From Galdieria sulphuraria (Eukaryota > Rhodophyta > Bangiophyceae > Galdieriales > Galdieriaceae), in assembly GCF_000341285.1 (NCBI RefSeq), contig NW_005178474.1, positions 62,001 to 126,000 on the forward strand: a stretch of DNA of 64,000 bases, given 5' to 3'. The notes under the pieces were generated by a model. The model searched no databases and was not told the origin of the DNA. It saw only the letters and a program-made list of their open reading frames with translations. The position numbers and the translations under genes were made by a program. This document shows positions 1 through 64,000 of the stretch, piece by piece. Position 1 is the stretch's first letter. Each line of letters begins with the position of its first letter.

Positions 1-129
1 CTTAAGTCTCCTCTAAAAATTCCAATCCGAATCCGAAAGCATTTAAATTGGAAAAAGAAATGCGTCATAAGAAGCGATTGTTGCTCTCTCTCTCAACTCA
101 CAGCTTAAAAGACAAAGATAACTTCATTT

Positions 130-2337
130 TTATTTCTTCTTTTTCACTTTCCTATTATCTTTTTTCATTCTTCTATCGACATACTTTATTTTGGCTCCTT
201 TGGGAACTTTTCTATTCTTACTCACAATCATTTTACCACCTCCCGGACGCAAAACTGCATATGCTACTTGTCTCTTATTCTTCTTGTTTTTACGGACTCT
301 TTTAAGTATATTCTGAATAGACTTATCTTTTTCTTCTTTCGAAAGTTCCGTTTGCGACTGAACTCTTTCAATTTCTGCATCTAAACGACGCAACTTGCGA
401 GACTCTTTTCTCTTCTTTCTCCACAAAGCTTCTTGCTCTTTCTTATTAAGATATTGAGCATATCTTCCTTCCAACGCTGCCTTTATCTCTTCAACTCTTT
501 CTTCGGATGTTACTAAAGATGCTCGTCTATATTTCTTCTCTTCCTCCAAAAACCATTTTGGAGCATATTCGTCATCAAATACATGACGATTCCAAGCATC
601 GTCCATCAACTCCTGTCGAGATTTCTTCCTAATCATATTAGAAGCTAAAGCCAAAGCTCTTGCCTTGTCATCCATACTTAGTTCGTCTTCTTCCTCGTCA
701 CTCGATTCGGATGAGGAACTGGTTTCATCGTCTTCATGAACATCTTGTTTACTTTGCTTGTAAGAATTTTCCCTTTTATCCAGAGCATTCGATTGACCTT
801 CTTCACCTGTCAGCTCGTCCGTAAATAATGGATGTGAATACCATCGATTCGTGATATGTTCGGTATTTGAAGTATTTGCGTCTTTGACTACATTCACTGA
901 TTCTAGTGTTGAAGAATCCTTCCGTTTTTCTAAACGCTGTTGATGCCATTGATCGACTTCTTCATTCAAATAAGAGAGATAATCCTCTCCAGAATAGGAA
1001 ACGTATTTTTCTTTCTTATTATCTTTTTGAATCTCTTCTGTTTCATCATTATCCCTAACTTTCAAGTCTTCTTCTGCCAGATTCTCCAAAGAATGAGTCA
1101 AATTGGGCAAAGAGAACAAATTACTTTCAGTCATAGAGTCAGCAAGATTAGAAGAATAGAGTTCACCAGTTTCCAACATTCGCTTTTGACGTTTGCTTAA
1201 CTTCAACAAAGCCTTCTTCTGCTTACGAAGAGAATCCTTTTCTTGCTTGCTTATTTGCTTTTTTTCTATATCGAAATCTGAAGACACTGTAGAATCTTCA
1301 TCCCTAGGAAGATTTTCTTCTTCGTTGGACTCTTCCGGAGACTTTTTATTCTTGTCCAATTCCTTCAACACGGCTTTTCTCCAATGCAACAATCTTCGTT
1401 GGTCCTTGGGTCCTAATACCTGTAAATCTTTGCAATTCTCTAATACGTCTGCACTAGTAATAGCTAATGACTTTATATACTGAGCTTGCCCCTCTTCACC
1501 AAATTCTAAAACATGAGTGTTGTTCAGAATATGAATGGGCTGGGAACTTTTGATGAAATCCAAAACAGAACATTTACGAAAGAGATTTGTACCATTTTCT
1601 TCATCATATCCAAGTCTGTTTCGTTTTTTTTGATGAGGAAATATGAGTCGGTTGCTTTTCTTGGTCTTTGATTGTTCATCTTGTTCCTTAAAGACGGTTC
1701 GAGGATCCAACAGTTTTTGATCAATTTTTTTCATATCTTTGAACTTGGTACAAATGACATAAATTTCAGCCGACTCTGCTCTGGAAGCTTGTGGCTTTGT
1801 AGAAAACACTTTACCAAATAGTTGATTCATTACATACAAAAGTGAAGTGTATTCACTGGAACGAAACACTTTTGCAACGAAAGAGCCATTAGGACTAAGT
1901 AGCGAAACGGATAATCGGAGAGCAGCCAACGTCAACTCTGATTGTGTATAAGCGTCCTGTAACCACGCTGTTCCCATACTTGGCGAGCCATCACATAATA
2001 TCACATCCGGTCTAGTGCCCTCGAGTGCTTTTCTTATAGCACCAATACAGCTTTCTTTAGTAATATCATGTGTCAGACAAGTAGTTCCTGGTATAGGACG
2101 AATGGGAACGATATCAACTCCGACACAAACGCAAGCAATGGGAGTTTCTTTACGAGCAACCTGAAGCCAACCTCCTGGAGCTGCACACAAATCCACTACA
2201 GCTCGAGCTGAACCCAACAAGTCATATTTTCTATTCAGTTGTATAAGTTTAAATGCGGCTCTTGAACGATAGCCTTGTTCTTTTGCTAAATGATAATATT
2301 TATCTAATCGACGTTTTCCAACTTTACTTTTCGTCAT
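130..2337 (-). CDS. SPB1: SPB1/FTSJ3-type rRNA 2'-O-methyltransferase
   Basis: Single-exon gene for a 735-residue nucleolar rRNA methyltransferase; yeast Spb1 methylates the A-loop guanosine of the large-subunit rRNA and works in late 60S maturation. The N-terminal 200 residues are an FtsJ/RrmJ domain: the SAM site reads DLCAAPGGW (about residues 49-57) and the K-D-K-E catalytic tetrad fits K30 (RAAFK), D116 (CDGSP), K156 (FVAKVF) and E191 (SAEIY). The rest is acidic, then basic and coiled, ending in a lysine-rich Spb1-C tail, as in the family; it is somewhat shorter than the yeast protein (841). The ATG chosen is the first in frame and begins MTKSKVGK. A 38-bp tandem duplication lies directly upstream. 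Family call is secure; substrate is from homologues. Confidence 0.95.
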   Translation of the reverse strand: MTKSKVGKRRLDKYYHLAKEQGYRSRAAFKLIQLNRKYDLLGSARAVVDLCAAPGGWLQVARKETPIACVCVGVDIVPIRPIPGTTCLTHDITKESCIGAIRKALEGTRPDVILCDGSPSMGTAWLQDAYTQSELTLAALRLSVSLLSPNGSFVAKVFRSSEYTSLLYVMNQLFGKVFSTKPQASRAESAEIYVICTKFKDMKKIDQKLLDPRTVFKEQDEQSKTKKSNRLIFPHQKKRNRLGYDEENGTNLFRKCSVLDFIKSSQPIHILNNTHVLEFGEEGQAQYIKSLAITSADVLENCKDLQVLGPKDQRRLLHWRKAVLKELDKNKKSPEESNEEENLPRDEDSTVSSDFDIEKKQISKQEKDSLRKQKKALLKLSKRQKRMLETGELYSSNLADSMTESNLFSLPNLTHSLENLAEEDLKVRDNDETEEIQKDNKKEKYVSYSGEDYLSYLNEEVDQWHQQRLEKRKDSSTLESVNVVKDANTSNTEHITNRWYSHPLFTDELTGEEGQSNALDKRENSYKQSKQDVHEDDETSSSSESSDEEEDELSMDDKARALALASNMIRKKSRQELMDDAWNRHVFDDEYAPKWFLEEEKKYRRASLVTSEERVEEIKAALEGRYAQYLNKKEQEALWRKKRKESRKLRRLDAEIERVQSQTELSKEEKDKSIQNILKRVRKNKKNKRQVAYAVLRPGGGKMIVSKNRKVPKGAKIKYVDRRMKKDNRKVKKKK

Positions 2338-2342
2338 CCGAA

Positions 2343-2418
2343 ATCAAAACTATCATCGACGTTGTATGCAATTCACAAAAATCAAAACTATCATCGACGT
2401 TGTATGCAATTCACAAAA
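2343..2418. repeat. Perfect 38-bp tandem duplication
   Basis: Two identical 38-bp units, 2343-2380 and 2381-2418, begin ATCAAAACTATC and end ATTCACAAAA. They fill the space between the SPB1 start codon (2337) and the stop of the next minus-strand gene (2421). No coding potential. The perfect identity suggests a recent duplication or an assembly artefact; it doubles the SPB1 upstream region. Confidence 0.95.
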
Positions 2419-2420
2419 AT

Positions 2421-3065
2421 TTATAGTTTCAGTTCACTCACAAGTTGACCTTCTGGTGTAGCCCCAACACGAAAACCCAAAACAGTCCCAAATAACCGTA
2501 CTCTTTGATCTATTCCAAACGAACTTGATGTTTGCCACTGTGGACAAGCATTGGTCTTACGAATATCCACATTGCCGTATAAACGAGTGTCGTGAAATTG
2601 GCCTAAAGCTATTAAACGGTCTATTTGGAATCCATGAGAAGTGTGTCCTTCTGTGTTTGCCAGTGCTTTCCACTAGAAGAAAAAGAAGAAGAATTAATTT
2701 ATACAATCAATCTTGAACACCTAGGAACGACTTACCATAAGCGCACCCTTGGTTCTTTTCTCGCCACCACCCAAGTCAACTAGTTGGGTAGATAACGAAA
2801 TTTTACCCTTTGGTTGATATTCGAGTCTTGAAAGATGGGAAAGCTTCAACAACTTATAGCCTATAGAAACTTTACTTGGTAACTGGCAATCAAAAAACTT
2901 GGTAAAGAAGTCAGTATTCCAAGTTCTTCTTAAATAGAAACATAATGCGTGACTTTCGACATCTACAAAGTTTGCTAAACTCAGTTGATCATATAATATT
3001 CCTTCCAAAGGCAAACGTTGACGAGCAGTCTTATGTTGTTTGGAAGAAGAGTTGGTCATTGCCAT
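2421..3065 (-). CDS. Unrecognised two-exon protein, possible small beta-barrel
   Basis: Two exons (3065-2736 and 2672-2421) joined over a 63-nt GT-AG intron give about 193 residues from the start MAMTNSSS; an upstream ATG at 3104 would add 13 residues but abuts the stop of the next gene. I do not recognise the family. The protein has no clear membrane helix. Its second half consists of short alternating polar/hydrophobic stretches (for example YQPKGKISLSTQL, RLIALGQF, RVRLFGTVLGF, GQLVSELKL) that would suit beta strands, so a small organellar outer-membrane barrel is possible but unproven. The joined frame stays open across the intron, which supports a real gene. It lies head-to-tail between NCS6 and SPB1 on the same strand, with very short spacers. 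Confidence 0.6.
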
Positions 3066-3104
3066 GTCAATCAATCCAACAAAATCAATAGAAACCAAGT
3101 GCAA

Positions 3105-4205
3105 TTAGGAAATATTGCTTTCTGTTGAAGACTCTGAAACGGTTTGAGGAATTTCACTCTCAACTGTATTCTTCGACAAAATAGCCATTCCTGAACGCTT
3201 CACAGCTAATACTCCTTGACCTCTATCTAAACTGGTCCTCAATAGACAAGCTTTACAAATGTTCTGACTGGAAATACTTCCACAACGAATACATTGTTGA
3301 CCAACTCTCGTTTTGGAGTCTTCCAACGAAATACAGGATAATGAATATAAGATATCAGATATTGAATGAGGACGAATCCTTTCCAAACTCTTTAGATATT
3401 CCCTCGCATGACCTCGATAAGCAAAAGGTGCATAAATACATTCCGTTGCAAAATACTTTAGTTTCTTAAAGTAAGCATACATTACTATTTCCTTTTCATA
3501 TACTCTTTTCAAAGGCTTTACTCGACGAATCTTCTTCGAATCGCTATCGATACTCATGCGATAATTAGCGTTCTCTTCCATAACACTTCTCGAAAATCTT
3601 GCATGGTCTCCTCTCAAAAGGTTGAGCAATATTGTTTCCGCTATATCATCCGCATTATGTCCAGTTGCAAGAACATTAGCTTGAATCTTTTCGGTTCCTT
3701 TATCGAGAGCTTGTCTACGAAAAACACCACAAAAAGTGCAATTGCTCTTTCTTCCAATTTGGGAAACAACTTGATCCATAGTCCAATTATACAGTTCACT
3801 ATAGGATAGAGTATACAAAGGGAGATTGTAATCATCTCTATTTTGTTCAACCGTTCTCAGAGAGTCGTCTCTATAGCCTTGTATTCCTTCATCTATGGAA
3901 AGCAACCACAAGTCCCAATTGTAATAATACCTTTCATTCAGGAGCTTCAGGACATAAGCCAAAACAGTCGAATCTTATATTCCTTTAGTATATCAAAAGG
4001 TCCTTATTCTTCTCTATTTACCTTTACCACCAGAAGCACCTATGGCTATCCGTTCGCCAGGTTGCAACAAACACTCTTCAACAATAGTACGATGAACTGT
4101 ATCTTCAAAATATTCAAAAAAGCAACAACGACACAAGTATTTATCTTCTCTACCAACTAAAATATTTGCAAAAGACTTTCCACAATGACTACAAAGGCGT
4201 TTCAT
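3105..4205 (-). CDS. NCS6: Cytosolic tRNA 2-thiolation enzyme NCS6/CTU1
   Basis: Two exons (4205-4022, 3973-3105) with a 48-nt intron encode 350 residues, the usual CTU1 length. The intron splits the PP-loop: the first exon ends SGGK plus one base, and splicing restores SGGKDST, which confirms the junction. An N-terminal zinc motif (CSHC...CRCC) and a C-terminal one (CIRCG...CKAC) flank the ATP-pyrophosphatase core, with the central CTFCG cysteines and the ATGHNADD signature. With Ncs2/CTU2 the enzyme adds sulfur to the wobble uridine of tRNA-Lys, -Gln and -Glu using Urm1 as sulfur carrier. A Trm9-like gene for the companion mcm5 modification lies 7 kb away. Assignment is secure. Confidence 0.95.
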
Positions 4206-4276
4206 ATAAAACCAAGACGGCCACTAAAAAGAATTGGATTGTAGTTTTAGGAATTCATTGTTAAGATAGACTTGGA

Positions 4277-6110
4277 ATGCCAGCACCTTTTATTATACAT
4301 ACGAGTAATGGACATAAGATATATCATGTGAACAATAACACTTCACAAGAGAAGCCAGACTGGTTCAAAAATGCTTCTGAGAAAAAGCGTAAAAGAGAAC
4401 AAGTCCGACGAGGAGGAGTTGAAATTTTACAAGACTTTGAGTTTCCTACTTTTTGTTCTAAAGTAAAGCAATCTTTAGTAAGTGAAAAATATTTTTTCTA
4501 GAAATGGGTCGAATTTTGTTGAACTTTTATAGGATGGTAACTATATTGTTGCCATTGGTGGTTATCCTCCCCAAGTGAAGGTTTATGATGTTCATCAAGT
4601 CTCTCTAAAGTTCGAACGCCATCTGGATTATGATATGATAGACTTTCAAATTCTTGAGGAAGATTGGAAAAAGCTAGTTTTTCTTTGTACAGACAGAAGA
4701 TTAGAGTTTCATTCCCAAGTAAGTGTTTAGTTATTGCCGTGTACTTGGATGAATCGAAATCCTCTCAGTATGGCTCTTATTATCGTGCTCGTATACCTAG
4801 AAATGGAAGAGATTTGATGATTGACCGACATACGGCGGATTTACATATAGTAACGAGTGGCCCAGAAGTATATCGATTCAATTTAGACCGTGGACAGTTT
4901 ATGTCTCCGTGGGAGACTTCACTAAGTGAAGGTATTCAAGTATGTGGATTGAATCCAGTTTATTCTATGATGGCATACGGAGGAGAAGATGGTTGTTTGG
5001 AAATTTGGGATCCTCGTTGTCGAGAGAGAGCAGCGAAGTTGGATATCGCAACTTTTATTTCAGTTTCAGACGAATATGCAAACATTGGAATAAGTAGTCT
5101 TCGTTTTGATGAGATGGATGGGATATCTATGGCTATAGGTATGGCCTCAGGACATTGTCTCTTATTTGATATTCGTTCTTCCCAACCACTTGTTGTGAAG
5201 AATCAAGGATATGGATTGCCGGTGGAAGGAATCAAATTTCATTCCCAAACTCGCAATATTCTTTCACATGACAAGAAAAGTATAAAAATATGGCAACGTG
5301 GAAATGGTCACAATTTTGCTACAATGGAATTGAATACGGATATTCATCACACATGTCTGATTGGAGATAGTGGATTACTGTTTGCAGCTACAGAAGATAG
5401 ACCCATACATAGTTATTATATTCCTTCATTAGGAACTGCACCAAAGTGGTGTTCTTTCTTGGATAATCTTACGGAAGAATTGGAAGAAAAACAACAAAAT
5501 GTGGTTTATGAAAATTATCAATTTGTGACACGCAACGAGTTGGAGTCCATTGGTTTACAACAATTGATAGGAAGTGATCTTTTAAGGCCATATATGCACG
5601 GATTCTTTAATGATTCTGAAGACTCTATCGCAAGGCCAAATGATGATAGCTGATCCTCAGGAATATGAAGAATATCGAAAACAAAAATTGCCAAGAAAAA
5701 CTTGATGAAACATATAGTTCCAGTAGAATTGCCAAAAGACCTAAATATCCAAAAGTCAACAAGGAGACGTGGAAGCAACAACCTAATTCTTCTATTCTAC
5801 AAGATTCCCGATTTCAAGCTATGTTTGAGAATCCTGATTTTGAAATTCAACAAGATAATGAAAGATATCGACAGATACATTCATCAAAATCCCACAAAAC
5901 GACTAGGAAACCGAATCCTTTGCATTCTCCGAAAAATAACGATATTATTCATGGTAAGTATTTTATTATTCTTTCCAAAACTTATAAAGAACTGGATATG
6001 TTATAGATGCCAATGAGGATCATTTGGTTACCAAAAAGGAACAGCAATATACGAAAGAAGAACAAAGGTTACCATTATTGGCTCGATTAAGTAAAGGCCT
6101 TATTTCATAA
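4277..6110 (+). CDS. ENP2: ENP2/NOL10 ribosome-biogenesis WD protein with two apparent frame breaks
   Basis: Exons 4277-4477, 4533-4718, 4769-5953 and 6007-6110 are joined by 55-, 50- and 53-nt introns. The product (about 560 residues, shorter than yeast Enp2, 707) has an N-terminal beta-propeller with the family hallmarks RARIPRNGRDL, EIWDPRCRER, FLDNLTEELEE and YMHGFF, and a C-terminal NUC153 motif (RFQAMFENPDFEI). It belongs to the small-subunit processome. Between the YMHGFF motif and NUC153 the homologous reading passes through three frames: one until about 5615, a second (QMMIADPQEYEEYRKQKL) to about 5697, and a third onward; the second change coincides with an A5 run at 5696-5700. No GT donor lies there, so introns do not explain it. 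The stop overlaps the stop of the converging gene. Confidence 0.85.
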
Positions 6111-8144
6111 CATATCATTTGGAGATGATAGTGTCGAATATTTATAATGATGTATCCAAAAATGAATGTTGGAGAGCCAAGGAGATGTTGACAAGAGAGA
6201 ATTTTCATACCATTGGAAGAGACGAAAAGCTATACTCTTTTCTGTATCGTCTTCTTGGGACTGAGTACTTAAAAAGTAAGTCGTTTTGTTTGAACAACTC
6301 TTTGGAAGAATAAAACGAGGCCACATAAAAACTATCGTCCATGCAAGAATTGTCCTTTGAGATACACTCAATTGCTCTATTTGCAATAAACTAACGAGTC
6401 GTTCAATAAGAATCCATAAATGACGACTCGAAACTTCATTTTGCGACAAGGAGAAATGCAACAATAGTAACCAAGTTCTACCCACAACTGCCAAAAGGAC
6501 TAGAGAGGATTGCCACAAGGGAAAGAAATCTACACTCAGTCTTAACCATTTCCATATATGTTCTCCAATGACCTTTTCATAACATTCTTTTGGGGGTTGT
6601 TCAAAAACATAAATACTTAATAAATAACCAACCATAAGTTGTATCCAATCATTCACTTCATTCACATTGGATGAAAATATCAACTTGTTTTGTTGATATT
6701 TCCTTTCCAATGCTAATAGTAACCAATCTAGTCTATGAGGAGAGTGATATATGTTGAGAGGAGTTTGGGTATTATGATAACCTATTTTAGAAATGAATGA
6801 AAATGGTAACCATCGGAGAATAAATAAAACAGTTTCCGATAGTAACTCATCATGCCTTAAAGAATGGTTTCGATTCATTTCTTGAATCCAGTCTCCATTA
6901 CAAGTTTCTCTCATCCAAAGGAATAAACTTTCCATCTTATTTCTATACGAAGTGGTTGAATGAGGTGAAGAATACATGAAAAACAAGTCCAAATAAAGTG
7001 ATAAGATTGCTTCTGAATAATGTTGCAGCTTGTAGATTTGTACAACACTCATCAAAATGCCTTGAAACCTTTCCCACATTGTACAACGACGAGCCGAACA
7101 TTCCGAACAACCAAAGAATCTCAACAACATATATTGAATATAAAGTGGCGATAACCGATTCAAATAATTCGAGCTATTACTCGAAAATTGTTTTGTAATA
7201 TCCATTTTCGATAACAACACTTCCAACATGACTATGAAACTTCCAACCATTCTCCAACCATGGCTATTCAAATATACGCAATCCAACAAATACGAACACA
7301 CCGAGTCCACTAAATGTGAAATCGAGTTGCCTTGAAGTACATATTCAACACTTTCGACCAACACATTGATCAAATCCCATTCACAAATACTCCTTTGAAT
7401 ACTTTCATAAAGATGACTTTGAATATCTTGCATGTTCACTTCATTAGGCTTGGTACAAGGTTGAAAATTTTTCTTGCAAGTCTCAAATATAGTATTCAAG
7501 ACATGAAGAATATCCTCATCCTTACAAGTCGCTACTGACAACTTGTTATAATGAAGGACTGCCTGGTAACTACAACTTGACCAAAAGTAAAACTGCTCTA
7601 AATGACATTGACCCCAGTTATAAACAGCATTGTATGTTCTAGAAAGAGAATAATCCTGCGAAACAACTGGTTTTGTTGTTTCGCTTGTACCACAACTGTG
7701 TCTTTTATCAAGGAGTGAGGAGGATAAACCCACAAGAGAACTATTACTGTCATTGTCAAGTTGTTTGGTGTCCAATGAAGAACATTGCTGACTATTTATG
7801 TCCATCAATACGTCTAAAACATGTGACAATATACTAGATAACAATGTTACCATTTGTAGCTGACTTTCATCCGAAATATTAGTCAACACAGAACCATACA
7901 ACTGAAGGAAAGCTTCTGCTTCTTCAACAACTTGATACACCTCAAGTTGTGTCCCACTAGTAAAAGGCGCCATTTCATGAATACAAATAGATACTCGTAG
8001 TTTGTCAAGTTTTACTTTTAAAGTTTCTAGTTTCTCCAATATAGACTTTTTATGTATTGAGTGGTACAGTTCCATACTCATCCCATAATATTGGTTTGTG
8101 GCCATTCCGTTGCTTTGTTTGGTTCCTTCTGAGTGAACTGTCAT
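6105..8144 (-). CDS. Unrecognised 679-residue leucine-rich helical protein
   Basis: A single uninterrupted frame of 679 codons. I do not recognise a family. The sequence is mostly alpha-helical, rich in Leu, Ser, Trp and Tyr, with long amphipathic stretches reminiscent of HEAT/ARM-type solenoids, but no repeat consensus could be fixed. No signal peptide is obvious and no motif points to catalysis. The ATG chosen (MTVHSEG) is the first and lies 87 bp from the divergent ubiquilin start, so the two probably share a promoter. Its stop codon is interlocked with that of ENP2: the bases TCATAA carry TAA on the plus strand and TGA on the minus strand. Length and open frame make it a real gene; the function is unknown. 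Confidence 0.75.
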   Translation of the reverse strand: MTVHSEGTKQSNGMATNQYYGMSMELYHSIHKKSILEKLETLKVKLDKLRVSICIHEMAPFTSGTQLEVYQVVEEAEAFLQLYGSVLTNISDESQLQMVTLLSSILSHVLDVLMDINSQQCSSLDTKQLDNDSNSSLVGLSSSLLDKRHSCGTSETTKPVVSQDYSLSRTYNAVYNWGQCHLEQFYFWSSCSYQAVLHYNKLSVATCKDEDILHVLNTIFETCKKNFQPCTKPNEVNMQDIQSHLYESIQRSICEWDLINVLVESVEYVLQGNSISHLVDSVCSYLLDCVYLNSHGWRMVGSFIVMLEVLLSKMDITKQFSSNSSNYLNRLSPLYIQYMLLRFFGCSECSARRCTMWERFQGILMSVVQIYKLQHYSEAILSLYLDLFFMYSSPHSTTSYRNKMESLFLWMRETCNGDWIQEMNRNHSLRHDELLSETVLFILRWLPFSFISKIGYHNTQTPLNIYHSPHRLDWLLLALERKYQQNKLIFSSNVNEVNDWIQLMVGYLLSIYVFEQPPKECYEKVIGEHIWKWLRLSVDFFPLWQSSLVLLAVVGRTWLLLLHFSLSQNEVSSRHLWILIERLVSLLQIEQLSVSQRTILAWTIVFMWPRFILPKSCSNKTTYFLSTQSQEDDTEKSIAFRLFQWYENSLLSTSPWLSNIHFWIHHYKYSTLSSPNDML

Positions 8145-8231
8145 AAACTAAAAGTAAGTGTTAGACTTTGTTTGTGTGTTTCAGAAACTAAGAGAAGCTT
8201 TGGTTTCGTGAAGTTTGGTGGGGTTCTTCTT

Positions 8232-9855
8232 ATGAAAGTTAATATAAAGGCTTCGACTGGAGGGAAGTATACCATTTCTGTTGAAGACCTGAGCGAAACT
8301 GTGGGTTCCTTCAAAGGCCGTTTAGCAGAACTATGTGGAATTCCTGCAGAGAATCAGCGTCTTATTTTCAAGGGTCATATATTGAAGGATGTTCAGACTA
8401 TGAACGACTTGAAAGAGAAGCATGGCCTTGAAGATGGTCAGACAATGCATTTAGTTCGAGGAGCAGGTGCAAGTGGAGGACCCAACAACACAACCTCTTC
8501 AAATAGTGGAGTTCAACCAAACACAGCTTCTCATAACCAGTCCTTGGGATCTTCTTCAGGGAATTGGAATACTTTTAGTACTTCACAAACAACATCGGGT
8601 AGCAATGCACAACCTTTTAATATGTTTGGAGGCAATTCTACTCCAAGTGGAACTAATTCTTCAGGACTTCCGAATATGGAATCCTTTGGAAATATGGCCA
8701 ATGTACAACAGCAACTGATGCAAAATCCGGAACTTATGAGACAAGTTATGAACTCTCCTATGATGCAATCTCTTTTACAGAATCCAGAACTTATGCGCTC
8801 TATGATGATGAACAATCCTCAAATGAGACAACTTATGGAACAGAATCCAGAATTATCTCATGTCATGAATGATCCACAAGTACTGGTAAGTAACAATACA
8901 ATTACTTGGCTCTTTTTACGAAACGAGTTATTTTTAGAGACAAGCTATGGAAATGGCAAGTAATCCTTCTCTTATGGCTGAAATGATGAGAAATACAGAT
9001 AGAGCAATGGCCAATATTGAAATGATGCCTGGTGGATTTGATGCCTTGAGACGTATGTATTCCAATATTCAAGAGCCACTTTATCAGTCAGCCTCTGAGA
9101 TGACTGGAAATAATGAAAGTACAGACAATACATCCGAAGCAACTGCACCAACATCTCAAAGTAACCATTTTACAGCTTTGAATAACGACAACAACAATAA
9201 TCACAATAATGCTTCAACCAATTCTGGAGCAACTTTCAATCCTTTTGGAACGTCTTTTCCTGCTGTCGATCCGAATACGATGGCAACTCTTTTAGAGAAT
9301 CCTGGTGTGCAACAAATGTTACAAAATATGTTTTCAGACCCTTCAACCGTAGAATCAGTTCTAATGAGCAATCCTCAGCTTCGACAAATGGTGGAATCTA
9401 ATCCTCAGATGATGAATATGTTGAGAAATCCCGACTTTCTGAGGACTATGTCCAATCCTCAATTTCTGCGCACTATGTTTCAGTTACAACAAGCCTTTCA
9501 ATCGTCTACCAATCCAAATACGGCAACATTTCCTTCATCCACCAATAGTAATAACATGAGTAGTACGACTTCTACAAATACTTTCCAATCCAACCCTACT
9601 GTTAGTTCTACACCAGACATGAGTTCGTTATTTTCCTTTTTGGGCTCGTCATCCTTTGCCAATAATGCATCGTTTGTTGATCCAGCAATTGCGAATATGA
9701 ATGAAGAACAGTTGGAACAACACTTTCATAATCAGTTGGAACAGTTGAGAGAAATGGGCTTCTTAGATAAGCAAATGTGTTTGGAAGCACTCAAGTATAC
9801 CAATGGCAATGTTGCTGCAGCAGTAGAAAGATTATTGAATCAGTTTGGTGGCTAA
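8232..9855 (+). CDS. DSK2: Ubiquilin/DSK2 proteasome shuttle protein
   Basis: Two exons (8232-8885, 8938-9855) and a 52-nt intron give 523 residues. The N-terminal ubiquitin-like domain (residues 1 to about 75) starts MKVNIKASTGGKY; the middle carries four STI1-like methionine-rich blocks (NPELMRQVMNSPMM, NPQMRQLMEQNPEL and two later ones such as NPQLRQMVESNPQMM) separated by Ser/Thr/Asn/Gln-rich linkers; the C-terminus is a UBA domain (LREMGFLDKQMC...VERLLNQFGG). Such proteins carry ubiquitinated or aggregation-prone clients to the proteasome. An upstream in-frame ATG at 8133 adds 33 residues that are not UBL and overlaps the divergent gene, so the start at 8232 is preferred. Domain order and length match the family. 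Confidence 0.96.
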
Positions 9856-9968
9856 GATAAATGTTATGCTTTCAAAGCCCAAAAAATTGTGTTACTTTTC
9901 TTGAATAATTTGGGACGAACGATTGATGATTGATTGTTCAGTTCGCTTCGCCTATTAAAACATCTTAG

Positions 9969-10298
9969 ATGATTCAAATAAGAACTGTATTAAAAGTATT
10001 GGATAATTCAGGACCTAAAACAGCAAGATGTATAGGAATTCTTGGACCACCAAAGAAGTTTGCTTCTGTAGGTGATAAGATTGTAGTTGCTGCAGAGGGA
10101 AAAGTCTATCACGGTATCGTGGCTTGTTGTAAAGTAGAAAAGAAGAGAACAGACGGGTCTTTTGTAAGAATTGATCAGAATGGAGTTATTCTAGTGGATT
10201 CGAGTGGGAAGCCTGTGGGTAATCGAGTATTCGGTGTTTTGAGTGATAGAGTGAAGCAACCTGAGATACTCTCCTTGGGACGCGTCAAAACCATTTGA
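9969..10298 (+). CDS. Bacterial-type ribosomal protein uL14, probably mitochondrial
   Basis: A 109-residue intronless frame with the bacterial/organellar L14 pattern: MIQIRTVLKVLDNSG at the start, ARCIGILG, VGDKIVV, RTDGSFVRIDQNGVIL and GNRVFGVLSDRV. It is about a dozen residues shorter than bacterial L14 (about 122), through a shortened central loop. L14 sits at the subunit interface of the large ribosomal subunit. No N-terminal targeting extension is seen, but L14 often carries internal targeting information. Red algal plastid genomes normally encode their own rpl14, so a nuclear copy is more likely mitochondrial; this is inference. It converges on the tRNA methyltransferase gene with 21 bp between stops. 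Confidence 0.9.
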   Translation: MIQIRTVLKVLDNSGPKTARCIGILGPPKKFASVGDKIVVAAEGKVYHGIVACCKVEKKRTDGSFVRIDQNGVILVDSSGKPVGNRVFGVLSDRVKQPEILSLGRVKTI

Positions 10299-10319
10299 GC
10301 TTTTAGTTGAAAATAATAT

Positions 10320-11237
10320 TTACTGTTGGATAGTTTGATCTGAAACAAGTAAAAACTTTGCCTGTAACCAACGTCGAGTCATATTCTTGTTTTCCTTTCG
10401 ATTGACAACTGCTTTGGTATGCGTTACCAACTCCAAAGTTTCCCAGTGACTGGATGGAAATAAAGATTGCAAAAAAGATTCGGTGAAATAATAAGCCAAA
10501 GTTCCATCACCTCGAAGATACAAGTTTCTATCTACACAGTTCTTAGGATGTTGCCGAATTTGTGCCAAGTCACCAAATGCGTAGTCTCTAAATAGCACTT
10601 TCCCTGTTCCTGGTTTCAATAAATTTTGAGCCAACTTCACCGTATACTTCATATCTTCAGGAGACTGTGCCGATAAAGTCCAAAATAAAGTGATGTAATC
10701 GATAGAGTGTGGAGGTATGATTTGATAGATTTTCTGTTCATCTTCGGCTGCATCAGCTACAAAGGCATAGACACGACGACAATCATATTCCACATTATCT
10801 CGTAACAAACGTATAGCTTCTTCACTAAAGTCGATACCAAACACAAAAAGATTGGGATTGGCTCGAATGAGTGGAAAAATACTATTACCAACTCCGCAAC
10901 CAACTTCTAAAACTATGGTATATCGACATAACCTTAGTTCTTCTACAGTAGGAGGCTCCACACATTTTTGTCCTTGCAACTGCACAGGAGGATGCCAAGT
11001 TTTTGGTTCAACACCTGCTGGCAAAAGTTCTGGAAAAAAGTAGCGCAAGTTGTAACGATTCTTGAAGAACTTGTTTTGTTTCGTGGAATAAAAATGGTTC
11101 CAATCTTTTCTCGTGGTAATAGTTTGTAAAGTCCCTTGTTGGGAATGACTTTCTAAATATTCAGCTATTTCATCACTTTCGAGTTGTGCTATCGACAACG
11201 CTTTCAGCGAACGAGATGAATAATTCTGAAATGACAT
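10320..11237 (-). CDS. METTL2/6/8-type tRNA 3-methylcytidine methyltransferase
   Basis: Intronless, 305 residues from MSFQNYSS (an ATG five codons upstream is also possible). The motif DWNHFYSTKQNKFFKNRYNLRYFFPEL near residue 50 (shown here for its WNxFY and FFKDR-like core), then LEVGCGVGNSIFPL and GIDFSEEAIRLL, is typical of METTL2/METTL6/METTL8. The C-terminal half keeps FRDYAFGDLAQ and the RGDGTLAYYF motif. The family makes m3C32 in the anticodon loop of tRNA-Thr, -Ser or -Arg; which subset applies cannot be told here. Its start overlaps the start of the divergent Trm9-like gene, leaving no separate promoter. Family confident, substrate inferred. Confidence 0.9.
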   Translation of the reverse strand: MSFQNYSSRSLKALSIAQLESDEIAEYLESHSQQGTLQTITTRKDWNHFYSTKQNKFFKNRYNLRYFFPELLPAGVEPKTWHPPVQLQGQKCVEPPTVEELRLCRYTIVLEVGCGVGNSIFPLIRANPNLFVFGIDFSEEAIRLLRDNVEYDCRRVYAFVADAAEDEQKIYQIIPPHSIDYITLFWTLSAQSPEDMKYTVKLAQNLLKPGTGKVLFRDYAFGDLAQIRQHPKNCVDRNLYLRGDGTLAYYFTESFLQSLFPSSHWETLELVTHTKAVVNRKENKNMTRRWLQAKFLLVSDQTIQQ

Positions 11238-12049
11238 CGAGCAAAAGTGCAAATGTTATTTGGCTTCCTTCACCAGAAAGTGAATATGAAGGAGACTGGT
11301 TAGAAGAAAATTTTGTAGACAATTATTATTCTTCTTCAATTATCGAAGAAGAGTCAGATAACTGTACAGGAACAAAATTATTTCCAGGTGAGGAAACAAT
11401 AGTTTCCTTTGTCCAATGTTCTTCGGTAGGTTTGCGTCTCATATTTGTTTCAATCTTTTGTCAAGAAAGAGAACAGTTGTTGCTTTTGGATGTTGGTTGT
11501 GGTAGAAAAGGAAGTTTATCTCATGTGGATTGGAAACCTAGGTCACTTCCTTTATTGTGGTTGGGAGTTGACAAATATAGAGATACCATTTATCAGTTTC
11601 TGAGAGTTGCGAAGAAGTCTCATATTATTTTTGAAGGAATTGTAGCAAGTGCTTGTGCGTTGCCTTTTCGTGAGGAAGTTTTCGATACTATTTTATGTCA
11701 AAGTGTATTGCATCACTTTCCCATTAAATACAAAAGACAACTAGTGTGGAAGAATATTCAGGCAACTTGCCTTTTGAAACAAGCGTTCTGTATTTATTTG
11801 ACAGTTTGTGCTTATGAACAAGAAGGAAAGAGACTAGCTTCACAAGATGCTTTGGTCTCTGATATTAAGGAAAGAGTATTATTTTATCACTTTTTTAAAA
11901 GAAATGAACTCGAAGAAGAGTTTCCTCATTCGGAAATCATAACTGAAAAAGATCAACATGCATTGATATATTCTTCAAAGAATGATTTCTTCTTCAACAA
12001 TGGAATCACAAGAAGACGATCCCATATTAGTCCGACGTGCTTTGGCTAG
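11216..12049 (+). CDS. Trm9/ALKBH8-like wobble-uridine methyltransferase
   Basis: Intronless SAM methyltransferase of 277 residues. Seen: SAM motif I LLLLDVGCGRKGSL, a post-I aspartate in LGVDKYRD, motif ALPFREEVFDTILCQSVLHHF, and a C-terminal patch RVLFYHFFKRNELEEEF followed by EKDQHALIYSS. This order matches Trm9 and the methyltransferase half of ALKBH8, which finish mcm5U in tRNA with the partner Trm112. The glycine-rich loop has a two-residue insertion against the family, and about 20 residues after the last homologous block look unrelated. The start overlaps the METTL-type gene, and its last 50 nt overlap THOC7 in another frame on the same strand. It could instead be a related class I methyltransferase with a different target. 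Confidence 0.65.
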   Translation: MNNSEMTSSKSANVIWLPSPESEYEGDWLEENFVDNYYSSSIIEEESDNCTGTKLFPGEETIVSFVQCSSVGLRLIFVSIFCQEREQLLLLDVGCGRKGSLSHVDWKPRSLPLLWLGVDKYRDTIYQFLRVAKKSHIIFEGIVASACALPFREEVFDTILCQSVLHHFPIKYKRQLVWKNIQATCLLKQAFCIYLTVCAYEQEGKRLASQDALVSDIKERVLFYHFFKRNELEEEFPHSEIITEKDQHALIYSSKNDFFFNNGITRRRSHISPTCFG

Positions 12050-12737
12050 AGAAACAAACCTAAAAAACTTGTCAAAGAGAATAGCCAGTGTTTATGCTCT
12101 TTGGTGTCGACTGAGACAACAGGACTCGTTGCAAGCACAACAACAAGACGAACTTTCTACTCTTTGCACTGCACTGTGGAAAGATTTGTCTCGTTATGAA
12201 CTAAACTTGAAGAAGTTATTATTAGTAGGGTAAGGAATTGAATATTGGCTTTTTGAATATCTTTAAAGAACGTGTAGGAAAACGACGCTTTATGAGGACC
12301 AACAGTTGCAGAGCACTGAGAGACAGATCCAAAAGGATATTCAACGAGTTCAACTGGAAGTAGAGGAGCTTAAGAGACAGCTACAGGTAGAAAGAACTCA
12401 ACGTAGAAGAAAGGAAGAATATAGTTTAATTGCTTCCTCTATACTGGAGTTGCCAGATAGAGAGAAGTTACAAGAAGAGTTTGAACAAACCACGAAACAA
12501 ATTCAGCAATTGGAAGAGCAGAAACAACAATTGGAGTATGAAAAGGAGCAGCGTGCACGACAGTTTCAACTACTTTTACAATCGATAAAAGAGCTTTCTA
12601 GCGAAACTGATGATGGTTGGTACAGTTGGTGGAAGCACTGGTTCGCAAGTAATACAGTACAACAAAACTCCTCAATCAGTTCTTATGAATCAACATGGAA
12701 CAAGGAAAATGAAAGCGTTAGAATGGAAGACTCTTAG
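12000..12737 (+). CDS. THOC7: THO complex subunit 7
   Basis: Exons 12000-12229 and 12278-12737 with a 48-nt intron encode 229 residues. The layout copies THOC7: an N-terminal helical block with ALWCR and LWKDLSRYELNLKKLLLV, then a long coiled coil with EEYSLIASSILELPDREKL (equivalent to the family's EYDALAKVI...HPDR segment) and RARQFQLLLQSIKEL. In the THO/TREX complex it couples transcription elongation to mRNA export. The start MESQEDDP at 12000 lies inside the 3' end of the upstream gene; a further ATG at 11982 would deepen the overlap. The splice joins GG to G, keeping frame. Family call rests on this pattern rather than on catalytic motifs. Confidence 0.85.
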
Positions 12738-13364
12738 AGTCCTTGAAAAGTCTACAGATATCAACAGTCACATTGAACTTGAATTTTATGATTTTGTTAT
12801 TAACTTATGAATTTGCAGTTTGGTTGATAAGTATATGGCAAGATTTCAGAGGAATGACGGTTCCCCACTGTTTTCTTCTTCTTCTTCATCATTGCTGGTT
12901 GTTCTTTCAAAGGATGAGAGTTAGAATCAAGTCTTCCGTGTATACTTCTGCCAAGAAAAGGTTCCAATTTTTGGCTTTTAATAAATCAGAACCTTGGAAG
13001 TATGGTTATAACAAACTACGATATCTTCAAGGAGAAATAAAAAATAAAAAATGGTTAAGCCCCGGACACGTTACGTCGAGGAATGACAAGAAGTGGCACC
13101 AAGTTCGTCACAAAAGTGACTTCAGCACCATCCGTAAGGAAGACGAGAGACTCCAGGAATAGTAAGAAAGTTCCAGTAAGTGCAATGTTTTCCTCTGGAA
13201 CAAGAAGAAACAGTGGAAACCTCAAGTGGAGGAAATGTAGTGAAATTGGGAGCTTTTATTAGAAACTCTCCGTATGAAAACCAGTCAGTAAACAAACCAA
13301 TTTGAATCTGACCAGTTTGCCGAATTCTGCACTCTAAAGGAACTCGTCAACTTCATAATCACAG
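12738..13364. other. Unassigned 627-bp interval between converging genes
   Basis: Lies between the THOC7 stop and the 6PGDH stop. A 139-codon frame (12743-13162) and a second basic frame starting MTRSGTKFVTK near 13082 exist on the plus strand, but neither resembles a known family and the first begins inside the presumed THOC7 3' UTR. The second is rich in Lys, Arg and Ser. Either could be a small lineage-specific gene; I cannot support one over the other. Confidence 0.4.
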
Positions 13365-15107
13365 CTAGGAAGAGTTGCTTATAGGAATACTGGAACCATC
13401 TTCTGACCATCTACTATGAAATACTCCCTCTTTATCCAACCTTTTATAAGTATGAGCACCAAAAAAGTCACGTTGAGCTTGTATAAGTTGACTACTGGAA
13501 AGTATCTCTTTTCGACAGCTGTCATAATAGGAAAGAGCGGAAGCCAAAGCAGGAACAGGAATCCCCAAAAGAGAAGCACCAGAAACCACTCGTCGTAAAG
13601 CTGTTTGGCAGTTATTCAAGTCTCTCACGAAATGCTCATCTTCTAATAAGGAAAGAAGATTAGGTTGTCGCTTATAAGCTTCTTTAATGCGGTCTAGAAA
13701 TCTTGCTCGAATAATACAACCACCTTTCCATATTCTTGCAATCTCTCCACAATCCAACTGCCATTGCTCATCTAAAGAAGCTTTCTGAATCAATGCCATT
13801 CCTTGTGCATAACAACAAATTTTGGCTGCAAAAAGTGCCTTTTCCAACTCTGAAATCAAAAACTCAAAGTCATTCCAACCATAGAAGCTTATGATAGTAT
13901 TTCGTTCTGTAGTTCCAATTCCATGCAGTTGACGACTTAATGAAACGCGCAAGTCTTTCAAAGAAGATAAGTATCTTGCATCTAATGCCGCAGATATAGT
14001 AGATATTGGTATTCCTCTTTTGGCGGCTTCTTGAATAGTCCACATACCAGTTCCTTTACTTCCCGACTGATCGAGTATTCTGTCCACAACAAGGTTATCC
14101 TTTTCCTTGAATTGTAATATCTGACTGGTTATTTCTATCAAGAAAGACTGCAAATCACCTCCATTCCATCGTTCAAATATTTCATACAATTGACCATCAA
14201 AATGACTACTTTGGCTAAGGGTTCGTAATATATCGTATACTTCCCCAATCAACTGCATATCTGCATATTCAATTCCGTTATGTACCATTTTTACATAATT
14301 TCCAGAACCACCGGGACCTATATAAGTAACACAAGGTCCATCGTCTACTTGTGCAGCAATCTTGTTGAGAATATCATTTACTAGATTCCAGGCTTCTACT
14401 GGACCTCCAGGCATCAAAGATGGTCCGTGACGAGCACCGTCTTCACCACCACTAACTCCCATTCCCATGTAAAGAATACCTTTGGAAGATAAAGCTTCTG
14501 CACGTCTCTGAGTATTTTCATACCATTCATTGCCTCCATCTACAATCAAATCTCCCGGTTCCAAATAGTTTTCAAGAGTACTTATAGTTGCATCTACTGG
14601 ACTTCCAGCCTTTACCATGATAATAACTTTCCTAGGTCTTTTAAGAGAACGTACAAAGGACTCCAAGGAATAGAAACCTTGCAGTTTACCAAGACAATTT
14701 TTCTGCTCAAGTTGAAAGCGGTTGATTGTATCGTCTGTCTTCGTTGAGGTTCGATTGTATACTGAAACTCGAAAGCCCTTTTCAGCTATATTGAGAGCTA
14801 AGTTTTGACCCATCACTGCCAAACCGATCAAGCCTATATCAGCAGTATTTATAGAAGAATCACTGCTAGTTGCTGCTTGCTGTTGAGTCGTCATAGAAAC
14901 TCGCGGAGAGTCCGTAGAAGTGTTGGAAAAGCCGCGAGGAATAGATATAAAAGGATTCACTACATTCTTCAGTACGTTATGTCCAACAAATAAACTTTTT
15001 CTAAACTTGGATACTGCTGAAGAATAATAAAACCGTGTACTCAGCACAGGAGTCTGGATAAAATACAGTGCTGATAATTTACGTCCATCGTCTACAAAAG
15101 TATTCAT
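13365..15107 (-). CDS. GND: 6-phosphogluconate dehydrogenase with N-terminal extension
   Basis: Intronless, 580 residues. The enzyme domain starts near residue 88 with GLIGLAVMGQNLALNIAEKG (NADP fold) and contains YNRT, VDGGNEWYENT, GVSGGEDGARHGPSLMPGG (substrate loop), KMVHNGIEYADMQLI (catalytic Lys) and the signature GSKGTGMWT. It oxidises 6-phosphogluconate to ribulose-5-phosphate in the pentose phosphate pathway, giving NADPH. The first 87 residues are Ser-, Arg- and Phe-rich with few acidic residues and look like an organellar presequence, most likely plastid. An internal methionine (M72, in VSMTTQQQ) sits just before the mature domain, so a second, cytosolic form from leaky scanning or internal transcription is conceivable. 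The C-terminal domain is complete. Confidence 0.96.
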   Translation of the reverse strand: MNTFVDDGRKLSALYFIQTPVLSTRFYYSSAVSKFRKSLFVGHNVLKNVVNPFISIPRGFSNTSTDSPRVSMTTQQQAATSSDSSINTADIGLIGLAVMGQNLALNIAEKGFRVSVYNRTSTKTDDTINRFQLEQKNCLGKLQGFYSLESFVRSLKRPRKVIIMVKAGSPVDATISTLENYLEPGDLIVDGGNEWYENTQRRAEALSSKGILYMGMGVSGGEDGARHGPSLMPGGPVEAWNLVNDILNKIAAQVDDGPCVTYIGPGGSGNYVKMVHNGIEYADMQLIGEVYDILRTLSQSSHFDGQLYEIFERWNGGDLQSFLIEITSQILQFKEKDNLVVDRILDQSGSKGTGMWTIQEAAKRGIPISTISAALDARYLSSLKDLRVSLSRQLHGIGTTERNTIISFYGWNDFEFLISELEKALFAAKICCYAQGMALIQKASLDEQWQLDCGEIARIWKGGCIIRARFLDRIKEAYKRQPNLLSLLEDEHFVRDLNNCQTALRRVVSGASLLGIPVPALASALSYYDSCRKEILSSSQLIQAQRDFFGAHTYKRLDKEGVFHSRWSEDGSSIPISNSS

Positions 15108-15359
15108 TATGAGTGATTAGTCGCTAACAAGACGACAACCAAATTTATCAATTAAGGATAAATTCTTTTATGCAAAATGATTTGAGGAAACATCTATCAA
15201 ACCTCATCGAAATAGGCATATTCTACTTCACAGAAAAGCGGCAAACAGAATTCTCCTAAAAGTCATAGTCTGGACTTATAAACTAAATATTAAAGGTTCT
15301 ATTCCTTTCATAACTCCGCAAAATAGAATGATATTCGCGGCCAATCTTATAAGAGTGCT

Positions 15360-15850
15360 TCACTGTATAAAGGAGAACCACAATTCTCCAGAACAAAATA
15401 CTCTTCTTCGACCATTTGAGTGCTTCCAGGCAATCGTTTCCACCACACCAAATCTTTCTCTGGGTTCTCCTTTAAAGTTTGCTCTACAGTACAATGTACA
15501 GCCTGGGTCTAATATTTCCACTTCCCAACGAACCTCCTCCATTCCAACAAAAACAGGAAATTTTTCAGAAAACTCGGGACACTACAAATACAGTTGAACA
15601 ACACTTGAATACTTTTGAACCTCGTGTCACCAACCTGTTTGACCAACAAACAACCAGCTTGACCCATAAATTCTAATTGTTTGTGACGGAAAAAAGGCAC
15701 ATCATCTTCTCTTAGTTGCTTTGCAGCCACAACACTCTCACCTACTCTGTTTTCTATAGCATAGTCAACAAAGAGAAAAGGCTCTCTCTGTGCAAGCAAT
15801 CGAAAAATTTGTTGTTTGGTCAAGTTTCCATTAGAAAACCAACGTTTCAT
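15360..15850 (-). CDS. FabZ-like hot-dog-fold protein lacking the canonical catalytic segment
   Basis: Two exons (minus strand, about 15850-15596 and 15542-15360) over a 53-nt GT-AG intron, about 145 residues. The start of the fold matches FabZ dehydratases: LTKQQIFRLLAQREPFLFVDYAI (compare the family PHRPPFLLVDR), then VVAAKQLREDDVPFF and GQAGCLLV, then the second half with VGMEEVRWEVEILDPG (family GIDxxRFxxxVxPG) and a terminal beta strand WFSF. The stretch between FF and GQAG is about 14 residues shorter than in FabZ, so the GHFPGxPxxPGV loop with the catalytic histidine is missing. It may be a thioesterase-like or non-enzymatic relative. The ATG at 15850 leaves 33 bp to the divergent ATE1; upstream ATGs would overlap it. 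Confidence 0.65.
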
Positions 15851-15883
15851 TCTACGACATATTTTTGGAATCGTGTATTGTTG

Positions 15884-17665
15884 ATGGAGAGCGGAATGCG
15901 AAGGTCCATTGTTCAAGACTTGGGAGTAGACAAAAGTGGATGTGGTTATTGTAGCAACCAAAAAGTACTTTCGAACGTTCAAGAAGAGCATAATACAGTC
16001 TCCGGAGAGCACAGAATTTCAAAAAGACGTCGACCCAAAACTAGAGTTGCACACGGAATTTGGGCTCATCAGCTCACAGTGGAAGATTACGAAGAACTTA
16101 TGACTCGAGGTTGGCGTCGTTCAGGAAAGTATATATACAGACCCGACAATGCAGAGTCTTGTTGTCAGCAATTTGTTATTCGCCTTGAGGCTGACAAGTT
16201 TACACCTAACAAGTCCCAGAGAAGAGTCTTAAAGAAGATGGACAAAGTTTCTTCTTCGCTTTCTTGTTTTACTTCAAGAGAGTATAGTAACAAACTATCT
16301 TGCTCAGTTTCTTTTTCTGACCAACTCTCAAAACAAACCGTTTCAGACGACCCTTTACTGAAGCAGATTCGACACAAATTATGTCAGCTTGTGACAGATA
16401 TGATCTGTGAAGAAGCTGTCAACTGGGGTTGGAAAGTATGGTACAATACGAAAAATAGTGAAAGACTTGGAAAATGCTGTTATTCCTCTAATCTAATTTT
16501 AGTCCTTGCAAAACATCAAAACAATGAGAATGATTCAGAGTCTGAAAACCCCGAGACTGCAACTCTTGTGAATATGAAACATAAGCGTCAAGTCAAGTTT
16601 ACTCAATGGAGAAATCATTATTCATCGAAATTGAAAGAGGCAGGAAAAGATGCGTTTGCTCAAGTTGGTATTGATTGCTCCGTCACACCCAATGGTTTTA
16701 TAGACTTTTGGAGAGAGGACGATGCTTTATATCAACGACACAACTGTTTTGGTATGAGACCAAGTGATAGAGATGGAATAAATACCGGAATGGACAAGGT
16801 CTTCTCACACAAGATCACTGAACATTCTTTAACCAAAAAGCGTTTAAGAATAGTTATGGAGTTACCAAAGCTAGAAGATGAGAGCTTTTTGTTGTTTCAG
16901 CGTTATCAACAAGCTATACATCACGAAAGTCCTGAAGAAAGTAACAAAGAATCGTTTTCAAGGTTTTTAGTTGAAAGCCCTTTGATTTTTGTGGAACCGA
17001 ACAATGATAGCACTACTCCATCTTGTGGTTTTGGAACTTTTCATATGAAATATTATTTAGATGAGAGACTACTTGCAATAGGCGTTGTTGATGTTTTACC
17101 GCATTATCTTTCTTCTGTCTACTTTTTCTATGATCCTTCATATTCCAGTCTCTCATTAGGAGTTTATTCTGCTTTGCACGAGATTGAATGGGTTCGAACG
17201 CAGTGTTTGCAAGGATATTCATCTATGCAATATTATTGTATGGGATTTTATATTCACAATTGTCCAAAAATGCGATACAAAGGTGATTATTTTCCTTCTC
17301 AACTTCGTTGTGAGGTTACAGGTCAATGGATACAACTGGAAGTAGCACAAAAGGTTTTGGATAAACAAAATGGAAGAGCATTGCGTTTGGCTCCAGAAGA
17401 GTTTCCTATAGACGAAAAGTATCTTGTTGCTCCGTGTGAAAGAGTTTTTGCATTGCTTTCATCATATGATAAGGAACTGTATCTTCGTTTATGGGAAGCA
17501 GCATCGAAGAATGTCCCTTTATTGTTCAGTGGCAAGTTGTTTGTGTTTGATAGTTTGAAACGAAACTTAAACGACAAAATGAGTGTACATATCCAAAGTG
17601 TATTACTGTCATACATTGCCAAGGTTGGACCACATTTGAGTGTACAGATGATTTATTTGCTTTGA
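15884..17665 (+). CDS. ATE1: Arginyl-tRNA--protein transferase
   Basis: Intronless, 593 residues. The N-terminal domain shows CGYCSNQ and, further on, RVAHGIWAHQLTVEDYEEL, MTRGWRRSGKYIYRP and SCCQQFVIRL, all classical ATE1 (the CxxC/CC cysteines are proposed Fe-S ligands in the family). The C-terminal GNAT-like half contains GTFHMKYYLDERLLAIGVVDVLP, SSVYFFYDPSYSSLSLGVYSALHEI (abbreviated core), YCMGFYIHNCPKMRYKG and YFPSQL. The enzyme adds Arg to N-terminal Asp, Glu or oxidised Cys and feeds the N-degron pathway. The frame is open upstream to 15716, but the start at 15884 (MESGMRRS) fits the family and clears the divergent gene. An acidic/Ser-rich insert sits in the middle. Confidence 0.96.
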   Translation: MESGMRRSIVQDLGVDKSGCGYCSNQKVLSNVQEEHNTVSGEHRISKRRRPKTRVAHGIWAHQLTVEDYEELMTRGWRRSGKYIYRPDNAESCCQQFVIRLEADKFTPNKSQRRVLKKMDKVSSSLSCFTSREYSNKLSCSVSFSDQLSKQTVSDDPLLKQIRHKLCQLVTDMICEEAVNWGWKVWYNTKNSERLGKCCYSSNLILVLAKHQNNENDSESENPETATLVNMKHKRQVKFTQWRNHYSSKLKEAGKDAFAQVGIDCSVTPNGFIDFWREDDALYQRHNCFGMRPSDRDGINTGMDKVFSHKITEHSLTKKRLRIVMELPKLEDESFLLFQRYQQAIHHESPEESNKESFSRFLVESPLIFVEPNNDSTTPSCGFGTFHMKYYLDERLLAIGVVDVLPHYLSSVYFFYDPSYSSLSLGVYSALHEIEWVRTQCLQGYSSMQYYCMGFYIHNCPKMRYKGDYFPSQLRCEVTGQWIQLEVAQKVLDKQNGRALRLAPEEFPIDEKYLVAPCERVFALLSSYDKELYLRLWEAASKNVPLLFSGKLFVFDSLKRNLNDKMSVHIQSVLLSYIAKVGPHLSVQMIYLL

Positions 17666-18027
17666 TTTTTCTGAGCCTCAGAATCGCGTCAAGGGATTTT
17701 TACGAACCGGAACAGAATTTGAATCAACAGCATTTTTTTTCCTTAACTTGTCATATTTTTCCGCGCTTTGCTTTGGAAACCTACAAGTAGACTCATATTC
17801 TATAGAACATTTGCAGTTTTCTGAAGCTCGCATCGTTAGTGTGTGGCAGTTTATGAAACAGTGTATTATTGGCAAGACGGAAGGCACAGGAGGAAATTGT
17901 ATTCTTTAAACAAAAAAAGTACTTCAACTGCAGGTAATAAGTGAATCCAGGGTTTTTGTCAGTTTGAGGATCTGAGAACGCTGCCACAAATACTATTGTG
18001 TTTTTTAGAGTTTTGTTAACTGTTGCT
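17666..18027. other. Intergenic, no gene seen
   Basis: About 360 bp between ATE1 and the cyclin gene. Only short shadow frames are present; no tRNA-like or repeat structure was found. It probably contains the ATE1 3' UTR and the cyclin promoter. Confidence 0.6.
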
Positions 18028-19224
18028 ATGACAGAAAAAGTGAAATTTGACTGCTACGAAGTCGGGGACAGTGCTTCTAACTCGTCAAAACTTGACGTCA
18101 GTCGCGGGCTGCTAGAAGCTGGCCTACAAACTGAAAAAGGTCTTGTAGAAGCACAAGGTGCGAAGAAAGAGTCTGCCTGTTGCTCGGAATCTTTGCCATG
18201 TTATTATTGCACCTGTCACAGAGAAGCAACAGCTGAGACTCTGGATCTAGTCCACTTGCAGAGCGTGTTGAAAAGGAGCCTACTGAAGGTGGCGAACGGG
18301 AGTCCAACATTGTTTATTGTTGAGGATCTTTTGTCATTTGCTGTTGCTGAAGTTATTCGGCACAGAAAAGGGTTTTATTCATGTTTATGCTCATTAGGTC
18401 ACACAAACGATGGAAATACGAGTAATGAACCTTCTTGTAGTTCTTTTTCTGCTTCTGAAACTTCTTTGGATGTTGTCAACCTGTCTATTTTTTGCCAATT
18501 TTTGGATGAAGATGAACGAAGCCAACTAAACGCAGAAAGTCATTGTAGCTATTCGTTTACTTCTCACACCAGAAAACGAGTAATATTTTGGCTACTTGAC
18601 ATTGCACAGCTTTTTGATTTGAACTCTGAAACGGTGGCTCTTACAGTTGCCTTTATGGATAAACTTGTTGGGAAACGAACAATCTCACAACTTTTCTTTT
18701 ATAGTACAATAGGTGGCTGTCTCTGCACATTTTCCAAATGGCTCGACTTTCGACCTGTTTCATATATCGAAATGGCTCCAATTGTGAATGTTCCTTCAAA
18801 TTTGTTGAGACTTTTTGAGGAAATCATATTGCATAGTCTCGATTGGCACCTTCATTTGCGAACCGTACATGGTGTCTTTTCGAAAATAGCAGGAAAGTTT
18901 AGGCAGTTCCACTGGAACGTTGATTTGAGTGAAGCATCATGGGAAGAAGTTGTTTGTATGGCAGAAATGTATCTAAATATGTCACTGTTATCCGAAGAAT
19001 TGACCAATTATGATCACTCCATTATTATACTTGTAGTTTTGGGATTGGTGTATAAAGACACGTTGAAAACTAACTACATGCACAAGGAGAATACCATCAA
19101 TAACGAAAGTGCATTAGCAGAATTACAGAAAGAAATTGCAAAGGAATGTGGCTTTTCTAAGGAGTGCCTTATCTGCGTGTGGCATTTATTAGAATCCTCT
19201 GTCATTTCGAATAATGAACAATGA
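18028..19224 (+). CDS. Cyclin-box protein, D-type-like
   Basis: Intronless, 398 residues from MTEKVKFD; an ATG ten codons upstream is also in frame. After a Cys- and Ser-rich N-terminus the stretch RVIFWLLDIAQLFDLNSETVALTV, then AFMDKLVG, QLFFYSTIGGCLCTFSKWLDF, EMAPIVN and LLRLFEEIILHSLDWHLHLRTVHGVF follows the five-helix cyclin N-box order (family: WLLEV...YLDRFL...LQLLG...LASKL...EELLQMELLVLNKLKWNL). The second cyclin fold is helical but weakly conserved. No clear LxCxE motif was found. Such proteins activate a CDK; WEE1, an inhibitor of CDK, is encoded elsewhere in this window. The exact class (D or other) is uncertain. Confidence 0.75.
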   Translation: MTEKVKFDCYEVGDSASNSSKLDVSRGLLEAGLQTEKGLVEAQGAKKESACCSESLPCYYCTCHREATAETLDLVHLQSVLKRSLLKVANGSPTLFIVEDLLSFAVAEVIRHRKGFYSCLCSLGHTNDGNTSNEPSCSSFSASETSLDVVNLSIFCQFLDEDERSQLNAESHCSYSFTSHTRKRVIFWLLDIAQLFDLNSETVALTVAFMDKLVGKRTISQLFFYSTIGGCLCTFSKWLDFRPVSYIEMAPIVNVPSNLLRLFEEIILHSLDWHLHLRTVHGVFSKIAGKFRQFHWNVDLSEASWEEVVCMAEMYLNMSLLSEELTNYDHSIIILVVLGLVYKDTLKTNYMHKENTINNESALAELQKEIAKECGFSKECLICVWHLLESSVISNNEQ

Positions 19225-19242
19225 AGCTCTAGAAACACAATA

Positions 19243-19260
19243 AGAGAGAGAGAGAGAGAG
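19243..19260. repeat. (AG)9 microsatellite
   Basis: Nine perfect AG units directly downstream of the cyclin stop, in the interval to the converging MCM7 gene. Simple repeat; no function inferred. Confidence 0.95.
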
Positions 19261-19355
19261 CTATTTCTTTCTAACATTTGACTAGATGAGATTGACATTG
19301 CATTTCCACATGAAAGACAAATAATTGTAAAGCAAAAGGATAGTATCGATTTCAT

Positions 19356-21906
19356 TTAAGCAACCAGTCGTATTTTGTCCAGATTTCTATCGATCATCCA
19401 AATATTCAATTGTTCATATTCTTCAAGGCACTTGGCCCACTGATCATGAGAATAGCCTCTTCCCAATATTTGCCTTTCCACATCGGATAGCACAACTTCA
19501 GATGTTCCATCCATACCATGTATTGCTTCACAAACATGTCGATAAATTTCTGCAACAGGATCACTGTTGTAACTTTTGCCAATGTATTCCTAAAACCAAA
19601 AGATTCTTTAGCATGTCCTTCAAAAGCTCTCTACTGATGTCTCATACCTCTCTCAACGAGGACTTGCTTGACTCTAATAGACGAATGGCCTCATCAACAT
19701 CAGCATGTTCCACAAAAGTACTAAAGCGGATTCTTGCCAGAGCTTGACTTAAACGAAGAATACTTAGAAGAGTTCTTGCCGAAGTATAATTTTCCGCCCA
19801 TTCACCAGCTTTCTTTTCCTTATCTCTCATTGCCACATAATTATTGACAATATACTTTGAAACGAACCCTGGAATGACAGGATTGTATCTTTTAGCCTTG
19901 GCAACATAAGCGCGAATCAGTTGAGGATCCACGGGATGAAACTCATCTTCAGGATGTTTGCCAACTCGGTGTACATACGTAACATGCTTAGCTAATTGAA
20001 AATCTTGAGCTTCATTAGGAGTATCGATCAACAGAAACAGCAAATCGAAACGGGATAAGAGTGCCGGTGGTAAGTTGATGTTTTGGGAAGGTGTCTTTTT
20101 CTTGTTGTAACGACCGTAAGCAGGATTGGCAGCAGCCAAAACAGCAGCTCTTGCATTCAGCGTGGTTGTTATGCCAGCTTTGGCAATGGAAACAGTCTAC
20201 AACAAGTCATGTAAGCAATTTTTTTTGTAAAAACATTAAATACATTCTCTTACTTGCTGTTCCATTACTTCATGAATGGCAGTTCGATCGACTTCATCCA
20301 TCTTATCAAATTCATCGATACAAGCAACTCCCATATCTGCAATAACCAACGCTCCACCTTCTAACATCAATTCATTGGTGAGTGGATCTCGCAACACTGC
20401 TGCAGTTAGACCAACTCCAGAAGAGCCTTTTCCTGTGGTGTATACGCCACGAGGTGTTATAGTGGCAATATGTTTCAATAACTGAGACTTGGCTACACCA
20501 GGATCACCCATAAGGCAGACGTGAACATCACCACGCAAACGAATTCCGTCTTGGAACCTTCGAAGAGGTGCTCCAACCATAAGTAGTAAGAGAGCCTTTT
20601 TGACATCCAAGTGGCCATATATTTCAGGAGCAATGGACTTTGCCAAGAGCTCATATACTTGAGTGTCTTTGGAAAGCTCAAACACTTGCCTATCAACTTC
20701 AACAGAAGGGATGAATTCCTCGTAGGTCTTTTTGTTGCGTTCGATGTGCATTCCTTGCAGAAAAGTATCAGCAACGAGACCTGCGTGAAGAGAATGGAAA
20801 CCTGTCTGGGGAGTTGGAAGAAAAACGCCGCAAACAGTTACCAAATCGCCTGCAGAGCACTGTTTAGCTACTTCACCTAAGAGCTGCAAAGTTACTGCAC
20901 GAGGTATATGTCCAACTGGGACTTGATCGGCAGTTTCTTGAAGTCTAATTTCTTGGTATTTTACAAATTTGGTTCCTCTCATATTAAGATAGAGTTCACC
21001 AGACTTTCTATTGGTGCGACATTCGGCACTTGGGCACGCTACTAGTGGCATGAACTTTCGAGAGTTGACTTGTTGGAAGGCTTGGAAACCACAAGATTCG
21101 CAACTATAACAGGCAACGGTCACACGAGGCTTGACGTCTAATACTCTGACAACGAGTCCTTTGATTTTAACTAAATGACCGATATCAACTGCAGTTATTT
21201 CCCTTATAGATAATGGTTTAGTATTGGTAGGTGGAATGAAGTGAATTTCGTATCTTCGTACAAGCTGAGCCGGTATCTTGTTCTGTTGATCTTCGATAGG
21301 AGCGTTGAGAGGGTCCAATTCAGCCATAACACGTGGATCTATTTCGTTTCCTAATGCAGAGTCTTCACTCATTATGTGAGTTCCTCTATAGTCACTCTCC
21401 AGCTGCAAATACTGTTCTATTACAATATCAAACTGGTCTTTAACTATGGATTGCTGAGGTTTTACATTCTTTAAGATTTCGTCCACTGCTTGTGAAGCAA
21501 TTTCAATAAAGCGCAAAGTATTGATTGTTATAGCTTGCGCAAGTTCCTCTCTTCCTTCAGCGATGATATCATCCAACTCAATATTTAAAGATTTTCTGGT
21601 TCGATTTGCAATTTCTTGTATTTGAATCATATATTTGTGAGGCATTTGTTCGTTAGGGGAAATAGAAGACATAGGAAGTGAACTAATTTCTTCCGAGTCC
21701 TGTAAGGAGCTTTCCACACCAGGCGCCCTTGTTTCTTCGCTCGAATAAGGTCCCAAATGCGTATAAAAATTTTCGTCTTGAACAACTCGAAAATTCTGTA
21801 GAAACTGTATCAAGTCATTCTTATATTGACTGTAGGGTTTTAACAATACAGGAAGGTATGCTGTCAACATACTCTGAGCCATTGCAGAAAAGTTAGTTTT
21901 TCTCAA
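19356..21906 (-). CDS. MCM7: Replicative helicase subunit MCM7
   Basis: Three exons (21906-20254, 20196-19648, 19589-19356) with 57- and 58-nt introns encode 811 residues. Seen: a zinc finger (CYSCESCGFQAF...CPSAEC), Walker A GDPGVAKSQLL, sensor/PS1 hairpin region TGKGSSGVGLTAAV, Walker B with DEFDKMDE, and arginine finger SRFDLLFLL. The first splice restores AIHEVMEQQ-TVSIAKAGI, which is strictly conserved in MCM proteins. MCM7 is a core subunit of the MCM2-7 replicative helicase loaded at origins. The C-terminal exon ends IRLVA. A second in-frame ATG eight codons in (MAQSML) is an equally possible start. The N-terminus is about 90 residues longer than usual, with a Ser/Glu-rich insert. Confidence 0.97.
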
Positions 21907-22263
21907 AAGGAAAATTATTCAATTTCCCGCCCAATTTTAGATTTCATCAATCTCTTTCTTACTTGGAAATAAATGCTCGACTTGATCGGAAACTTTGCAA
22001 AGACTATTTTATATTTTTTGTAATGAAAGAGGCAATCAGTAGTTTAAAATTGAAACTAATATATAGTTTTTTTTGACACAAGAAAGAACAATAGGTCATA
22101 GGTACTAATCCTCATTCACATATACCGAAACGTTTTGACATTGTCCATTAATGCTTCTGTCACTGGGGCAGTTGGTTGCAGAAAGCCGTTAATAGTTCCT
22201 CTGTATCTTTTTTACAGTGTTGATTAGAGTTTATTTTCAAAGTGCACTTGAATCTCTCCTGTT
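21907..22263. other. Divergent intergenic region
   Basis: About 357 bp of AT-rich DNA between the MCM7 start and the next plus-strand gene; it should hold both promoters. T-rich and A-rich tracts are seen, but no recognised operator, RNA gene or repeat. Confidence 0.6.
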
Positions 22264-22969
22264 ATGGAACCCCATAGTGAGAGAGAAAAGGATTTAGCCT
22301 GGACAAACGCTGATGCCAAAGAAAACCAAAAGCTTGTATTGTCGGATTTTCTTAGTCAAATAGTCACGAATCACCGTGAGTCCATACAAAGGGTTTTCAT
22401 GCGTTCTTCTTCTGGAGGTATGTATGCGGAAGAACAGCTCAGGAGTCATTTGACTGAGAGTTTATACTTTTCTAGTTGTGTTGGGTGTCATAACTGGCGT
22501 CGGTCGAGCTGTTTACTATGAAAAAGCACTTCTTCCTGAGTTGATGAGAAGTGTTTCACGTCTAACCTTGGTTTCTTTTCATTTTTTTGCTTTGAAGGAA
22601 GTTTGTGATCGTCTCAAAGGCCGAGAAACAATTTGGAGTACATTCTTTGCGGGTGGTTTTTCGGGTTGGTTTTATGGCCTGCTTCGATTCCGAGAAACCG
22701 TATCACCGACTCGCTCCTTTATTGCAGGAGTTTGTGCAAGCTCCATTGGCTTACTGGTAGTAGGCGGACTGGAGAGTGCTCGTGATCATATAGTTTTCAG
22801 ATGGGAGCAAGGTGCAGAAACTGAACGTGAATTTTATTTATTCCGTCTTTACCATCACTTGATTGGAGAAGATAAAGAACTTGAAAGACTACGAGCGAAA
22901 AGAGATGCTCTGTACTTGGAATTGTTTCAGCTACAAGATGAGAAAAAGAAAAACGAGTCCAAAATGTAA
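22264..22969 (+). CDS. Tim17/22/23-like small membrane protein
   Basis: Exons 22264-22417 and 22476-22969 over a 58-nt intron give 215 residues. A soluble N-terminus is followed by several weakly hydrophobic, glycine-rich segments: VVLGVITGVGRAVYY, FFAGGFSGWFYGLLRF and FIAGVCASSIGLLVVGG. Between them LKGRETIWSTFFAG recalls the R-x-x-x-x-W-x-x-x-x-AG spacing of the Tim17/Tim22/Tim23/OEP16/PRAT superfamily of mitochondrial and plastid membrane channels. The C-terminus is a charged coiled coil (RLRAKRDALYLELFQLQDEKKK). The splice restores an open frame. Superfamily assignment is tentative; it may equally be a complex I assembly-type or lineage-specific membrane protein. Confidence 0.6.
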
Positions 22970-23108
22970 CTTTATGAAAATTCATTTCATCCTTTTTAGG
23001 AAATTGAAACTTTTTTCTCGATGACTGAAAGTTGATTCTGTTGAGTTTGGTTGAACAATTATACAAAGGTCTATTTATGGCAGTTTTTAGTAACTGAAAA
23101 CCGACTTT

Positions 23109-24683
23109 ATGGCGTCATTCACCAAAGAATCTTCTTCTGACGATGGGAACAGGGAAAAGGCTTACAGTGAATCACCTCCCTCCAGTGGCGCTTTTACACC
23201 TGGAGTTACCTGTAAAGTAGGTGTTTCTTCTTCTGTGGCAGTTGATAAGCACCAGCAGGTCCCCTCTCAGCAGATTCCACTCCCATTTGGTGTTTCCAAC
23301 TTGGAAAGTGATTTTTATTCTGAAAATGTAACTTGTGTCGGTGAAAACAAGAAAAATATCCAGGACAATAAGGCGCCCGTATATCCCAGTTCCTTCGATG
23401 CCGCCACAAATAATCTGGATGCTTCCATAGTTCTCACAAAACAGGCGTCAGGTGATTTCACATTATCCAACACTGAGTCGAATGTTACGACAAACTCTGT
23501 CAAAGGTATAGATGCCACTGAAGGCAACTTGAACACAACACAAAATGCCAGTATTCAAAGTGAACTTCGAGACGAGAAGAATGTGGATAGAGGACCTCTA
23601 CTCACAAAGGAACAGTTTGACGACTTGGTTCGTAGATGTTCATTTTTTGCTATATATAGTTCTGCCAAAGTTCCCAAAGTACGGTATAAGCGTCTGGAAG
23701 AATCTGTGCTTACAATTTGTCGTTTATTCTACACTCGAAGGCATAAGATCGATTGGTTTGTGGAGGAGTTGAACCGAAGTGAAGGTCATGATTGGACGGT
23801 TTCTCAGTGGGTGGCTTTCCTTCATGGCTCCAATTTTAAGATGGTGAAATTGAAAGCATATAAAGGAATTGGAAACTTTTGCTATTATAATGGAAGCGTA
23901 TTTACAACTGCTGGTATATTGGGAAGCTGTAAGTGCTTGAGGGAGGTTCGTACAGGCTTTGGTGGTAAACAGGGCAATCGCGATGTTCTTGCTGATGAAG
24001 AACTCAAAGCGTTATATGAGAGCGAAGAGATTATCAAAGTAGATCCGAACGCGTTTCCAGATGATTCGGAGATTGCACCTCTGAAACCTGTGAGACCTCG
24101 TATGACTTTGAAGAGGCAATCAGATAGCATTGCGCAAACTTATGGCCTGGAGAATAGTTCTTTAAGGAATCCCAAGATTAGTTATTCTTTAACAATGGGA
24201 GAAGTTGTCGGTGATGGTCCTTCAAAGACAGGTAGCTCACCTATGGAGACGGATTCTGAGGTTGAAGGTGCAGAATTGGAAGCTTCTCAACAAGAAAACG
24301 ATATGGAAAGCACAGAAAGCAGTGAAAGTGATACAAAGGATAGTACTGAAAAGGACTCTGCTCGTCGTGCTTCACGTAAGAGAATCCGAGAAAATTCAAT
24401 GAGTCAAAGTCTGAACTTATTGGATACAAACTCTACACAAGATTCACTTATTCATGACCATGAGAAGTTTAGTTTCAGTTCTGTGAGTCCGAAGGAAACT
24501 ACGCAGTCAAGATTGGATTCTAGAAACCAAGAAGCTTCAGATGAATATATAGATTCCATTCTGACAAGATTTTCTGTACAAATGCAAGACAAGTTGGATC
24601 GTGCTATTCAGGTGTTAGAGACCAAAATGGACCTTATCACCCAAAGAGTATCAAAACTAGAAGAAGAAAGGTTAGGAAGATAA
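23109..24683 (+). CDS. Unrecognised 524-residue protein with C-terminal coiled coil
   Basis: Intronless. Residues 1-165 are Ser/Thr/Asn-rich and probably disordered. A conserved-looking folded block of about 130 residues starts at LTKEQFDDLVRRC and includes TICRLFYTRRHKIDWFVEEL, a Trp-rich patch (HDWTVSQWVAFLHG) and a Cys-containing stretch ILGSCKCLREVR. It is followed by an acidic Ser/Glu-rich region with basic RRASRKRIRE, then a C-terminal coiled coil (LDRAIQVLETKMDLITQRV). I do not recognise the family. The mix of folded block, acidic tail, nuclear-localisation-like basic patch and oligomerising coil suits a nuclear regulatory protein, but that is only inference. Confidence 0.7.
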   Translation: MASFTKESSSDDGNREKAYSESPPSSGAFTPGVTCKVGVSSSVAVDKHQQVPSQQIPLPFGVSNLESDFYSENVTCVGENKKNIQDNKAPVYPSSFDAATNNLDASIVLTKQASGDFTLSNTESNVTTNSVKGIDATEGNLNTTQNASIQSELRDEKNVDRGPLLTKEQFDDLVRRCSFFAIYSSAKVPKVRYKRLEESVLTICRLFYTRRHKIDWFVEELNRSEGHDWTVSQWVAFLHGSNFKMVKLKAYKGIGNFCYYNGSVFTTAGILGSCKCLREVRTGFGGKQGNRDVLADEELKALYESEEIIKVDPNAFPDDSEIAPLKPVRPRMTLKRQSDSIAQTYGLENSSLRNPKISYSLTMGEVVGDGPSKTGSSPMETDSEVEGAELEASQQENDMESTESSESDTKDSTEKDSARRASRKRIRENSMSQSLNLLDTNSTQDSLIHDHEKFSFSSVSPKETTQSRLDSRNQEASDEYIDSILTRFSVQMQDKLDRAIQVLETKMDLITQRVSKLEEERLGR

Positions 24684-24752
24684 ATTTCTTAATAAATAAA
24701 CGTATATTGCCGATTTATAATGAAAGAGATTTTCTGGATATTCCACTTTTAT

Positions 24753-25853
24753 TCACAATATTTGTAGCCCTTCATTTCGAAGTTCCAAAGATCCATATAA
24801 GTATATAAATTCAGTAATATGGATATTTTCCATATCTTCATCACGAGAGTATTCTTTGCAAGCTAACGTCCATTCGTGAAATTCCTTATCGCCTATTTCA
24901 AATCCTAAACGTTCTATACACATCTTGGCTTCTTCACGACTAATCCAACCTGACATACGAGTATCAAAACGTTCAAATTCAGTTCTAGCTTCAGTCATCT
25001 ACAAAAACAAACGAGTTATCCACATCGAACAAAAATAATCTCTCGTTTGTCCTTACAAGCACATTAGATAAACCCATCGACTCACCAACAGCCGTTGCCT
25101 CAGCTCGTGCCTTACGAAGAGCTATTTCTTCATCGTTAGTATATCTTGTAGGGCCTTCTGGAATCTGAAGAGACCAAGTTAGTTGATTGGATCGATAAAC
25201 TTTACAGACTTACTTTGAGAGGATCCAACTCGGATAATTTTGTATTTTCAGATACGTTTTCTATATGATGACTATTGTTCTCTTCTTCGGTAACAAATTG
25301 CTCCAGTGGAATATGATAAAAAGCTCCATGGTTTGTATCATAAACAACACCATCAGTAAACGCAAACTCTACACTAACTGAACCTTCTGGTAAAGGGACA
25401 AGTACTTCATACAAGTCTGCTTTCTGATAAGGTGTCCAATTTATCGGAATAGTTTATAAAGCAAACTTCTTTACTCACCTTTTGTCTCAAAGGTAATATC
25501 AAAGGATTGTCAACGCCACTCCAGTTGTTGTATCCACCAGTGTAAAATAAATCTTGTCCTGAACGAAAATATTCTACTGGTGGCTGATACTGAATAAGGA
25601 TATACTTATTGCTCTGTGACTCTGTGATGGAATAATTAATCTTTCCTAGGCTTTCCGCTTGTCTCATCGTTAGACGATGTGATAGAACAGAGAAAACACT
25701 TGTTCTCCTCTTTTCCAAGACACAAGAGCATTTTCTAGTGTGTAAACAAATCTGCTGATGATATCCCACCTGGTTTAAACTCATCAAACAAGTCCGACTC
25801 ATTCCCAGTAACGAGAACTGAAAACCCATCAAAACCATTTTCTTATCACACAA
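24753..25853 (-). CDS. Starch-binding (CBM53-like) protein with EF-hand-like C-terminus
   Basis: Four exons (25853-25479, 25423-25214, 25164-25057, 24998-24753) with 55-, 49- and 58-nt introns, all in frame, encode up to 312 residues. Exons 1-2 hold a carbohydrate-binding module like those in starch synthase III: DLFYTGGYNNWSG, then YEVLVPLPEGSVSVEFAFTDG (core) and YDTNHGAFYHIPL, with the conserved Trp and the YDxNxxxxYHIP end. Exon 4 has an EF-hand-like helix-loop-helix, loop DTRMSGWISREE (Asp1, Gly6, Ile8, Glu12; position 3 is Arg, so binding may be weak) and a second, degenerate one. No catalytic domain is present. The Cys/Arg-rich N-terminus may be a transit peptide; later ATGs are possible, because the gene starts only 31 bp after the upstream stop. 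Confidence 0.75.
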
Positions 25854-25884
25854 CAGACAATCTTCAAAGATTTATTGTGAGATT

Positions 25885-26691
25885 TCAAAGTTGAAAGGAA
25901 ACTTTACGTTTCAACTGAATATCAAAGTCTCGCAGTGACTGTTGAAAGCCCAAGGCACTCTTAACTACCCAAGGACCATCTCCAGTAAGACTAGTCCACT
26001 CTAATAAATATTTCCGGTTACGCCAATCTGCACCTGCCTTTAGCACGTTGTCTTTGTCCATCTGCTTAATAACAGACACGGCAGCAGCTTGAGAATCCTT
26101 CGAAAAATAAGAATATTCTCCTTCTAACAGCACACGAGAGTTGAGTTCATGCGTCAGTTTCAGATTGGTCACCTTCTTTTGAACGTCATAACGGATTCGA
26201 AACAAGTCGTTACCTTCCAAGTTGCTTTGTAGTTCCAACCGTTCCTCTCGTTTTCCTAAACCACGATTTGATACATCGTGGAACCAAATGTGTGCGGATA
26301 CTTTGTTCTTCTCATCAGCTTGTATGTGATAACTTGCACTCAATGAGTTTCTGGGTAGGAAATACGATAGACGGATAGAGTTGTCCTTATCGAATGCTCG
26401 AAACCGTTGATCCACACCCAAATATCGAAAACGTTCCTTCTCAAAGTTGTAACAAGCATAAAGTTTAGACTTGGTCTGTGGAGAATAGACAAACTGTGTT
26501 TCGAAACTTGGTTGCTTAGGGTCGAACTCAAAAGTCAAAGACAACTGCTTTGGTTCACAAGAAACTTCAAAAGACTCAGCATCGAAAGGTGCCTATTAAA
26601 AACTATCCTTCAACAAGTTCTTGAATAGGTCGATAACACTAACCAAAGTAGAAGCACGAAAAGGTCTCTTTGTCATCGAAGACGGCTGCAT
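25885..26691 (-). CDS. OEP24-like plastid outer-envelope beta-barrel
   Basis: Exon 1 (26691-26644, 16 codons) and exon 2 (26592-25885) over a 51-nt intron give 251 residues. The protein has no membrane helix but runs of alternating residues that read as 10-14 antiparallel strands (FETQFVYSPQ, KLYACYNFEK, NSIRLSYFLPR, SLSASYHIQA, VLKAGADWRN, KYLLEWTSL, VVKSALGFQQSL, FDIQLKRKVSFQL). Length, strand spacing and the terminal strand agree with OEP24, a solute pore of the plastid outer envelope passing triose phosphates and other metabolites. Similarity is structural rather than motif-based, so a mitochondrial or other barrel is possible. It lies directly upstream of the starch-binding protein gene on the same strand. 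Confidence 0.55.
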
Positions 26692-27027
26692 TCCAAATTT
26701 TCACAATCTCAACATTCAAATCTCCGTCGGAAGCTTCTCATCCACATATACAAGTTATCGTAAACTGTTTGTTTCCCTCGAAAAACACTTGAAATAGTTG
26801 CAATAGATGGAGACTAGTATTTTCAAAGCAACCAAAATGGATCAGAAATCCTGAGAGTTTTGGGTGAAACTTGCCATAAAGCAGTCGATAGTGTTTTCTG
26901 TTTTTCCAAAGCAATTACTAAAGTTTGAACATATCTCTTTCCTCTAGTTTACAAGAATAATATGAGAGTAACTCAAATTCTTTAATTATACCAGAATCTA
27001 CCCTAACAAAAGCCAAACAGAATCAAG
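26692..27027. other. Intergenic, no gene seen
   Basis: About 336 bp between the OEP24-like start and the stop of the GH31 gene. Short frames only; probably the promoter of the former and the 3' UTR of the latter. Confidence 0.6.
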
Positions 27028-29284
27028 TTAAATAATACGACGAAAACATGGCACAATATGAATAGGAGTAGGGAATTGTCTTAGCCAGCAAGGGCCAATA
27101 ATATCTCCGTTATAATCCTTCCTATTATCCTTGTTACTATCTAACAAAGGAAGAAATTGCCAAGTTCCTGGTGGAAAAAATATATCTCGATCATTCTCAT
27201 GGGCAACTATAACAGGAGCAACAAGTAAATTATCTCCAACAGTAAACTCATCATCAATGGTCCAACTTTCAGTAAGTTGTGGACAAGTCCACCATAAAGG
27301 ACGAATCATAGGCCATCCGGTATTCAGTGACTGTTCCATTGCGTCATCGATAAAGGGCAAAAGTCTCTTTCGACTGGTAAGGAGTTCTCTACATAACTTC
27401 ACAGTATCTTCACTAAACTGCCAAGGAGCTACGGATAATTGAACACTTGGCATAGCTAAGCTTAATTCTAACCATCGAATAAATAACTCTTCACTCAATT
27501 GTCTATCATCATAGCAATTCCCTCCAACAATATCAGGGAGAACAAATGGATATCCAACAATGCCTGCTACTAGAGTTGCTGGAATAATACTTGCCAAACC
27601 ATTATCAAAGTCCCATACTGAAAATTTATCAAATAATCGAAGAAATGAAACATAAGCTTGACAACCACGACTAGCTGCTCGCACTTCTCGAATAGGAAAT
27701 TGAGAGGCTATATTGCAGTTCCAATATAATGTATATTCGTCGGGAATGCGAAGCGTTTCTCGAAAGGCTGGATGTTGTGGAAGAAAACAAGGCTCTCCTG
27801 CATCAAACTTGAATCCATCTATTCCATATTCTCTTTGAAGTCGATAAAGTTGTTCCAAAAACCATTCACAAGCTTCAGGATTAGTCACATCGAGAGCTTT
27901 TACAGTAGTTGGCTGCCACCACCGAAACGATGAACTTGCTATCAGGTCGTTTGAATTACTATTTTGGAGTGTTTGTCTAACAAAGTATTTTTTGGGTGAA
28001 GCATCGTTCTTTAAAACTGCTTCCGAGTCTTCATCAGCAAATGGAATGACCCATAATGTAACTAGGAAACCCAAGTCATGCAACTTTTGTACCATCTTTT
28101 CCGGATGAGGAAATTTAGTTTCGTCAAATACTAAATCGCCATATTTCCGAGACCATCGATCATCTATTTCTAGGACAGAATGTGGATATCCCCGTTCACA
28201 TATTTCTTGTGCAAAATTTTCTACATCTTGTTGAGTAATGTCTTGTTTATATCTTGCCCAAGTTGTCCATATAGGTTGTTCAACTAGAGCATGAAATGGT
28301 TTACTCTTGTTACATTGCGGTAAATAATCAAGTAGCCGTTCAGTTGCCTTTCGAACATCGGCTTCTATACCTAATACAAAGTCTATGCAAGGATAGGCAG
28401 TATGAAATGTCGACGAATTGGATAATGGATGTGTTATGGAAGACAAGTCATACTGTCTTCTTGCCTCTATGTGTAAAATGTCGTTGCCTTGTACTTTAGA
28501 ATCTGCCAAAGGTAATAATTCTTTAGCAAAATTTTCCAAACCAATGTTCCATTGTCTAGATGCTTGTTGTTGTTGTTTAGGAGAATGTAAACCAATATGA
28601 AGAAACTTGGAATGAAAAGAGAAAAACAGAAAGAACGAGACCTTTGGATGAAACCCAAGAAGGGTCTACTAAACCACAAAGACCTTGTGGACCATTATCA
28701 AAAGGATAATAAGGACCCAACTCTAAACAGGCACGTTCTGTAGGCCAAAACTGTCTAAGAGAGTGCGCTCCGCCATACCAATGTCCAGAAATAGGCAACT
28801 CAAAAAGAAAAGTGGGATAGAAGACTTCCGAGGAAAAATGGCCGTGTTCTTCCAAGTTACCGTAAACCACAGAAATCTCCAACAGCTTTTTTGGGTAAAG
28901 CTGCACGGTCAACTTTGTCCCACAAGAACAACAAAACGAACAGTGCTCTGCTTCAATCCTGTTGGAGACAGGATTATCTTCTTGACTAGTACCCGAGACA
29001 TTGTTTTTTGTGGGTCTCCAGTTGGTCTGCAAGTTGGTGACGCAACAAGGAGGCCAAAAGAAAGTTGCCTTGGCTATACACTGCCATTGGTATGTTTTTG
29101 AATTTTCTTCGTTGTTGTTTTCACAGGACTTTCGGAAACACTGTAAAGTTTTTTCTTTCCAACACAATAGCACTCCTCCATTAGGTAATAAAGGCAGCCA
29201 AATATCGCTATCTTTAGAGCTTTCCAACGCCATCTTAAAGAAACTTAATGATACACAGATAGTAAGGAAATATTCTGTGTTCAA
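27028..29284 (-). CDS. Glycoside hydrolase family 31, MYORG/alpha-galactosidase-like
   Basis: About 750 residues in two frames. The N-terminal part carries SGHWYGGAHSLRQFWP and PFDNGPQGLCGLVDPSW; the C-terminal part the GH31 barrel with WTTWARYKQDI, VLEIDDRW, DGFKFDAGE (nucleophile Asp), FDNGLASIIPATLVAG, the acid/base region FVLPDIVGGN, and FTVGDNLLVAPVI. WARYK and FKFDAGE point to the MYORG (KIAA1161) clade, whose human member is an alpha-galactosidase. The two frames meet near 28606-28654: either one extra T in a T5 run (28622-28626) shifts frame, or a 49-nt GT-AG intron (28606-28654) is removed. The former keeps a conserved-looking WVSSKGLVLSV strand and is preferred. A short hydrophobic N-terminus (YFLTICVSLSFF) may be a signal; the next ATG is at 29233. 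Confidence 0.85.
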
Positions 29285-29511
29285 CTCGCAACTGTTTCGT
29301 GCTATTCTATGGTTTCAATAACCAAATGAAAAAGATGAATGATAAATTCCAAAAAAAATAGGAAAACCTTGTTAGTTTTTTAACAACATGATAACAGACC
29401 TTTATTAAAGCTTCATTATTTCAAAACATCAAAACGTCTCTTCGACCAAATAACATCCGATCGTCGCTTCTTTCAGATTTTGTATCCATTTGCCATATTG
29501 ATTATCCAAAC

Positions 29512-32500
29512 ATGGCACAAGTTTGGGAAGAAACGGTATATATACCTTCTTATGAAGTTGGAAAACCGGAAAAGAATCCCTTATTTCTAGAGAAGAGAGT
29601 TTATCAAGGCAGCTCAGGAAAGGTATATCCATATCCTGTTATTGAAAAGATTTACGATCAAAAGCTCGAAAAACCTTACAGAGTTGTATTCCTTGAGAAT
29701 GAATACATTCAAGTCCAGTTAATGCCCGATATTGGAGGCAGAGTGTATCGATACTTGGATAAAACAAACGGCTATGATGCAGTTTATTACAATCGAGTGA
29801 TCAAACCAGCTCTTGTTGGTCTAGCAGGTCCTTGGATATCCGGAGGAATCGAGTTCAACTGGCCGCAACATCATCGACCAAATACTTTTGGAAAAGTGGA
29901 ATATTATTATACAAGAGATACAGAAATTGGAGTTTGCACCTGTTGGATGACTGAAGTGGATAGAATGTACGGAACCAAATGTTTAGTTGCCTTTTCAATA
30001 TATCCAGGAAAGTCCTTTTTAGAGATTAAGGTCATTTTATATAATCGAACAGCGATTCCTCAAACTTTTTTATGGTGGGCTAATCCAGCAGTACATGTTC
30101 ATGATCAAACCCAGTCTATCTTTCCACCTGATGTTCGTGCAGTGTTCGATCATGGAAAGAGAGATTTGTCTAGGTTTCCTATTGCTACAGGAGTATATTA
30201 CAAGGTAGACTATTCTGAAGGAGTGGATATTTCATGGTACAAAAATGTACCTGTTCCTACATCTTATATGGCATACTATTCAAAATATGACTTTCTTGGA
30301 GGTTATGACCATCATAAGCACGCAGGTATTCTTCATATTGCAGATCACCACATATCGCCAGGAAAGAAGCAATGGACTTGGGGTTGTGGCAATTTTGGAG
30401 ATGTTTGGCATCAACAGCTTACCGATGAAGATGGTCCTTATGTGGAGTTGATGGCTGGTGTATATACCGATAATCAACCCGACTTTACTTGGTTGAAGCC
30501 TCAAGAGCTGAAGACTTTTACTCAGTATTTCTTGCCTTATAAGCAAGTTGGTGTAGTAAAGAATGCCAATATTGACTTTGCCATTGGTTTGGATAGGAAA
30601 GAAGATCAGCTTCATATGTGCATATATGCTTCTTCCAATTTTGAACAGTTGAAGCTTCTTTTGACGGATACTAGAAATGATTCTATTATCTATGAAAACC
30701 TTATAGATGTCTCACCTCTGAAGCCTTTTACACATTCCATTACTTGTCATCATGAGAAACCGCATTATATAAAGATGGCACTTTATGGAGAGAAAGACAA
30801 CTCCATCGAATTAATATCCTATCAGCCAGAATATCCTCATATAGAAAAGTTTCCTGAACCTGCAAAACCAATTGAAGCCCCCGAGCTATTACCAAATACA
30901 GAAAGTCTATTTTTAGCTGGTTTGCATTTGGAACAGTATCGTCATGCAACTTATAGACCAGAAGATTATTATTTAGAAGGATTGAAAAGAGATAAGGACG
31001 ACATTCGACTAAATACTGCTTATAGTGTGCTTCTATTAAGACATGGAGACCATATAAATGCAAAAAAATATTTCGAAAGAGCAATAGTGACGTGTACTCG
31101 ACACAATCCTAACCCTTCTGATTGTTCTGCTTATTATTATCTAGGACTATGTCTGAAATATGAAAAGCGCTGGGATGAAGCTTTCGATTCATTTTACAAA
31201 GCTATTTGGGATTCTCATTATCATAGTTTAGGCTATTATCAACTTGCATGTCTTGCATTTCGTATGAAAGCTTATTCCAAGTCTTTGGAGTTTATAGAAA
31301 CCTCACTGAAGAAGGATGGTTCCAACTTGCTTGCTCTCAATGCCCGTATTACCATATTGCGCAAGTTGGGACATTTTAAAAAGGCATCTGAATACTGTTA
31401 TCAAGTTTTAAAAGACAATCCTTTAGAAGCAGCTGCCTTGTTGGAAAATTCTTTGCTTGAAGCAATTGATAAAGAGAAAGGAAACCATAATAGCGTTATC
31501 CATGATCAAAAAATGACTTGGATTCGGGTATTGGATGAAGAGCCGCATCAATATCTTGCTTTGACTGAAGAATATTGGGAACTTGGTGATTATGACACTG
31601 CAGTATTGATTCTGGAGCAATTGATCACTCAGTGTACAACCAAAGGAATACAAATACCTTTTATTGTATACTATGCCATCTCCTTTCTTCAACAATATAT
31701 GAATCATTCCAGTTCATTTCCAAAATCAAATTATTTTGAAAGGGCTTCCAAAGCAGATTTACAGCTGTACTTTTCGACTTCTTTATTCGAAATGTTTATT
31801 TTGCAAGATGCCTGTAACCAAACTTTGGATTATAAGCCTCATTATATGCTTGGCAATCTTCTTTATGATAAGCGACGGTATCAAGATGCCATTTCTTGTT
31901 GGGAAAGATGCATAGAGTTGGAGCCATCATTTCCTACTGCTTATCGCAATCTCTCTTTGGCATATTTTAATAAGCTTAAAGATACTAAGAAATCAAAAGA
32001 ATATATGGAAAGAGCATTTTCATTGGACACTTCAGATGCTCGAGTATTTTACGAATTGGACAAATTATATCGCATTCTCGGTGTTCATCCCAAACAGCGT
32101 TTACAGCAGTTAGAACTATATATGTCACTAGTTCAGCAACGAGATGATCTTATTGTGGAACATGTAACCTTACTCAATAGGGATGGTGCTTATGACAAAG
32201 CATTATCCATATTATTGAATCATCGTTTTCATCCTTGGGAAGGAGGTGAAGGAAAAGTTATTGCACAATATACTTTTTGTTGTATTGAATTGGCAAAGAA
32301 ACATTTGATTTGCAATGAGACAGATGGAGCAATTTCCTATTTGATAAGGGCCATGGAATATCCTTCGAATCTTGGAGAAGGCAAGTTACAAGGAACTCGT
32401 GAAAGTGCTATCTTTTATCTGTTGGGCTGTTGTTATGAACGAAAGAATGATAAGTCGTTAGCAAGCCAATATTATGAAAAGGCATCTCAAGGCTCACTTC

Positions 32501-32886
32501 ATCTTGAACCGGTCATGTTTTACAATGACCAACCACCAGAGTTGATATTCTATCAGGGACTCGCATTTCGAAGATTGCAAGACGAAAAGAATGCCAGAAG
32601 ATGCTTTCATACATTGAAGGATTACGGTGAAGTTCAGTTGTTTAAGGATTTGAAGATTGACTATTTTGCAGTATCGCTTCCCAATATGTTGGTATTTGAA
32701 GAAGACCTAAATAGAATGAACCAAATGCAGAGTCGTTTTCTACTGGCGCTGGGATATATAGGTTTGTATGAGTATGAAAGTGCTAAACAACAACTAGAGC
32801 TAGTATTAGAATTAGATCCTTGTCACTTGGGTGCCTTTATTCATTTGGAAATGTTGAAGAAGCCTTATGTCGATGTGTTACTTTAA
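29512..32886 (+). CDS. DUF5107 protein with TPR array
   Basis: Intronless, 1124 residues. Residues 1 to about 400 form the DUF5107 type of galactose-mutarotase-like beta-sandwich (DIGGRVYRYLDKTNG, GLAGPWISGGIEFNWPQHH core, LWWANPAVHVHD, GNFGDVWHQQLTDEDGPYVELMAG), with conserved Trp, His and Asp residues typical of a carbohydrate site. Residues from about 480 to the end are helical TPR repeats, several with clear consensus (YRNLSLAYFNKLKDTKKSKEYMERAF core, HYMLGNLLYDKRRYQDAISCWERCIELEP core). From general knowledge this fusion is frequent in bacteria and rare in eukaryotes. A carbohydrate-active role is inferred. The divergent neighbour is a GH31 glycosidase. The absence of introns and of any signal peptide suggests a cytosolic protein of possibly transferred origin. 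Confidence 0.85.
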   Translation: MAQVWEETVYIPSYEVGKPEKNPLFLEKRVYQGSSGKVYPYPVIEKIYDQKLEKPYRVVFLENEYIQVQLMPDIGGRVYRYLDKTNGYDAVYYNRVIKPALVGLAGPWISGGIEFNWPQHHRPNTFGKVEYYYTRDTEIGVCTCWMTEVDRMYGTKCLVAFSIYPGKSFLEIKVILYNRTAIPQTFLWWANPAVHVHDQTQSIFPPDVRAVFDHGKRDLSRFPIATGVYYKVDYSEGVDISWYKNVPVPTSYMAYYSKYDFLGGYDHHKHAGILHIADHHISPGKKQWTWGCGNFGDVWHQQLTDEDGPYVELMAGVYTDNQPDFTWLKPQELKTFTQYFLPYKQVGVVKNANIDFAIGLDRKEDQLHMCIYASSNFEQLKLLLTDTRNDSIIYENLIDVSPLKPFTHSITCHHEKPHYIKMALYGEKDNSIELISYQPEYPHIEKFPEPAKPIEAPELLPNTESLFLAGLHLEQYRHATYRPEDYYLEGLKRDKDDIRLNTAYSVLLLRHGDHINAKKYFERAIVTCTRHNPNPSDCSAYYYLGLCLKYEKRWDEAFDSFYKAIWDSHYHSLGYYQLACLAFRMKAYSKSLEFIETSLKKDGSNLLALNARITILRKLGHFKKASEYCYQVLKDNPLEAAALLENSLLEAIDKEKGNHNSVIHDQKMTWIRVLDEEPHQYLALTEEYWELGDYDTAVLILEQLITQCTTKGIQIPFIVYYAISFLQQYMNHSSSFPKSNYFERASKADLQLYFSTSLFEMFILQDACNQTLDYKPHYMLGNLLYDKRRYQDAISCWERCIELEPSFPTAYRNLSLAYFNKLKDTKKSKEYMERAFSLDTSDARVFYELDKLYRILGVHPKQRLQQLELYMSLVQQRDDLIVEHVTLLNRDGAYDKALSILLNHRFHPWEGGEGKVIAQYTFCCIELAKKHLICNETDGAISYLIRAMEYPSNLGEGKLQGTRESAIFYLLGCCYERKNDKSLASQYYEKASQGSLHLEPVMFYNDQPPELIFYQGLAFRRLQDEKNARRCFHTLKDYGEVQLFKDLKIDYFAVSLPNMLVFEEDLNRMNQMQSRFLLALGYIGLYEYESAKQQLELVLELDPCHLGAFIHLEMLKKPYVDVLL

Positions 32887-32935
32887 AATAAATTGTTTGC
32901 TGCTTTGAGAATTTGGAAGTGTGGTTAGAGAAAGC

Positions 32936-33964
32936 ATGATTTCCTCTTCCGCAGTCGTCAAGTCTAATACAAACTATACTTTGAGAAAGAAAGAAGAGAC
33001 TGCGTTGAAAAAGAAAGGAGTTTCTTCGTTGGCGTCATCCATTCTTCGACTTTGTGGTCACGAGGACGCAATATATGGACTCGATTTCAATCCCAGAGGA
33101 GACTGCCTTGCTTCCTGTTCTTTTGATCGAAGTATATTTTTGTGGAACGTATATGGAGAGTGTAATTCGTTTGGAGTTTTGAGAGGTCACAAAAATTCCA
33201 TAGGTTCCATTTGTTGGGTCGACAATGAGAAGTTAGTGTCCTGTAGTGCAGATAAGAACGCAGCAGTATGGGATGCTCAAAGTCAAAGTCGAATAAGACA
33301 ACTCAAAGGACACACGTCTTTTGTTAATGATGTAGCTGTCTCTAAGAATCAGTTTTCATTTATGGCAGCAACCGTTTCGGATGATAGGCAACTTATTTTA
33401 TGGGACATTCGGACGAGGCATCCACAGCATTTTATTATGCATCGATATCCTTTATTAGCTGTTTCCTTGTCAGCTGATCCCGATGTAGTTTATTGTGGAG
33501 GTATTGATAACAGAATTTATGTTTGGGACTTGAGAAAAGGCAATGATTCTCCGTTGTTGGAGTTGATGGGTCATCACGATACTTTAACAGGAATGGATAT
33601 AACACATGATGCTTGTTTCTTATGTTCCAATTCTATGGATAATACTATACGTATATGGGATGTTCGTCCCTTTTTTGAAGGTTCTGATGAGGAACGTTGT
33701 CTGACTGTTCTTCAGGGTGCATCGCATTCTTTTGAACGCAATTTGTTACGTTGTCGATTCTCTACTGATGGGACTTTAGTAGGTGCAGGTAGTGCTGACA
33801 AATTTGTATATATATGGGATGTTGATAGTGGAGAATTGCGATATGCTTTGCCAGGTCACGATGGTAGTGTCAATGACATTGTATTTCATCCCGACCAGTC
33901 CGTTATTGCAAGTGCCAGTAGCGATAAGACCATTTATATTGGAGAAATTGAAACTTCAAGATAG
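32936..33964 (+). CDS. SNRNP40: U5 snRNP 40-kDa WD40 protein
   Basis: Intronless, 342 residues, seven WD repeats. Stretches such as LASCSFDRSIFLWNVYG, RQLKGHTSFVNDV, GGIDNRIYVWDLR, MDNTIRIWDVRPF, RNLLRCRFSTDGTL, AGSADKFVYIWD and SASSDKTIYIGEI correspond block by block to human SNRNP40 (Prp8-binding protein). It is a component of the U5 snRNP and the tri-snRNP, in contact with Prp8. Its presence fits the many introns in this window. An ATG five codons upstream (32921) is also in frame; 32936 (MISSSAV) is taken here. The upstream spacer to the DUF5107 stop is about 50 bp. Confidence 0.95.
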   Translation: MISSSAVVKSNTNYTLRKKEETALKKKGVSSLASSILRLCGHEDAIYGLDFNPRGDCLASCSFDRSIFLWNVYGECNSFGVLRGHKNSIGSICWVDNEKLVSCSADKNAAVWDAQSQSRIRQLKGHTSFVNDVAVSKNQFSFMAATVSDDRQLILWDIRTRHPQHFIMHRYPLLAVSLSADPDVVYCGGIDNRIYVWDLRKGNDSPLLELMGHHDTLTGMDITHDACFLCSNSMDNTIRIWDVRPFFEGSDEERCLTVLQGASHSFERNLLRCRFSTDGTLVGAGSADKFVYIWDVDSGELRYALPGHDGSVNDIVFHPDQSVIASASSDKTIYIGEIETSR

Positions 33965-34196
33965 AATAGGTTAATAACTTGGATGATTCACTTTAACATA
34001 TGAAGGAAAAATGGAATCATTCCATAAATATAGAATATGATCCATGAGTTATCTACAGACAAGAGAACCCTATGCAAAAAATGAAGTATTCTAAAATAAA
34101 CTACTACTTCTTATGTTTGGTAACTTGACAATAATTGCACACAAGTAAATAGAGTTGAAGGAACCCGTAGATGACTATTTTGCAAAGGACAACATT

Positions 34197-34766
34197 CTAT
34201 CTATCACAACTCACACTTTCACTATTCGGAAGAGTACCATTCGGTTTCCTCGAGTCGTAGATACTTCCAGCAAACACCACCGTTGCTGGAGGCGGAATAT
34301 GTACAGTAGAATCAAAGACTTGTGAAGAATACAAGTCTTCTTCTTCTACAGAATACGAAGGTCTATACAATTCCTGACAAGTCAAACTCTCATAGTTGTT
34401 AGTCTCCACGCTATTTTCCAACAGCACTCTATGAGCTTCACTGGACCCACCATCTATGGGGACTGGCTCAAACTCCGAGCGCGAACTTTCCAACAAACCA
34501 TTATATTCCTCACATTGCGGAAATTTATTCCATTCCCCTTCTTGGTTTGAAACAATATCTAAATAACTATACGGTTCAATACAGGAACTTTCCATGTCAA
34601 CTGTCACTTGGCTCCAGTTAGTACGTTCCAAAGACTCTTCTTCGCTATTCGTATCTGGTTCAGCAAGTGGAATAAGAAAACCAAGGTTGGGCCAAAACAT
34701 ATCAGGATGACATATAAAATAATCAATAGGAATACCGTCACAAACTTCCTGCTCAGTTGCCTGCAT
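34197..34766 (-). CDS. Unrecognised acidic protein
   Basis: A 189-codon open frame rich in Glu, Ser, Asp and Tyr with few basic residues. The first 40 residues (IDYFICHPDMFWPNLGFLIPL) are aromatic and could fold; the remainder looks disordered. No family is recognised. It is placed head-to-head with the D-amino-acid oxidase, 48 bp apart. The frame is not the antisense of a known gene over most of its length, which favours a real small gene, but no homology supports it. Confidence 0.5.
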   Translation of the reverse strand: MQATEQEVCDGIPIDYFICHPDMFWPNLGFLIPLAEPDTNSEEESLERTNWSQVTVDMESSCIEPYSYLDIVSNQEGEWNKFPQCEEYNGLLESSRSEFEPVPIDGGSSEAHRVLLENSVETNNYESLTCQELYRPSYSVEEEDLYSSQVFDSTVHIPPPATVVFAGSIYDSRKPNGTLPNSESVSCDR

Positions 34767-34814
34767 TGCTCTTCTAAGAATATTCGTTGCTCATCTGTAT
34801 TGATATGGGGAGAA

Positions 34815-35945
34815 ATGGCAACTTGTAGTATCTCGTGGAATCGAAAGCGACGAGTTTTGGTTTTAGGTTCTGGTGTAATTGGACTTACCACTGCTATTCG
34901 ATTAGCTGAAAGTGGTCATAAAGTTCTGATATGGTCCAAGGATAGGTCACCCAATCTTACTTCGGATGGCTCCGGTGGTTATTGGATGCCGTTTCATATC
35001 GAACCTGAGGAATGGGTCAACGAGTGGAGTATAGAAGCTTTAAGAGTATTTAGAAATCAGTTGAAATATTATGGAAAAGAATGTGGTATTCATATATTTC
35101 CTGGTAAAGTACTTCACGAGCATCTTCCAAAGCAAGTTCCCTATTGGACCCATTATGTTAACATGAGAACAGTGACTAGTCCAGATCAAGTTCCCAAATA
35201 CTTTGAAGGTGCTTGGAAGTTTGAATCACCTATCGTTAATATGGATGTTTACATGCCTTGGTTGGAAAAGCAAGCAAGAAGTCTTGGAGTTGAGATATTA
35301 TCTCCCATAACCGTGGGTCCTCGCCTAATCGATGCTGCTTTGGCTGCTTATCGACATTTTGCTGCAGAAGTATTGGTCAATTGTACTGGTTTAGGTTCTC
35401 GAGAGTTGTGTAATGATAAAAGTGTTATTCCTGGTAGAGGTGCTACTATTCGAGTTCAGTCCAATATGAAAAAGCAACGAGAGTTTGTTACAACTAGTTC
35501 TGGTCCTTTTTCTTCCAATGAGTTGCCGACATATATTCTACCACGTGGAGATGATTTGTTTACTTTAGGAGGAACTTATTTTGAAAATGATTGGAATACT
35601 CGAGTGGGTCCTGAAGAAGCAATGGATATTCAAAGAAGATGTAGTTTATTAGTACCAGAAATAAAGGATGCACCAGTTGTTTGTAGTTGGGCTGGCTTAA
35701 GACCAGTTCGACCGCAAGTTCGACTTGAATATGAAATTCTAGACGAAGATAAGGTTCCTCTTATTATTCATAATTATGGACATGGAGGTAAGTCAATTGT
35801 TCTTGAAGACTATTATTCGTAATAATAATAATTATTCATAGGAGCTGGAGTTACAGTTAGTTGGGGTTGTGCCAAGCATGTAGTTACTTTATTGGAAGAC
35901 TTGACTGCAGTCAATGAACGAAGAATGCTTAGCAGTAGACTTTAG
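34815..35945 (+). CDS. DAO: D-amino-acid oxidase, peroxisomal
   Basis: Exons 34815-35787 and 35842-35945 over a 54-nt intron encode 358 residues. The dinucleotide fold is VLVLGSGVIGLTTAIRLAESG; SDGSGGYWMPF, NCTGLGSREL, GGTYFENDW, CSWAGLRPVRPQVRLEYE (core) and the spliced HNYGHGGAGVTVSWGCA follow the DAO/DASPO family, including the FAD-binding and active-site segments. It oxidises D-amino acids to 2-oxo acids, ammonia and H2O2. The last three residues, Ser-Arg-Leu, form a PTS1 signal, placing it in peroxisomes. The upstream open frame to 34608 is not homologous, so MATCSIS is taken as start. D-amino-acid versus D-aspartate preference cannot be decided. Confidence 0.95.
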
Positions 35946-35956
35946 TATTTCAGAAA

Positions 35957-37846
35957 ATGGAAAATAAATTCATTTTTTTTAGTTTCATGAGTTGGGAAAA
36001 GAACAATGTGTTCCTTCCGTTATTAACGGAAACTGAAAACAACGAGTCGTCCATAATATCTGAAGAACCTATAAGTACTGATTACTCTTGCAATACTGAA
36101 TGGATAACAGATAACCAAACATGGTTGACTTCACTAGAAGACTTGCACTTGTTTCAAACGGATGAACAGACTTGTATCGTGTGTTTAAAGAATAGTCAAC
36201 GTCTGGGAATAAAAGGAAAAGGTTATATGAAGATTCTTGAAGGAAATGTCTTTATACACGGAAATATGTTTGAACCAGATGATAGTTGGATTTACCTTGG
36301 CGCTTTGGCTTGGGATCCTTTACTACTCTTGGATTCTGATGATAAAGAAGAACTCTACAAGGTTGAAGGTATTCAACCTCAACCTTCAAAAGATAATTCT
36401 TGGGAAAAAATGTCGTGTTTGGAAGATAGATTGAGAGGGGATCCTCATTTGTCACATTTGTTATCTCTTGGCATAGTTGAATCCGTTCAAACTTGTTTGC
36501 CTGTCAAGGCTATCATTGCTTTTCGCAGTTATAAATATTCTAAAGGTGACTACGTTGAAAAATTTGTGCAGTCACAGGACAACAACAACTTTGAAAAGCT
36601 GATTGATGAATTATATCTCTTGAAGAGTAGAGATATTCAACGACTTGCTCACTTTCAAGTTTGGAATGGTTGGAAAGAATTGCTGATGCATGTAAACTCG
36701 AACTGTGCTTCTATGAATGAGAATCTTCGAATATTTCTGGTTTGTGGTGATCGCGGTACTGGCAAGTCAACATTCACGAGGACTTTATGTAATCAGTTAC
36801 TCAAGTTCCATAGCTGTGTTTGGTTAATGGATACTGACTTGGGACAGAGTGAGATGATGCCTCCTGGAATGGTTTCGTTGATGGAAATCAAAAATTCCTT
36901 TCAAAGTACTCCACTTACGCATGAGACATATGACTCCACTATGTCTTATTTCATTGGGGTGGTAACTCCGAGAGAAAGGCTTCAAATATATAAAGACGCA
37001 ATTCAAAGATTGGCTTCAGAAATGTATTTAGGAGCATGTCGTACTGGAGCTCCGTGTGTTATTAACACACATGGATGGACGTCAGGATTAGGTTTAACAA
37101 TATTACAATTTTTGTTTCACTTGTTACAGCCAACTGATGTGATTCAACTTGAAATGACGGATAATACTTCAAAATTATCGGAAGAATGGTTTGATTCTGG
37201 TCGTTTCAAGCATAATGTTCAAAAATGGAAGTTGACACGTGATCTTTCGACTAGCAGTAGTGGTAACGGTGGTGATGGTATTAGACTAAGTTCTTCAGAA
37301 AAAAGACATCTTCAGTTGTTTGCTTATTTTTGTCCAGAATCAGTATTTTTCCTTTCACCTCCTTCCTCAGCTGTTTCTCAAACAGTCGCCTATTATATTG
37401 GCAATCATTTTGCGCAACTTCCCGTTTATCAAGTCTTGGTTAGAGACATGCAGGTCTATTCTATCGATGGTGAAGTGAATATGGAGCATATGGAAGCTTT
37501 ATTGCTTGGTGTTGTAGTTGGCCTTTGTTGGAATGTGGAAAAAACCGATTCTTTAAAAGAATGTGAACCTTTGCGATGTTATGGATTAGGTCTTGTCAAA
37601 GCCATAGAACGAGACAGAACCATATTGTATATTTCAACTCCTGTTTGTGAAAGTAAGCTCAAACAAGTAAATACTTTGGTTGTTAGTCGTTTTATTCAAT
37701 TATCTCCGGCAGCTTATCTTTGGACGGGACCAACAGAACCTCACTTTGTCTCATGGGATGGTCTCTCTTATGCATCTTCTGAAATGAGAAGTCGCAATAA
37801 TATTCCTCGAAAGCGTTTGTTAAATAAGAAAGATAACGAAAAATGA
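35957..37846 (+). CDS. GRC3: Polynucleotide 5'-hydroxyl kinase GRC3/NOL9
   Basis: Intronless, up to 629 residues; a second ATG at 35987 (MSWEKN) is possible. The Walker A loop is CGDRGTGKSTFTRTL, followed by VWLMDTDLGQSEMMPPG, a switch-like YFIGVVTPRERLQIY, the lid helix region and VINTHGWTSGLGL, as in GRC3/NOL9 and CLP1. The C-terminal domain contains YGLGLVKAIERDRTILYISTP (core). The family phosphorylates the 5' end of ITS2 after Las1 cleavage during 25S/28S rRNA maturation, and is nucleolar. An N-terminal domain of about 230 residues fits NOL9 better than CLP1. The start is only 11 bp after the DAO stop; the stop is 3 nt from that of the converging WD40 gene. Confidence 0.9.
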   Translation: MENKFIFFSFMSWEKNNVFLPLLTETENNESSIISEEPISTDYSCNTEWITDNQTWLTSLEDLHLFQTDEQTCIVCLKNSQRLGIKGKGYMKILEGNVFIHGNMFEPDDSWIYLGALAWDPLLLLDSDDKEELYKVEGIQPQPSKDNSWEKMSCLEDRLRGDPHLSHLLSLGIVESVQTCLPVKAIIAFRSYKYSKGDYVEKFVQSQDNNNFEKLIDELYLLKSRDIQRLAHFQVWNGWKELLMHVNSNCASMNENLRIFLVCGDRGTGKSTFTRTLCNQLLKFHSCVWLMDTDLGQSEMMPPGMVSLMEIKNSFQSTPLTHETYDSTMSYFIGVVTPRERLQIYKDAIQRLASEMYLGACRTGAPCVINTHGWTSGLGLTILQFLFHLLQPTDVIQLEMTDNTSKLSEEWFDSGRFKHNVQKWKLTRDLSTSSSGNGGDGIRLSSSEKRHLQLFAYFCPESVFFLSPPSSAVSQTVAYYIGNHFAQLPVYQVLVRDMQVYSIDGEVNMEHMEALLLGVVVGLCWNVEKTDSLKECEPLRCYGLGLVKAIERDRTILYISTPVCESKLKQVNTLVVSRFIQLSPAAYLWTGPTEPHFVSWDGLSYASSEMRSRNNIPRKRLLNKKDNEK

Positions 37847-37849
37847 CTA

Positions 37850-39330
37850 TCAAGTCATGAATTTTTCAACTATTGCAGGTAAAGTAAGACAGTACCATGT
37901 ACAAGTATTGTGATCAGTACTGCCTGATACCAACAGATGATGAGGAACAAGTTGAATGTGCTTAATAGCTATGTTTTCTAAATATATTCTTGTCAAAGGA
38001 TGTACGTATCTCGATGGCAAACAATCTTCAAGCAGCCAAAACAAAATAGTCCCATCCCATGAAGCACTAATCAACACCTTGTGATTGGTACTTATTTCGA
38101 GGCAAGTTATATAGGAAAAATGTTGATACAACTCACACGATGGCAAAAAAGAAGAGTTGGTTGGAAAGGAATCCACTTGCCGAAAGATGCGTATCGTGTC
38201 ATCTTGGCCACATGAAATAATAAAATGATCGGTTAGAATACTATCCAGAATTTGACCATATGAATTGTCTATGGAAATGATTGATGTTGAGAGATGGACT
38301 GATTCTTCAGGGTTCATGAATGGAAAAAGTTGTTCTCGAATAGTAAAGAAATGGAGTTTGTTCTTTGTGTGGCTCAAGAGGATGCATTTGTCTTGTAAAG
38401 CTGCGAATCGAATCCAATTTCGAGGTTCCATTCCCGTATCGATGCGAGTTAAGGGATGTTTCTTAAAATAGCATCCAACAAGTTCCTTAAAGTGATCATC
38501 TATAATAAAATAGATAGGCAAAATATTTTCAGTTTCTAACAAGGTTTCTCTGTTTAAAACAAATTACCGCGTAAAAATGGATCCATGTTTGCTTCATAGT
38601 TGCCATTCATCATCGATAGGAGTGAACTATCATAAGGGTGCCAACTCCACAACCAAATATCGCCATTTATATGTCCACTCGCAAACAAGGAAGACTTATG
38701 TTGATGTGCCAAACAACACACTGCACCTTGTACTTGTTCGCAATAAAATTCTGCCAATATTTTGCCACTTGGGATATCAACTAGGCAAATATGAGCGTTG
38801 TTCCAACCAACGATGATCCATTGACTTTGTAAAAGAAGACTAATGAACTCTTCGCCTATTGATACACAGGGACATAAAGCTGTTATCCATATTCCTTTTT
38901 CTGCGTTGTCGAGGCTTATTCTGTTGGAAAAGAATAATTGCTTTTCAACACCGCTTCCCAATGGAATATACTTTTTGCGATCGAAACACTCTTCATACGC
39001 AACTGGAGACTCATTGGCTAGGAATCCGTCAATAGTTTGACTCTCTTCCGATTGTATTTCCTGTAGAGTATCTTCAGGAAAACGATACAGCAATAAACAA
39101 ACAATACTAGACACTACTAAATACAAGTTGTTGAGAGAACCTTGACTTTCACTACTAGGAGAACAGTGAACAATGGTCCAAAGAACATTTTCTTTTATAA
39201 AAGTATGTGAGTTTGTAAGTGACAAACTAGGTTTGCATTCCAGCTTGTAAGCAATTCTGGCGCGTTTGGATAAAAACATAAAATTTAATTCTATGACATC
39301 GTTGTTCGTTCCTCGTTGGATGTTCAACAT
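37850..39330 (-). CDS. WD40-repeat protein of unknown role
   Basis: Exon 1 (39330-38568) and exon 2 (38499-37850) over a 68-nt intron (GTAATT...TTATAG) give 470 residues; without the splice the two halves lie in different frames. Repeats recognisable by sequence include QSQWIIVGWNNAHICLVDIPSG, SSLFASGHINGDIWLWSW, HFIISCGQDDTIRIFR, HKVLISASWDGTILFWLL and HHLLVSGSTDHNTCTWY. The N-terminal blade lacks clear WD ends. I cannot name an orthologue; the blade GQDDTIRIF plus SASWDGTILFW suggests a scaffold protein in a larger complex. The gene converges on GRC3 with a 3-nt spacer. Structure assignment is good, function unknown. Confidence 0.75.
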
Positions 39331-39477
39331 GAACGATTGAATTATCAGAGAAATCTATTCGTTGTCAAGGTTCTTAATTATGATGAAACGGTTTGGTAAC
39401 TCTCAAGAATTCTCTGAGCATAGTCCCAAGAATTTATTCTATACATGAATTACAAGTGATCGATCAACTCTAAAGTC

Positions 39478-41148
39478 TCAATGTTCATACAATTCCTTTG
39501 CTGAAATCTTTTCCAAATAGACAAGTGCTGCCCTGGCACATGGGCGTTGTTCAGGGTCTTTTCTAGTCATCCACTGAAGCAATTCAAAGAGACTGGGAGA
39601 AATAGTCGTCAAAGGCTCCAACTGACTAGACCTTATCTTATGCCATGCTTCACCTGTACTTGGCAAAGGCTTGTTGGCTGTTCTGGCTAGTTCATAGGCA
39701 GAGAGACCCAGTGAAAAGATGTCCGCCTTTTTCAAATCTTTGTAATCTTCTTGAAGTAACTCTAATGAGAGATATCGCGAGTCACCTTCAAAAACATCCT
39801 TGCCAATGTTAGAACATTCTTGTTTTTCATCTGGTACACAAGTTACTAAACCCAAGTCTCCAATCTTATACAATCCATCGTGTGTTAGATATATATTTTC
39901 AGGTTTGATATCCAAATGAACGACTTGTCTATCATGTAGGTAACAAAGTCCTTGCAATACTTGCTGAAGAAAATTGACCAGTTCTGCTGTCTTGAATATA
40001 AGTTTCTCATCTTTCCAAAGAGACATGACCGATCCGTGTTGGCAATACTCCATTTGAATATACAACATGTTATCTTCCTCCCATGAGGTATAATACCTCA
40101 CAAAGCTTGGACATTTACTAAATGCTGCTAATGCATGAATCTCTTTTATAGCTCTGTTCCTTTCACAAAGACTGGCATACTTTCGAGAGATTAATTTTAT
40201 AGCATAAAGACAACCGTCCAGTCTTGCACGACATTTATATACTTTGCCAAAGGAGCCAGAGCCAAGCACACCTAGTTCTTCGAAATCTCGAGTATATCTC
40301 GAAAGCTGTAAAACCTGCTGAAGTCTTTTAGGGTTACCATCAAAACTAGAACATTGTCCATTTTCAAGTGTACCAAAAGATAAAAATTGTTGCGTTTCAT
40401 CAATAACAACAGAAGAAGAACGTTGTTTCTGAGCCCCTTCATCCAACCCACAACAACTTTCATCAGAACCTTCTCCATCGACAAGACTTATAAAAGGATT
40501 AAAAGTGCGATACAACATTGGAATGAGGCGCATGGAGTTGTCTACAGAAGCATCAAGATAAGATGAAGTGGATGCATCAAATGACGATGCAAAACTTTTC
40601 ATTCTCTTATCCTCTAAGAAATGGAAACAGTAAGATTCGTTGAAAGAAGTTTGATCATACATCAAGTCCTTGTCCTCGGTATTCTCGGAAGGAAAGTTTC
40701 GAAACGGAGACAAGAAAGAAAGCCTTCTAGCTAAGGTTTTCAACTCTTTGTTTTCTTTGTTGGAAGCTGGTATAACAGTCTCTTCCTGGTCTTGATTTTT
40801 CAAATTTGTAGGCTTCTTCTCCAAAGACATAGGCGAATCAATGACGAATGGCTTCGTACTCTCTGGACTAGCAACAGCAACCTTCGAGTCTAAGGACTCC
40901 GCGTTGTCGAGTAAAACCAAGTTACTGTGCTCTGTTTCCGTAGTGTTACGGAAGTTGCTATCAGTTCTGGAAATGTTGTCTTCATCAGACAAGACAACAC
41001 AACTAGTCGCCTTCCTTGCAGTCTTTAGTTGTATCAACTGCATGACATTTCTTCGTTGTTGTTCTTCTTCCTGCGTGAAGAACCGCTTTTTACGTCGAGC
41101 TTTAAATTTTTTATCTTTGCAAGGTGTGCAAGGTACCTGCTTGTTCAT
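39478..41148 (-). CDS. WEE1: WEE1-type mitotic inhibitor kinase
   Basis: Intronless, 556 residues. Residues 1-270 are Ser/Thr-rich and probably regulatory. The kinase domain starts FEELGVLGSGSFGKVYKCR, with YAIKLI (Lys), the RYYTSWEED segment that is typical for WEE1, HLDIKPENIYL, KIGDLGLVTCV (DLG instead of DFG, a WEE1 hallmark) and EGDSRYLSLELLQ, the diagnostic activation-loop signature. WEE1 phosphorylates the inhibitory Tyr of CDK1 and delays mitosis. The extended N-terminus with basic KARRKKRFFTQEE may include a nuclear signal. The gene borders the largest gene-poor interval on its upstream side. Confidence 0.93.
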   Translation of the reverse strand: MNKQVPCTPCKDKKFKARRKKRFFTQEEEQQRRNVMQLIQLKTARKATSCVVLSDEDNISRTDSNFRNTTETEHSNLVLLDNAESLDSKVAVASPESTKPFVIDSPMSLEKKPTNLKNQDQEETVIPASNKENKELKTLARRLSFLSPFRNFPSENTEDKDLMYDQTSFNESYCFHFLEDKRMKSFASSFDASTSSYLDASVDNSMRLIPMLYRTFNPFISLVDGEGSDESCCGLDEGAQKQRSSSVVIDETQQFLSFGTLENGQCSSFDGNPKRLQQVLQLSRYTRDFEELGVLGSGSFGKVYKCRARLDGCLYAIKLISRKYASLCERNRAIKEIHALAAFSKCPSFVRYYTSWEEDNMLYIQMEYCQHGSVMSLWKDEKLIFKTAELVNFLQQVLQGLCYLHDRQVVHLDIKPENIYLTHDGLYKIGDLGLVTCVPDEKQECSNIGKDVFEGDSRYLSLELLQEDYKDLKKADIFSLGLSAYELARTANKPLPSTGEAWHKIRSSQLEPLTTISPSLFELLQWMTRKDPEQRPCARAALVYLEKISAKELYEH

Positions 41149-44094
41149 TTCTTCACAACAGTCTTCAGTTTTAGTAACAAAGTTGCTTCGTCAGTGAAAT
41201 TTATCAACTGATTTATTTTATGAAAATACGATTTGAATTTGAAGTGGCGGGTTTGACATGAGGGTTCTCAAACAAATAATCTTCTCTCTTCAAAATGGAC
41301 TGAAAATGAAAGAGATTTCATCTGCGATAGATTAAGTATAAAATATTAGGGTAAATTTGTTATTGGAGGTTTCTGAAGATGTAGGATATCAGGGAGAAGT
41401 TCACCCAAACAGTTGTGATTCATGTCGACGGCACTGCAAAGGGCATCGTGATATGGTATCCGAGAAATCTTCTAGAAAACTCTATTGCTTTCTACGCTAA
41501 AGCTCTGTAGAAAAATCTAACAAAGCATCTGATTTAGTTTTAAATCTGTTATGTTCCATACTCGTTCTTAGTTTGCAATACTTTTCACCTCTGGTCATGT
41601 TTGACTCAAAGCAAGACTGATGAGCAGAAAAAACATGTAAAAAGGCTTGGAAGTTGTCTCGGTTGTTGTCAGAAGTGACTTATCCACTCCCATCATAGTT
41701 GAGCCGAAAAAAATGCAAGATGATATGGTGTCAAGACCTCCTTATGACTCATCCAAAATTCGTCAGTACCTTCATTTGGCTCTATTATTTCTTCCTTCTC
41801 CGAAAGTAATCCGCATAATCCATCCGTGATACCCGCATTTCCCTCCTGTCCTATATCTCCTTCAAGCCTTTTATAAAGGAATTAAAGGCTAATGAAGGCA
41901 ACTTAAAGAATAATTATCTTGCAGAAAGTCGATTAGTTTTGTCAAATCCACAAGAACAGCCAACAATCAATCATAAAGTGTGTTCATGTTGATAGTTTAA
42001 CTCATGTCCTGCCATACGACACAATATAAAGCAATGTATGGTCAACGAACCCTTTCAATGTCCACATGAATCGCTAGATGATTAGGTTTTGATGTCTTCA
42101 TCTTAACAAAATTATCTTTAAATTTTACCTATTGGAACCACATTGAGATCAAGAATGGCTAATATTATATGAAATTTTTATCTTCTTCGGTCTACGAGAA
42201 AGGAAGGCAACTGGTAACATATTTTGTCTATTTGAATGCCTGTCTTACTGATTATAAAGAGACATCGAGCAGAATTTTTTTTGTATAGAACACTTTTGAC
42301 CGTCCAAGCAACCAGGAGATCACTTTGGATAGAACAAGCCAGTTTTGTGGAAGTCAAATTATAATAGACTTTACCACAGTCGTTGATTTTTGCCTAGTCA
42401 TATCTAATAAATTCCGCCAAATTTTCGAAGTTGTTGAATTAGAAGGAAAAGACCCCTGTTTACCGGATAGTTATAAGTGACGCTTCTTGTCTGAAGCAAC
42501 AAAGGAAAAGTGGCACCATGCTACTTGAGAAGAATGTGCTGGTAAAATAATAGAATTCTACAATAGAAACAAATATTTAAACAGTCGTAGATGTTCTTTG
42601 TGTATAGAAAAACATTCTCCAACTGTCTCCCGTAATAAACACATACTGTTATTAGTTTCTTTGTCGTAAGAATCTTTTGACAAAAACGGCATCAGCATGA
42701 ATCTCTCCGGAAATTTAAGGAAATGGTGATTGAACGCATTAGAAGAGGGCTATGGAGGAAGGATCTGAAAGACAGAAACATAGTTTCTTCTAATTCCATA
42801 CTTTTTCAAGACAGCCGACTTCACGTTCGTATACATTCTTGCGTTGTTGAATAATCAAATGTAGTAATTTTCAAGCTACTTTCCAGGATAAAAATGTAGC
42901 TCCGAAGCAAGGCACCTTCAATAAAGTGAAAATTTCTGAAAGACGAGACTTTGAAGTTTATTTATTTCCATGAGCCTAAATAATCGAGTTCTACCAGCGT
43001 GCCTTGGTAGGAGCGGATGCTTAATTTTTGCAGGTTGCTTTCCCTACAACAATAAAGAAGATTTATGTTTGCGAGTCTACTGCAGAGTTCTGGCTAAAAT
43101 GGCAGGTATGGTATTCTCTGAAGAAAATGATTATTTTGTGGAGATGGTATCATCTATTTATCAATGATGTCCAAAGAGGCTTTGGAACGTCAAACAACTT
43201 TTATTGGAAAACAAGATTGTGCCTATTGTGTATCATTCTGATGACAAACCTGTTTTGAAGAAGACACTAAATCAGATATGGAAATAGGGAAAATTTAGAA
43301 AGATTATGGAGTTCATGTTTCAACCGTATTTTGAATAAACTTTGGAAACATTCAGTAGCATTTCTTACCCTTTCAGCGATAATGAAAATTGTCCTTAATT
43401 TGTTGAGGTCAGTTTTTTAAATTTGAAGGTCTCCAAAGATTTACTAGACCCTCCTATTGGTGTAAAACAATGTTGGAGAAGCGAAATCTTGTAAGAAAAA
43501 CTAAACGACAGATAACATTGTGACTAGTTTCGATGCCAAAGCATTTTGTAGCTCACCATTATTTATTGAGCCAAGGAGTATGATATTGTCATCGAAACAT
43601 GATTGCTTCAATGCTATTAATTTGAAGTTTAAACAGTGTGAAGTCCTTGTACCTTCAGACTGTTAGAACTATCAATCTTCTAGTAATTTTTCATCTGTAG
43701 CCAGGAACACAAGTTATATGACTAGCATTAAGCAAGGAGTGTTGTGCTTCGTTCTGTTGTCAGATGAAAGGTGACCAAATGGTTCAACTTCAACTTTCTT
43801 TAGTATTTCGAAAAGTGTTTAAACACCAAATTCGTAATTGTTAGTGTCATTGCCTATTCCTTTAACAGTTTCCATGGATCCAGATTGATGATGTGAAAAA
43901 GCAATCAATTTTCTCTTCGTAGAGAAGCGAAACAGTTATCATTCTTTAGTATCTTTCGCTTGAACAGGAAATGAGTAAGTTTCGGAACTGGAGACAGTAG
44001 AAATGACAAAAGCAACGAATCGTTCTCATTCAGACACGCGTCAAGCATTTATTCAACTCACGAAAGTAGCAAGCAGCTAAAGGAGACCATATCA
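41149..44094. other. 2.9-kb gene-poor interval
   Basis: Between the WEE1 start and the sugar-transporter stop no frame exceeds 76 codons. The base composition resembles coding DNA of the neighbours more than simple AT-rich spacer, and short open stretches follow one another on the plus strand around 42.2-43.5 kb, which could be remnants of a decayed gene or element. I found no terminal repeats, no tRNA-like sequence, no known ncRNA motif and no protein family signature. It also must hold the WEE1 promoter. The interval stands out because all other spacers here are below about 1.3 kb. Confidence 0.6.
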
Positions 44095-45735
44095 CTAATC
44101 TTCCATGTTATGCTGATTTACTTGTTTCTTCTGTAATTTAGACTTTAGATAAGTTGTCAAGTTGCGACTATTTCTCTTCATAAGTCCGACAATGCCTCCA
44201 TCAAATTGTTCCCGTACTTCTTCGAGCGTCTTATTTTTGGTCTCAGGGAGAGTTAGAAAATCCCAAAAATAGAAGAAACAGGTAAAAGCCAAGTATAATC
44301 CAAATGTTCCAATGTGACCAATTGCGTCTGTAGTCTTAGTAAAAGTTTTGGTTGTTGTAAAGGCACTAATGAAAATCCAGAATGCTGACCAAGCAGCGCC
44401 ATAACTTCTTACTGGCAATTCATACATTTCTCCACACATAACCCACTGAACAGGGTTGATTCCAATATTTCCATTACCGTTGATCAAAGCCCATCCCACC
44501 AAAAACAGACCTGCCCTGCTTGATGCAGTATTTAGACTAAAGCCTATCATTCCGAATACTATTCCCAAGATAACAAAGGGCAAAGACAATATTAGATAAC
44601 AGAATCTACGACCAAATTTGTCTAAAGCATAAAAAGCAGGTATAGAACTGGCAAGGCTCCAAAATCCCAAAGGAATCTGAGCATACACAGCTTTCTTAGC
44701 AGTAACTCCAATTCCTACTAAAATTGGAGTCATATAGTAAGCAATTGCAGTGCCACCGCTAAACTGAGAAGTGAAGCCTAACATTGCTCCGGTCACAAAG
44801 GGAGCGCGAATCCGTGGATTGGAAATAATTTCCTTTATATCACCAAAGAATCCTCTCTGGAACTTTTTCCTCTCGTCAAGTTCTTCTTCAACGAGTTGTC
44901 GTGCATATTCAAAGTCTCTCAATGAATCAGGTCCATCTCCATGGTATCGAATCCAAACTTTCTTTGCTTCTTCGTTTCTATTATTCTTCATATGCCATCT
45001 CGGACTCTCTGCAAACATTACTACACCAACGAACTGAATAAATGCCACTACGAAGCCTGAACCCAAGAATAGACGCCATCTCCACATTGTATCAACTTGA
45101 ATGGTTATTGATAGCCATATATTTGCAATAAATCCGCCTGCCATCTGAAATGCATTGTAAGAGTTTAGATTGCCTCCTCTAGTTCTCCAAGGAGCTACTT
45201 CTGCAATATAAATGTTCATGATCATGCTTTCCTGACCCATGCCGACTCCCATGATGAGTCTTCCAACAACAAGCACTGCATACTCTTTACCGAAAGTTTG
45301 CATGCAAGTTCCAACAAAGTATAATATGGTACAAGTCAGCAAAGCTTTCTTTCTTCCTAACAAATCACTGAATGGAATGGCCCTTAAACGATCTGTAAGT
45401 AACTTGAACTGACTAGAATGGAAATAAGCTTACGTCACAGAGCCGAGAGTAGCTCCTAAGGACGCTCCTGCAGATATCCACGACCATAGACTAGCACTAA
45501 TATTTAAATCTGGCTCCGCGTAGATAGACGCAGTGCCTATGACAGATTGGTCCAGACCCATCATCATTGCTCCAAAAGCTGCAAAAAACTGAAACCAATG
45601 AAGGAGCCAAGTACCCGACTCATCTATTTGTTGCTTCTGACTTTCCTCCTTTCTTACTGTAAGGCTGTCAGAATGCTTTGGGCAATCTTCAAGATCATGA
45701 GTTGTTAATACTTCTTCTTCTGCTTGTTTCTCCAT
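44095..45735 (-). CDS. MFS sugar transporter (sugar porter family)
   Basis: Exons 45735-45434 and 45382-44095 over a 51-nt intron encode 529 residues. Twelve membrane segments are expected; sugar-porter signatures are GSVT-AIPFSDLLGRKKAL (restored by the splice, equal to the G-x-x-x-D-x-x-GRR loop), VVGRLIMGVGMGQESM, PESPRWHMKNNR-like AESPRW, and TLPETKNKTLEEV at the C-terminal end. The N-terminus (about 45 residues) is acidic and cytosolic. An alternative 21-nt intron (acceptor TTCTAG) also keeps the frame but would insert unrelated residues before the loop, so the 51-nt intron is preferred. Likely proton-coupled monosaccharide or polyol uptake at the plasma membrane; the substrate is not deducible. 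Confidence 0.92.
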
Positions 45736-46145
45736 CGATTAAAAAAACCACGCTTTGAATAAGTCCCAGGAGTTTATTTAAATCATTCGAGTAAAAATTG
45801 ATCTGAAAACATCCGTTACAATTACTCTGAAGGGACAGCAAATGGAAGCTTTGGAGAGATCCAATTGATGGACGTTCCTGTGGACAAATATCAATGCGTT
45901 GCCGTCCAAAAGACAATGCTAGTTAGCTAGCACAGCTGTTCAACAATGTTTGAACAAATGTAGTTTCCTTTAAAATGGACCAAATACGAGTTCCTTCAGA
46001 AATCGAGATCAGCAGAAAAGTTAAAAAAACGTATAAACATTCTTTTATCCACCGGTGTTACAGACAGTACTGCTATTACTGAACAAACCAAGAAAGAATA
46101 TTATCAAAGTTTCTATTTGGTTCAGTAAAACTACTCATGGAAATC
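45736..46145. other. Transporter upstream region
   Basis: About 410 bp between the start of the sugar transporter and the stop of the RWP-RK-like gene, both on the minus strand. It should hold the transporter promoter and the 3' UTR of the other. No recognised regulatory site. Confidence 0.5.
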
Positions 46146-46913
46146 TTAAATTTGACAATTTACACCTTCAAGTCTCAATGACTCTGAATAATAAGTCTTT
46201 GCAAGGTCCAATATAGTAGAAGGTTGCAAGTTACGTATCCCTTCTTCTCCCAATTTGATCAAAAACTCAGCAAATGTACGACAAGGGTCCTCCATTCGTT
46301 GTTGCTTTTGAAAATTTAGGTTGCATTCATCTTTTTTGCTCTCTACTCGTGATATATAAGAGCTTATATCTTTGTCAGGATTGAATGTTTGAAAATTTTC
46401 GAAGTTTTCAAAGTCTAATGTATAATATTTAGAACCTGTATTGAATGCATGGCATTTTCCCCCCTCCGTCTTCCGTTGCGTAGACTTGCTATCTGAGCTT
46501 GCATCTTCTACTGAAGCTTCTAGCGAATTGGAGATTAAAAACTCTATCTTTTGTGGAGTTGTCTCCAATTCTTCCTGTTCTCTTATGCTAAGTAGTTCCG
46601 GATGGTACTCTAGCTCTTCTCTCTTTTGAATGAATACCTCTGTCATTCTTCTTATGCCGTTGATTCTCTTTACATTAACACCCATTTCGTTTTTGTGTTT
46701 CCTTTGCTCTATTTCCATGTTTTTCAAAAAGGCTATGGCCCTATCAAGTCTTTGAAAATATCTGTAGGGCCATTTCTGTATGCCATAGCTTTTTAAAGAG
46801 TTTCGAAGCAAGCTACAAGAGACTGAAAGTTCCTTTGATGCAATATGAATTGGTTTTCTAAAATAAGGTTTCAAAAGAGACAAAGGTAAGGAGTGAGGTT
46901 TTCGCTTGGTCAT
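46146..46913 (-). CDS. RWP-RK-like transcription factor
   Basis: Intronless, 255 residues from MTKRKPHS; an ATG at 46964 adds 17 residues. The N-terminal 55 residues read as an RWP-RK DNA-binding domain: LPLSLLKPYFRKPIHIASKE, then LSVSCSLLRNSLKSYGIQKWPYRYF, then RLDRAIAFL, matching the family order (L-x-x-x-F-x-x-P-I-x-x-A-A-x-x-L-x-V, L-K-x-x-x-R-x-x-G-I-x-R-W-P-x-R-K). The signature RWPYRK is changed to KWPYRY. A coiled region and an acidic Ser-rich segment follow; a helical C-terminus ends the protein. RWP-RK proteins act in nitrogen response and gametogenesis of green plants and algae. The role here is unknown. Divergent from the GH35 gene with about 215 bp between starts. Confidence 0.8.
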   Translation of the reverse strand: MTKRKPHSLPLSLLKPYFRKPIHIASKELSVSCSLLRNSLKSYGIQKWPYRYFQRLDRAIAFLKNMEIEQRKHKNEMGVNVKRINGIRRMTEVFIQKREELEYHPELLSIREQEELETTPQKIEFLISNSLEASVEDASSDSKSTQRKTEGGKCHAFNTGSKYYTLDFENFENFQTFNPDKDISSYISRVESKKDECNLNFQKQQRMEDPCRTFAEFLIKLGEEGIRNLQPSTILDLAKTYYSESLRLEGVNCQI

Positions 46914-47128
46914 CTTCAGGTAAGCAGAACCGGAGTACCCAAAGTAGAAATGAACGGAACCCATTGAGTGATGGTCTCAGAATTTGGCTTAGACCGTCCT
47001 CGAGACAGTTTGGGTCACACTTCACTATTTTCTTGATTTGTCAATATCGTCTAACAGAAAAATTAATAGCGCTCTTTAAAACAATTTCAACGACCCTCGT
47101 TCAAAAAGCAATAAATTATTTACGGTCT

Positions 47129-49690
47129 ATGGCATATCAAGGTGTAGCGTCGTTCGATTCCAGAGCAATAACTCTCAATGGCAAAAGGACTCTATTGTTG
47201 GGCGGTAGCTTACAGTATCCAAAGATTCATCACACTCAGTGGAACAACACACTGAAACTGGCAAAGGAATGCGGACTGAACTTCCTCGACATATGTAAGA
47301 AGCCCTTCTGAATGGAAAGTAATTTACACTCTCTAGATGTATTCTGGAACGTTCATGAAAAGAAACGAGGCATCTTTACTTTTACGGAAGAAGCCGACAT
47401 ATTTCGTTTCCTTCAAATGGCTCATCAACATGGACTTTTGGTGATGCTTCGTCTTGGACCTTACATTTGTGCCGAAACAAGTTATGGTGGATTTCCTTGT
47501 TGGCTGCGAGAAATTCCAGGTATTCTCAACTTGTTGTTTCCAGACCAGAGTTCCAAAATCATGAAAACTAGGAATTCAGTTTCGTACGTACAATGATCCT
47601 TTTATGCGCGAAGTGAAAAGATGGTTATTTTATATAACTACCTTGTTGAAAGAAAAAAGGCTCTTTTTTCCTCAAGGAGGACCAATCGTATTGGTACAAC
47701 TTGAAAATGAGTACGACCTAGTGAGTAAAATTCAGCTCTCCAAGGGAGAACAATACCTCAATTGGTACAATGAACTTTATCGAGGTATTCAAAGTCTTTT
47801 CTTTTATAAGAAAAAACACAAAACCCAACTTAGAGCTCGCCTTTGATGTTCCTCTTATAATGTGCAGAAGCAGTCCTGAAGAAGTTGGAGAGTTTTGTTC
47901 TTGTAGCAAGGAGCCAGAACTTTCCACCATTGCAAGTGTAGAGACTTGCATCGAAACCTTCAATTCATTTTACGGACATAAGAAAATTGCTGATTTGCGA
48001 AGAAGAAAGCCTCATCAACCTATCCTCTGGACGGAATTTTGGATTGGCTGGTAGGGTTGCTTGTAACAGTAGTCACTGGACCTTCGTCTACTTACTTTTT
48101 TTAGGTATGATATTTGGACCTCCGCTCCGAGAAAACGTTCGACAGAGGTAAAAACATTCACAGAACGAATTCACTCCACTTTGCTCATAAAGTTTAAAGG
48201 ACGTCATTTATGCTGCACTTCGATTTATAGCGCAAGGTGGTGCAGGTTTCAGTTACTACATGTTTCATGGAGGCACTCATTTTAACAACCTTGCCATGTA
48301 TTCACAGACTACTTCCTATTACTTTGACTCTCCTATTGATGAATATGGAAGACCGTCTTTTTTATTTTATATGTTGAAAAGAATCAATCATATTCTTCAT
48401 CAGTTTTCTTCTCATTTATTGTCTCAGGATCATCCTCAAGTTCTTCATCTCTTGCCTCAAGTAGTAGCCTTTATTTGGCAAGAACATTCTTCACAACAAA
48501 GTCTTTCCTTTCTCTGTAACGATAGCGAGCAAATTGCATATATCATGTTCCAACAGTCCATGATGAAAATGAATCCTCTCTCCGTAGCTGTCTTCCTTGA
48601 AAACGAATTGTTGTTCGACTCATCGTCTGGATATGATTGGCAAATACCATTCAGAGATTTTAAACCACTTGAAAGGGCATATTTTCGTGAATTGAAAACT
48701 TTTCAGCTTGATATTCCTATTCCACCTCTGAGTTCAAGCTGTGACTTTTCCCAGTTACCTGATATGCTAAGTGTGACACAAGATGAAACGGACTACATGT
48801 GGTATATCTCGAGTGCAACGTTGCCAGTCAGCTCCAAAGAATTTACTTGTGAAAAAGTTTTGCTTCAAATAGAAATGGCTGATTTGATTCATTTATTCAT
48901 CAATCAACAATACATGGGAAGTTCTTGGATAAAGATAGATGATGAAAGATTTGCCAACGGAAAGAATGGATTCCGGTTCTCTATCGAATTTGAAAACAGT
49001 GTGTATCCACAGCCTGTGTTTTCATCAAACAGCAAGCTGTATGTATCTATCTTGGTTTGTTCCTTGGGTCTGATAAAAGGAGAATTTCAGCTGTGGAAAG
49101 GAGCAACCATGGAGAAAGAAAAAAAAGGACTATTCAAACAGCCCATAATACACTTCGTTGTAAAGCATTCCGAACTAGAAACAGAGACGATTCCTTTGTC
49201 CTTTACTTCCTCGTGGGCGATGATGCCGCTATCTATTATGAAAGACCATCAGTCCGCTTTTGTAAAAGAATACAACATCAAGAATGTAGACAAGCCATTA
49301 TCCCTAGGTCCTACTTATTATAAGCAAACAGTCATTATAAACAAAGCCATGATTGACGCGGTAGGTGTATGATTCAAGCATATTGGTTGGCAACTCAATT
49401 TATGTATAACATAGTTAAAATGGGGCCTTGTCATTGATTTTTCCAGTATGACGAAAGGAATCTTTCGTTGGAATTCCTTTTGTTGTGGTCGCTATTATAG
49501 TATACAAGTTTTAGGGAAGGAAAGAGACCCGTCCTTGAGAAATTCACCAGTCCAAGAAGATCATTTATTCAAGAGTACACAAAGATATTACCATATTCCA
49601 AAAGGAGTATTACAAGAAAGAAATGAGCTGGAAGTCTTTGAAGAAATTGGAGGAAATTTCATGCAGTTGCGTATACTGTTTGTGGAGTGA
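47129..49690 (+). CDS. Beta-galactosidase, glycoside hydrolase family 35
   Basis: Seven exons (47129-47294, 47337-47519, 47572-47784, 47834-48050, 48105-48147, 48200-49360, 49415-49690) with introns of 42, 52, 49, 54, 52 and 54 nt give 752 residues in one frame. GH35 marks: LLLGGSLQYPKIHHTQW, YVFWNVHEKKRG, LRLGPYICAETSYGGFPCWL, FRTYNDPFM, GGPIVLVQLENEYD (acid/base Glu), PILWTEFWIGWYDIW (nucleophile Glu), GGAGFSYYMFHGGTHF, and the C-terminal VIDFSSMTKGIFRWN. It is plant-like in domain order, including the distal jelly-roll part. Several splices fall in conserved motifs and restore them. No signal peptide is obvious from MAYQG; an upstream open frame to 46964 offers none either. The enzyme removes terminal beta-D-galactose from oligo- or polysaccharides. 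Confidence 0.93.
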
Positions 49691-50905
49691 TAAATTGGAG
49701 ATTGCCAAAAACTAGTTTTTATCCAATAAAGCTGAATGGCAACTTATTCCACAAAATTCCTTACTTTTGAGTAAATGATAACAAGACTAGGTTATCAAGT
49801 TGTCTAAACACAAAGCTTGTATACTATTGTGGAAAGCAACTCGATACATATAAGCTATTTCCAAAATCCTTCTAAAGGAATGGGTAAATATATTTGTAAT
49901 AAGAGTGAAACAACTCATGATCGCAGGATATCGTAAAAGTACTAGTCAGAAGGCAAATTACCACGTTAAATAAAATAGATAATCAATAGATGAGACACAA
50001 AAAACATAATATGACAAGTCAGGAAAGCGAGTTCCGATATCTTATATGGCTTGAATAAATCACCTGTCCTTACGTTGATTGCAACTCCCGTTTCAAATTC
50101 TGTAACGCAAAAAACCGACCATAGGGTGTCGATATTCCTTGTTTGCAAAAAGGACAAAAATTATCACCTTTTCCAATAACAACAGGAAATCTTTACATGA
50201 ACTGAAGTGGCAAGGAACTAGGTGAGCTACTATTTCCTTATAGAAAATTTCACAAGAAAGTTGCTCAAGCGAAGGGAAAACTGCGAATAGGCTAACCAAG
50301 AAAAGACGCGGGCATCCCAATCCTCTCTCTGGATCCTCTAGTTCTTGTAAGAGAAGACCGAAAAAGTCTTTGAACATAAAGTTAGGAGAATAACTTCACC
50401 CTCGTTAATCCTGTGCCCAGTTCCATAGAATGGCGAGATAACATAGAACTTCTTCAAGTATCGTGAAAACAAAAAGGACAGACTCCAAGGAATCCGCTTT
50501 AGTAATAGTAGTTCACGTTTAAGCATAGTCTATATTAGAACCTTGACATCATGGCGCTTTCCTCAGTTTATCTAGAAATCATAATATACAACATACATTT
50601 TGTGTGAATATTTTTTTCAAATGTCCTACTGAAAGATTATGTCTTCATCTCTTCCATTTGTAACAATACACAATCTTTACACAGGAAAAGAATGGCACAA
50701 TGATAAGAAGATACATTTTCCGTTTCAAAGCCAATATATTGATATAAATTGAAAACTCAAATAGATATCTCTAATAATCTTACTTTGTATGGTAGTGAAA
50801 AGAAACATTTTTTTTGCTTTTAAAGTTCTCAAGTGTTTCTTGCATAATCTTACGATAGAAACGACAACGAAAACAAAAAAACTAACCTTGGTGAAAGCGA
50901 CAACA
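49691..50905. other. 1.2-kb interval with only fragmentary frames
   Basis: Between GH35 and the tRNA gene three minus-strand frames of 62-94 codons occur (50526-49966). A short minus-strand frame around 50070-50185 contains FCPFCKQG with one Cys-x2-Cys and ends at a potential GTAAGG donor, so exons of a small gene may be present, but I could not assemble a convincing model. Confidence 0.35.
50875..50881 (-). terminator. RNA polymerase III terminator of tRNA-Gly
   Basis: A run of seven T on the minus strand, about 25 nt after the mature 3' end of the tRNA gene, as expected for Pol III termination. Confidence 0.6.
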
Positions 50906-50996
50906 TACGGTTGCCGGGAATCGAACCCGGGTCACGTCCGTGGCAGGGACGCATTCTACCATGATCCAGTATTGATTCCTTCTAGACCACAACCGT
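50906..50996 (-). tRNA. trnG-GCC: tRNA-Gly(GCC) with D-loop intron
   Basis: The minus strand folds into a complete cloverleaf once 20 nt in the D-loop are removed. Acceptor stem ACGGTTG pairs with CAACCGT, followed by discriminator A. The D-arm GTCTAG...TGGTAGAAT equals the plant tRNA-Gly form; the anticodon arm is CGTCC-CTGCCAC-GGACG with anticodon GCC; the T-arm is CCGGG-TTCGATT-CCCGG. The mature RNA would be 71 nt, normal for tRNA-Gly. There is no intron at the canonical 37/38 position. The first base pair is A-T rather than G-C, which is unusual. Internal A and B boxes are present, the A box being split by the intron. A T7 terminator follows. Confidence 0.93.
50962..50981 (-). other. 20-nt intron in the D-loop of tRNA-Gly
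   Basis: Inserted after the AG of TCTAG and before TGGTAG. Without it the D-loop is the standard AGTGGT; with it the D-loop would have about 26 nt. A four-base helix GGUC/GAUC, using exon bases before the 5' border and intron bases near the 3' border, with 3-nt bulges UAG and AUG on opposite sides, can be drawn, similar to a bulge-helix-bulge splice site. Borders could shift by one or two bases. Confidence 0.85.
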
Positions 50997-51155
50997 TGTC
51001 CAGCCTTCTCCAATAGACTACTTTCAAACAAAATGATTTTCCTATATAATAAATTAAATAGCTTGTCATAAATTGCTTTGGCGGCTTCAAGTAACTCTCC
51101 TTTCAGAAATCAACTTTGTGGAGCTAGGATTCTTTGAATAGATACACATAGCCAT

Positions 51156-52608
51156 ATGCATTCCGAATCCATGAACTGTAATGGACACGAAAAAACCTTA
51201 TCTTCGGGTATCATCGGTATAGAAGTGTATTTTCCACAGACGGTGGTTTCGTTGAAGGAGTTGGAAAAGTTTGATGGGGTTTCGCAAGGGAAATATACTA
51301 TCGGTATGCTTTTTTCATCAAAAGTGCCTTTTGGTACTTGTTTGAGAACTAGAGAAACTTTGATTCCTGACCAGTGCTTTCTTAGGTCTTGGACAAGATA
51401 ACATGAGTTTTTGCGGTGACCGTGAAGATGTGATATCAATCGCTATGACTGTATTGGATTCGTTAGTATCGAAGTATGGCATAAGTTATGGTGACATTGG
51501 CCGTTTAGAGGTTGGCACTGAAACAATTATCGATAAAAGCAAGTCTGTAAAGACTGCCTTGATGCAGCTTTTTGAGTCTTGCGGAAACACAGAAGTCGAG
51601 GGTTTGGATACCACCAACGCCTGTTACGGTGGAACTCAAGCGTTGTTCAACACACTGTATTGGTTGGAATCTCCATATTGGAACGGCAAATACGGAGTTG
51701 TTGTTATGGCAGACATTGCAGTTTATGCTCCAGGACCTGCCAGACCAACTGGAGGTTGTGGTGCAGTTGCTTTGCTTTTGGGAAAAGGGAAGGAAGTAAA
51801 ACTCATTCCAGAGGTGCAGTTACGAGCTACTCACATGGAAAATACTTATGACTTTTTCAAACCTAATCTTTCCTCAGAATATCCAACTGTAGATGGTGCG
51901 AAAACTATTAGCTGTTATCTTCGTGCATTGGATACTTGCTATTCTCGTTTTATCCATCGCGCTGAAGGACTTACCAAACAAGACAACTTTTCACTACAAG
52001 ACATTGATTATATTGTGTTTCACGCACCTTTTCATAAAATGGTGCAAAAATCTTTCGCTCGCCTACTCTTCAATGATTTTAAACGTGACCCTGAGAATAC
52101 TTTTTTCAAGGACGTTCAACAGTTTGGAAATATTTCTATGGAAGCTTCTTATAGCGACAAAGATTTAGAAAAGGCATTTGTTACTTTATCGAAAGCTTTG
52201 TATGAAGAGAAATGTGCGCCTGGTACTTTCCTCGCCAAGAATATTGGCAACTCATATACAGCATCGTTGTACGGTAATTTGGCTTGTTTGATTAACGAAA
52301 AAGGAAACGATTTGATGAACAAGCGCATTGTGCTTTTCTCTTATGGCTCAGGTTTAGCTTCATCTATGTTTTCGTTGAAAGTAATTCAATCAGTACAACC
52401 TATAGCTCAAAAATTGGATATGAGAACGCGTCTCTCTTCTCGTATATGGATGAATCCGGAAGATTTCACGAAAACCTTACAATTACGTGAGCAACGTTAT
52501 GGACAGATGGACTATTCGCCATCCAACTCAATTGATTCATTGTTACCTGGGACATTTTACTTGGAACAAGTGAACTCGATAGGTTGTAGGAAATATAACC
52601 GAAAATAG
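51156..52608 (+). CDS. HMGCS: Hydroxymethylglutaryl-CoA synthase
   Basis: Exon 1 51156-51303 and exon 2 51386-52608, with an 82-nt intron (the longest assigned here), encode 456 residues. The N-terminus [14 protein letters not shown], spliced [18 protein letters not shown], catalytic Glu in [14 protein letters not shown], catalytic Cys in [24 protein letters not shown], and the His in [15 protein letters not shown] are all family standard, as are the C-terminal [12 protein letters not shown] and [13 protein letters not shown]. It condenses acetyl-CoA with acetoacetyl-CoA in the mevalonate pathway. No transit peptide, so cytosolic. A downstream ATG (MNCNGH, 51171) is also possible. It converges on ACC with 68 bp between stops. 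Confidence 0.97.
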
Positions 52609-52676
52609 TATGTCGTTTCTCATTAAACAAATCGGAACTTACTCTCGATCTGCAATCCCTTTGTTTCTTTATTTCT

Positions 52677-55600
52677 TTATGGTGCATCCCAACGATATCC
52701 AAAACGACTCAATAGGCCTTTAGCTAAACTGGTAGGAGCGGTCAACGTATTCGATATTCTATTGGATGAATTATCTCCGTGTTCAACGAGATTGTTGTTT
52801 GAACCACTTGTCAGGTCTTCTTGTTCCTTTCTATTATTAAAGTTGACAGTCTTTTTAAGCTCTTCCAATCGAGACTCCAACGCTGCAATCATTCCTTGTC
52901 TTCTATAAAAGTCATTTTCATTTCTTAACAACAAGTCGACGCCTTCCAAAAGAGCTTCAAAGTGTACAGATCCATATTGTATCACATGTGAAACCATCCA
53001 TTCCATTTGTAACTTTTTGATTTTCTTTGTCAACATTTCTTCATCCTCATCCAACCATTGAACAACCCACTGATCATCCTCATCAAATACCTGATTAATA
53101 GCTTCCAACTCATTCTCTTGAGTATTCATTACAGATTCTTTCCTGATTTCTTCTTCTTGTACAACATTTCTATACTGTGCAGCCCACTTTTTCAATAACA
53201 AAGTACATTCCTCATGATTCAAGGAAGCATTGGCTTGCATCATCCATTTTCGAACAGAATCTTCAGCTAATCTTCTTTGTAACCTCCAGAAGAAGAATGA
53301 ACGAGCCTCTTTCCAAGGAACAATCTTTCGAATGGCCTTCTTTGCCAACATCCTACCAGGAGTGTCGTGTAAATCAGCAAATGTCAAAGCAATTCGTCGA
53401 TAAATAGGCATCAATTCTGATTCCCTTACACGAATGGCTGCTAATATTTGTTGTCTTTTATCATTTCCTCCTATTTGAGATAATCGTGGAGAAGTAGCAT
53501 TATTCGTTGTTGAAGAAGATTCTTCGTGACTCAATGGGAGTTGCAATTCCTGATCTAAGGCTTGCAATTGTGGGTCCAATCTGTGCATCGTTTTCAACAA
53601 TTCCCTTTTGCGATATTTTACATCAATAGTTCCTTCAGGTTCTAAGACACCACCTCGTGAAGTTTCATCTGCATACATTTCAATATGTTGTGAATTAATC
53701 TTTGTATCCAGAACAACCCAAGCTCCACCTCTCAATTCTCCATATGGTAATATATAAACAAATACGGGTTGTGAGTAAGTTCTCAAAGCATCCACTATCA
53801 TGCTTCCATATTTCAATATTTCATCATACATGTCACGCATACCGCCACTAAAACCTCTCCAATTGGCTAAAATAAATAAAGGAAGTCCTTCTCTATTCAT
53901 ATCTCTAATGGCTTGAGCCGTCTTAAAAGCAGAGTCTGGATACCAAACTTGACCCGCTTGTATAATCACTTTCTCAGTTGTTTCTGGAGAAGCAGGATCA
54001 GCTGGATATACTTTCTCCATCGTTCTTGTTTCTGGAACAATAACACCCACAGGAATTCCACCTAAACGTGCTCTACCACATATAACAGTTTTGGCCCAAC
54101 CAGACATTGCTTCCATCCAACTTCCACGATCAAAAAAGCCACCAATAAAACAAGTCTTTGAAGTTATTGTATTGGTACTCCATGAAGACATTCCACTAAC
54201 AGACTCAAATTCCACTTCGTCAGGAGAACCAGAATGCAAAGACTCCATTCCTGCAATCAGATATCTCGGATCATAAGGTGACTTGGATGGTTGGAAAGAT
54301 ATCTCTCTATGAACAGGATCCATGGGTTCAATAATAGGTAACTTGTCATATCTTTTTTGAGGCACAAAACTAAGCCATTCCAAAATATTATCCACACCTG
54401 CCAAGTCATCTTTCACTACTCGTTGAGAAACTCCGTTTTTGAACATCACTCGAATACCTCCCAATTGTTCATTACTTACATAAACATCATGACCCAAAAC
54501 TTTGTTCAAAGCTGAAAATCCAGTAAGTATAATAGGAGCAGCATTCTCTTTCTGAATAACTCGCTCTCCTAATCGCACCAAATATGCACCAATTCCAACA
54601 CTACGAGCAGTTACATAAGTTATCGTAAAAGTTTGTTCATATGCTGCACTCGTTTCACCAGCAATCCAACCTGAACCAACCAAATTCTCTACTCCTAATC
54701 CATCTTCTGAACCTATTATATCTTTGATCATAAACCTTTTACTATCATTCCAATCCACAATAAGGTCGTTATCTTCTGCAATTACTTGAACACTAGAACC
54801 AATGTTCTTCAAATCTTCTTCACTAACATAAAAATGACGGAAACCTTTGGAAGGATCTCCTTCATCTACCCAATCTACCTTGAAACATCGACGTACTTCT
54901 TCTGCCAGACCGATTCGTGCTCCACTATTGGCTGCAATATAAATTCTAGGAATACCTTCTTGACTAGCTAAATGACTAGCAGCTGCAAATAATCTATCTT
55001 CTTCAATACTAAGTGAACCACTCAGATGTGTTATATCACTACCAATAACTATAACATCTCTTCCACCGGGATATTCAGGAGTTCTTAGAATAGCTCTCCA
55101 GGCCACCATTCCAATACTATTCTGTCCCGGTTCTCTATGAACAGCCTTTAGAGTTTCATCTTCTTCCAATATTAACTCTGTGAATTCGGCAACTCGGGAA
55201 GGAACTTTTTGTCTCTTGAAGCCTTCCAATCGTCGTTCTTGACTATATTTTCTCCATCTTTCCTCCAATGCTTTGGTAAATAAATGACGGAAATCATAAA
55301 TATACGTAGTTTCCAAAGTTTGTGCCAAAACACGTTTGCGTTGTAATTTATCCATAACTTGATAAGGTTGGTCAACTGCAGTTCCATGTAGATGGCCAGG
55401 ATTGGAAGGATCTAAAGTCATCAAATGAGTAACGCCTGATAATGGGTCCAACTGCTCTAAATATCCTTCCACTTTCAAAGAATGTCCCGTAGGATTGAAT
55501 AGAATAAAACGTAAAGGCCAAGCAACCGAAGATTTGTGACTTAATGAATAGGAACGAGCTCTCGAGGCTTTAGCACCATTTGCAGAATGACTAGCATTGC

Positions 55601-58600
55601 TATTAAGGAAATTGGAATTGCCACCATGTAAAGTATTACGAAACACTTGAACACGGACTTCAACTACAAATACTCGAAGTTTGAAGCATCGAGCTGCATA
55701 GCGAAGAAACATGCGACGACAAATGGCTTCCACTTCATCGGAATCGATGGAAACCTAATACAAAAGAAGAATGTAATTAGATATTCAATGAATATGTAAA
55801 AAAGTGTACACTTACTGGTGGTAGTACACATAAAAAGATGTGATTAAATTCCGTATATCTGAAACGTCTATCACAACGAGCCATTTCTAAGGCATCCAAA
55901 GACTCTGCAAAGCTTCTTTCCGCTTCAGGAATAGAAATGGCCACTTCATTAGGTAACAATAGAGCATCTGCATTCCTAATGAAAGAACGTACAAAGAAGC
56001 GAGTATCCATATCCTTATTTTCTGAAAAGTCCAATTTCGATGATCTCTTATCCTGAGCATAAAATACGTGAATAGAATGACTAGGATATGGATATCTCGT
56101 AATTTGGAAATTCATCATACGATGAAGTTCCAACTGAAATGCCATTGGAGGATCAATATGTCTATAAATGAGATCCTCAGAATAGTCTGATGAAGAGCGA
56201 AATGTATAGTATTGAGGAAAAGTGTCTTCATTCTCGGACAAGAAAACAATAAATGTCACCAACTTGATACCAGCTTTAATCATTCTTTCCTTTCTTTGTG
56301 GTGAAGAATGTAATAAATCCTTTAAAGAAAGAGCAAATGGATCAATCGAAGCATTGCTATTATCGAAATGCTGTTGGTCGTTATTGGAAGATTGTTCCAC
56401 CTCTGAAGATGTTTGAGATAATACATCACGTTTTTTGGGTGATGAAACCAAAGTATCTAGCCAAGGAACACAAAGGGATAATATGTGAACTTGTTGCTCT
56501 TCTTCCTTAGATACTTGATTAAACTTTTGATAATTATCGATGACCATATCGATACGATCAACCAAATCTCCAAAGGAAGGAAATATAGCAAACATGCCAA
56601 ACCGAAAAGGAATTTCTTCGACTTTGCTATCCAATCTCGTAAGATTATCTGCTGAATCATAAGAAGAAATGGCAGCAGCTCGAACTGATCGACTGGAGGA
56701 ACTATTATCTCCTTGATGAAAGGAAGAGACCCAAGCGCTTCCTGGAGGAAGTAAACGAAATTGCCAAAATGCTGATAAGTAGTCATTCTCTTGCGGTTCA
56801 AGAATGGTAAGATTGGAGACTTGATATGCTCTATACGCTCGATGTATATGTAATTCCACAGCAGTTTTCAATAAAGAATAATCATTACAAGTCTTCGATT
56901 TTCGAAACAAGGCAATAATAAATGGAAGTAAAATATCCAAATGAGAATCCTGACGATGAAGAACATCTTGTATTGCTTCGTCTCGACTATCGTTTACGTC
57001 TACGAGTTGTTCTAATAAGGCCAACAACTTGGATTTGCGTTCTTCTAAGCTAGGCCTTCGAGCTCTTGCAAGTAACAGACGTGCTCTCAAGGCAACATCT
57101 GCAAATGGAGGTTTCGAAAAGGTACTCAATTCTATAAGACACTGTTCCAAACCCTTTAAATTACAAAGTGCAGACTCCCAAGGTACCAAAAAGTCTAAAA
57201 ACCCAAGTATTATTTTGTTCTTCACAGGTAATTTCATATGAGATATTGCTGCATCTACAACATTCGAAAGATCATCTTTATACGACTCTCTCATCTCAAA
57301 TAAAACATCTTCAGCTCGCTTATTCCTTGAAAAAGGTTTCTCAGTTTCAATATATTTCTGTAGCAGTTCCGAAATTTCTTTCAACGCAAACCAAGTCATT
57401 CCATATTCAAAACGACTCAATACTTCCGTAAGTGGAATGACCTTTTGAAGAAATTCGTCCCTTTCCGAGGTTCTCAAACTACTTCGATGTTGGTCCAACA
57501 ACTGAATCATTTGTTTCACTTTATCCGAAACTCGGTCATCGATACTCATTTCAGAAGGAATTGAGGGGTTTGTGTTTTGTTTCTTTGTCAACTTTTCTGC
57601 TAGTAACTGAGGAGCATTTTCAGTTCTAGATTCCATTTTGGGTATTGAAGAGTACTTTACAGTGTCGTTCCAGAGAGACTCCAGAATGTTGCATAGATTA
57701 TCCTATTCCACAAAAAACAAATTTGGATATATTATTCAAAGGAGATAATGGACTCATTACTTACATATATATGTTTGGGAAGATAAGACACCAATTCTGA
57801 TACTACTTCATGAATCTCTCCAAATGCTACTTGAGGATTGAATAACAACTCAAGAAACTCTTCCATACAATTCTCGTTTGCATCATAACCATCCATTATC
57901 ATTTGTATCGAACTCTTGCAAACTCTCAATTTTTGATAAGGTTTATTACTTGGTGCACTCGGAGGTCTCATCGCTGGAAGTTGACCTTGAAAAGGAATGG
58001 GTCTTTTTACTTCAGACTCATCATCTAGTTGTAATGTTGCAAGAATCTCTCCAATTTCTACAGATGCACCATCTGATTTGAGTAAATGAACTCGACCACC
58101 TGCTGTAGCATATACTGTAATGTACATCTTCATTGCTTCCAATTCTGCAATAGGCGCTTTCACCGAAACTTTGTCATTTTCTTTCACCAAGTAGCGAACC
58201 AATTTTCCATTCACATGTGACTTGATTTGCGTAGGATCATTTGCTTTAGGAAACACACATGTCTTTCCATCTAAAGTAAGTCTCGTACAAAGTGCTTCCT
58301 CTCTCAAATAAGAAACATGAGAATGACCATCTACCAATAGTAATCGACCTCCATCTGCAAAGTATCTTACTTCGACATCCACTTGAGAACCATTCAGGCT
58401 CACCTAAGTCATTCAATGTCATTTGATTCAAGTTTTGTGTTAATGACTTACATTGAAGCTAACTGGTCCCTTTCGGGAAACCAAAAAAGAATAGAGATAA
58501 TTCTCATATACCAACTCAATAGGAAACTCGATGAGACTCAAATCCTTTGGAGGTAATTGTCCTCGAACCAAACACGAAATATATTCCGATGAGTGTGCTT

Positions 58601-60357
58601 CCAACATGGCACAAGCTTTACAAACTGCTCCAGCAATTACTGCAAGTTCAGTTGAAGGCTTTTCTGTAATTGCCTTGGATGCTATCAAACCATCCAACCA
58701 TTCTGTAGTAACACGACAAGCTTTAAAGTCTTCAGACTCTAACAACCGAACGATATATTCTGTAGCTGTTCTTATTTCTCCACGAATACTTAGTTCCTTC
58801 AATGCTAATACCATATTACGCCTAGACATTTCTCTATCTTCACCCCAAGCAAATAGATGACCAAACTGAGAATCCGAATATTCATGAACACCTCCACTAG
58901 TACCAACCGAAAAGTAACCCCAAACATTAGGAGTATTCCGAAATGCCAATTCTTGAATGGCTCCTGAAGTAGGTTGAAAGCCTTCATCTGGATTCTCCGC
59001 AGTGATTCTCACAGCTATAACATGACCATGTGGACTCTTTCTTCTTTCCGGTGCAAAAATGTTCTCTGCATTATTATGATTACTGTTGTTGTCGTTGTTG
59101 TTATAAACAAAGGGCTTCCATTGATGAAATGTTCTTAAACTAGGAATATGAGTCAATGGAATTCCCATGGCAATCTGCAATTGTATTGCTGGAAGATTGA
59201 GATTCGTTATCCATTCCGTCACTGGATGTTCTACTTGAAGTCGTGGATTGAGTTCCAAAAAATAAAATTCTCCTTCTTCACAAGTTCCATGATATAAATA
59301 TTCTACAGTCCCAGCACCACAATAACCAACCTCTTTAGCAAGTCGAACAGCTGATTGTTCCATTTCTGACCAAAGACTAGCAACCGCTGCTATAACGGGA
59401 CCCTCTTCAACCATTTTCTGATGTCTTCTTTGAACGGAACAATCACGTCCATACAATGCAACTGCATTTCCATATTCATCTGCAACAACTTGAACTTCTA
59501 AATGCTTAGCACTAGAAACTACTTTCATCATAAAAATAGGACTACCAGGAACTTCACCTTTTACTTGACGATAGGCATTGTTGATTTCATCGACATGATG
59601 TGCCATTCGAATACCTTTTCCACCACCGCCTTCTGAAGCTTTCAACATGACTGGATAACCAATTTCATTGGCTACTTGTACTGCTTGAGATTCACTAAAA
59701 ATGCAAGTTTCTCGAAATATCTCTTCAGGAATACCTTGAGAGCGATAATCGACTGTTACTCCAAAACCTGACCAAGGCACTACAGGAACTCCAACCGACT
59801 GTGCTAATAGAGTTGAAGATATCTTATCACCCAAAGCACGCATAGCAGCCGCATTGGGACCTAAAAAAGTTACTCCAACCTGAGATAGACGTTCTGGTAA
59901 TCGTGGATTCTCTGAAGCATGGCCCCAACCAGCCCAAACTGCATCAACTTGAAACCGTTCTGCAATATCCACAATAAGTTCTACATTGGCATAATTAAAA
60001 TTATTAGAACCGCCGGGTACTGGGACCAACTGATCTGCTAGTCTCACGTACTCTGCGTTGGCACGAATGTCTTCAGGTGTTGCCATCGACACAAATTCTA
60101 TCAAACGTTCGTTTCCAAATACTTCATAAAGCCATTTTCTCATAGATCTTATAGCCTTGACAGCTGCGATGCCGTTATTCGCAATCAACACCTAGGTTTA
60201 TTTGTCAAGGTTCAAAGTGAATGGATGGTTACAAGGACACTCAGAAACCAACCTTTCTAATAACCCTCTTTCCATGACATAGTTCTACATATTCTTCTAT
60301 TGTATTTTTTGTTTGAATTGGGTATTCTTCTTGGTTTCGTGTAGTATTGAGTTCCAT
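52677..60357 (-). CDS. ACC1: Multidomain acetyl-CoA carboxylase
   Basis: Five exons (60357-60253, 60191-58452, 58403-57765, 57702-55816, 55754-52677) with introns of 61, 48, 62 and 61 nt encode 2482 residues, slightly longer than typical eukaryotic ACC. Biotin carboxylase: KVLIANNGIAAVKAIRSMR, GWGHASENPRLPE, ASEGGGGKGIRMAHH and NPRLQVEHPVTE. Biotin carrier: ELEAMKMYITVYA with the biotinyl Lys. The long central domain sits in exon 4. Carboxyltransferase: YIAANSGARIGLAEEV, GIGAYLVRLGERVIQ and GGFFDRGSWMEAMSGWAKTV (core). It makes malonyl-CoA. The N-terminus MELNTTRNQEEYP is not a transit peptide, so it is cytosolic, complementing the plastid-encoded multisubunit ACC expected in red algae. An Asn-rich insert (YNNNDNNSNHNN) lies in the carboxylase domain. 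Confidence 0.97.
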
Positions 60358-60444
60358 GTGTTTGTCTCTATTCTGTAGTGTTCAACAAGCTTCCAATATT
60401 ATTCAGTCTTGGAAATATAAAACAGTTGTTTGCTTATTATAGCT

Positions 60445-60458
60445 ATTATTATTATTAT
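60445..60458. repeat. (ATT)n microsatellite
   Basis: Four to five ATT units in the interval between ACC and the kinase gene, within the likely ACC 5' region. Simple repeat. Confidence 0.8.
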
Positions 60459-60635
60459 GACTATTGGTTCAACCTTATCAATTGTTCTATAAACAAATAT
60501 AGTTACTTTGATCAGAATAGAGACATAATACACAAGCAAGACAACAATACTTCTTCTTCCAATGGACAAAACAAAAAGGAGGATCCTGAAGAGGGTTGTC
60601 TCGTTTTATCCATTTGAGGAACACTACAATCTACA

Positions 60636-60985
60636 CTATTGCTTATTATCTACCTCTTCTACCAAAGGCTTTTCTCTGCAAGTTTCTTCTTCACCTTTTA
60701 CAAGTTCTCCCAGAGAACGGTCCACAAAAATATTCTTAAAGACCAAATATACATACACTGTTCAACAACCATTCTCCCACTTTAAAATAAGACTTTCAAA
60801 AACCTTACCATTTCAATAAAACTCTCCTCCTCTTGACTTGGTTCCAAGTTAGGAGAATCACTCTGCAATAACTTTTCATTTTCTTCCCGTAATTTTGATA
60901 AGAAACCTTCCACTTTCAACTTGGTTTCCTGAAAATGGGCAGTTGGTACTTTTTCTGACGTTTCTTGGTGTTGTTTGTTTAAGAA
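60636..60985 (-). CDS. 3' exons of a small coiled-coil protein (start not found)
   Basis: Two minus-strand exons, 60985-60809 (59 codons) and 60734-60636 (33 codons), are joined by a 74-nt GT-AG intron and end EEVDNKQ. The product is charged and helical (QETKLKVEGFLSKLREENEKLL, then EPSQEEESFIEM) and reads as a coiled coil. The only ATG in the first exon is its last codon, so an upstream exon must exist; an open stretch IKLWKPPYFTRQ at about 61046-61082 can be joined in frame through a 60-nt intron, but no ATG was found for it. The family is not recognised. It lies between ACC and the divergent kinase. Confidence 0.5.
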
Positions 60986-61206
60986 CTGTAATTGGTCTAT
61001 ACAATAACCCTAACTATGGAAGCTTCCTATAAAGCCAATAATGACTTGCCTAGTAAAATATGGGGGTTTCCACAGTTTAATAAGGATCTGTCTGTAGAAC
61101 AAGTAGACTTTTTCTGTTTCTTTCTTTTTTGAGTAAAGGAATCACAACCATTCTTCCACAACATTACTTCATTCGTCTATTGATAATTTGTTTATGCTGC
61201 TTTTTG

Positions 61207-62537
61207 ATGTTTCGAGCAGTGAAAAGAGCTTTGTCTGAAGCAGCCAACCTATATGATACTTGTCAAAGTGTTTCATCTTCTTCTTCCAACAAACCCATTG
61301 GGCACTCATATCAAGGAACAAGACTTTGTTTCGGTGAAAGAAAAGTTCAAGTTGGGCCTCTTATCGCAGAAGGTGGATTTTCCTTTATTTACAAGGCTAC
61401 TGATGAAGATTCACTGGAGAAGTTTGCCCTAAAAAGAACTCTGTGTTTGGATAAAGAATCCTTTGACATGGCATATTCAGAAGTACAAGTATTTCAACTC
61501 CTTCCACCTCATCGCAATATTGTAAGATATTATGGTTCTCAAACCAAAGACCTTGAAAAGGGAAACAAAGAAATACTGATATTGCTAGAGTTGTGTCAAG
61601 GTAAGAGTTTAGCAGAAACTCTATTTTTAAATAGTGCCAAAGTGGAAGAATATTGGTCGGAATCAAAAGTAATTCAAGTATTTCAAGACGCCTGTTCAGC
61701 AGTAGCTCACTTACACGCACAGCATCCAACAATATCTCATAGAGATATCAAACTGGAAAATTTACTCAAAAGTACTTTGGACAATTGTTTCAAGTTATGT
61801 GACTTTGGAAGTTGTTGTTTCAATTCTACCCAAATCACCAACAGGAAGGAACGTTTTGAACAAGAATATATTCTTCAAAAGCAAAGCACTTTTATGTATC
61901 GTGCTCCAGAAATGGTGGATTTGTATGGAAAACAAGTAAGTTTCCATATTTTGATAAAGTCTGATGCTTATGAATACTCTTAGAAGTTGACTGAAAAAGT
62001 GGATATATGGGCATTGGGTTGTATTTTGTACATTTTATGTTATAGAAAACATCCCTTTGAAACGGGGTAAGTAGAAAGTCATAATGGAATGAATTGTCCA
62101 ACTTATGTGGACCACCATCAAGTTCGGCTGTTCAAATATTAAATGGCAAAGTGGATATTCCTTCAGTTCCGACATATTCCGTTGCATTGAGGAAGCTTAT
62201 TTTGGACATGTTACAAGTTAATCCAGACAAGAGACCAAGTGCAAATGATATTATTTGTGTCTTGAAGTCTTTGCATCAAACTACATCCTCCTCTTCCTTT
62301 TCTTGCAGTTCTAGTTCAAACCAGTCTATCCTTCCATTAGGTAAGGAAGAATGTCAGTTGTTCTTATTTCATAATGAATTCCCAAAAGAACCAATAGTTG
62401 GATCAGTTGGAGAGGATTGGGCTCACTTTGGTAACGATGAAGATACCAGAGTTGCTGATGAAGAACCAACTTTGATAAACTTGGAGTCTCCAGTATCTTC
62501 CAAAGGAGCAGAGAAACATATTTTTGATTTGTTATAA
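61207..62537 (+). CDS. NAK-family (AAK1/GAK-like) serine/threonine kinase
   Basis: Exons 61207-61935, 61984-62066 and 62123-62537 with introns of 48 and 56 nt give 408 residues. Kinase motifs: VGPLIAEGGFSFIYKAT (Gly loop), FALKRTL (Lys), HRNIVRYYGS, TISHRDIKLENLL, KLCDFGSCC (DFGS, typical of NAK), STFMYRAPEMVDLYG and, spliced, KVDIWALGCILYILCYRKHPFETG. The ending MLQVNPDKRPSANDI closes the domain; a Ser-rich tail of about 90 residues follows. NAK kinases phosphorylate clathrin adaptor mu subunits in endocytosis and Golgi traffic. A hydrophobic stretch upstream of the first ATG is open but begins with TTG, so the start at 61207 (MFRAVKRA) is taken. An actin-regulating Ark1-like role is also possible. 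Confidence 0.9.
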
Positions 62538-62541
62538 TAAC

Positions 62542-64000
62542 CTAAGAAGTTCTGCTGGAATCTTCATGATCAATCAAATATTGCCATTGATAGGAACCAT
62601 CCTTATTATCTTTCAATTCAATATTTATCTTTTTCAGTTCCACATCTCGAATCATATCGCAAATGTCGAATATCTGTTTTCTCAGTTGTTTATCATCGAT
62701 AGTCTTATCTTTCAATAGCATTCTTAGTTGCTGACGAAACTTGGCAATGATTTCTATCCATTCAGAATCTCGTGGTGAATGAAACGAGTTGTCCTTATTT
62801 GAATGACTTGGCATTTCTAGTCCAAAGATATGAAATAGTTGATGAATATATTGATATGCATCTCTTAATATTCCTAATCGAGTGATAGTCTTGATAGAAT
62901 GGTTTGTATCCTTTTCCCATTCATCCATCCATCGATGCATATTTCTACATTGAACAAGTATGATTTGAATCACCAAAGGAGTATTTAAATTCATAGCCAA
63001 ATTATATGCAATTTGTGTTTTCCATTCAACAACTTGTTGCTTGTAGGACATTTCGATTGCTATCATTGTTGGCGATAATGAAATAGGATAATCATCCAAT
63101 GGTTCATGTTGATGAAGAAAACTACGACAACGTTGATCCCATTCCAATAATCTTTTCCAAGTTTGTTTGGCTTCTTCTATTTGTTCTTTTCCATACTCTA
63201 CTGGAGACTGATAATGATGTAATAGGCAAAACATTCTAAACTCTGCAGCACTCATGTTGCACAACATTTCTTGTATAGTAATAAAGTTTTTGAGTGACTT
63301 GGACATCTTTCTACCTGCAATGGAAAGATGTCCAATATGTAACCAATATCGACACCAGTTTTCTCTTTCAAAATAAGCACAACATTGTGCCAACTCATTT
63401 TCGTGATGAGGAAATATCAAATCGATTCCTCCACCATGAATATCCAATTCTGATCCAAATAGAGCGTTGATCATTGCAGAACATTCAACATGCCATCCTG
63501 GTCGACCTTTGCAAATCATCCAAGGACTTGGCCATCCTGGTTCATCATCATTGGAACGTTTCCATAATACAAAGTCTCGAACATCACGTTTATGTAGTAA
63601 ATAATCACTTTCTTGGTCCCAACTTGTCAATGGAGAATGGACACAACGGAAACGACCATATCGGTAAGTTAAACGATCAACGGCAAAGTACACACCACTT
63701 GATGTCACATATGCCATTTCATTATCTATCAACTTTTGTATGAATTGAATGATGGATGGAATATGTTGACTAACTGCTAAAATGGCATCTGGAGAACGAA
63801 CACCTAAAGCTTTCATATCACGAAAAAACTGTTTGGTATATTTACTTGTGATATCCAATACTGTTGTTTGATTCTCACGTGCTTTGTGAATAATCTTATC
63901 GTCTATATCGGTTATTCCCAAGGCTAAAAATACACGAAAGTGAAAGTAGTCTTCTAATATTCGACGAATAATATCAAAAGTAACATAAGTCCGAGCGTGT
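62542..64000 (-). CDS. CARS: Cysteinyl-tRNA synthetase, 5' end beyond window
   Basis: 486 codons are in the window and the frame runs on past its end. Seen from the N-terminal side: HARTYVTFDIIRRILEDYF, LGITDIDDKIIHKAREN, GRPGWHVECSAM (zinc Cys and His), LDIHGGGIDLIFPHHENELAQ (core) and KMSKSLKNFITIQE. These are class Ia CysRS signatures, in the cytosolic eukaryotic variant. The missing part includes the first zinc Cys and the HIGH-equivalent. The C-terminal part with DNKDGSYQWQYLIDHED is shorter than the human enzyme, lacking its basic extension. The stop lies 4 bp from the kinase stop (converging genes). Confidence 0.95.
   Translation of the reverse strand, partial: HARTYVTFDIIRRILEDYFHFRVFLALGITDIDDKIIHKARENQTTVLDITSKYTKQFFRDMKALGVRSPDAILAVSQHIPSIIQFIQKLIDNEMAYVTSSGVYFAVDRLTYRYGRFRCVHSPLTSWDQESDYLLHKRDVRDFVLWKRSNDDEPGWPSPWMICKGRPGWHVECSAMINALFGSELDIHGGGIDLIFPHHENELAQCCAYFERENWCRYWLHIGHLSIAGRKMSKSLKNFITIQEMLCNMSAAEFRMFCLLHHYQSPVEYGKEQIEEAKQTWKRLLEWDQRCRSFLHQHEPLDDYPISLSPTMIAIEMSYKQQVVEWKTQIAYNLAMNLNTPLVIQIILVQCRNMHRWMDEWEKDTNHSIKTITRLGILRDAYQYIHQLFHIFGLEMPSHSNKDNSFHSPRDSEWIEIIAKFRQQLRMLLKDKTIDDKQLRKQIFDICDMIRDVELKKINIELKDNKDGSYQWQYLIDHEDSSRTS

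Follow-up and report, generated by a model that had tools for sequence, protein, structure and literature searches.

A 20-nt D-loop insert, a candidate ectopic intron, in a nuclear tRNA-Gly(GCC) gene of a probable Galdieria-like alga

A tRNA-Gly(GCC) gene on the minus strand of the window (the whole 64,000-nt stretch of DNA that we analysed) is interrupted in its D-loop, between tRNA positions 15 and 16, by 20 nucleotides. We propose that these are a spliced ectopic intron of the kind found in Cyanidioschyzon merolae, in a nuclear gene of a Galdieria-like alga, and we put the probability of this reading at roughly 0.6.

Anatomy of the interrupted gene

ARAGORN located one tRNA gene in the window, 50996-50906 on the minus strand, with the 5' end at 50996 and the 3' end at 50906. 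The gene consists of the following parts.

50982..50996, minus strand: 5' exon (exon 1), tRNA positions 1-15, ACGGTTGTGGTCTAG; placed by the covariance model match from model position 1 and by ARAGORN on the joined sequence
50962..50981, minus strand: 20-nt D-loop insert (15/16), proposed ectopic tRNA intron, AAGGAATCAATACTGGATCA; the sole extra length in the covariance model alignment
50906..50961, minus strand: 3' exon (exon 2); placed by ARAGORN on the joined sequence and by the covariance model alignment

The 5' exon holds the 5' strand of the acceptor, U8, G9, the 5' strand of the D-stem, A14 and G15, and the 3' exon holds the remaining D-loop, the anticodon arm (GCC), the variable loop, the T arm, the 3' strand of the acceptor and A73. 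CCA is not encoded at the 3' end. Without the insert the product is 71 nt long, ACGGTTGTGGTCTAGTGGTAGAATGCGTCCCTGCCACGGACGTGACCCGGGTTCGATTCCCGGCAACCGTA, and ARAGORN named it tRNA-Gly(gcc), folding it with 7 Watson-Crick acceptor pairs, a 7-nt D-loop, an anticodon stem of 5 bp plus one G.U, and a 5-bp T stem. The GCC-anticodon cloverleaf, C2-G71, A73 and the T arm TTCGA were all present (ARAGORN on the joined sequence, covariance model). Both methods also recovered a canonical tRNA once an insert away from 37/38 was removed: the insert is at 15/16, not at the canonical eukaryotic position 37/38, and the anticodon loop has 7 nt. The gene is not permuted, the covariance model aligning both parts in their normal order. 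No second copy of the 20-nt insert was found within the 64-kb window.

A looser scan of genome contigs yielded five tRNA-Gly(GCC)-like loci (L001-L005) as comparators, and we built a covariance model from three intact tRNA-Gly(GCC) genes of this set, leaving the query out. Run against the window, the model gave a single match, 50996-50906, at 67.3 bits (E 2.8e-15). It aligned 71 of 71 positions, with the only insertion in the D-loop, 25 nt in place of 5. A tRNA-Gly gene of this quality lies well outside what chance would give. The original prediction of an otherwise canonical tRNA-Gly(GCC) with a 20-nt insert in the D-loop is thus borne out on both points. Given the 91-nt form in the window, ARAGORN called a tRNA-Thr(ggt); this fold needs unusual loops and its anticodon stem is broken, and we dismissed the call as an artefact that the insert causes. 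That the locus is this other tRNA, or a chance tRNA-like match, is refuted by the broken stem together with the E-value of the Gly(GCC) model and has next to no probability. The generic Rfam tRNA model recovered just the 3' part (50906-50962), scoring it at 29.8 bits where the cut-off is 29; we discarded its alignment, which starts at 50962, since there AUGGUAG was taken as a false acceptor strand. Near the locus, tmRNA and Corona_pk3 matched below their gathering scores, and we regard these hits as chance. In viral and prokaryote collections, neither the search for the interrupted gene nor that for relatives of HMG-CoA synthase, which is encoded next to it, gave anything usable.

The border TCTAG|TGGTAG was set by sequence identity with the intact D-arm of L001, TGGTCTAGTGGTAGAAT, which is identical to the query D-arm minus the insert. 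Borders from stem pairing alone were dropped: by a crude cloverleaf score several nearby deletions were equal or better, and the border therefore rests on identity with the intact tRNA-Gly. Query and L001 have the D-stem mismatch C12 x A23 in common. In the acceptor and anticodon stems the query differs from L001 at many places and the pairing is kept, so that the 71-nt body carries no sign of decay. This matters for the main rival explanation, in which the locus is a recently inactivated tRNA-Gly(GCC) gene, one of several copies in its family, that has a D-loop insertion, is not spliced and is dispensable. The 71 nt have no further defect and every stem is paired, which argues against inactivation, although a young copy would still appear intact.

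L001 itself lies at 6366-6829 of NVWL01000032.1, a contig filed as an Oceanobacter MAG, in a cluster of tRNA-Val(tac), Lys(ctt), Gly(gcc) and Arg(acg). Its tRNA-Gly is eukaryote-like and has no encoded CCA; the contig is probably eukaryotic contamination of the Oceanobacter MAG.

Pairing between exon and insert

The end of the insert is complementary to the end of the 5' exon.

50962..50989, minus strand: 8-bp exon-intron helix, UGGUCUAG (positions 8-15) with CUGGAUCA (insert 13-20); from a constrained fold and shuffles

The helix has six Watson-Crick and two G.U pairs, and when the 91-nt form was folded with the other three stems held, it lay on the acceptor stem. An 8-bp pairing in the 20-nt register occurred in about 0.04% of shuffled inserts and of genomic 20-mers alike; in any register, an 8-bp exon-insert helix is common by chance (14-16%). 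For the bulge-helix-bulge (BHB) we applied the rule that two 3-nt bulges flank a 4-bp helix and that each bulge is cut behind its second base. Under this rule a 20-nt excision calls for GUCU/GGAU as the central helix; this pairing is present inside the 8-bp helix, with the pairs G.U, U-A, C-G and U.G and the bulges AG^A and CA^U. Such pairing arose by chance in 3.1% of shuffled inserts and 2.1% of genomic 20-mers. The outer helix is absent, the inner helix has just 2 bp, and 8-bp helices are frequent when every register is allowed; we therefore regard the motif as a relaxed BHB at best. Two of the four central pairs are G.U. The pairing GGUC/GAUC, which the original prediction drew over the borders, did not hold up: it is the neighbouring register, in which the standard cut would excise 22 nt, not 20, leaving a 5-nt D-loop, AGGUA, without positions 15 and 16.

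These features bear on three alternatives. The weakness of the BHB suits an inactivated copy; against it, the complementarity of the insert falls in the very register that a BHB needs. If the D-loop had been misassembled or misread, an insert known from one sequence would be accounted for, but a 20-nt insert with structured complementarity, single in the window, makes an unlikely error, and we consider such an artefact very improbable. Nearly as improbable is an unspliced tRNA or tRNA-like RNA that functions with the enlarged D-arm hairpin formed by the 8-bp helix. In the constrained 91-nt fold this helix does adjoin the acceptor stem directly; however, it excludes the D-stem and shifts G18/G19, and we know of no cytosolic tRNA-Gly with such an enlarged D-arm.

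Polymerase III signals and the predicted precursor

We identified internal and flanking elements that resemble RNA polymerase III signals.

51043..51048, minus strand: TATATA upstream, -52 to -47 from the mature 5' end
50978..50989, minus strand: A-box-like TGGTCTAGAAGG, by consensus match to TRGYNNARNNGG
50917..50927, minus strand: B box GGTTCGATTCC, intact, by consensus match
50875..50881, minus strand: T7 run, +25 to +31 past the mature 3' end, likely the pol III terminator

Of non-coding places drawn at random from the window, 0.8% had a TATATA in a comparable stretch of 30 nt and 1.8% had T7 within 40 nt. That pol III-like signals flank the gene on both sides speaks against an inactivated copy. 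We rejected a second B-box match, at 23765, which falls within an ORF where no tRNA was detected. The insert had been expected to split the A box, which is not simply so: TGGTCTAG followed by AAGG, the first four bases of the insert, makes TGGTCTAGAAGG and restores a match to the consensus TRGYNNARNNGG. With the first eight bases fixed, NNGG has a chance of about 1/16, and the restoration is therefore suggestive only. Over the window, 1-64000 on both strands, TRGYNNARNNGG matched 25 times against 8.4 expected from shuffles, and 0 of 100 shuffles reached 25; codon use is perhaps the reason.

According to the proposed explanation, RNA polymerase III would start the precursor from the upstream TATA element, assisted by the B box and possibly by the insert-restored A box, and transcription would end at the T7 run. 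In the precursor the last eight bases of the intron would pair with exon positions 8-15, and GUCU/GGAU would act as the central helix of a relaxed BHB. A tRNA splicing endonuclease of the Sen2/Sen34 type would then cut at AG^A and CA^U, and tRNA ligase would join the exons into a standard 71-nt tRNA-Gly, presumably to be charged as such. The joined form would read ...GGTCTAGTGGTAG... with an ACGGTTG/CAACCGT acceptor.

Known ectopic introns and the host genome

The ectopic tRNA introns of C. merolae were reportedly described by Soma et al. in 2007 and 2013. In the literature that we covered, eukaryotic ectopic tRNA introns are documented for C. merolae and for algal nucleomorphs (PMC3978253, PMC9602550, PMC4090602). 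The likeness to C. merolae that had been predicted is upheld: its tRNA-Arg(CCT) has a 27-nt D-arm intron at 14/15 (PMC3978253) and its tRNA-Ile(UAU) a D-arm intron at 12/13 (PMC9602550), so that the present insert, also in the D-arm of what is probably a nuclear algal tRNA gene, lies 1-3 positions from the C. merolae sites. Its 20 nt fall in the 11-69 bp range of C. merolae introns, and its pairing may amount to a relaxed BHB. In addition, C. merolae tRNA genes are described as having a TATA-like element upstream, a T run downstream and A and B boxes that introns often interrupt (PMC3978253), and the gene described here has the same flanking arrangement (-52, +25). Unlike the C. merolae examples, the tRNA here is Gly(GCC), the BHB is weaker, the insert restores the A-box consensus and splicing is predicted from sequence; and the gene, unlike C. 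merolae tRNA-Arg(CCT), is not also permuted.

Two further systems invite comparison. In the nucleomorph of Guillardia theta, excision of ectopic introns was confirmed by RT-PCR (Kawach et al. 2005, reviewed in PMC4090602). Those too are non-canonical inserts in algal tRNA genes, 3-24 nt long and with the D arm included, but in a reduced genome, whereas the present window carries an ordinary nuclear gene set. Archaeal non-canonical introns with a relaxed BHB (hBH, HBh') resemble the insert in a site off 37/38 and possibly in pairing geometry; unlike them, it sits in a eukaryotic gene with pol III-like signals and without encoded CCA, and there is no evidence of transfer.

The window has 36-40% GC per 4 kb and 38% overall, and its eukaryotic genes include Spb1, NOL10, ubiquilin, ATE1, MCM and HMG-CoA synthase as well as homomeric acetyl-CoA carboxylase, RWP-RK, a sugar transporter, GH31 and GH35. 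The tRNA gene is located between those for GH35 and HMG-CoA synthase. The homomeric (eukaryotic multidomain) acetyl-CoA carboxylase gene, at 52677-60191 on the minus strand, has several short introns of the form GTAAGT..TAG, about 48-62 nt long. C. merolae differs in this respect, with 55% GC and 34 introns in its genome, against 38% GC and short spliceosomal introns here. In Galdieria partita the GC content is 37.6% and the 7,832 genes contain 16,347 introns, about two per gene, whereas the genomes of Cyanidium, Cyanidiococcus and Cyanidioschyzon are richer in GC (55-66%) and have introns by the few dozen (PMC13353863). Gene content, GC and short spliceosomal introns appear compatible with a cyanidiophyte, as originally suggested, and would suit a Galdieria-like lineage well, though another compact eukaryote could also fit.

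Other genes in the window were also recorded. A CLP1_P plus NOL9_C protein, a NOL9/Grc3-like RNA 5'-kinase, is encoded at 35939-37846, about 13 kb from the tRNA gene. The minus strand encodes, at 3105-3974, a PP-loop ATPase that has a zinc ribbon and is likely NCS6/CTU1, which acts in tRNA 2-thiolation. An open frame of 1163 aa at 29395-32886 (plus strand) combines DUF5107 with TPR repeats; this combination is familiar from bacteria, and the frame may therefore have been horizontally acquired.

Redundancy weighs most against splicing. A eukaryotic tRNA gene with a short insert in its D or T arm is mostly one of many synonymous copies and is supposed to be a pseudogene (PMC4090602), which is why an inactivated copy is the main rival. 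By default tRNAscan-SE the tRNA genes number 82 in G. sulphuraria and 22-26 in the other unicellular red algae (PMC10496412); these counts together with the pseudogene precedent make redundancy possible and keep our confidence in the intron moderate. Weighing both sides, we regard an inactivated copy as unlikely, though far more probable than the artefact or the enlarged D-arm.

Our literature search, which reached few subscription papers and is therefore weak evidence, returned no report of ectopic tRNA introns in Galdieria. As the example of Thr for Gly illustrates, standard scanners miss or misname such genes, and tRNA counts in genomes that carry them may therefore be too low. Galdieria is the earliest-diverging cyanidiophyte. 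A broader idea, which we advance tentatively and consider doubtful as a whole, is that Galdieria splices nuclear D-loop tRNA introns through a relaxed BHB, that ectopic splicing is ancestral to the Cyanidiophyceae or was repeatedly gained among them and is not a peculiarity of C. merolae, and that the intron was shaped to restore the A box. The gene bears on the age and spread of ectopic tRNA splicing in the Cyanidiophyceae: if its insert is spliced, the eukaryotic splicing endonuclease would have acted off 37/38 near the root of the class, or such splicing would have had more than one origin.
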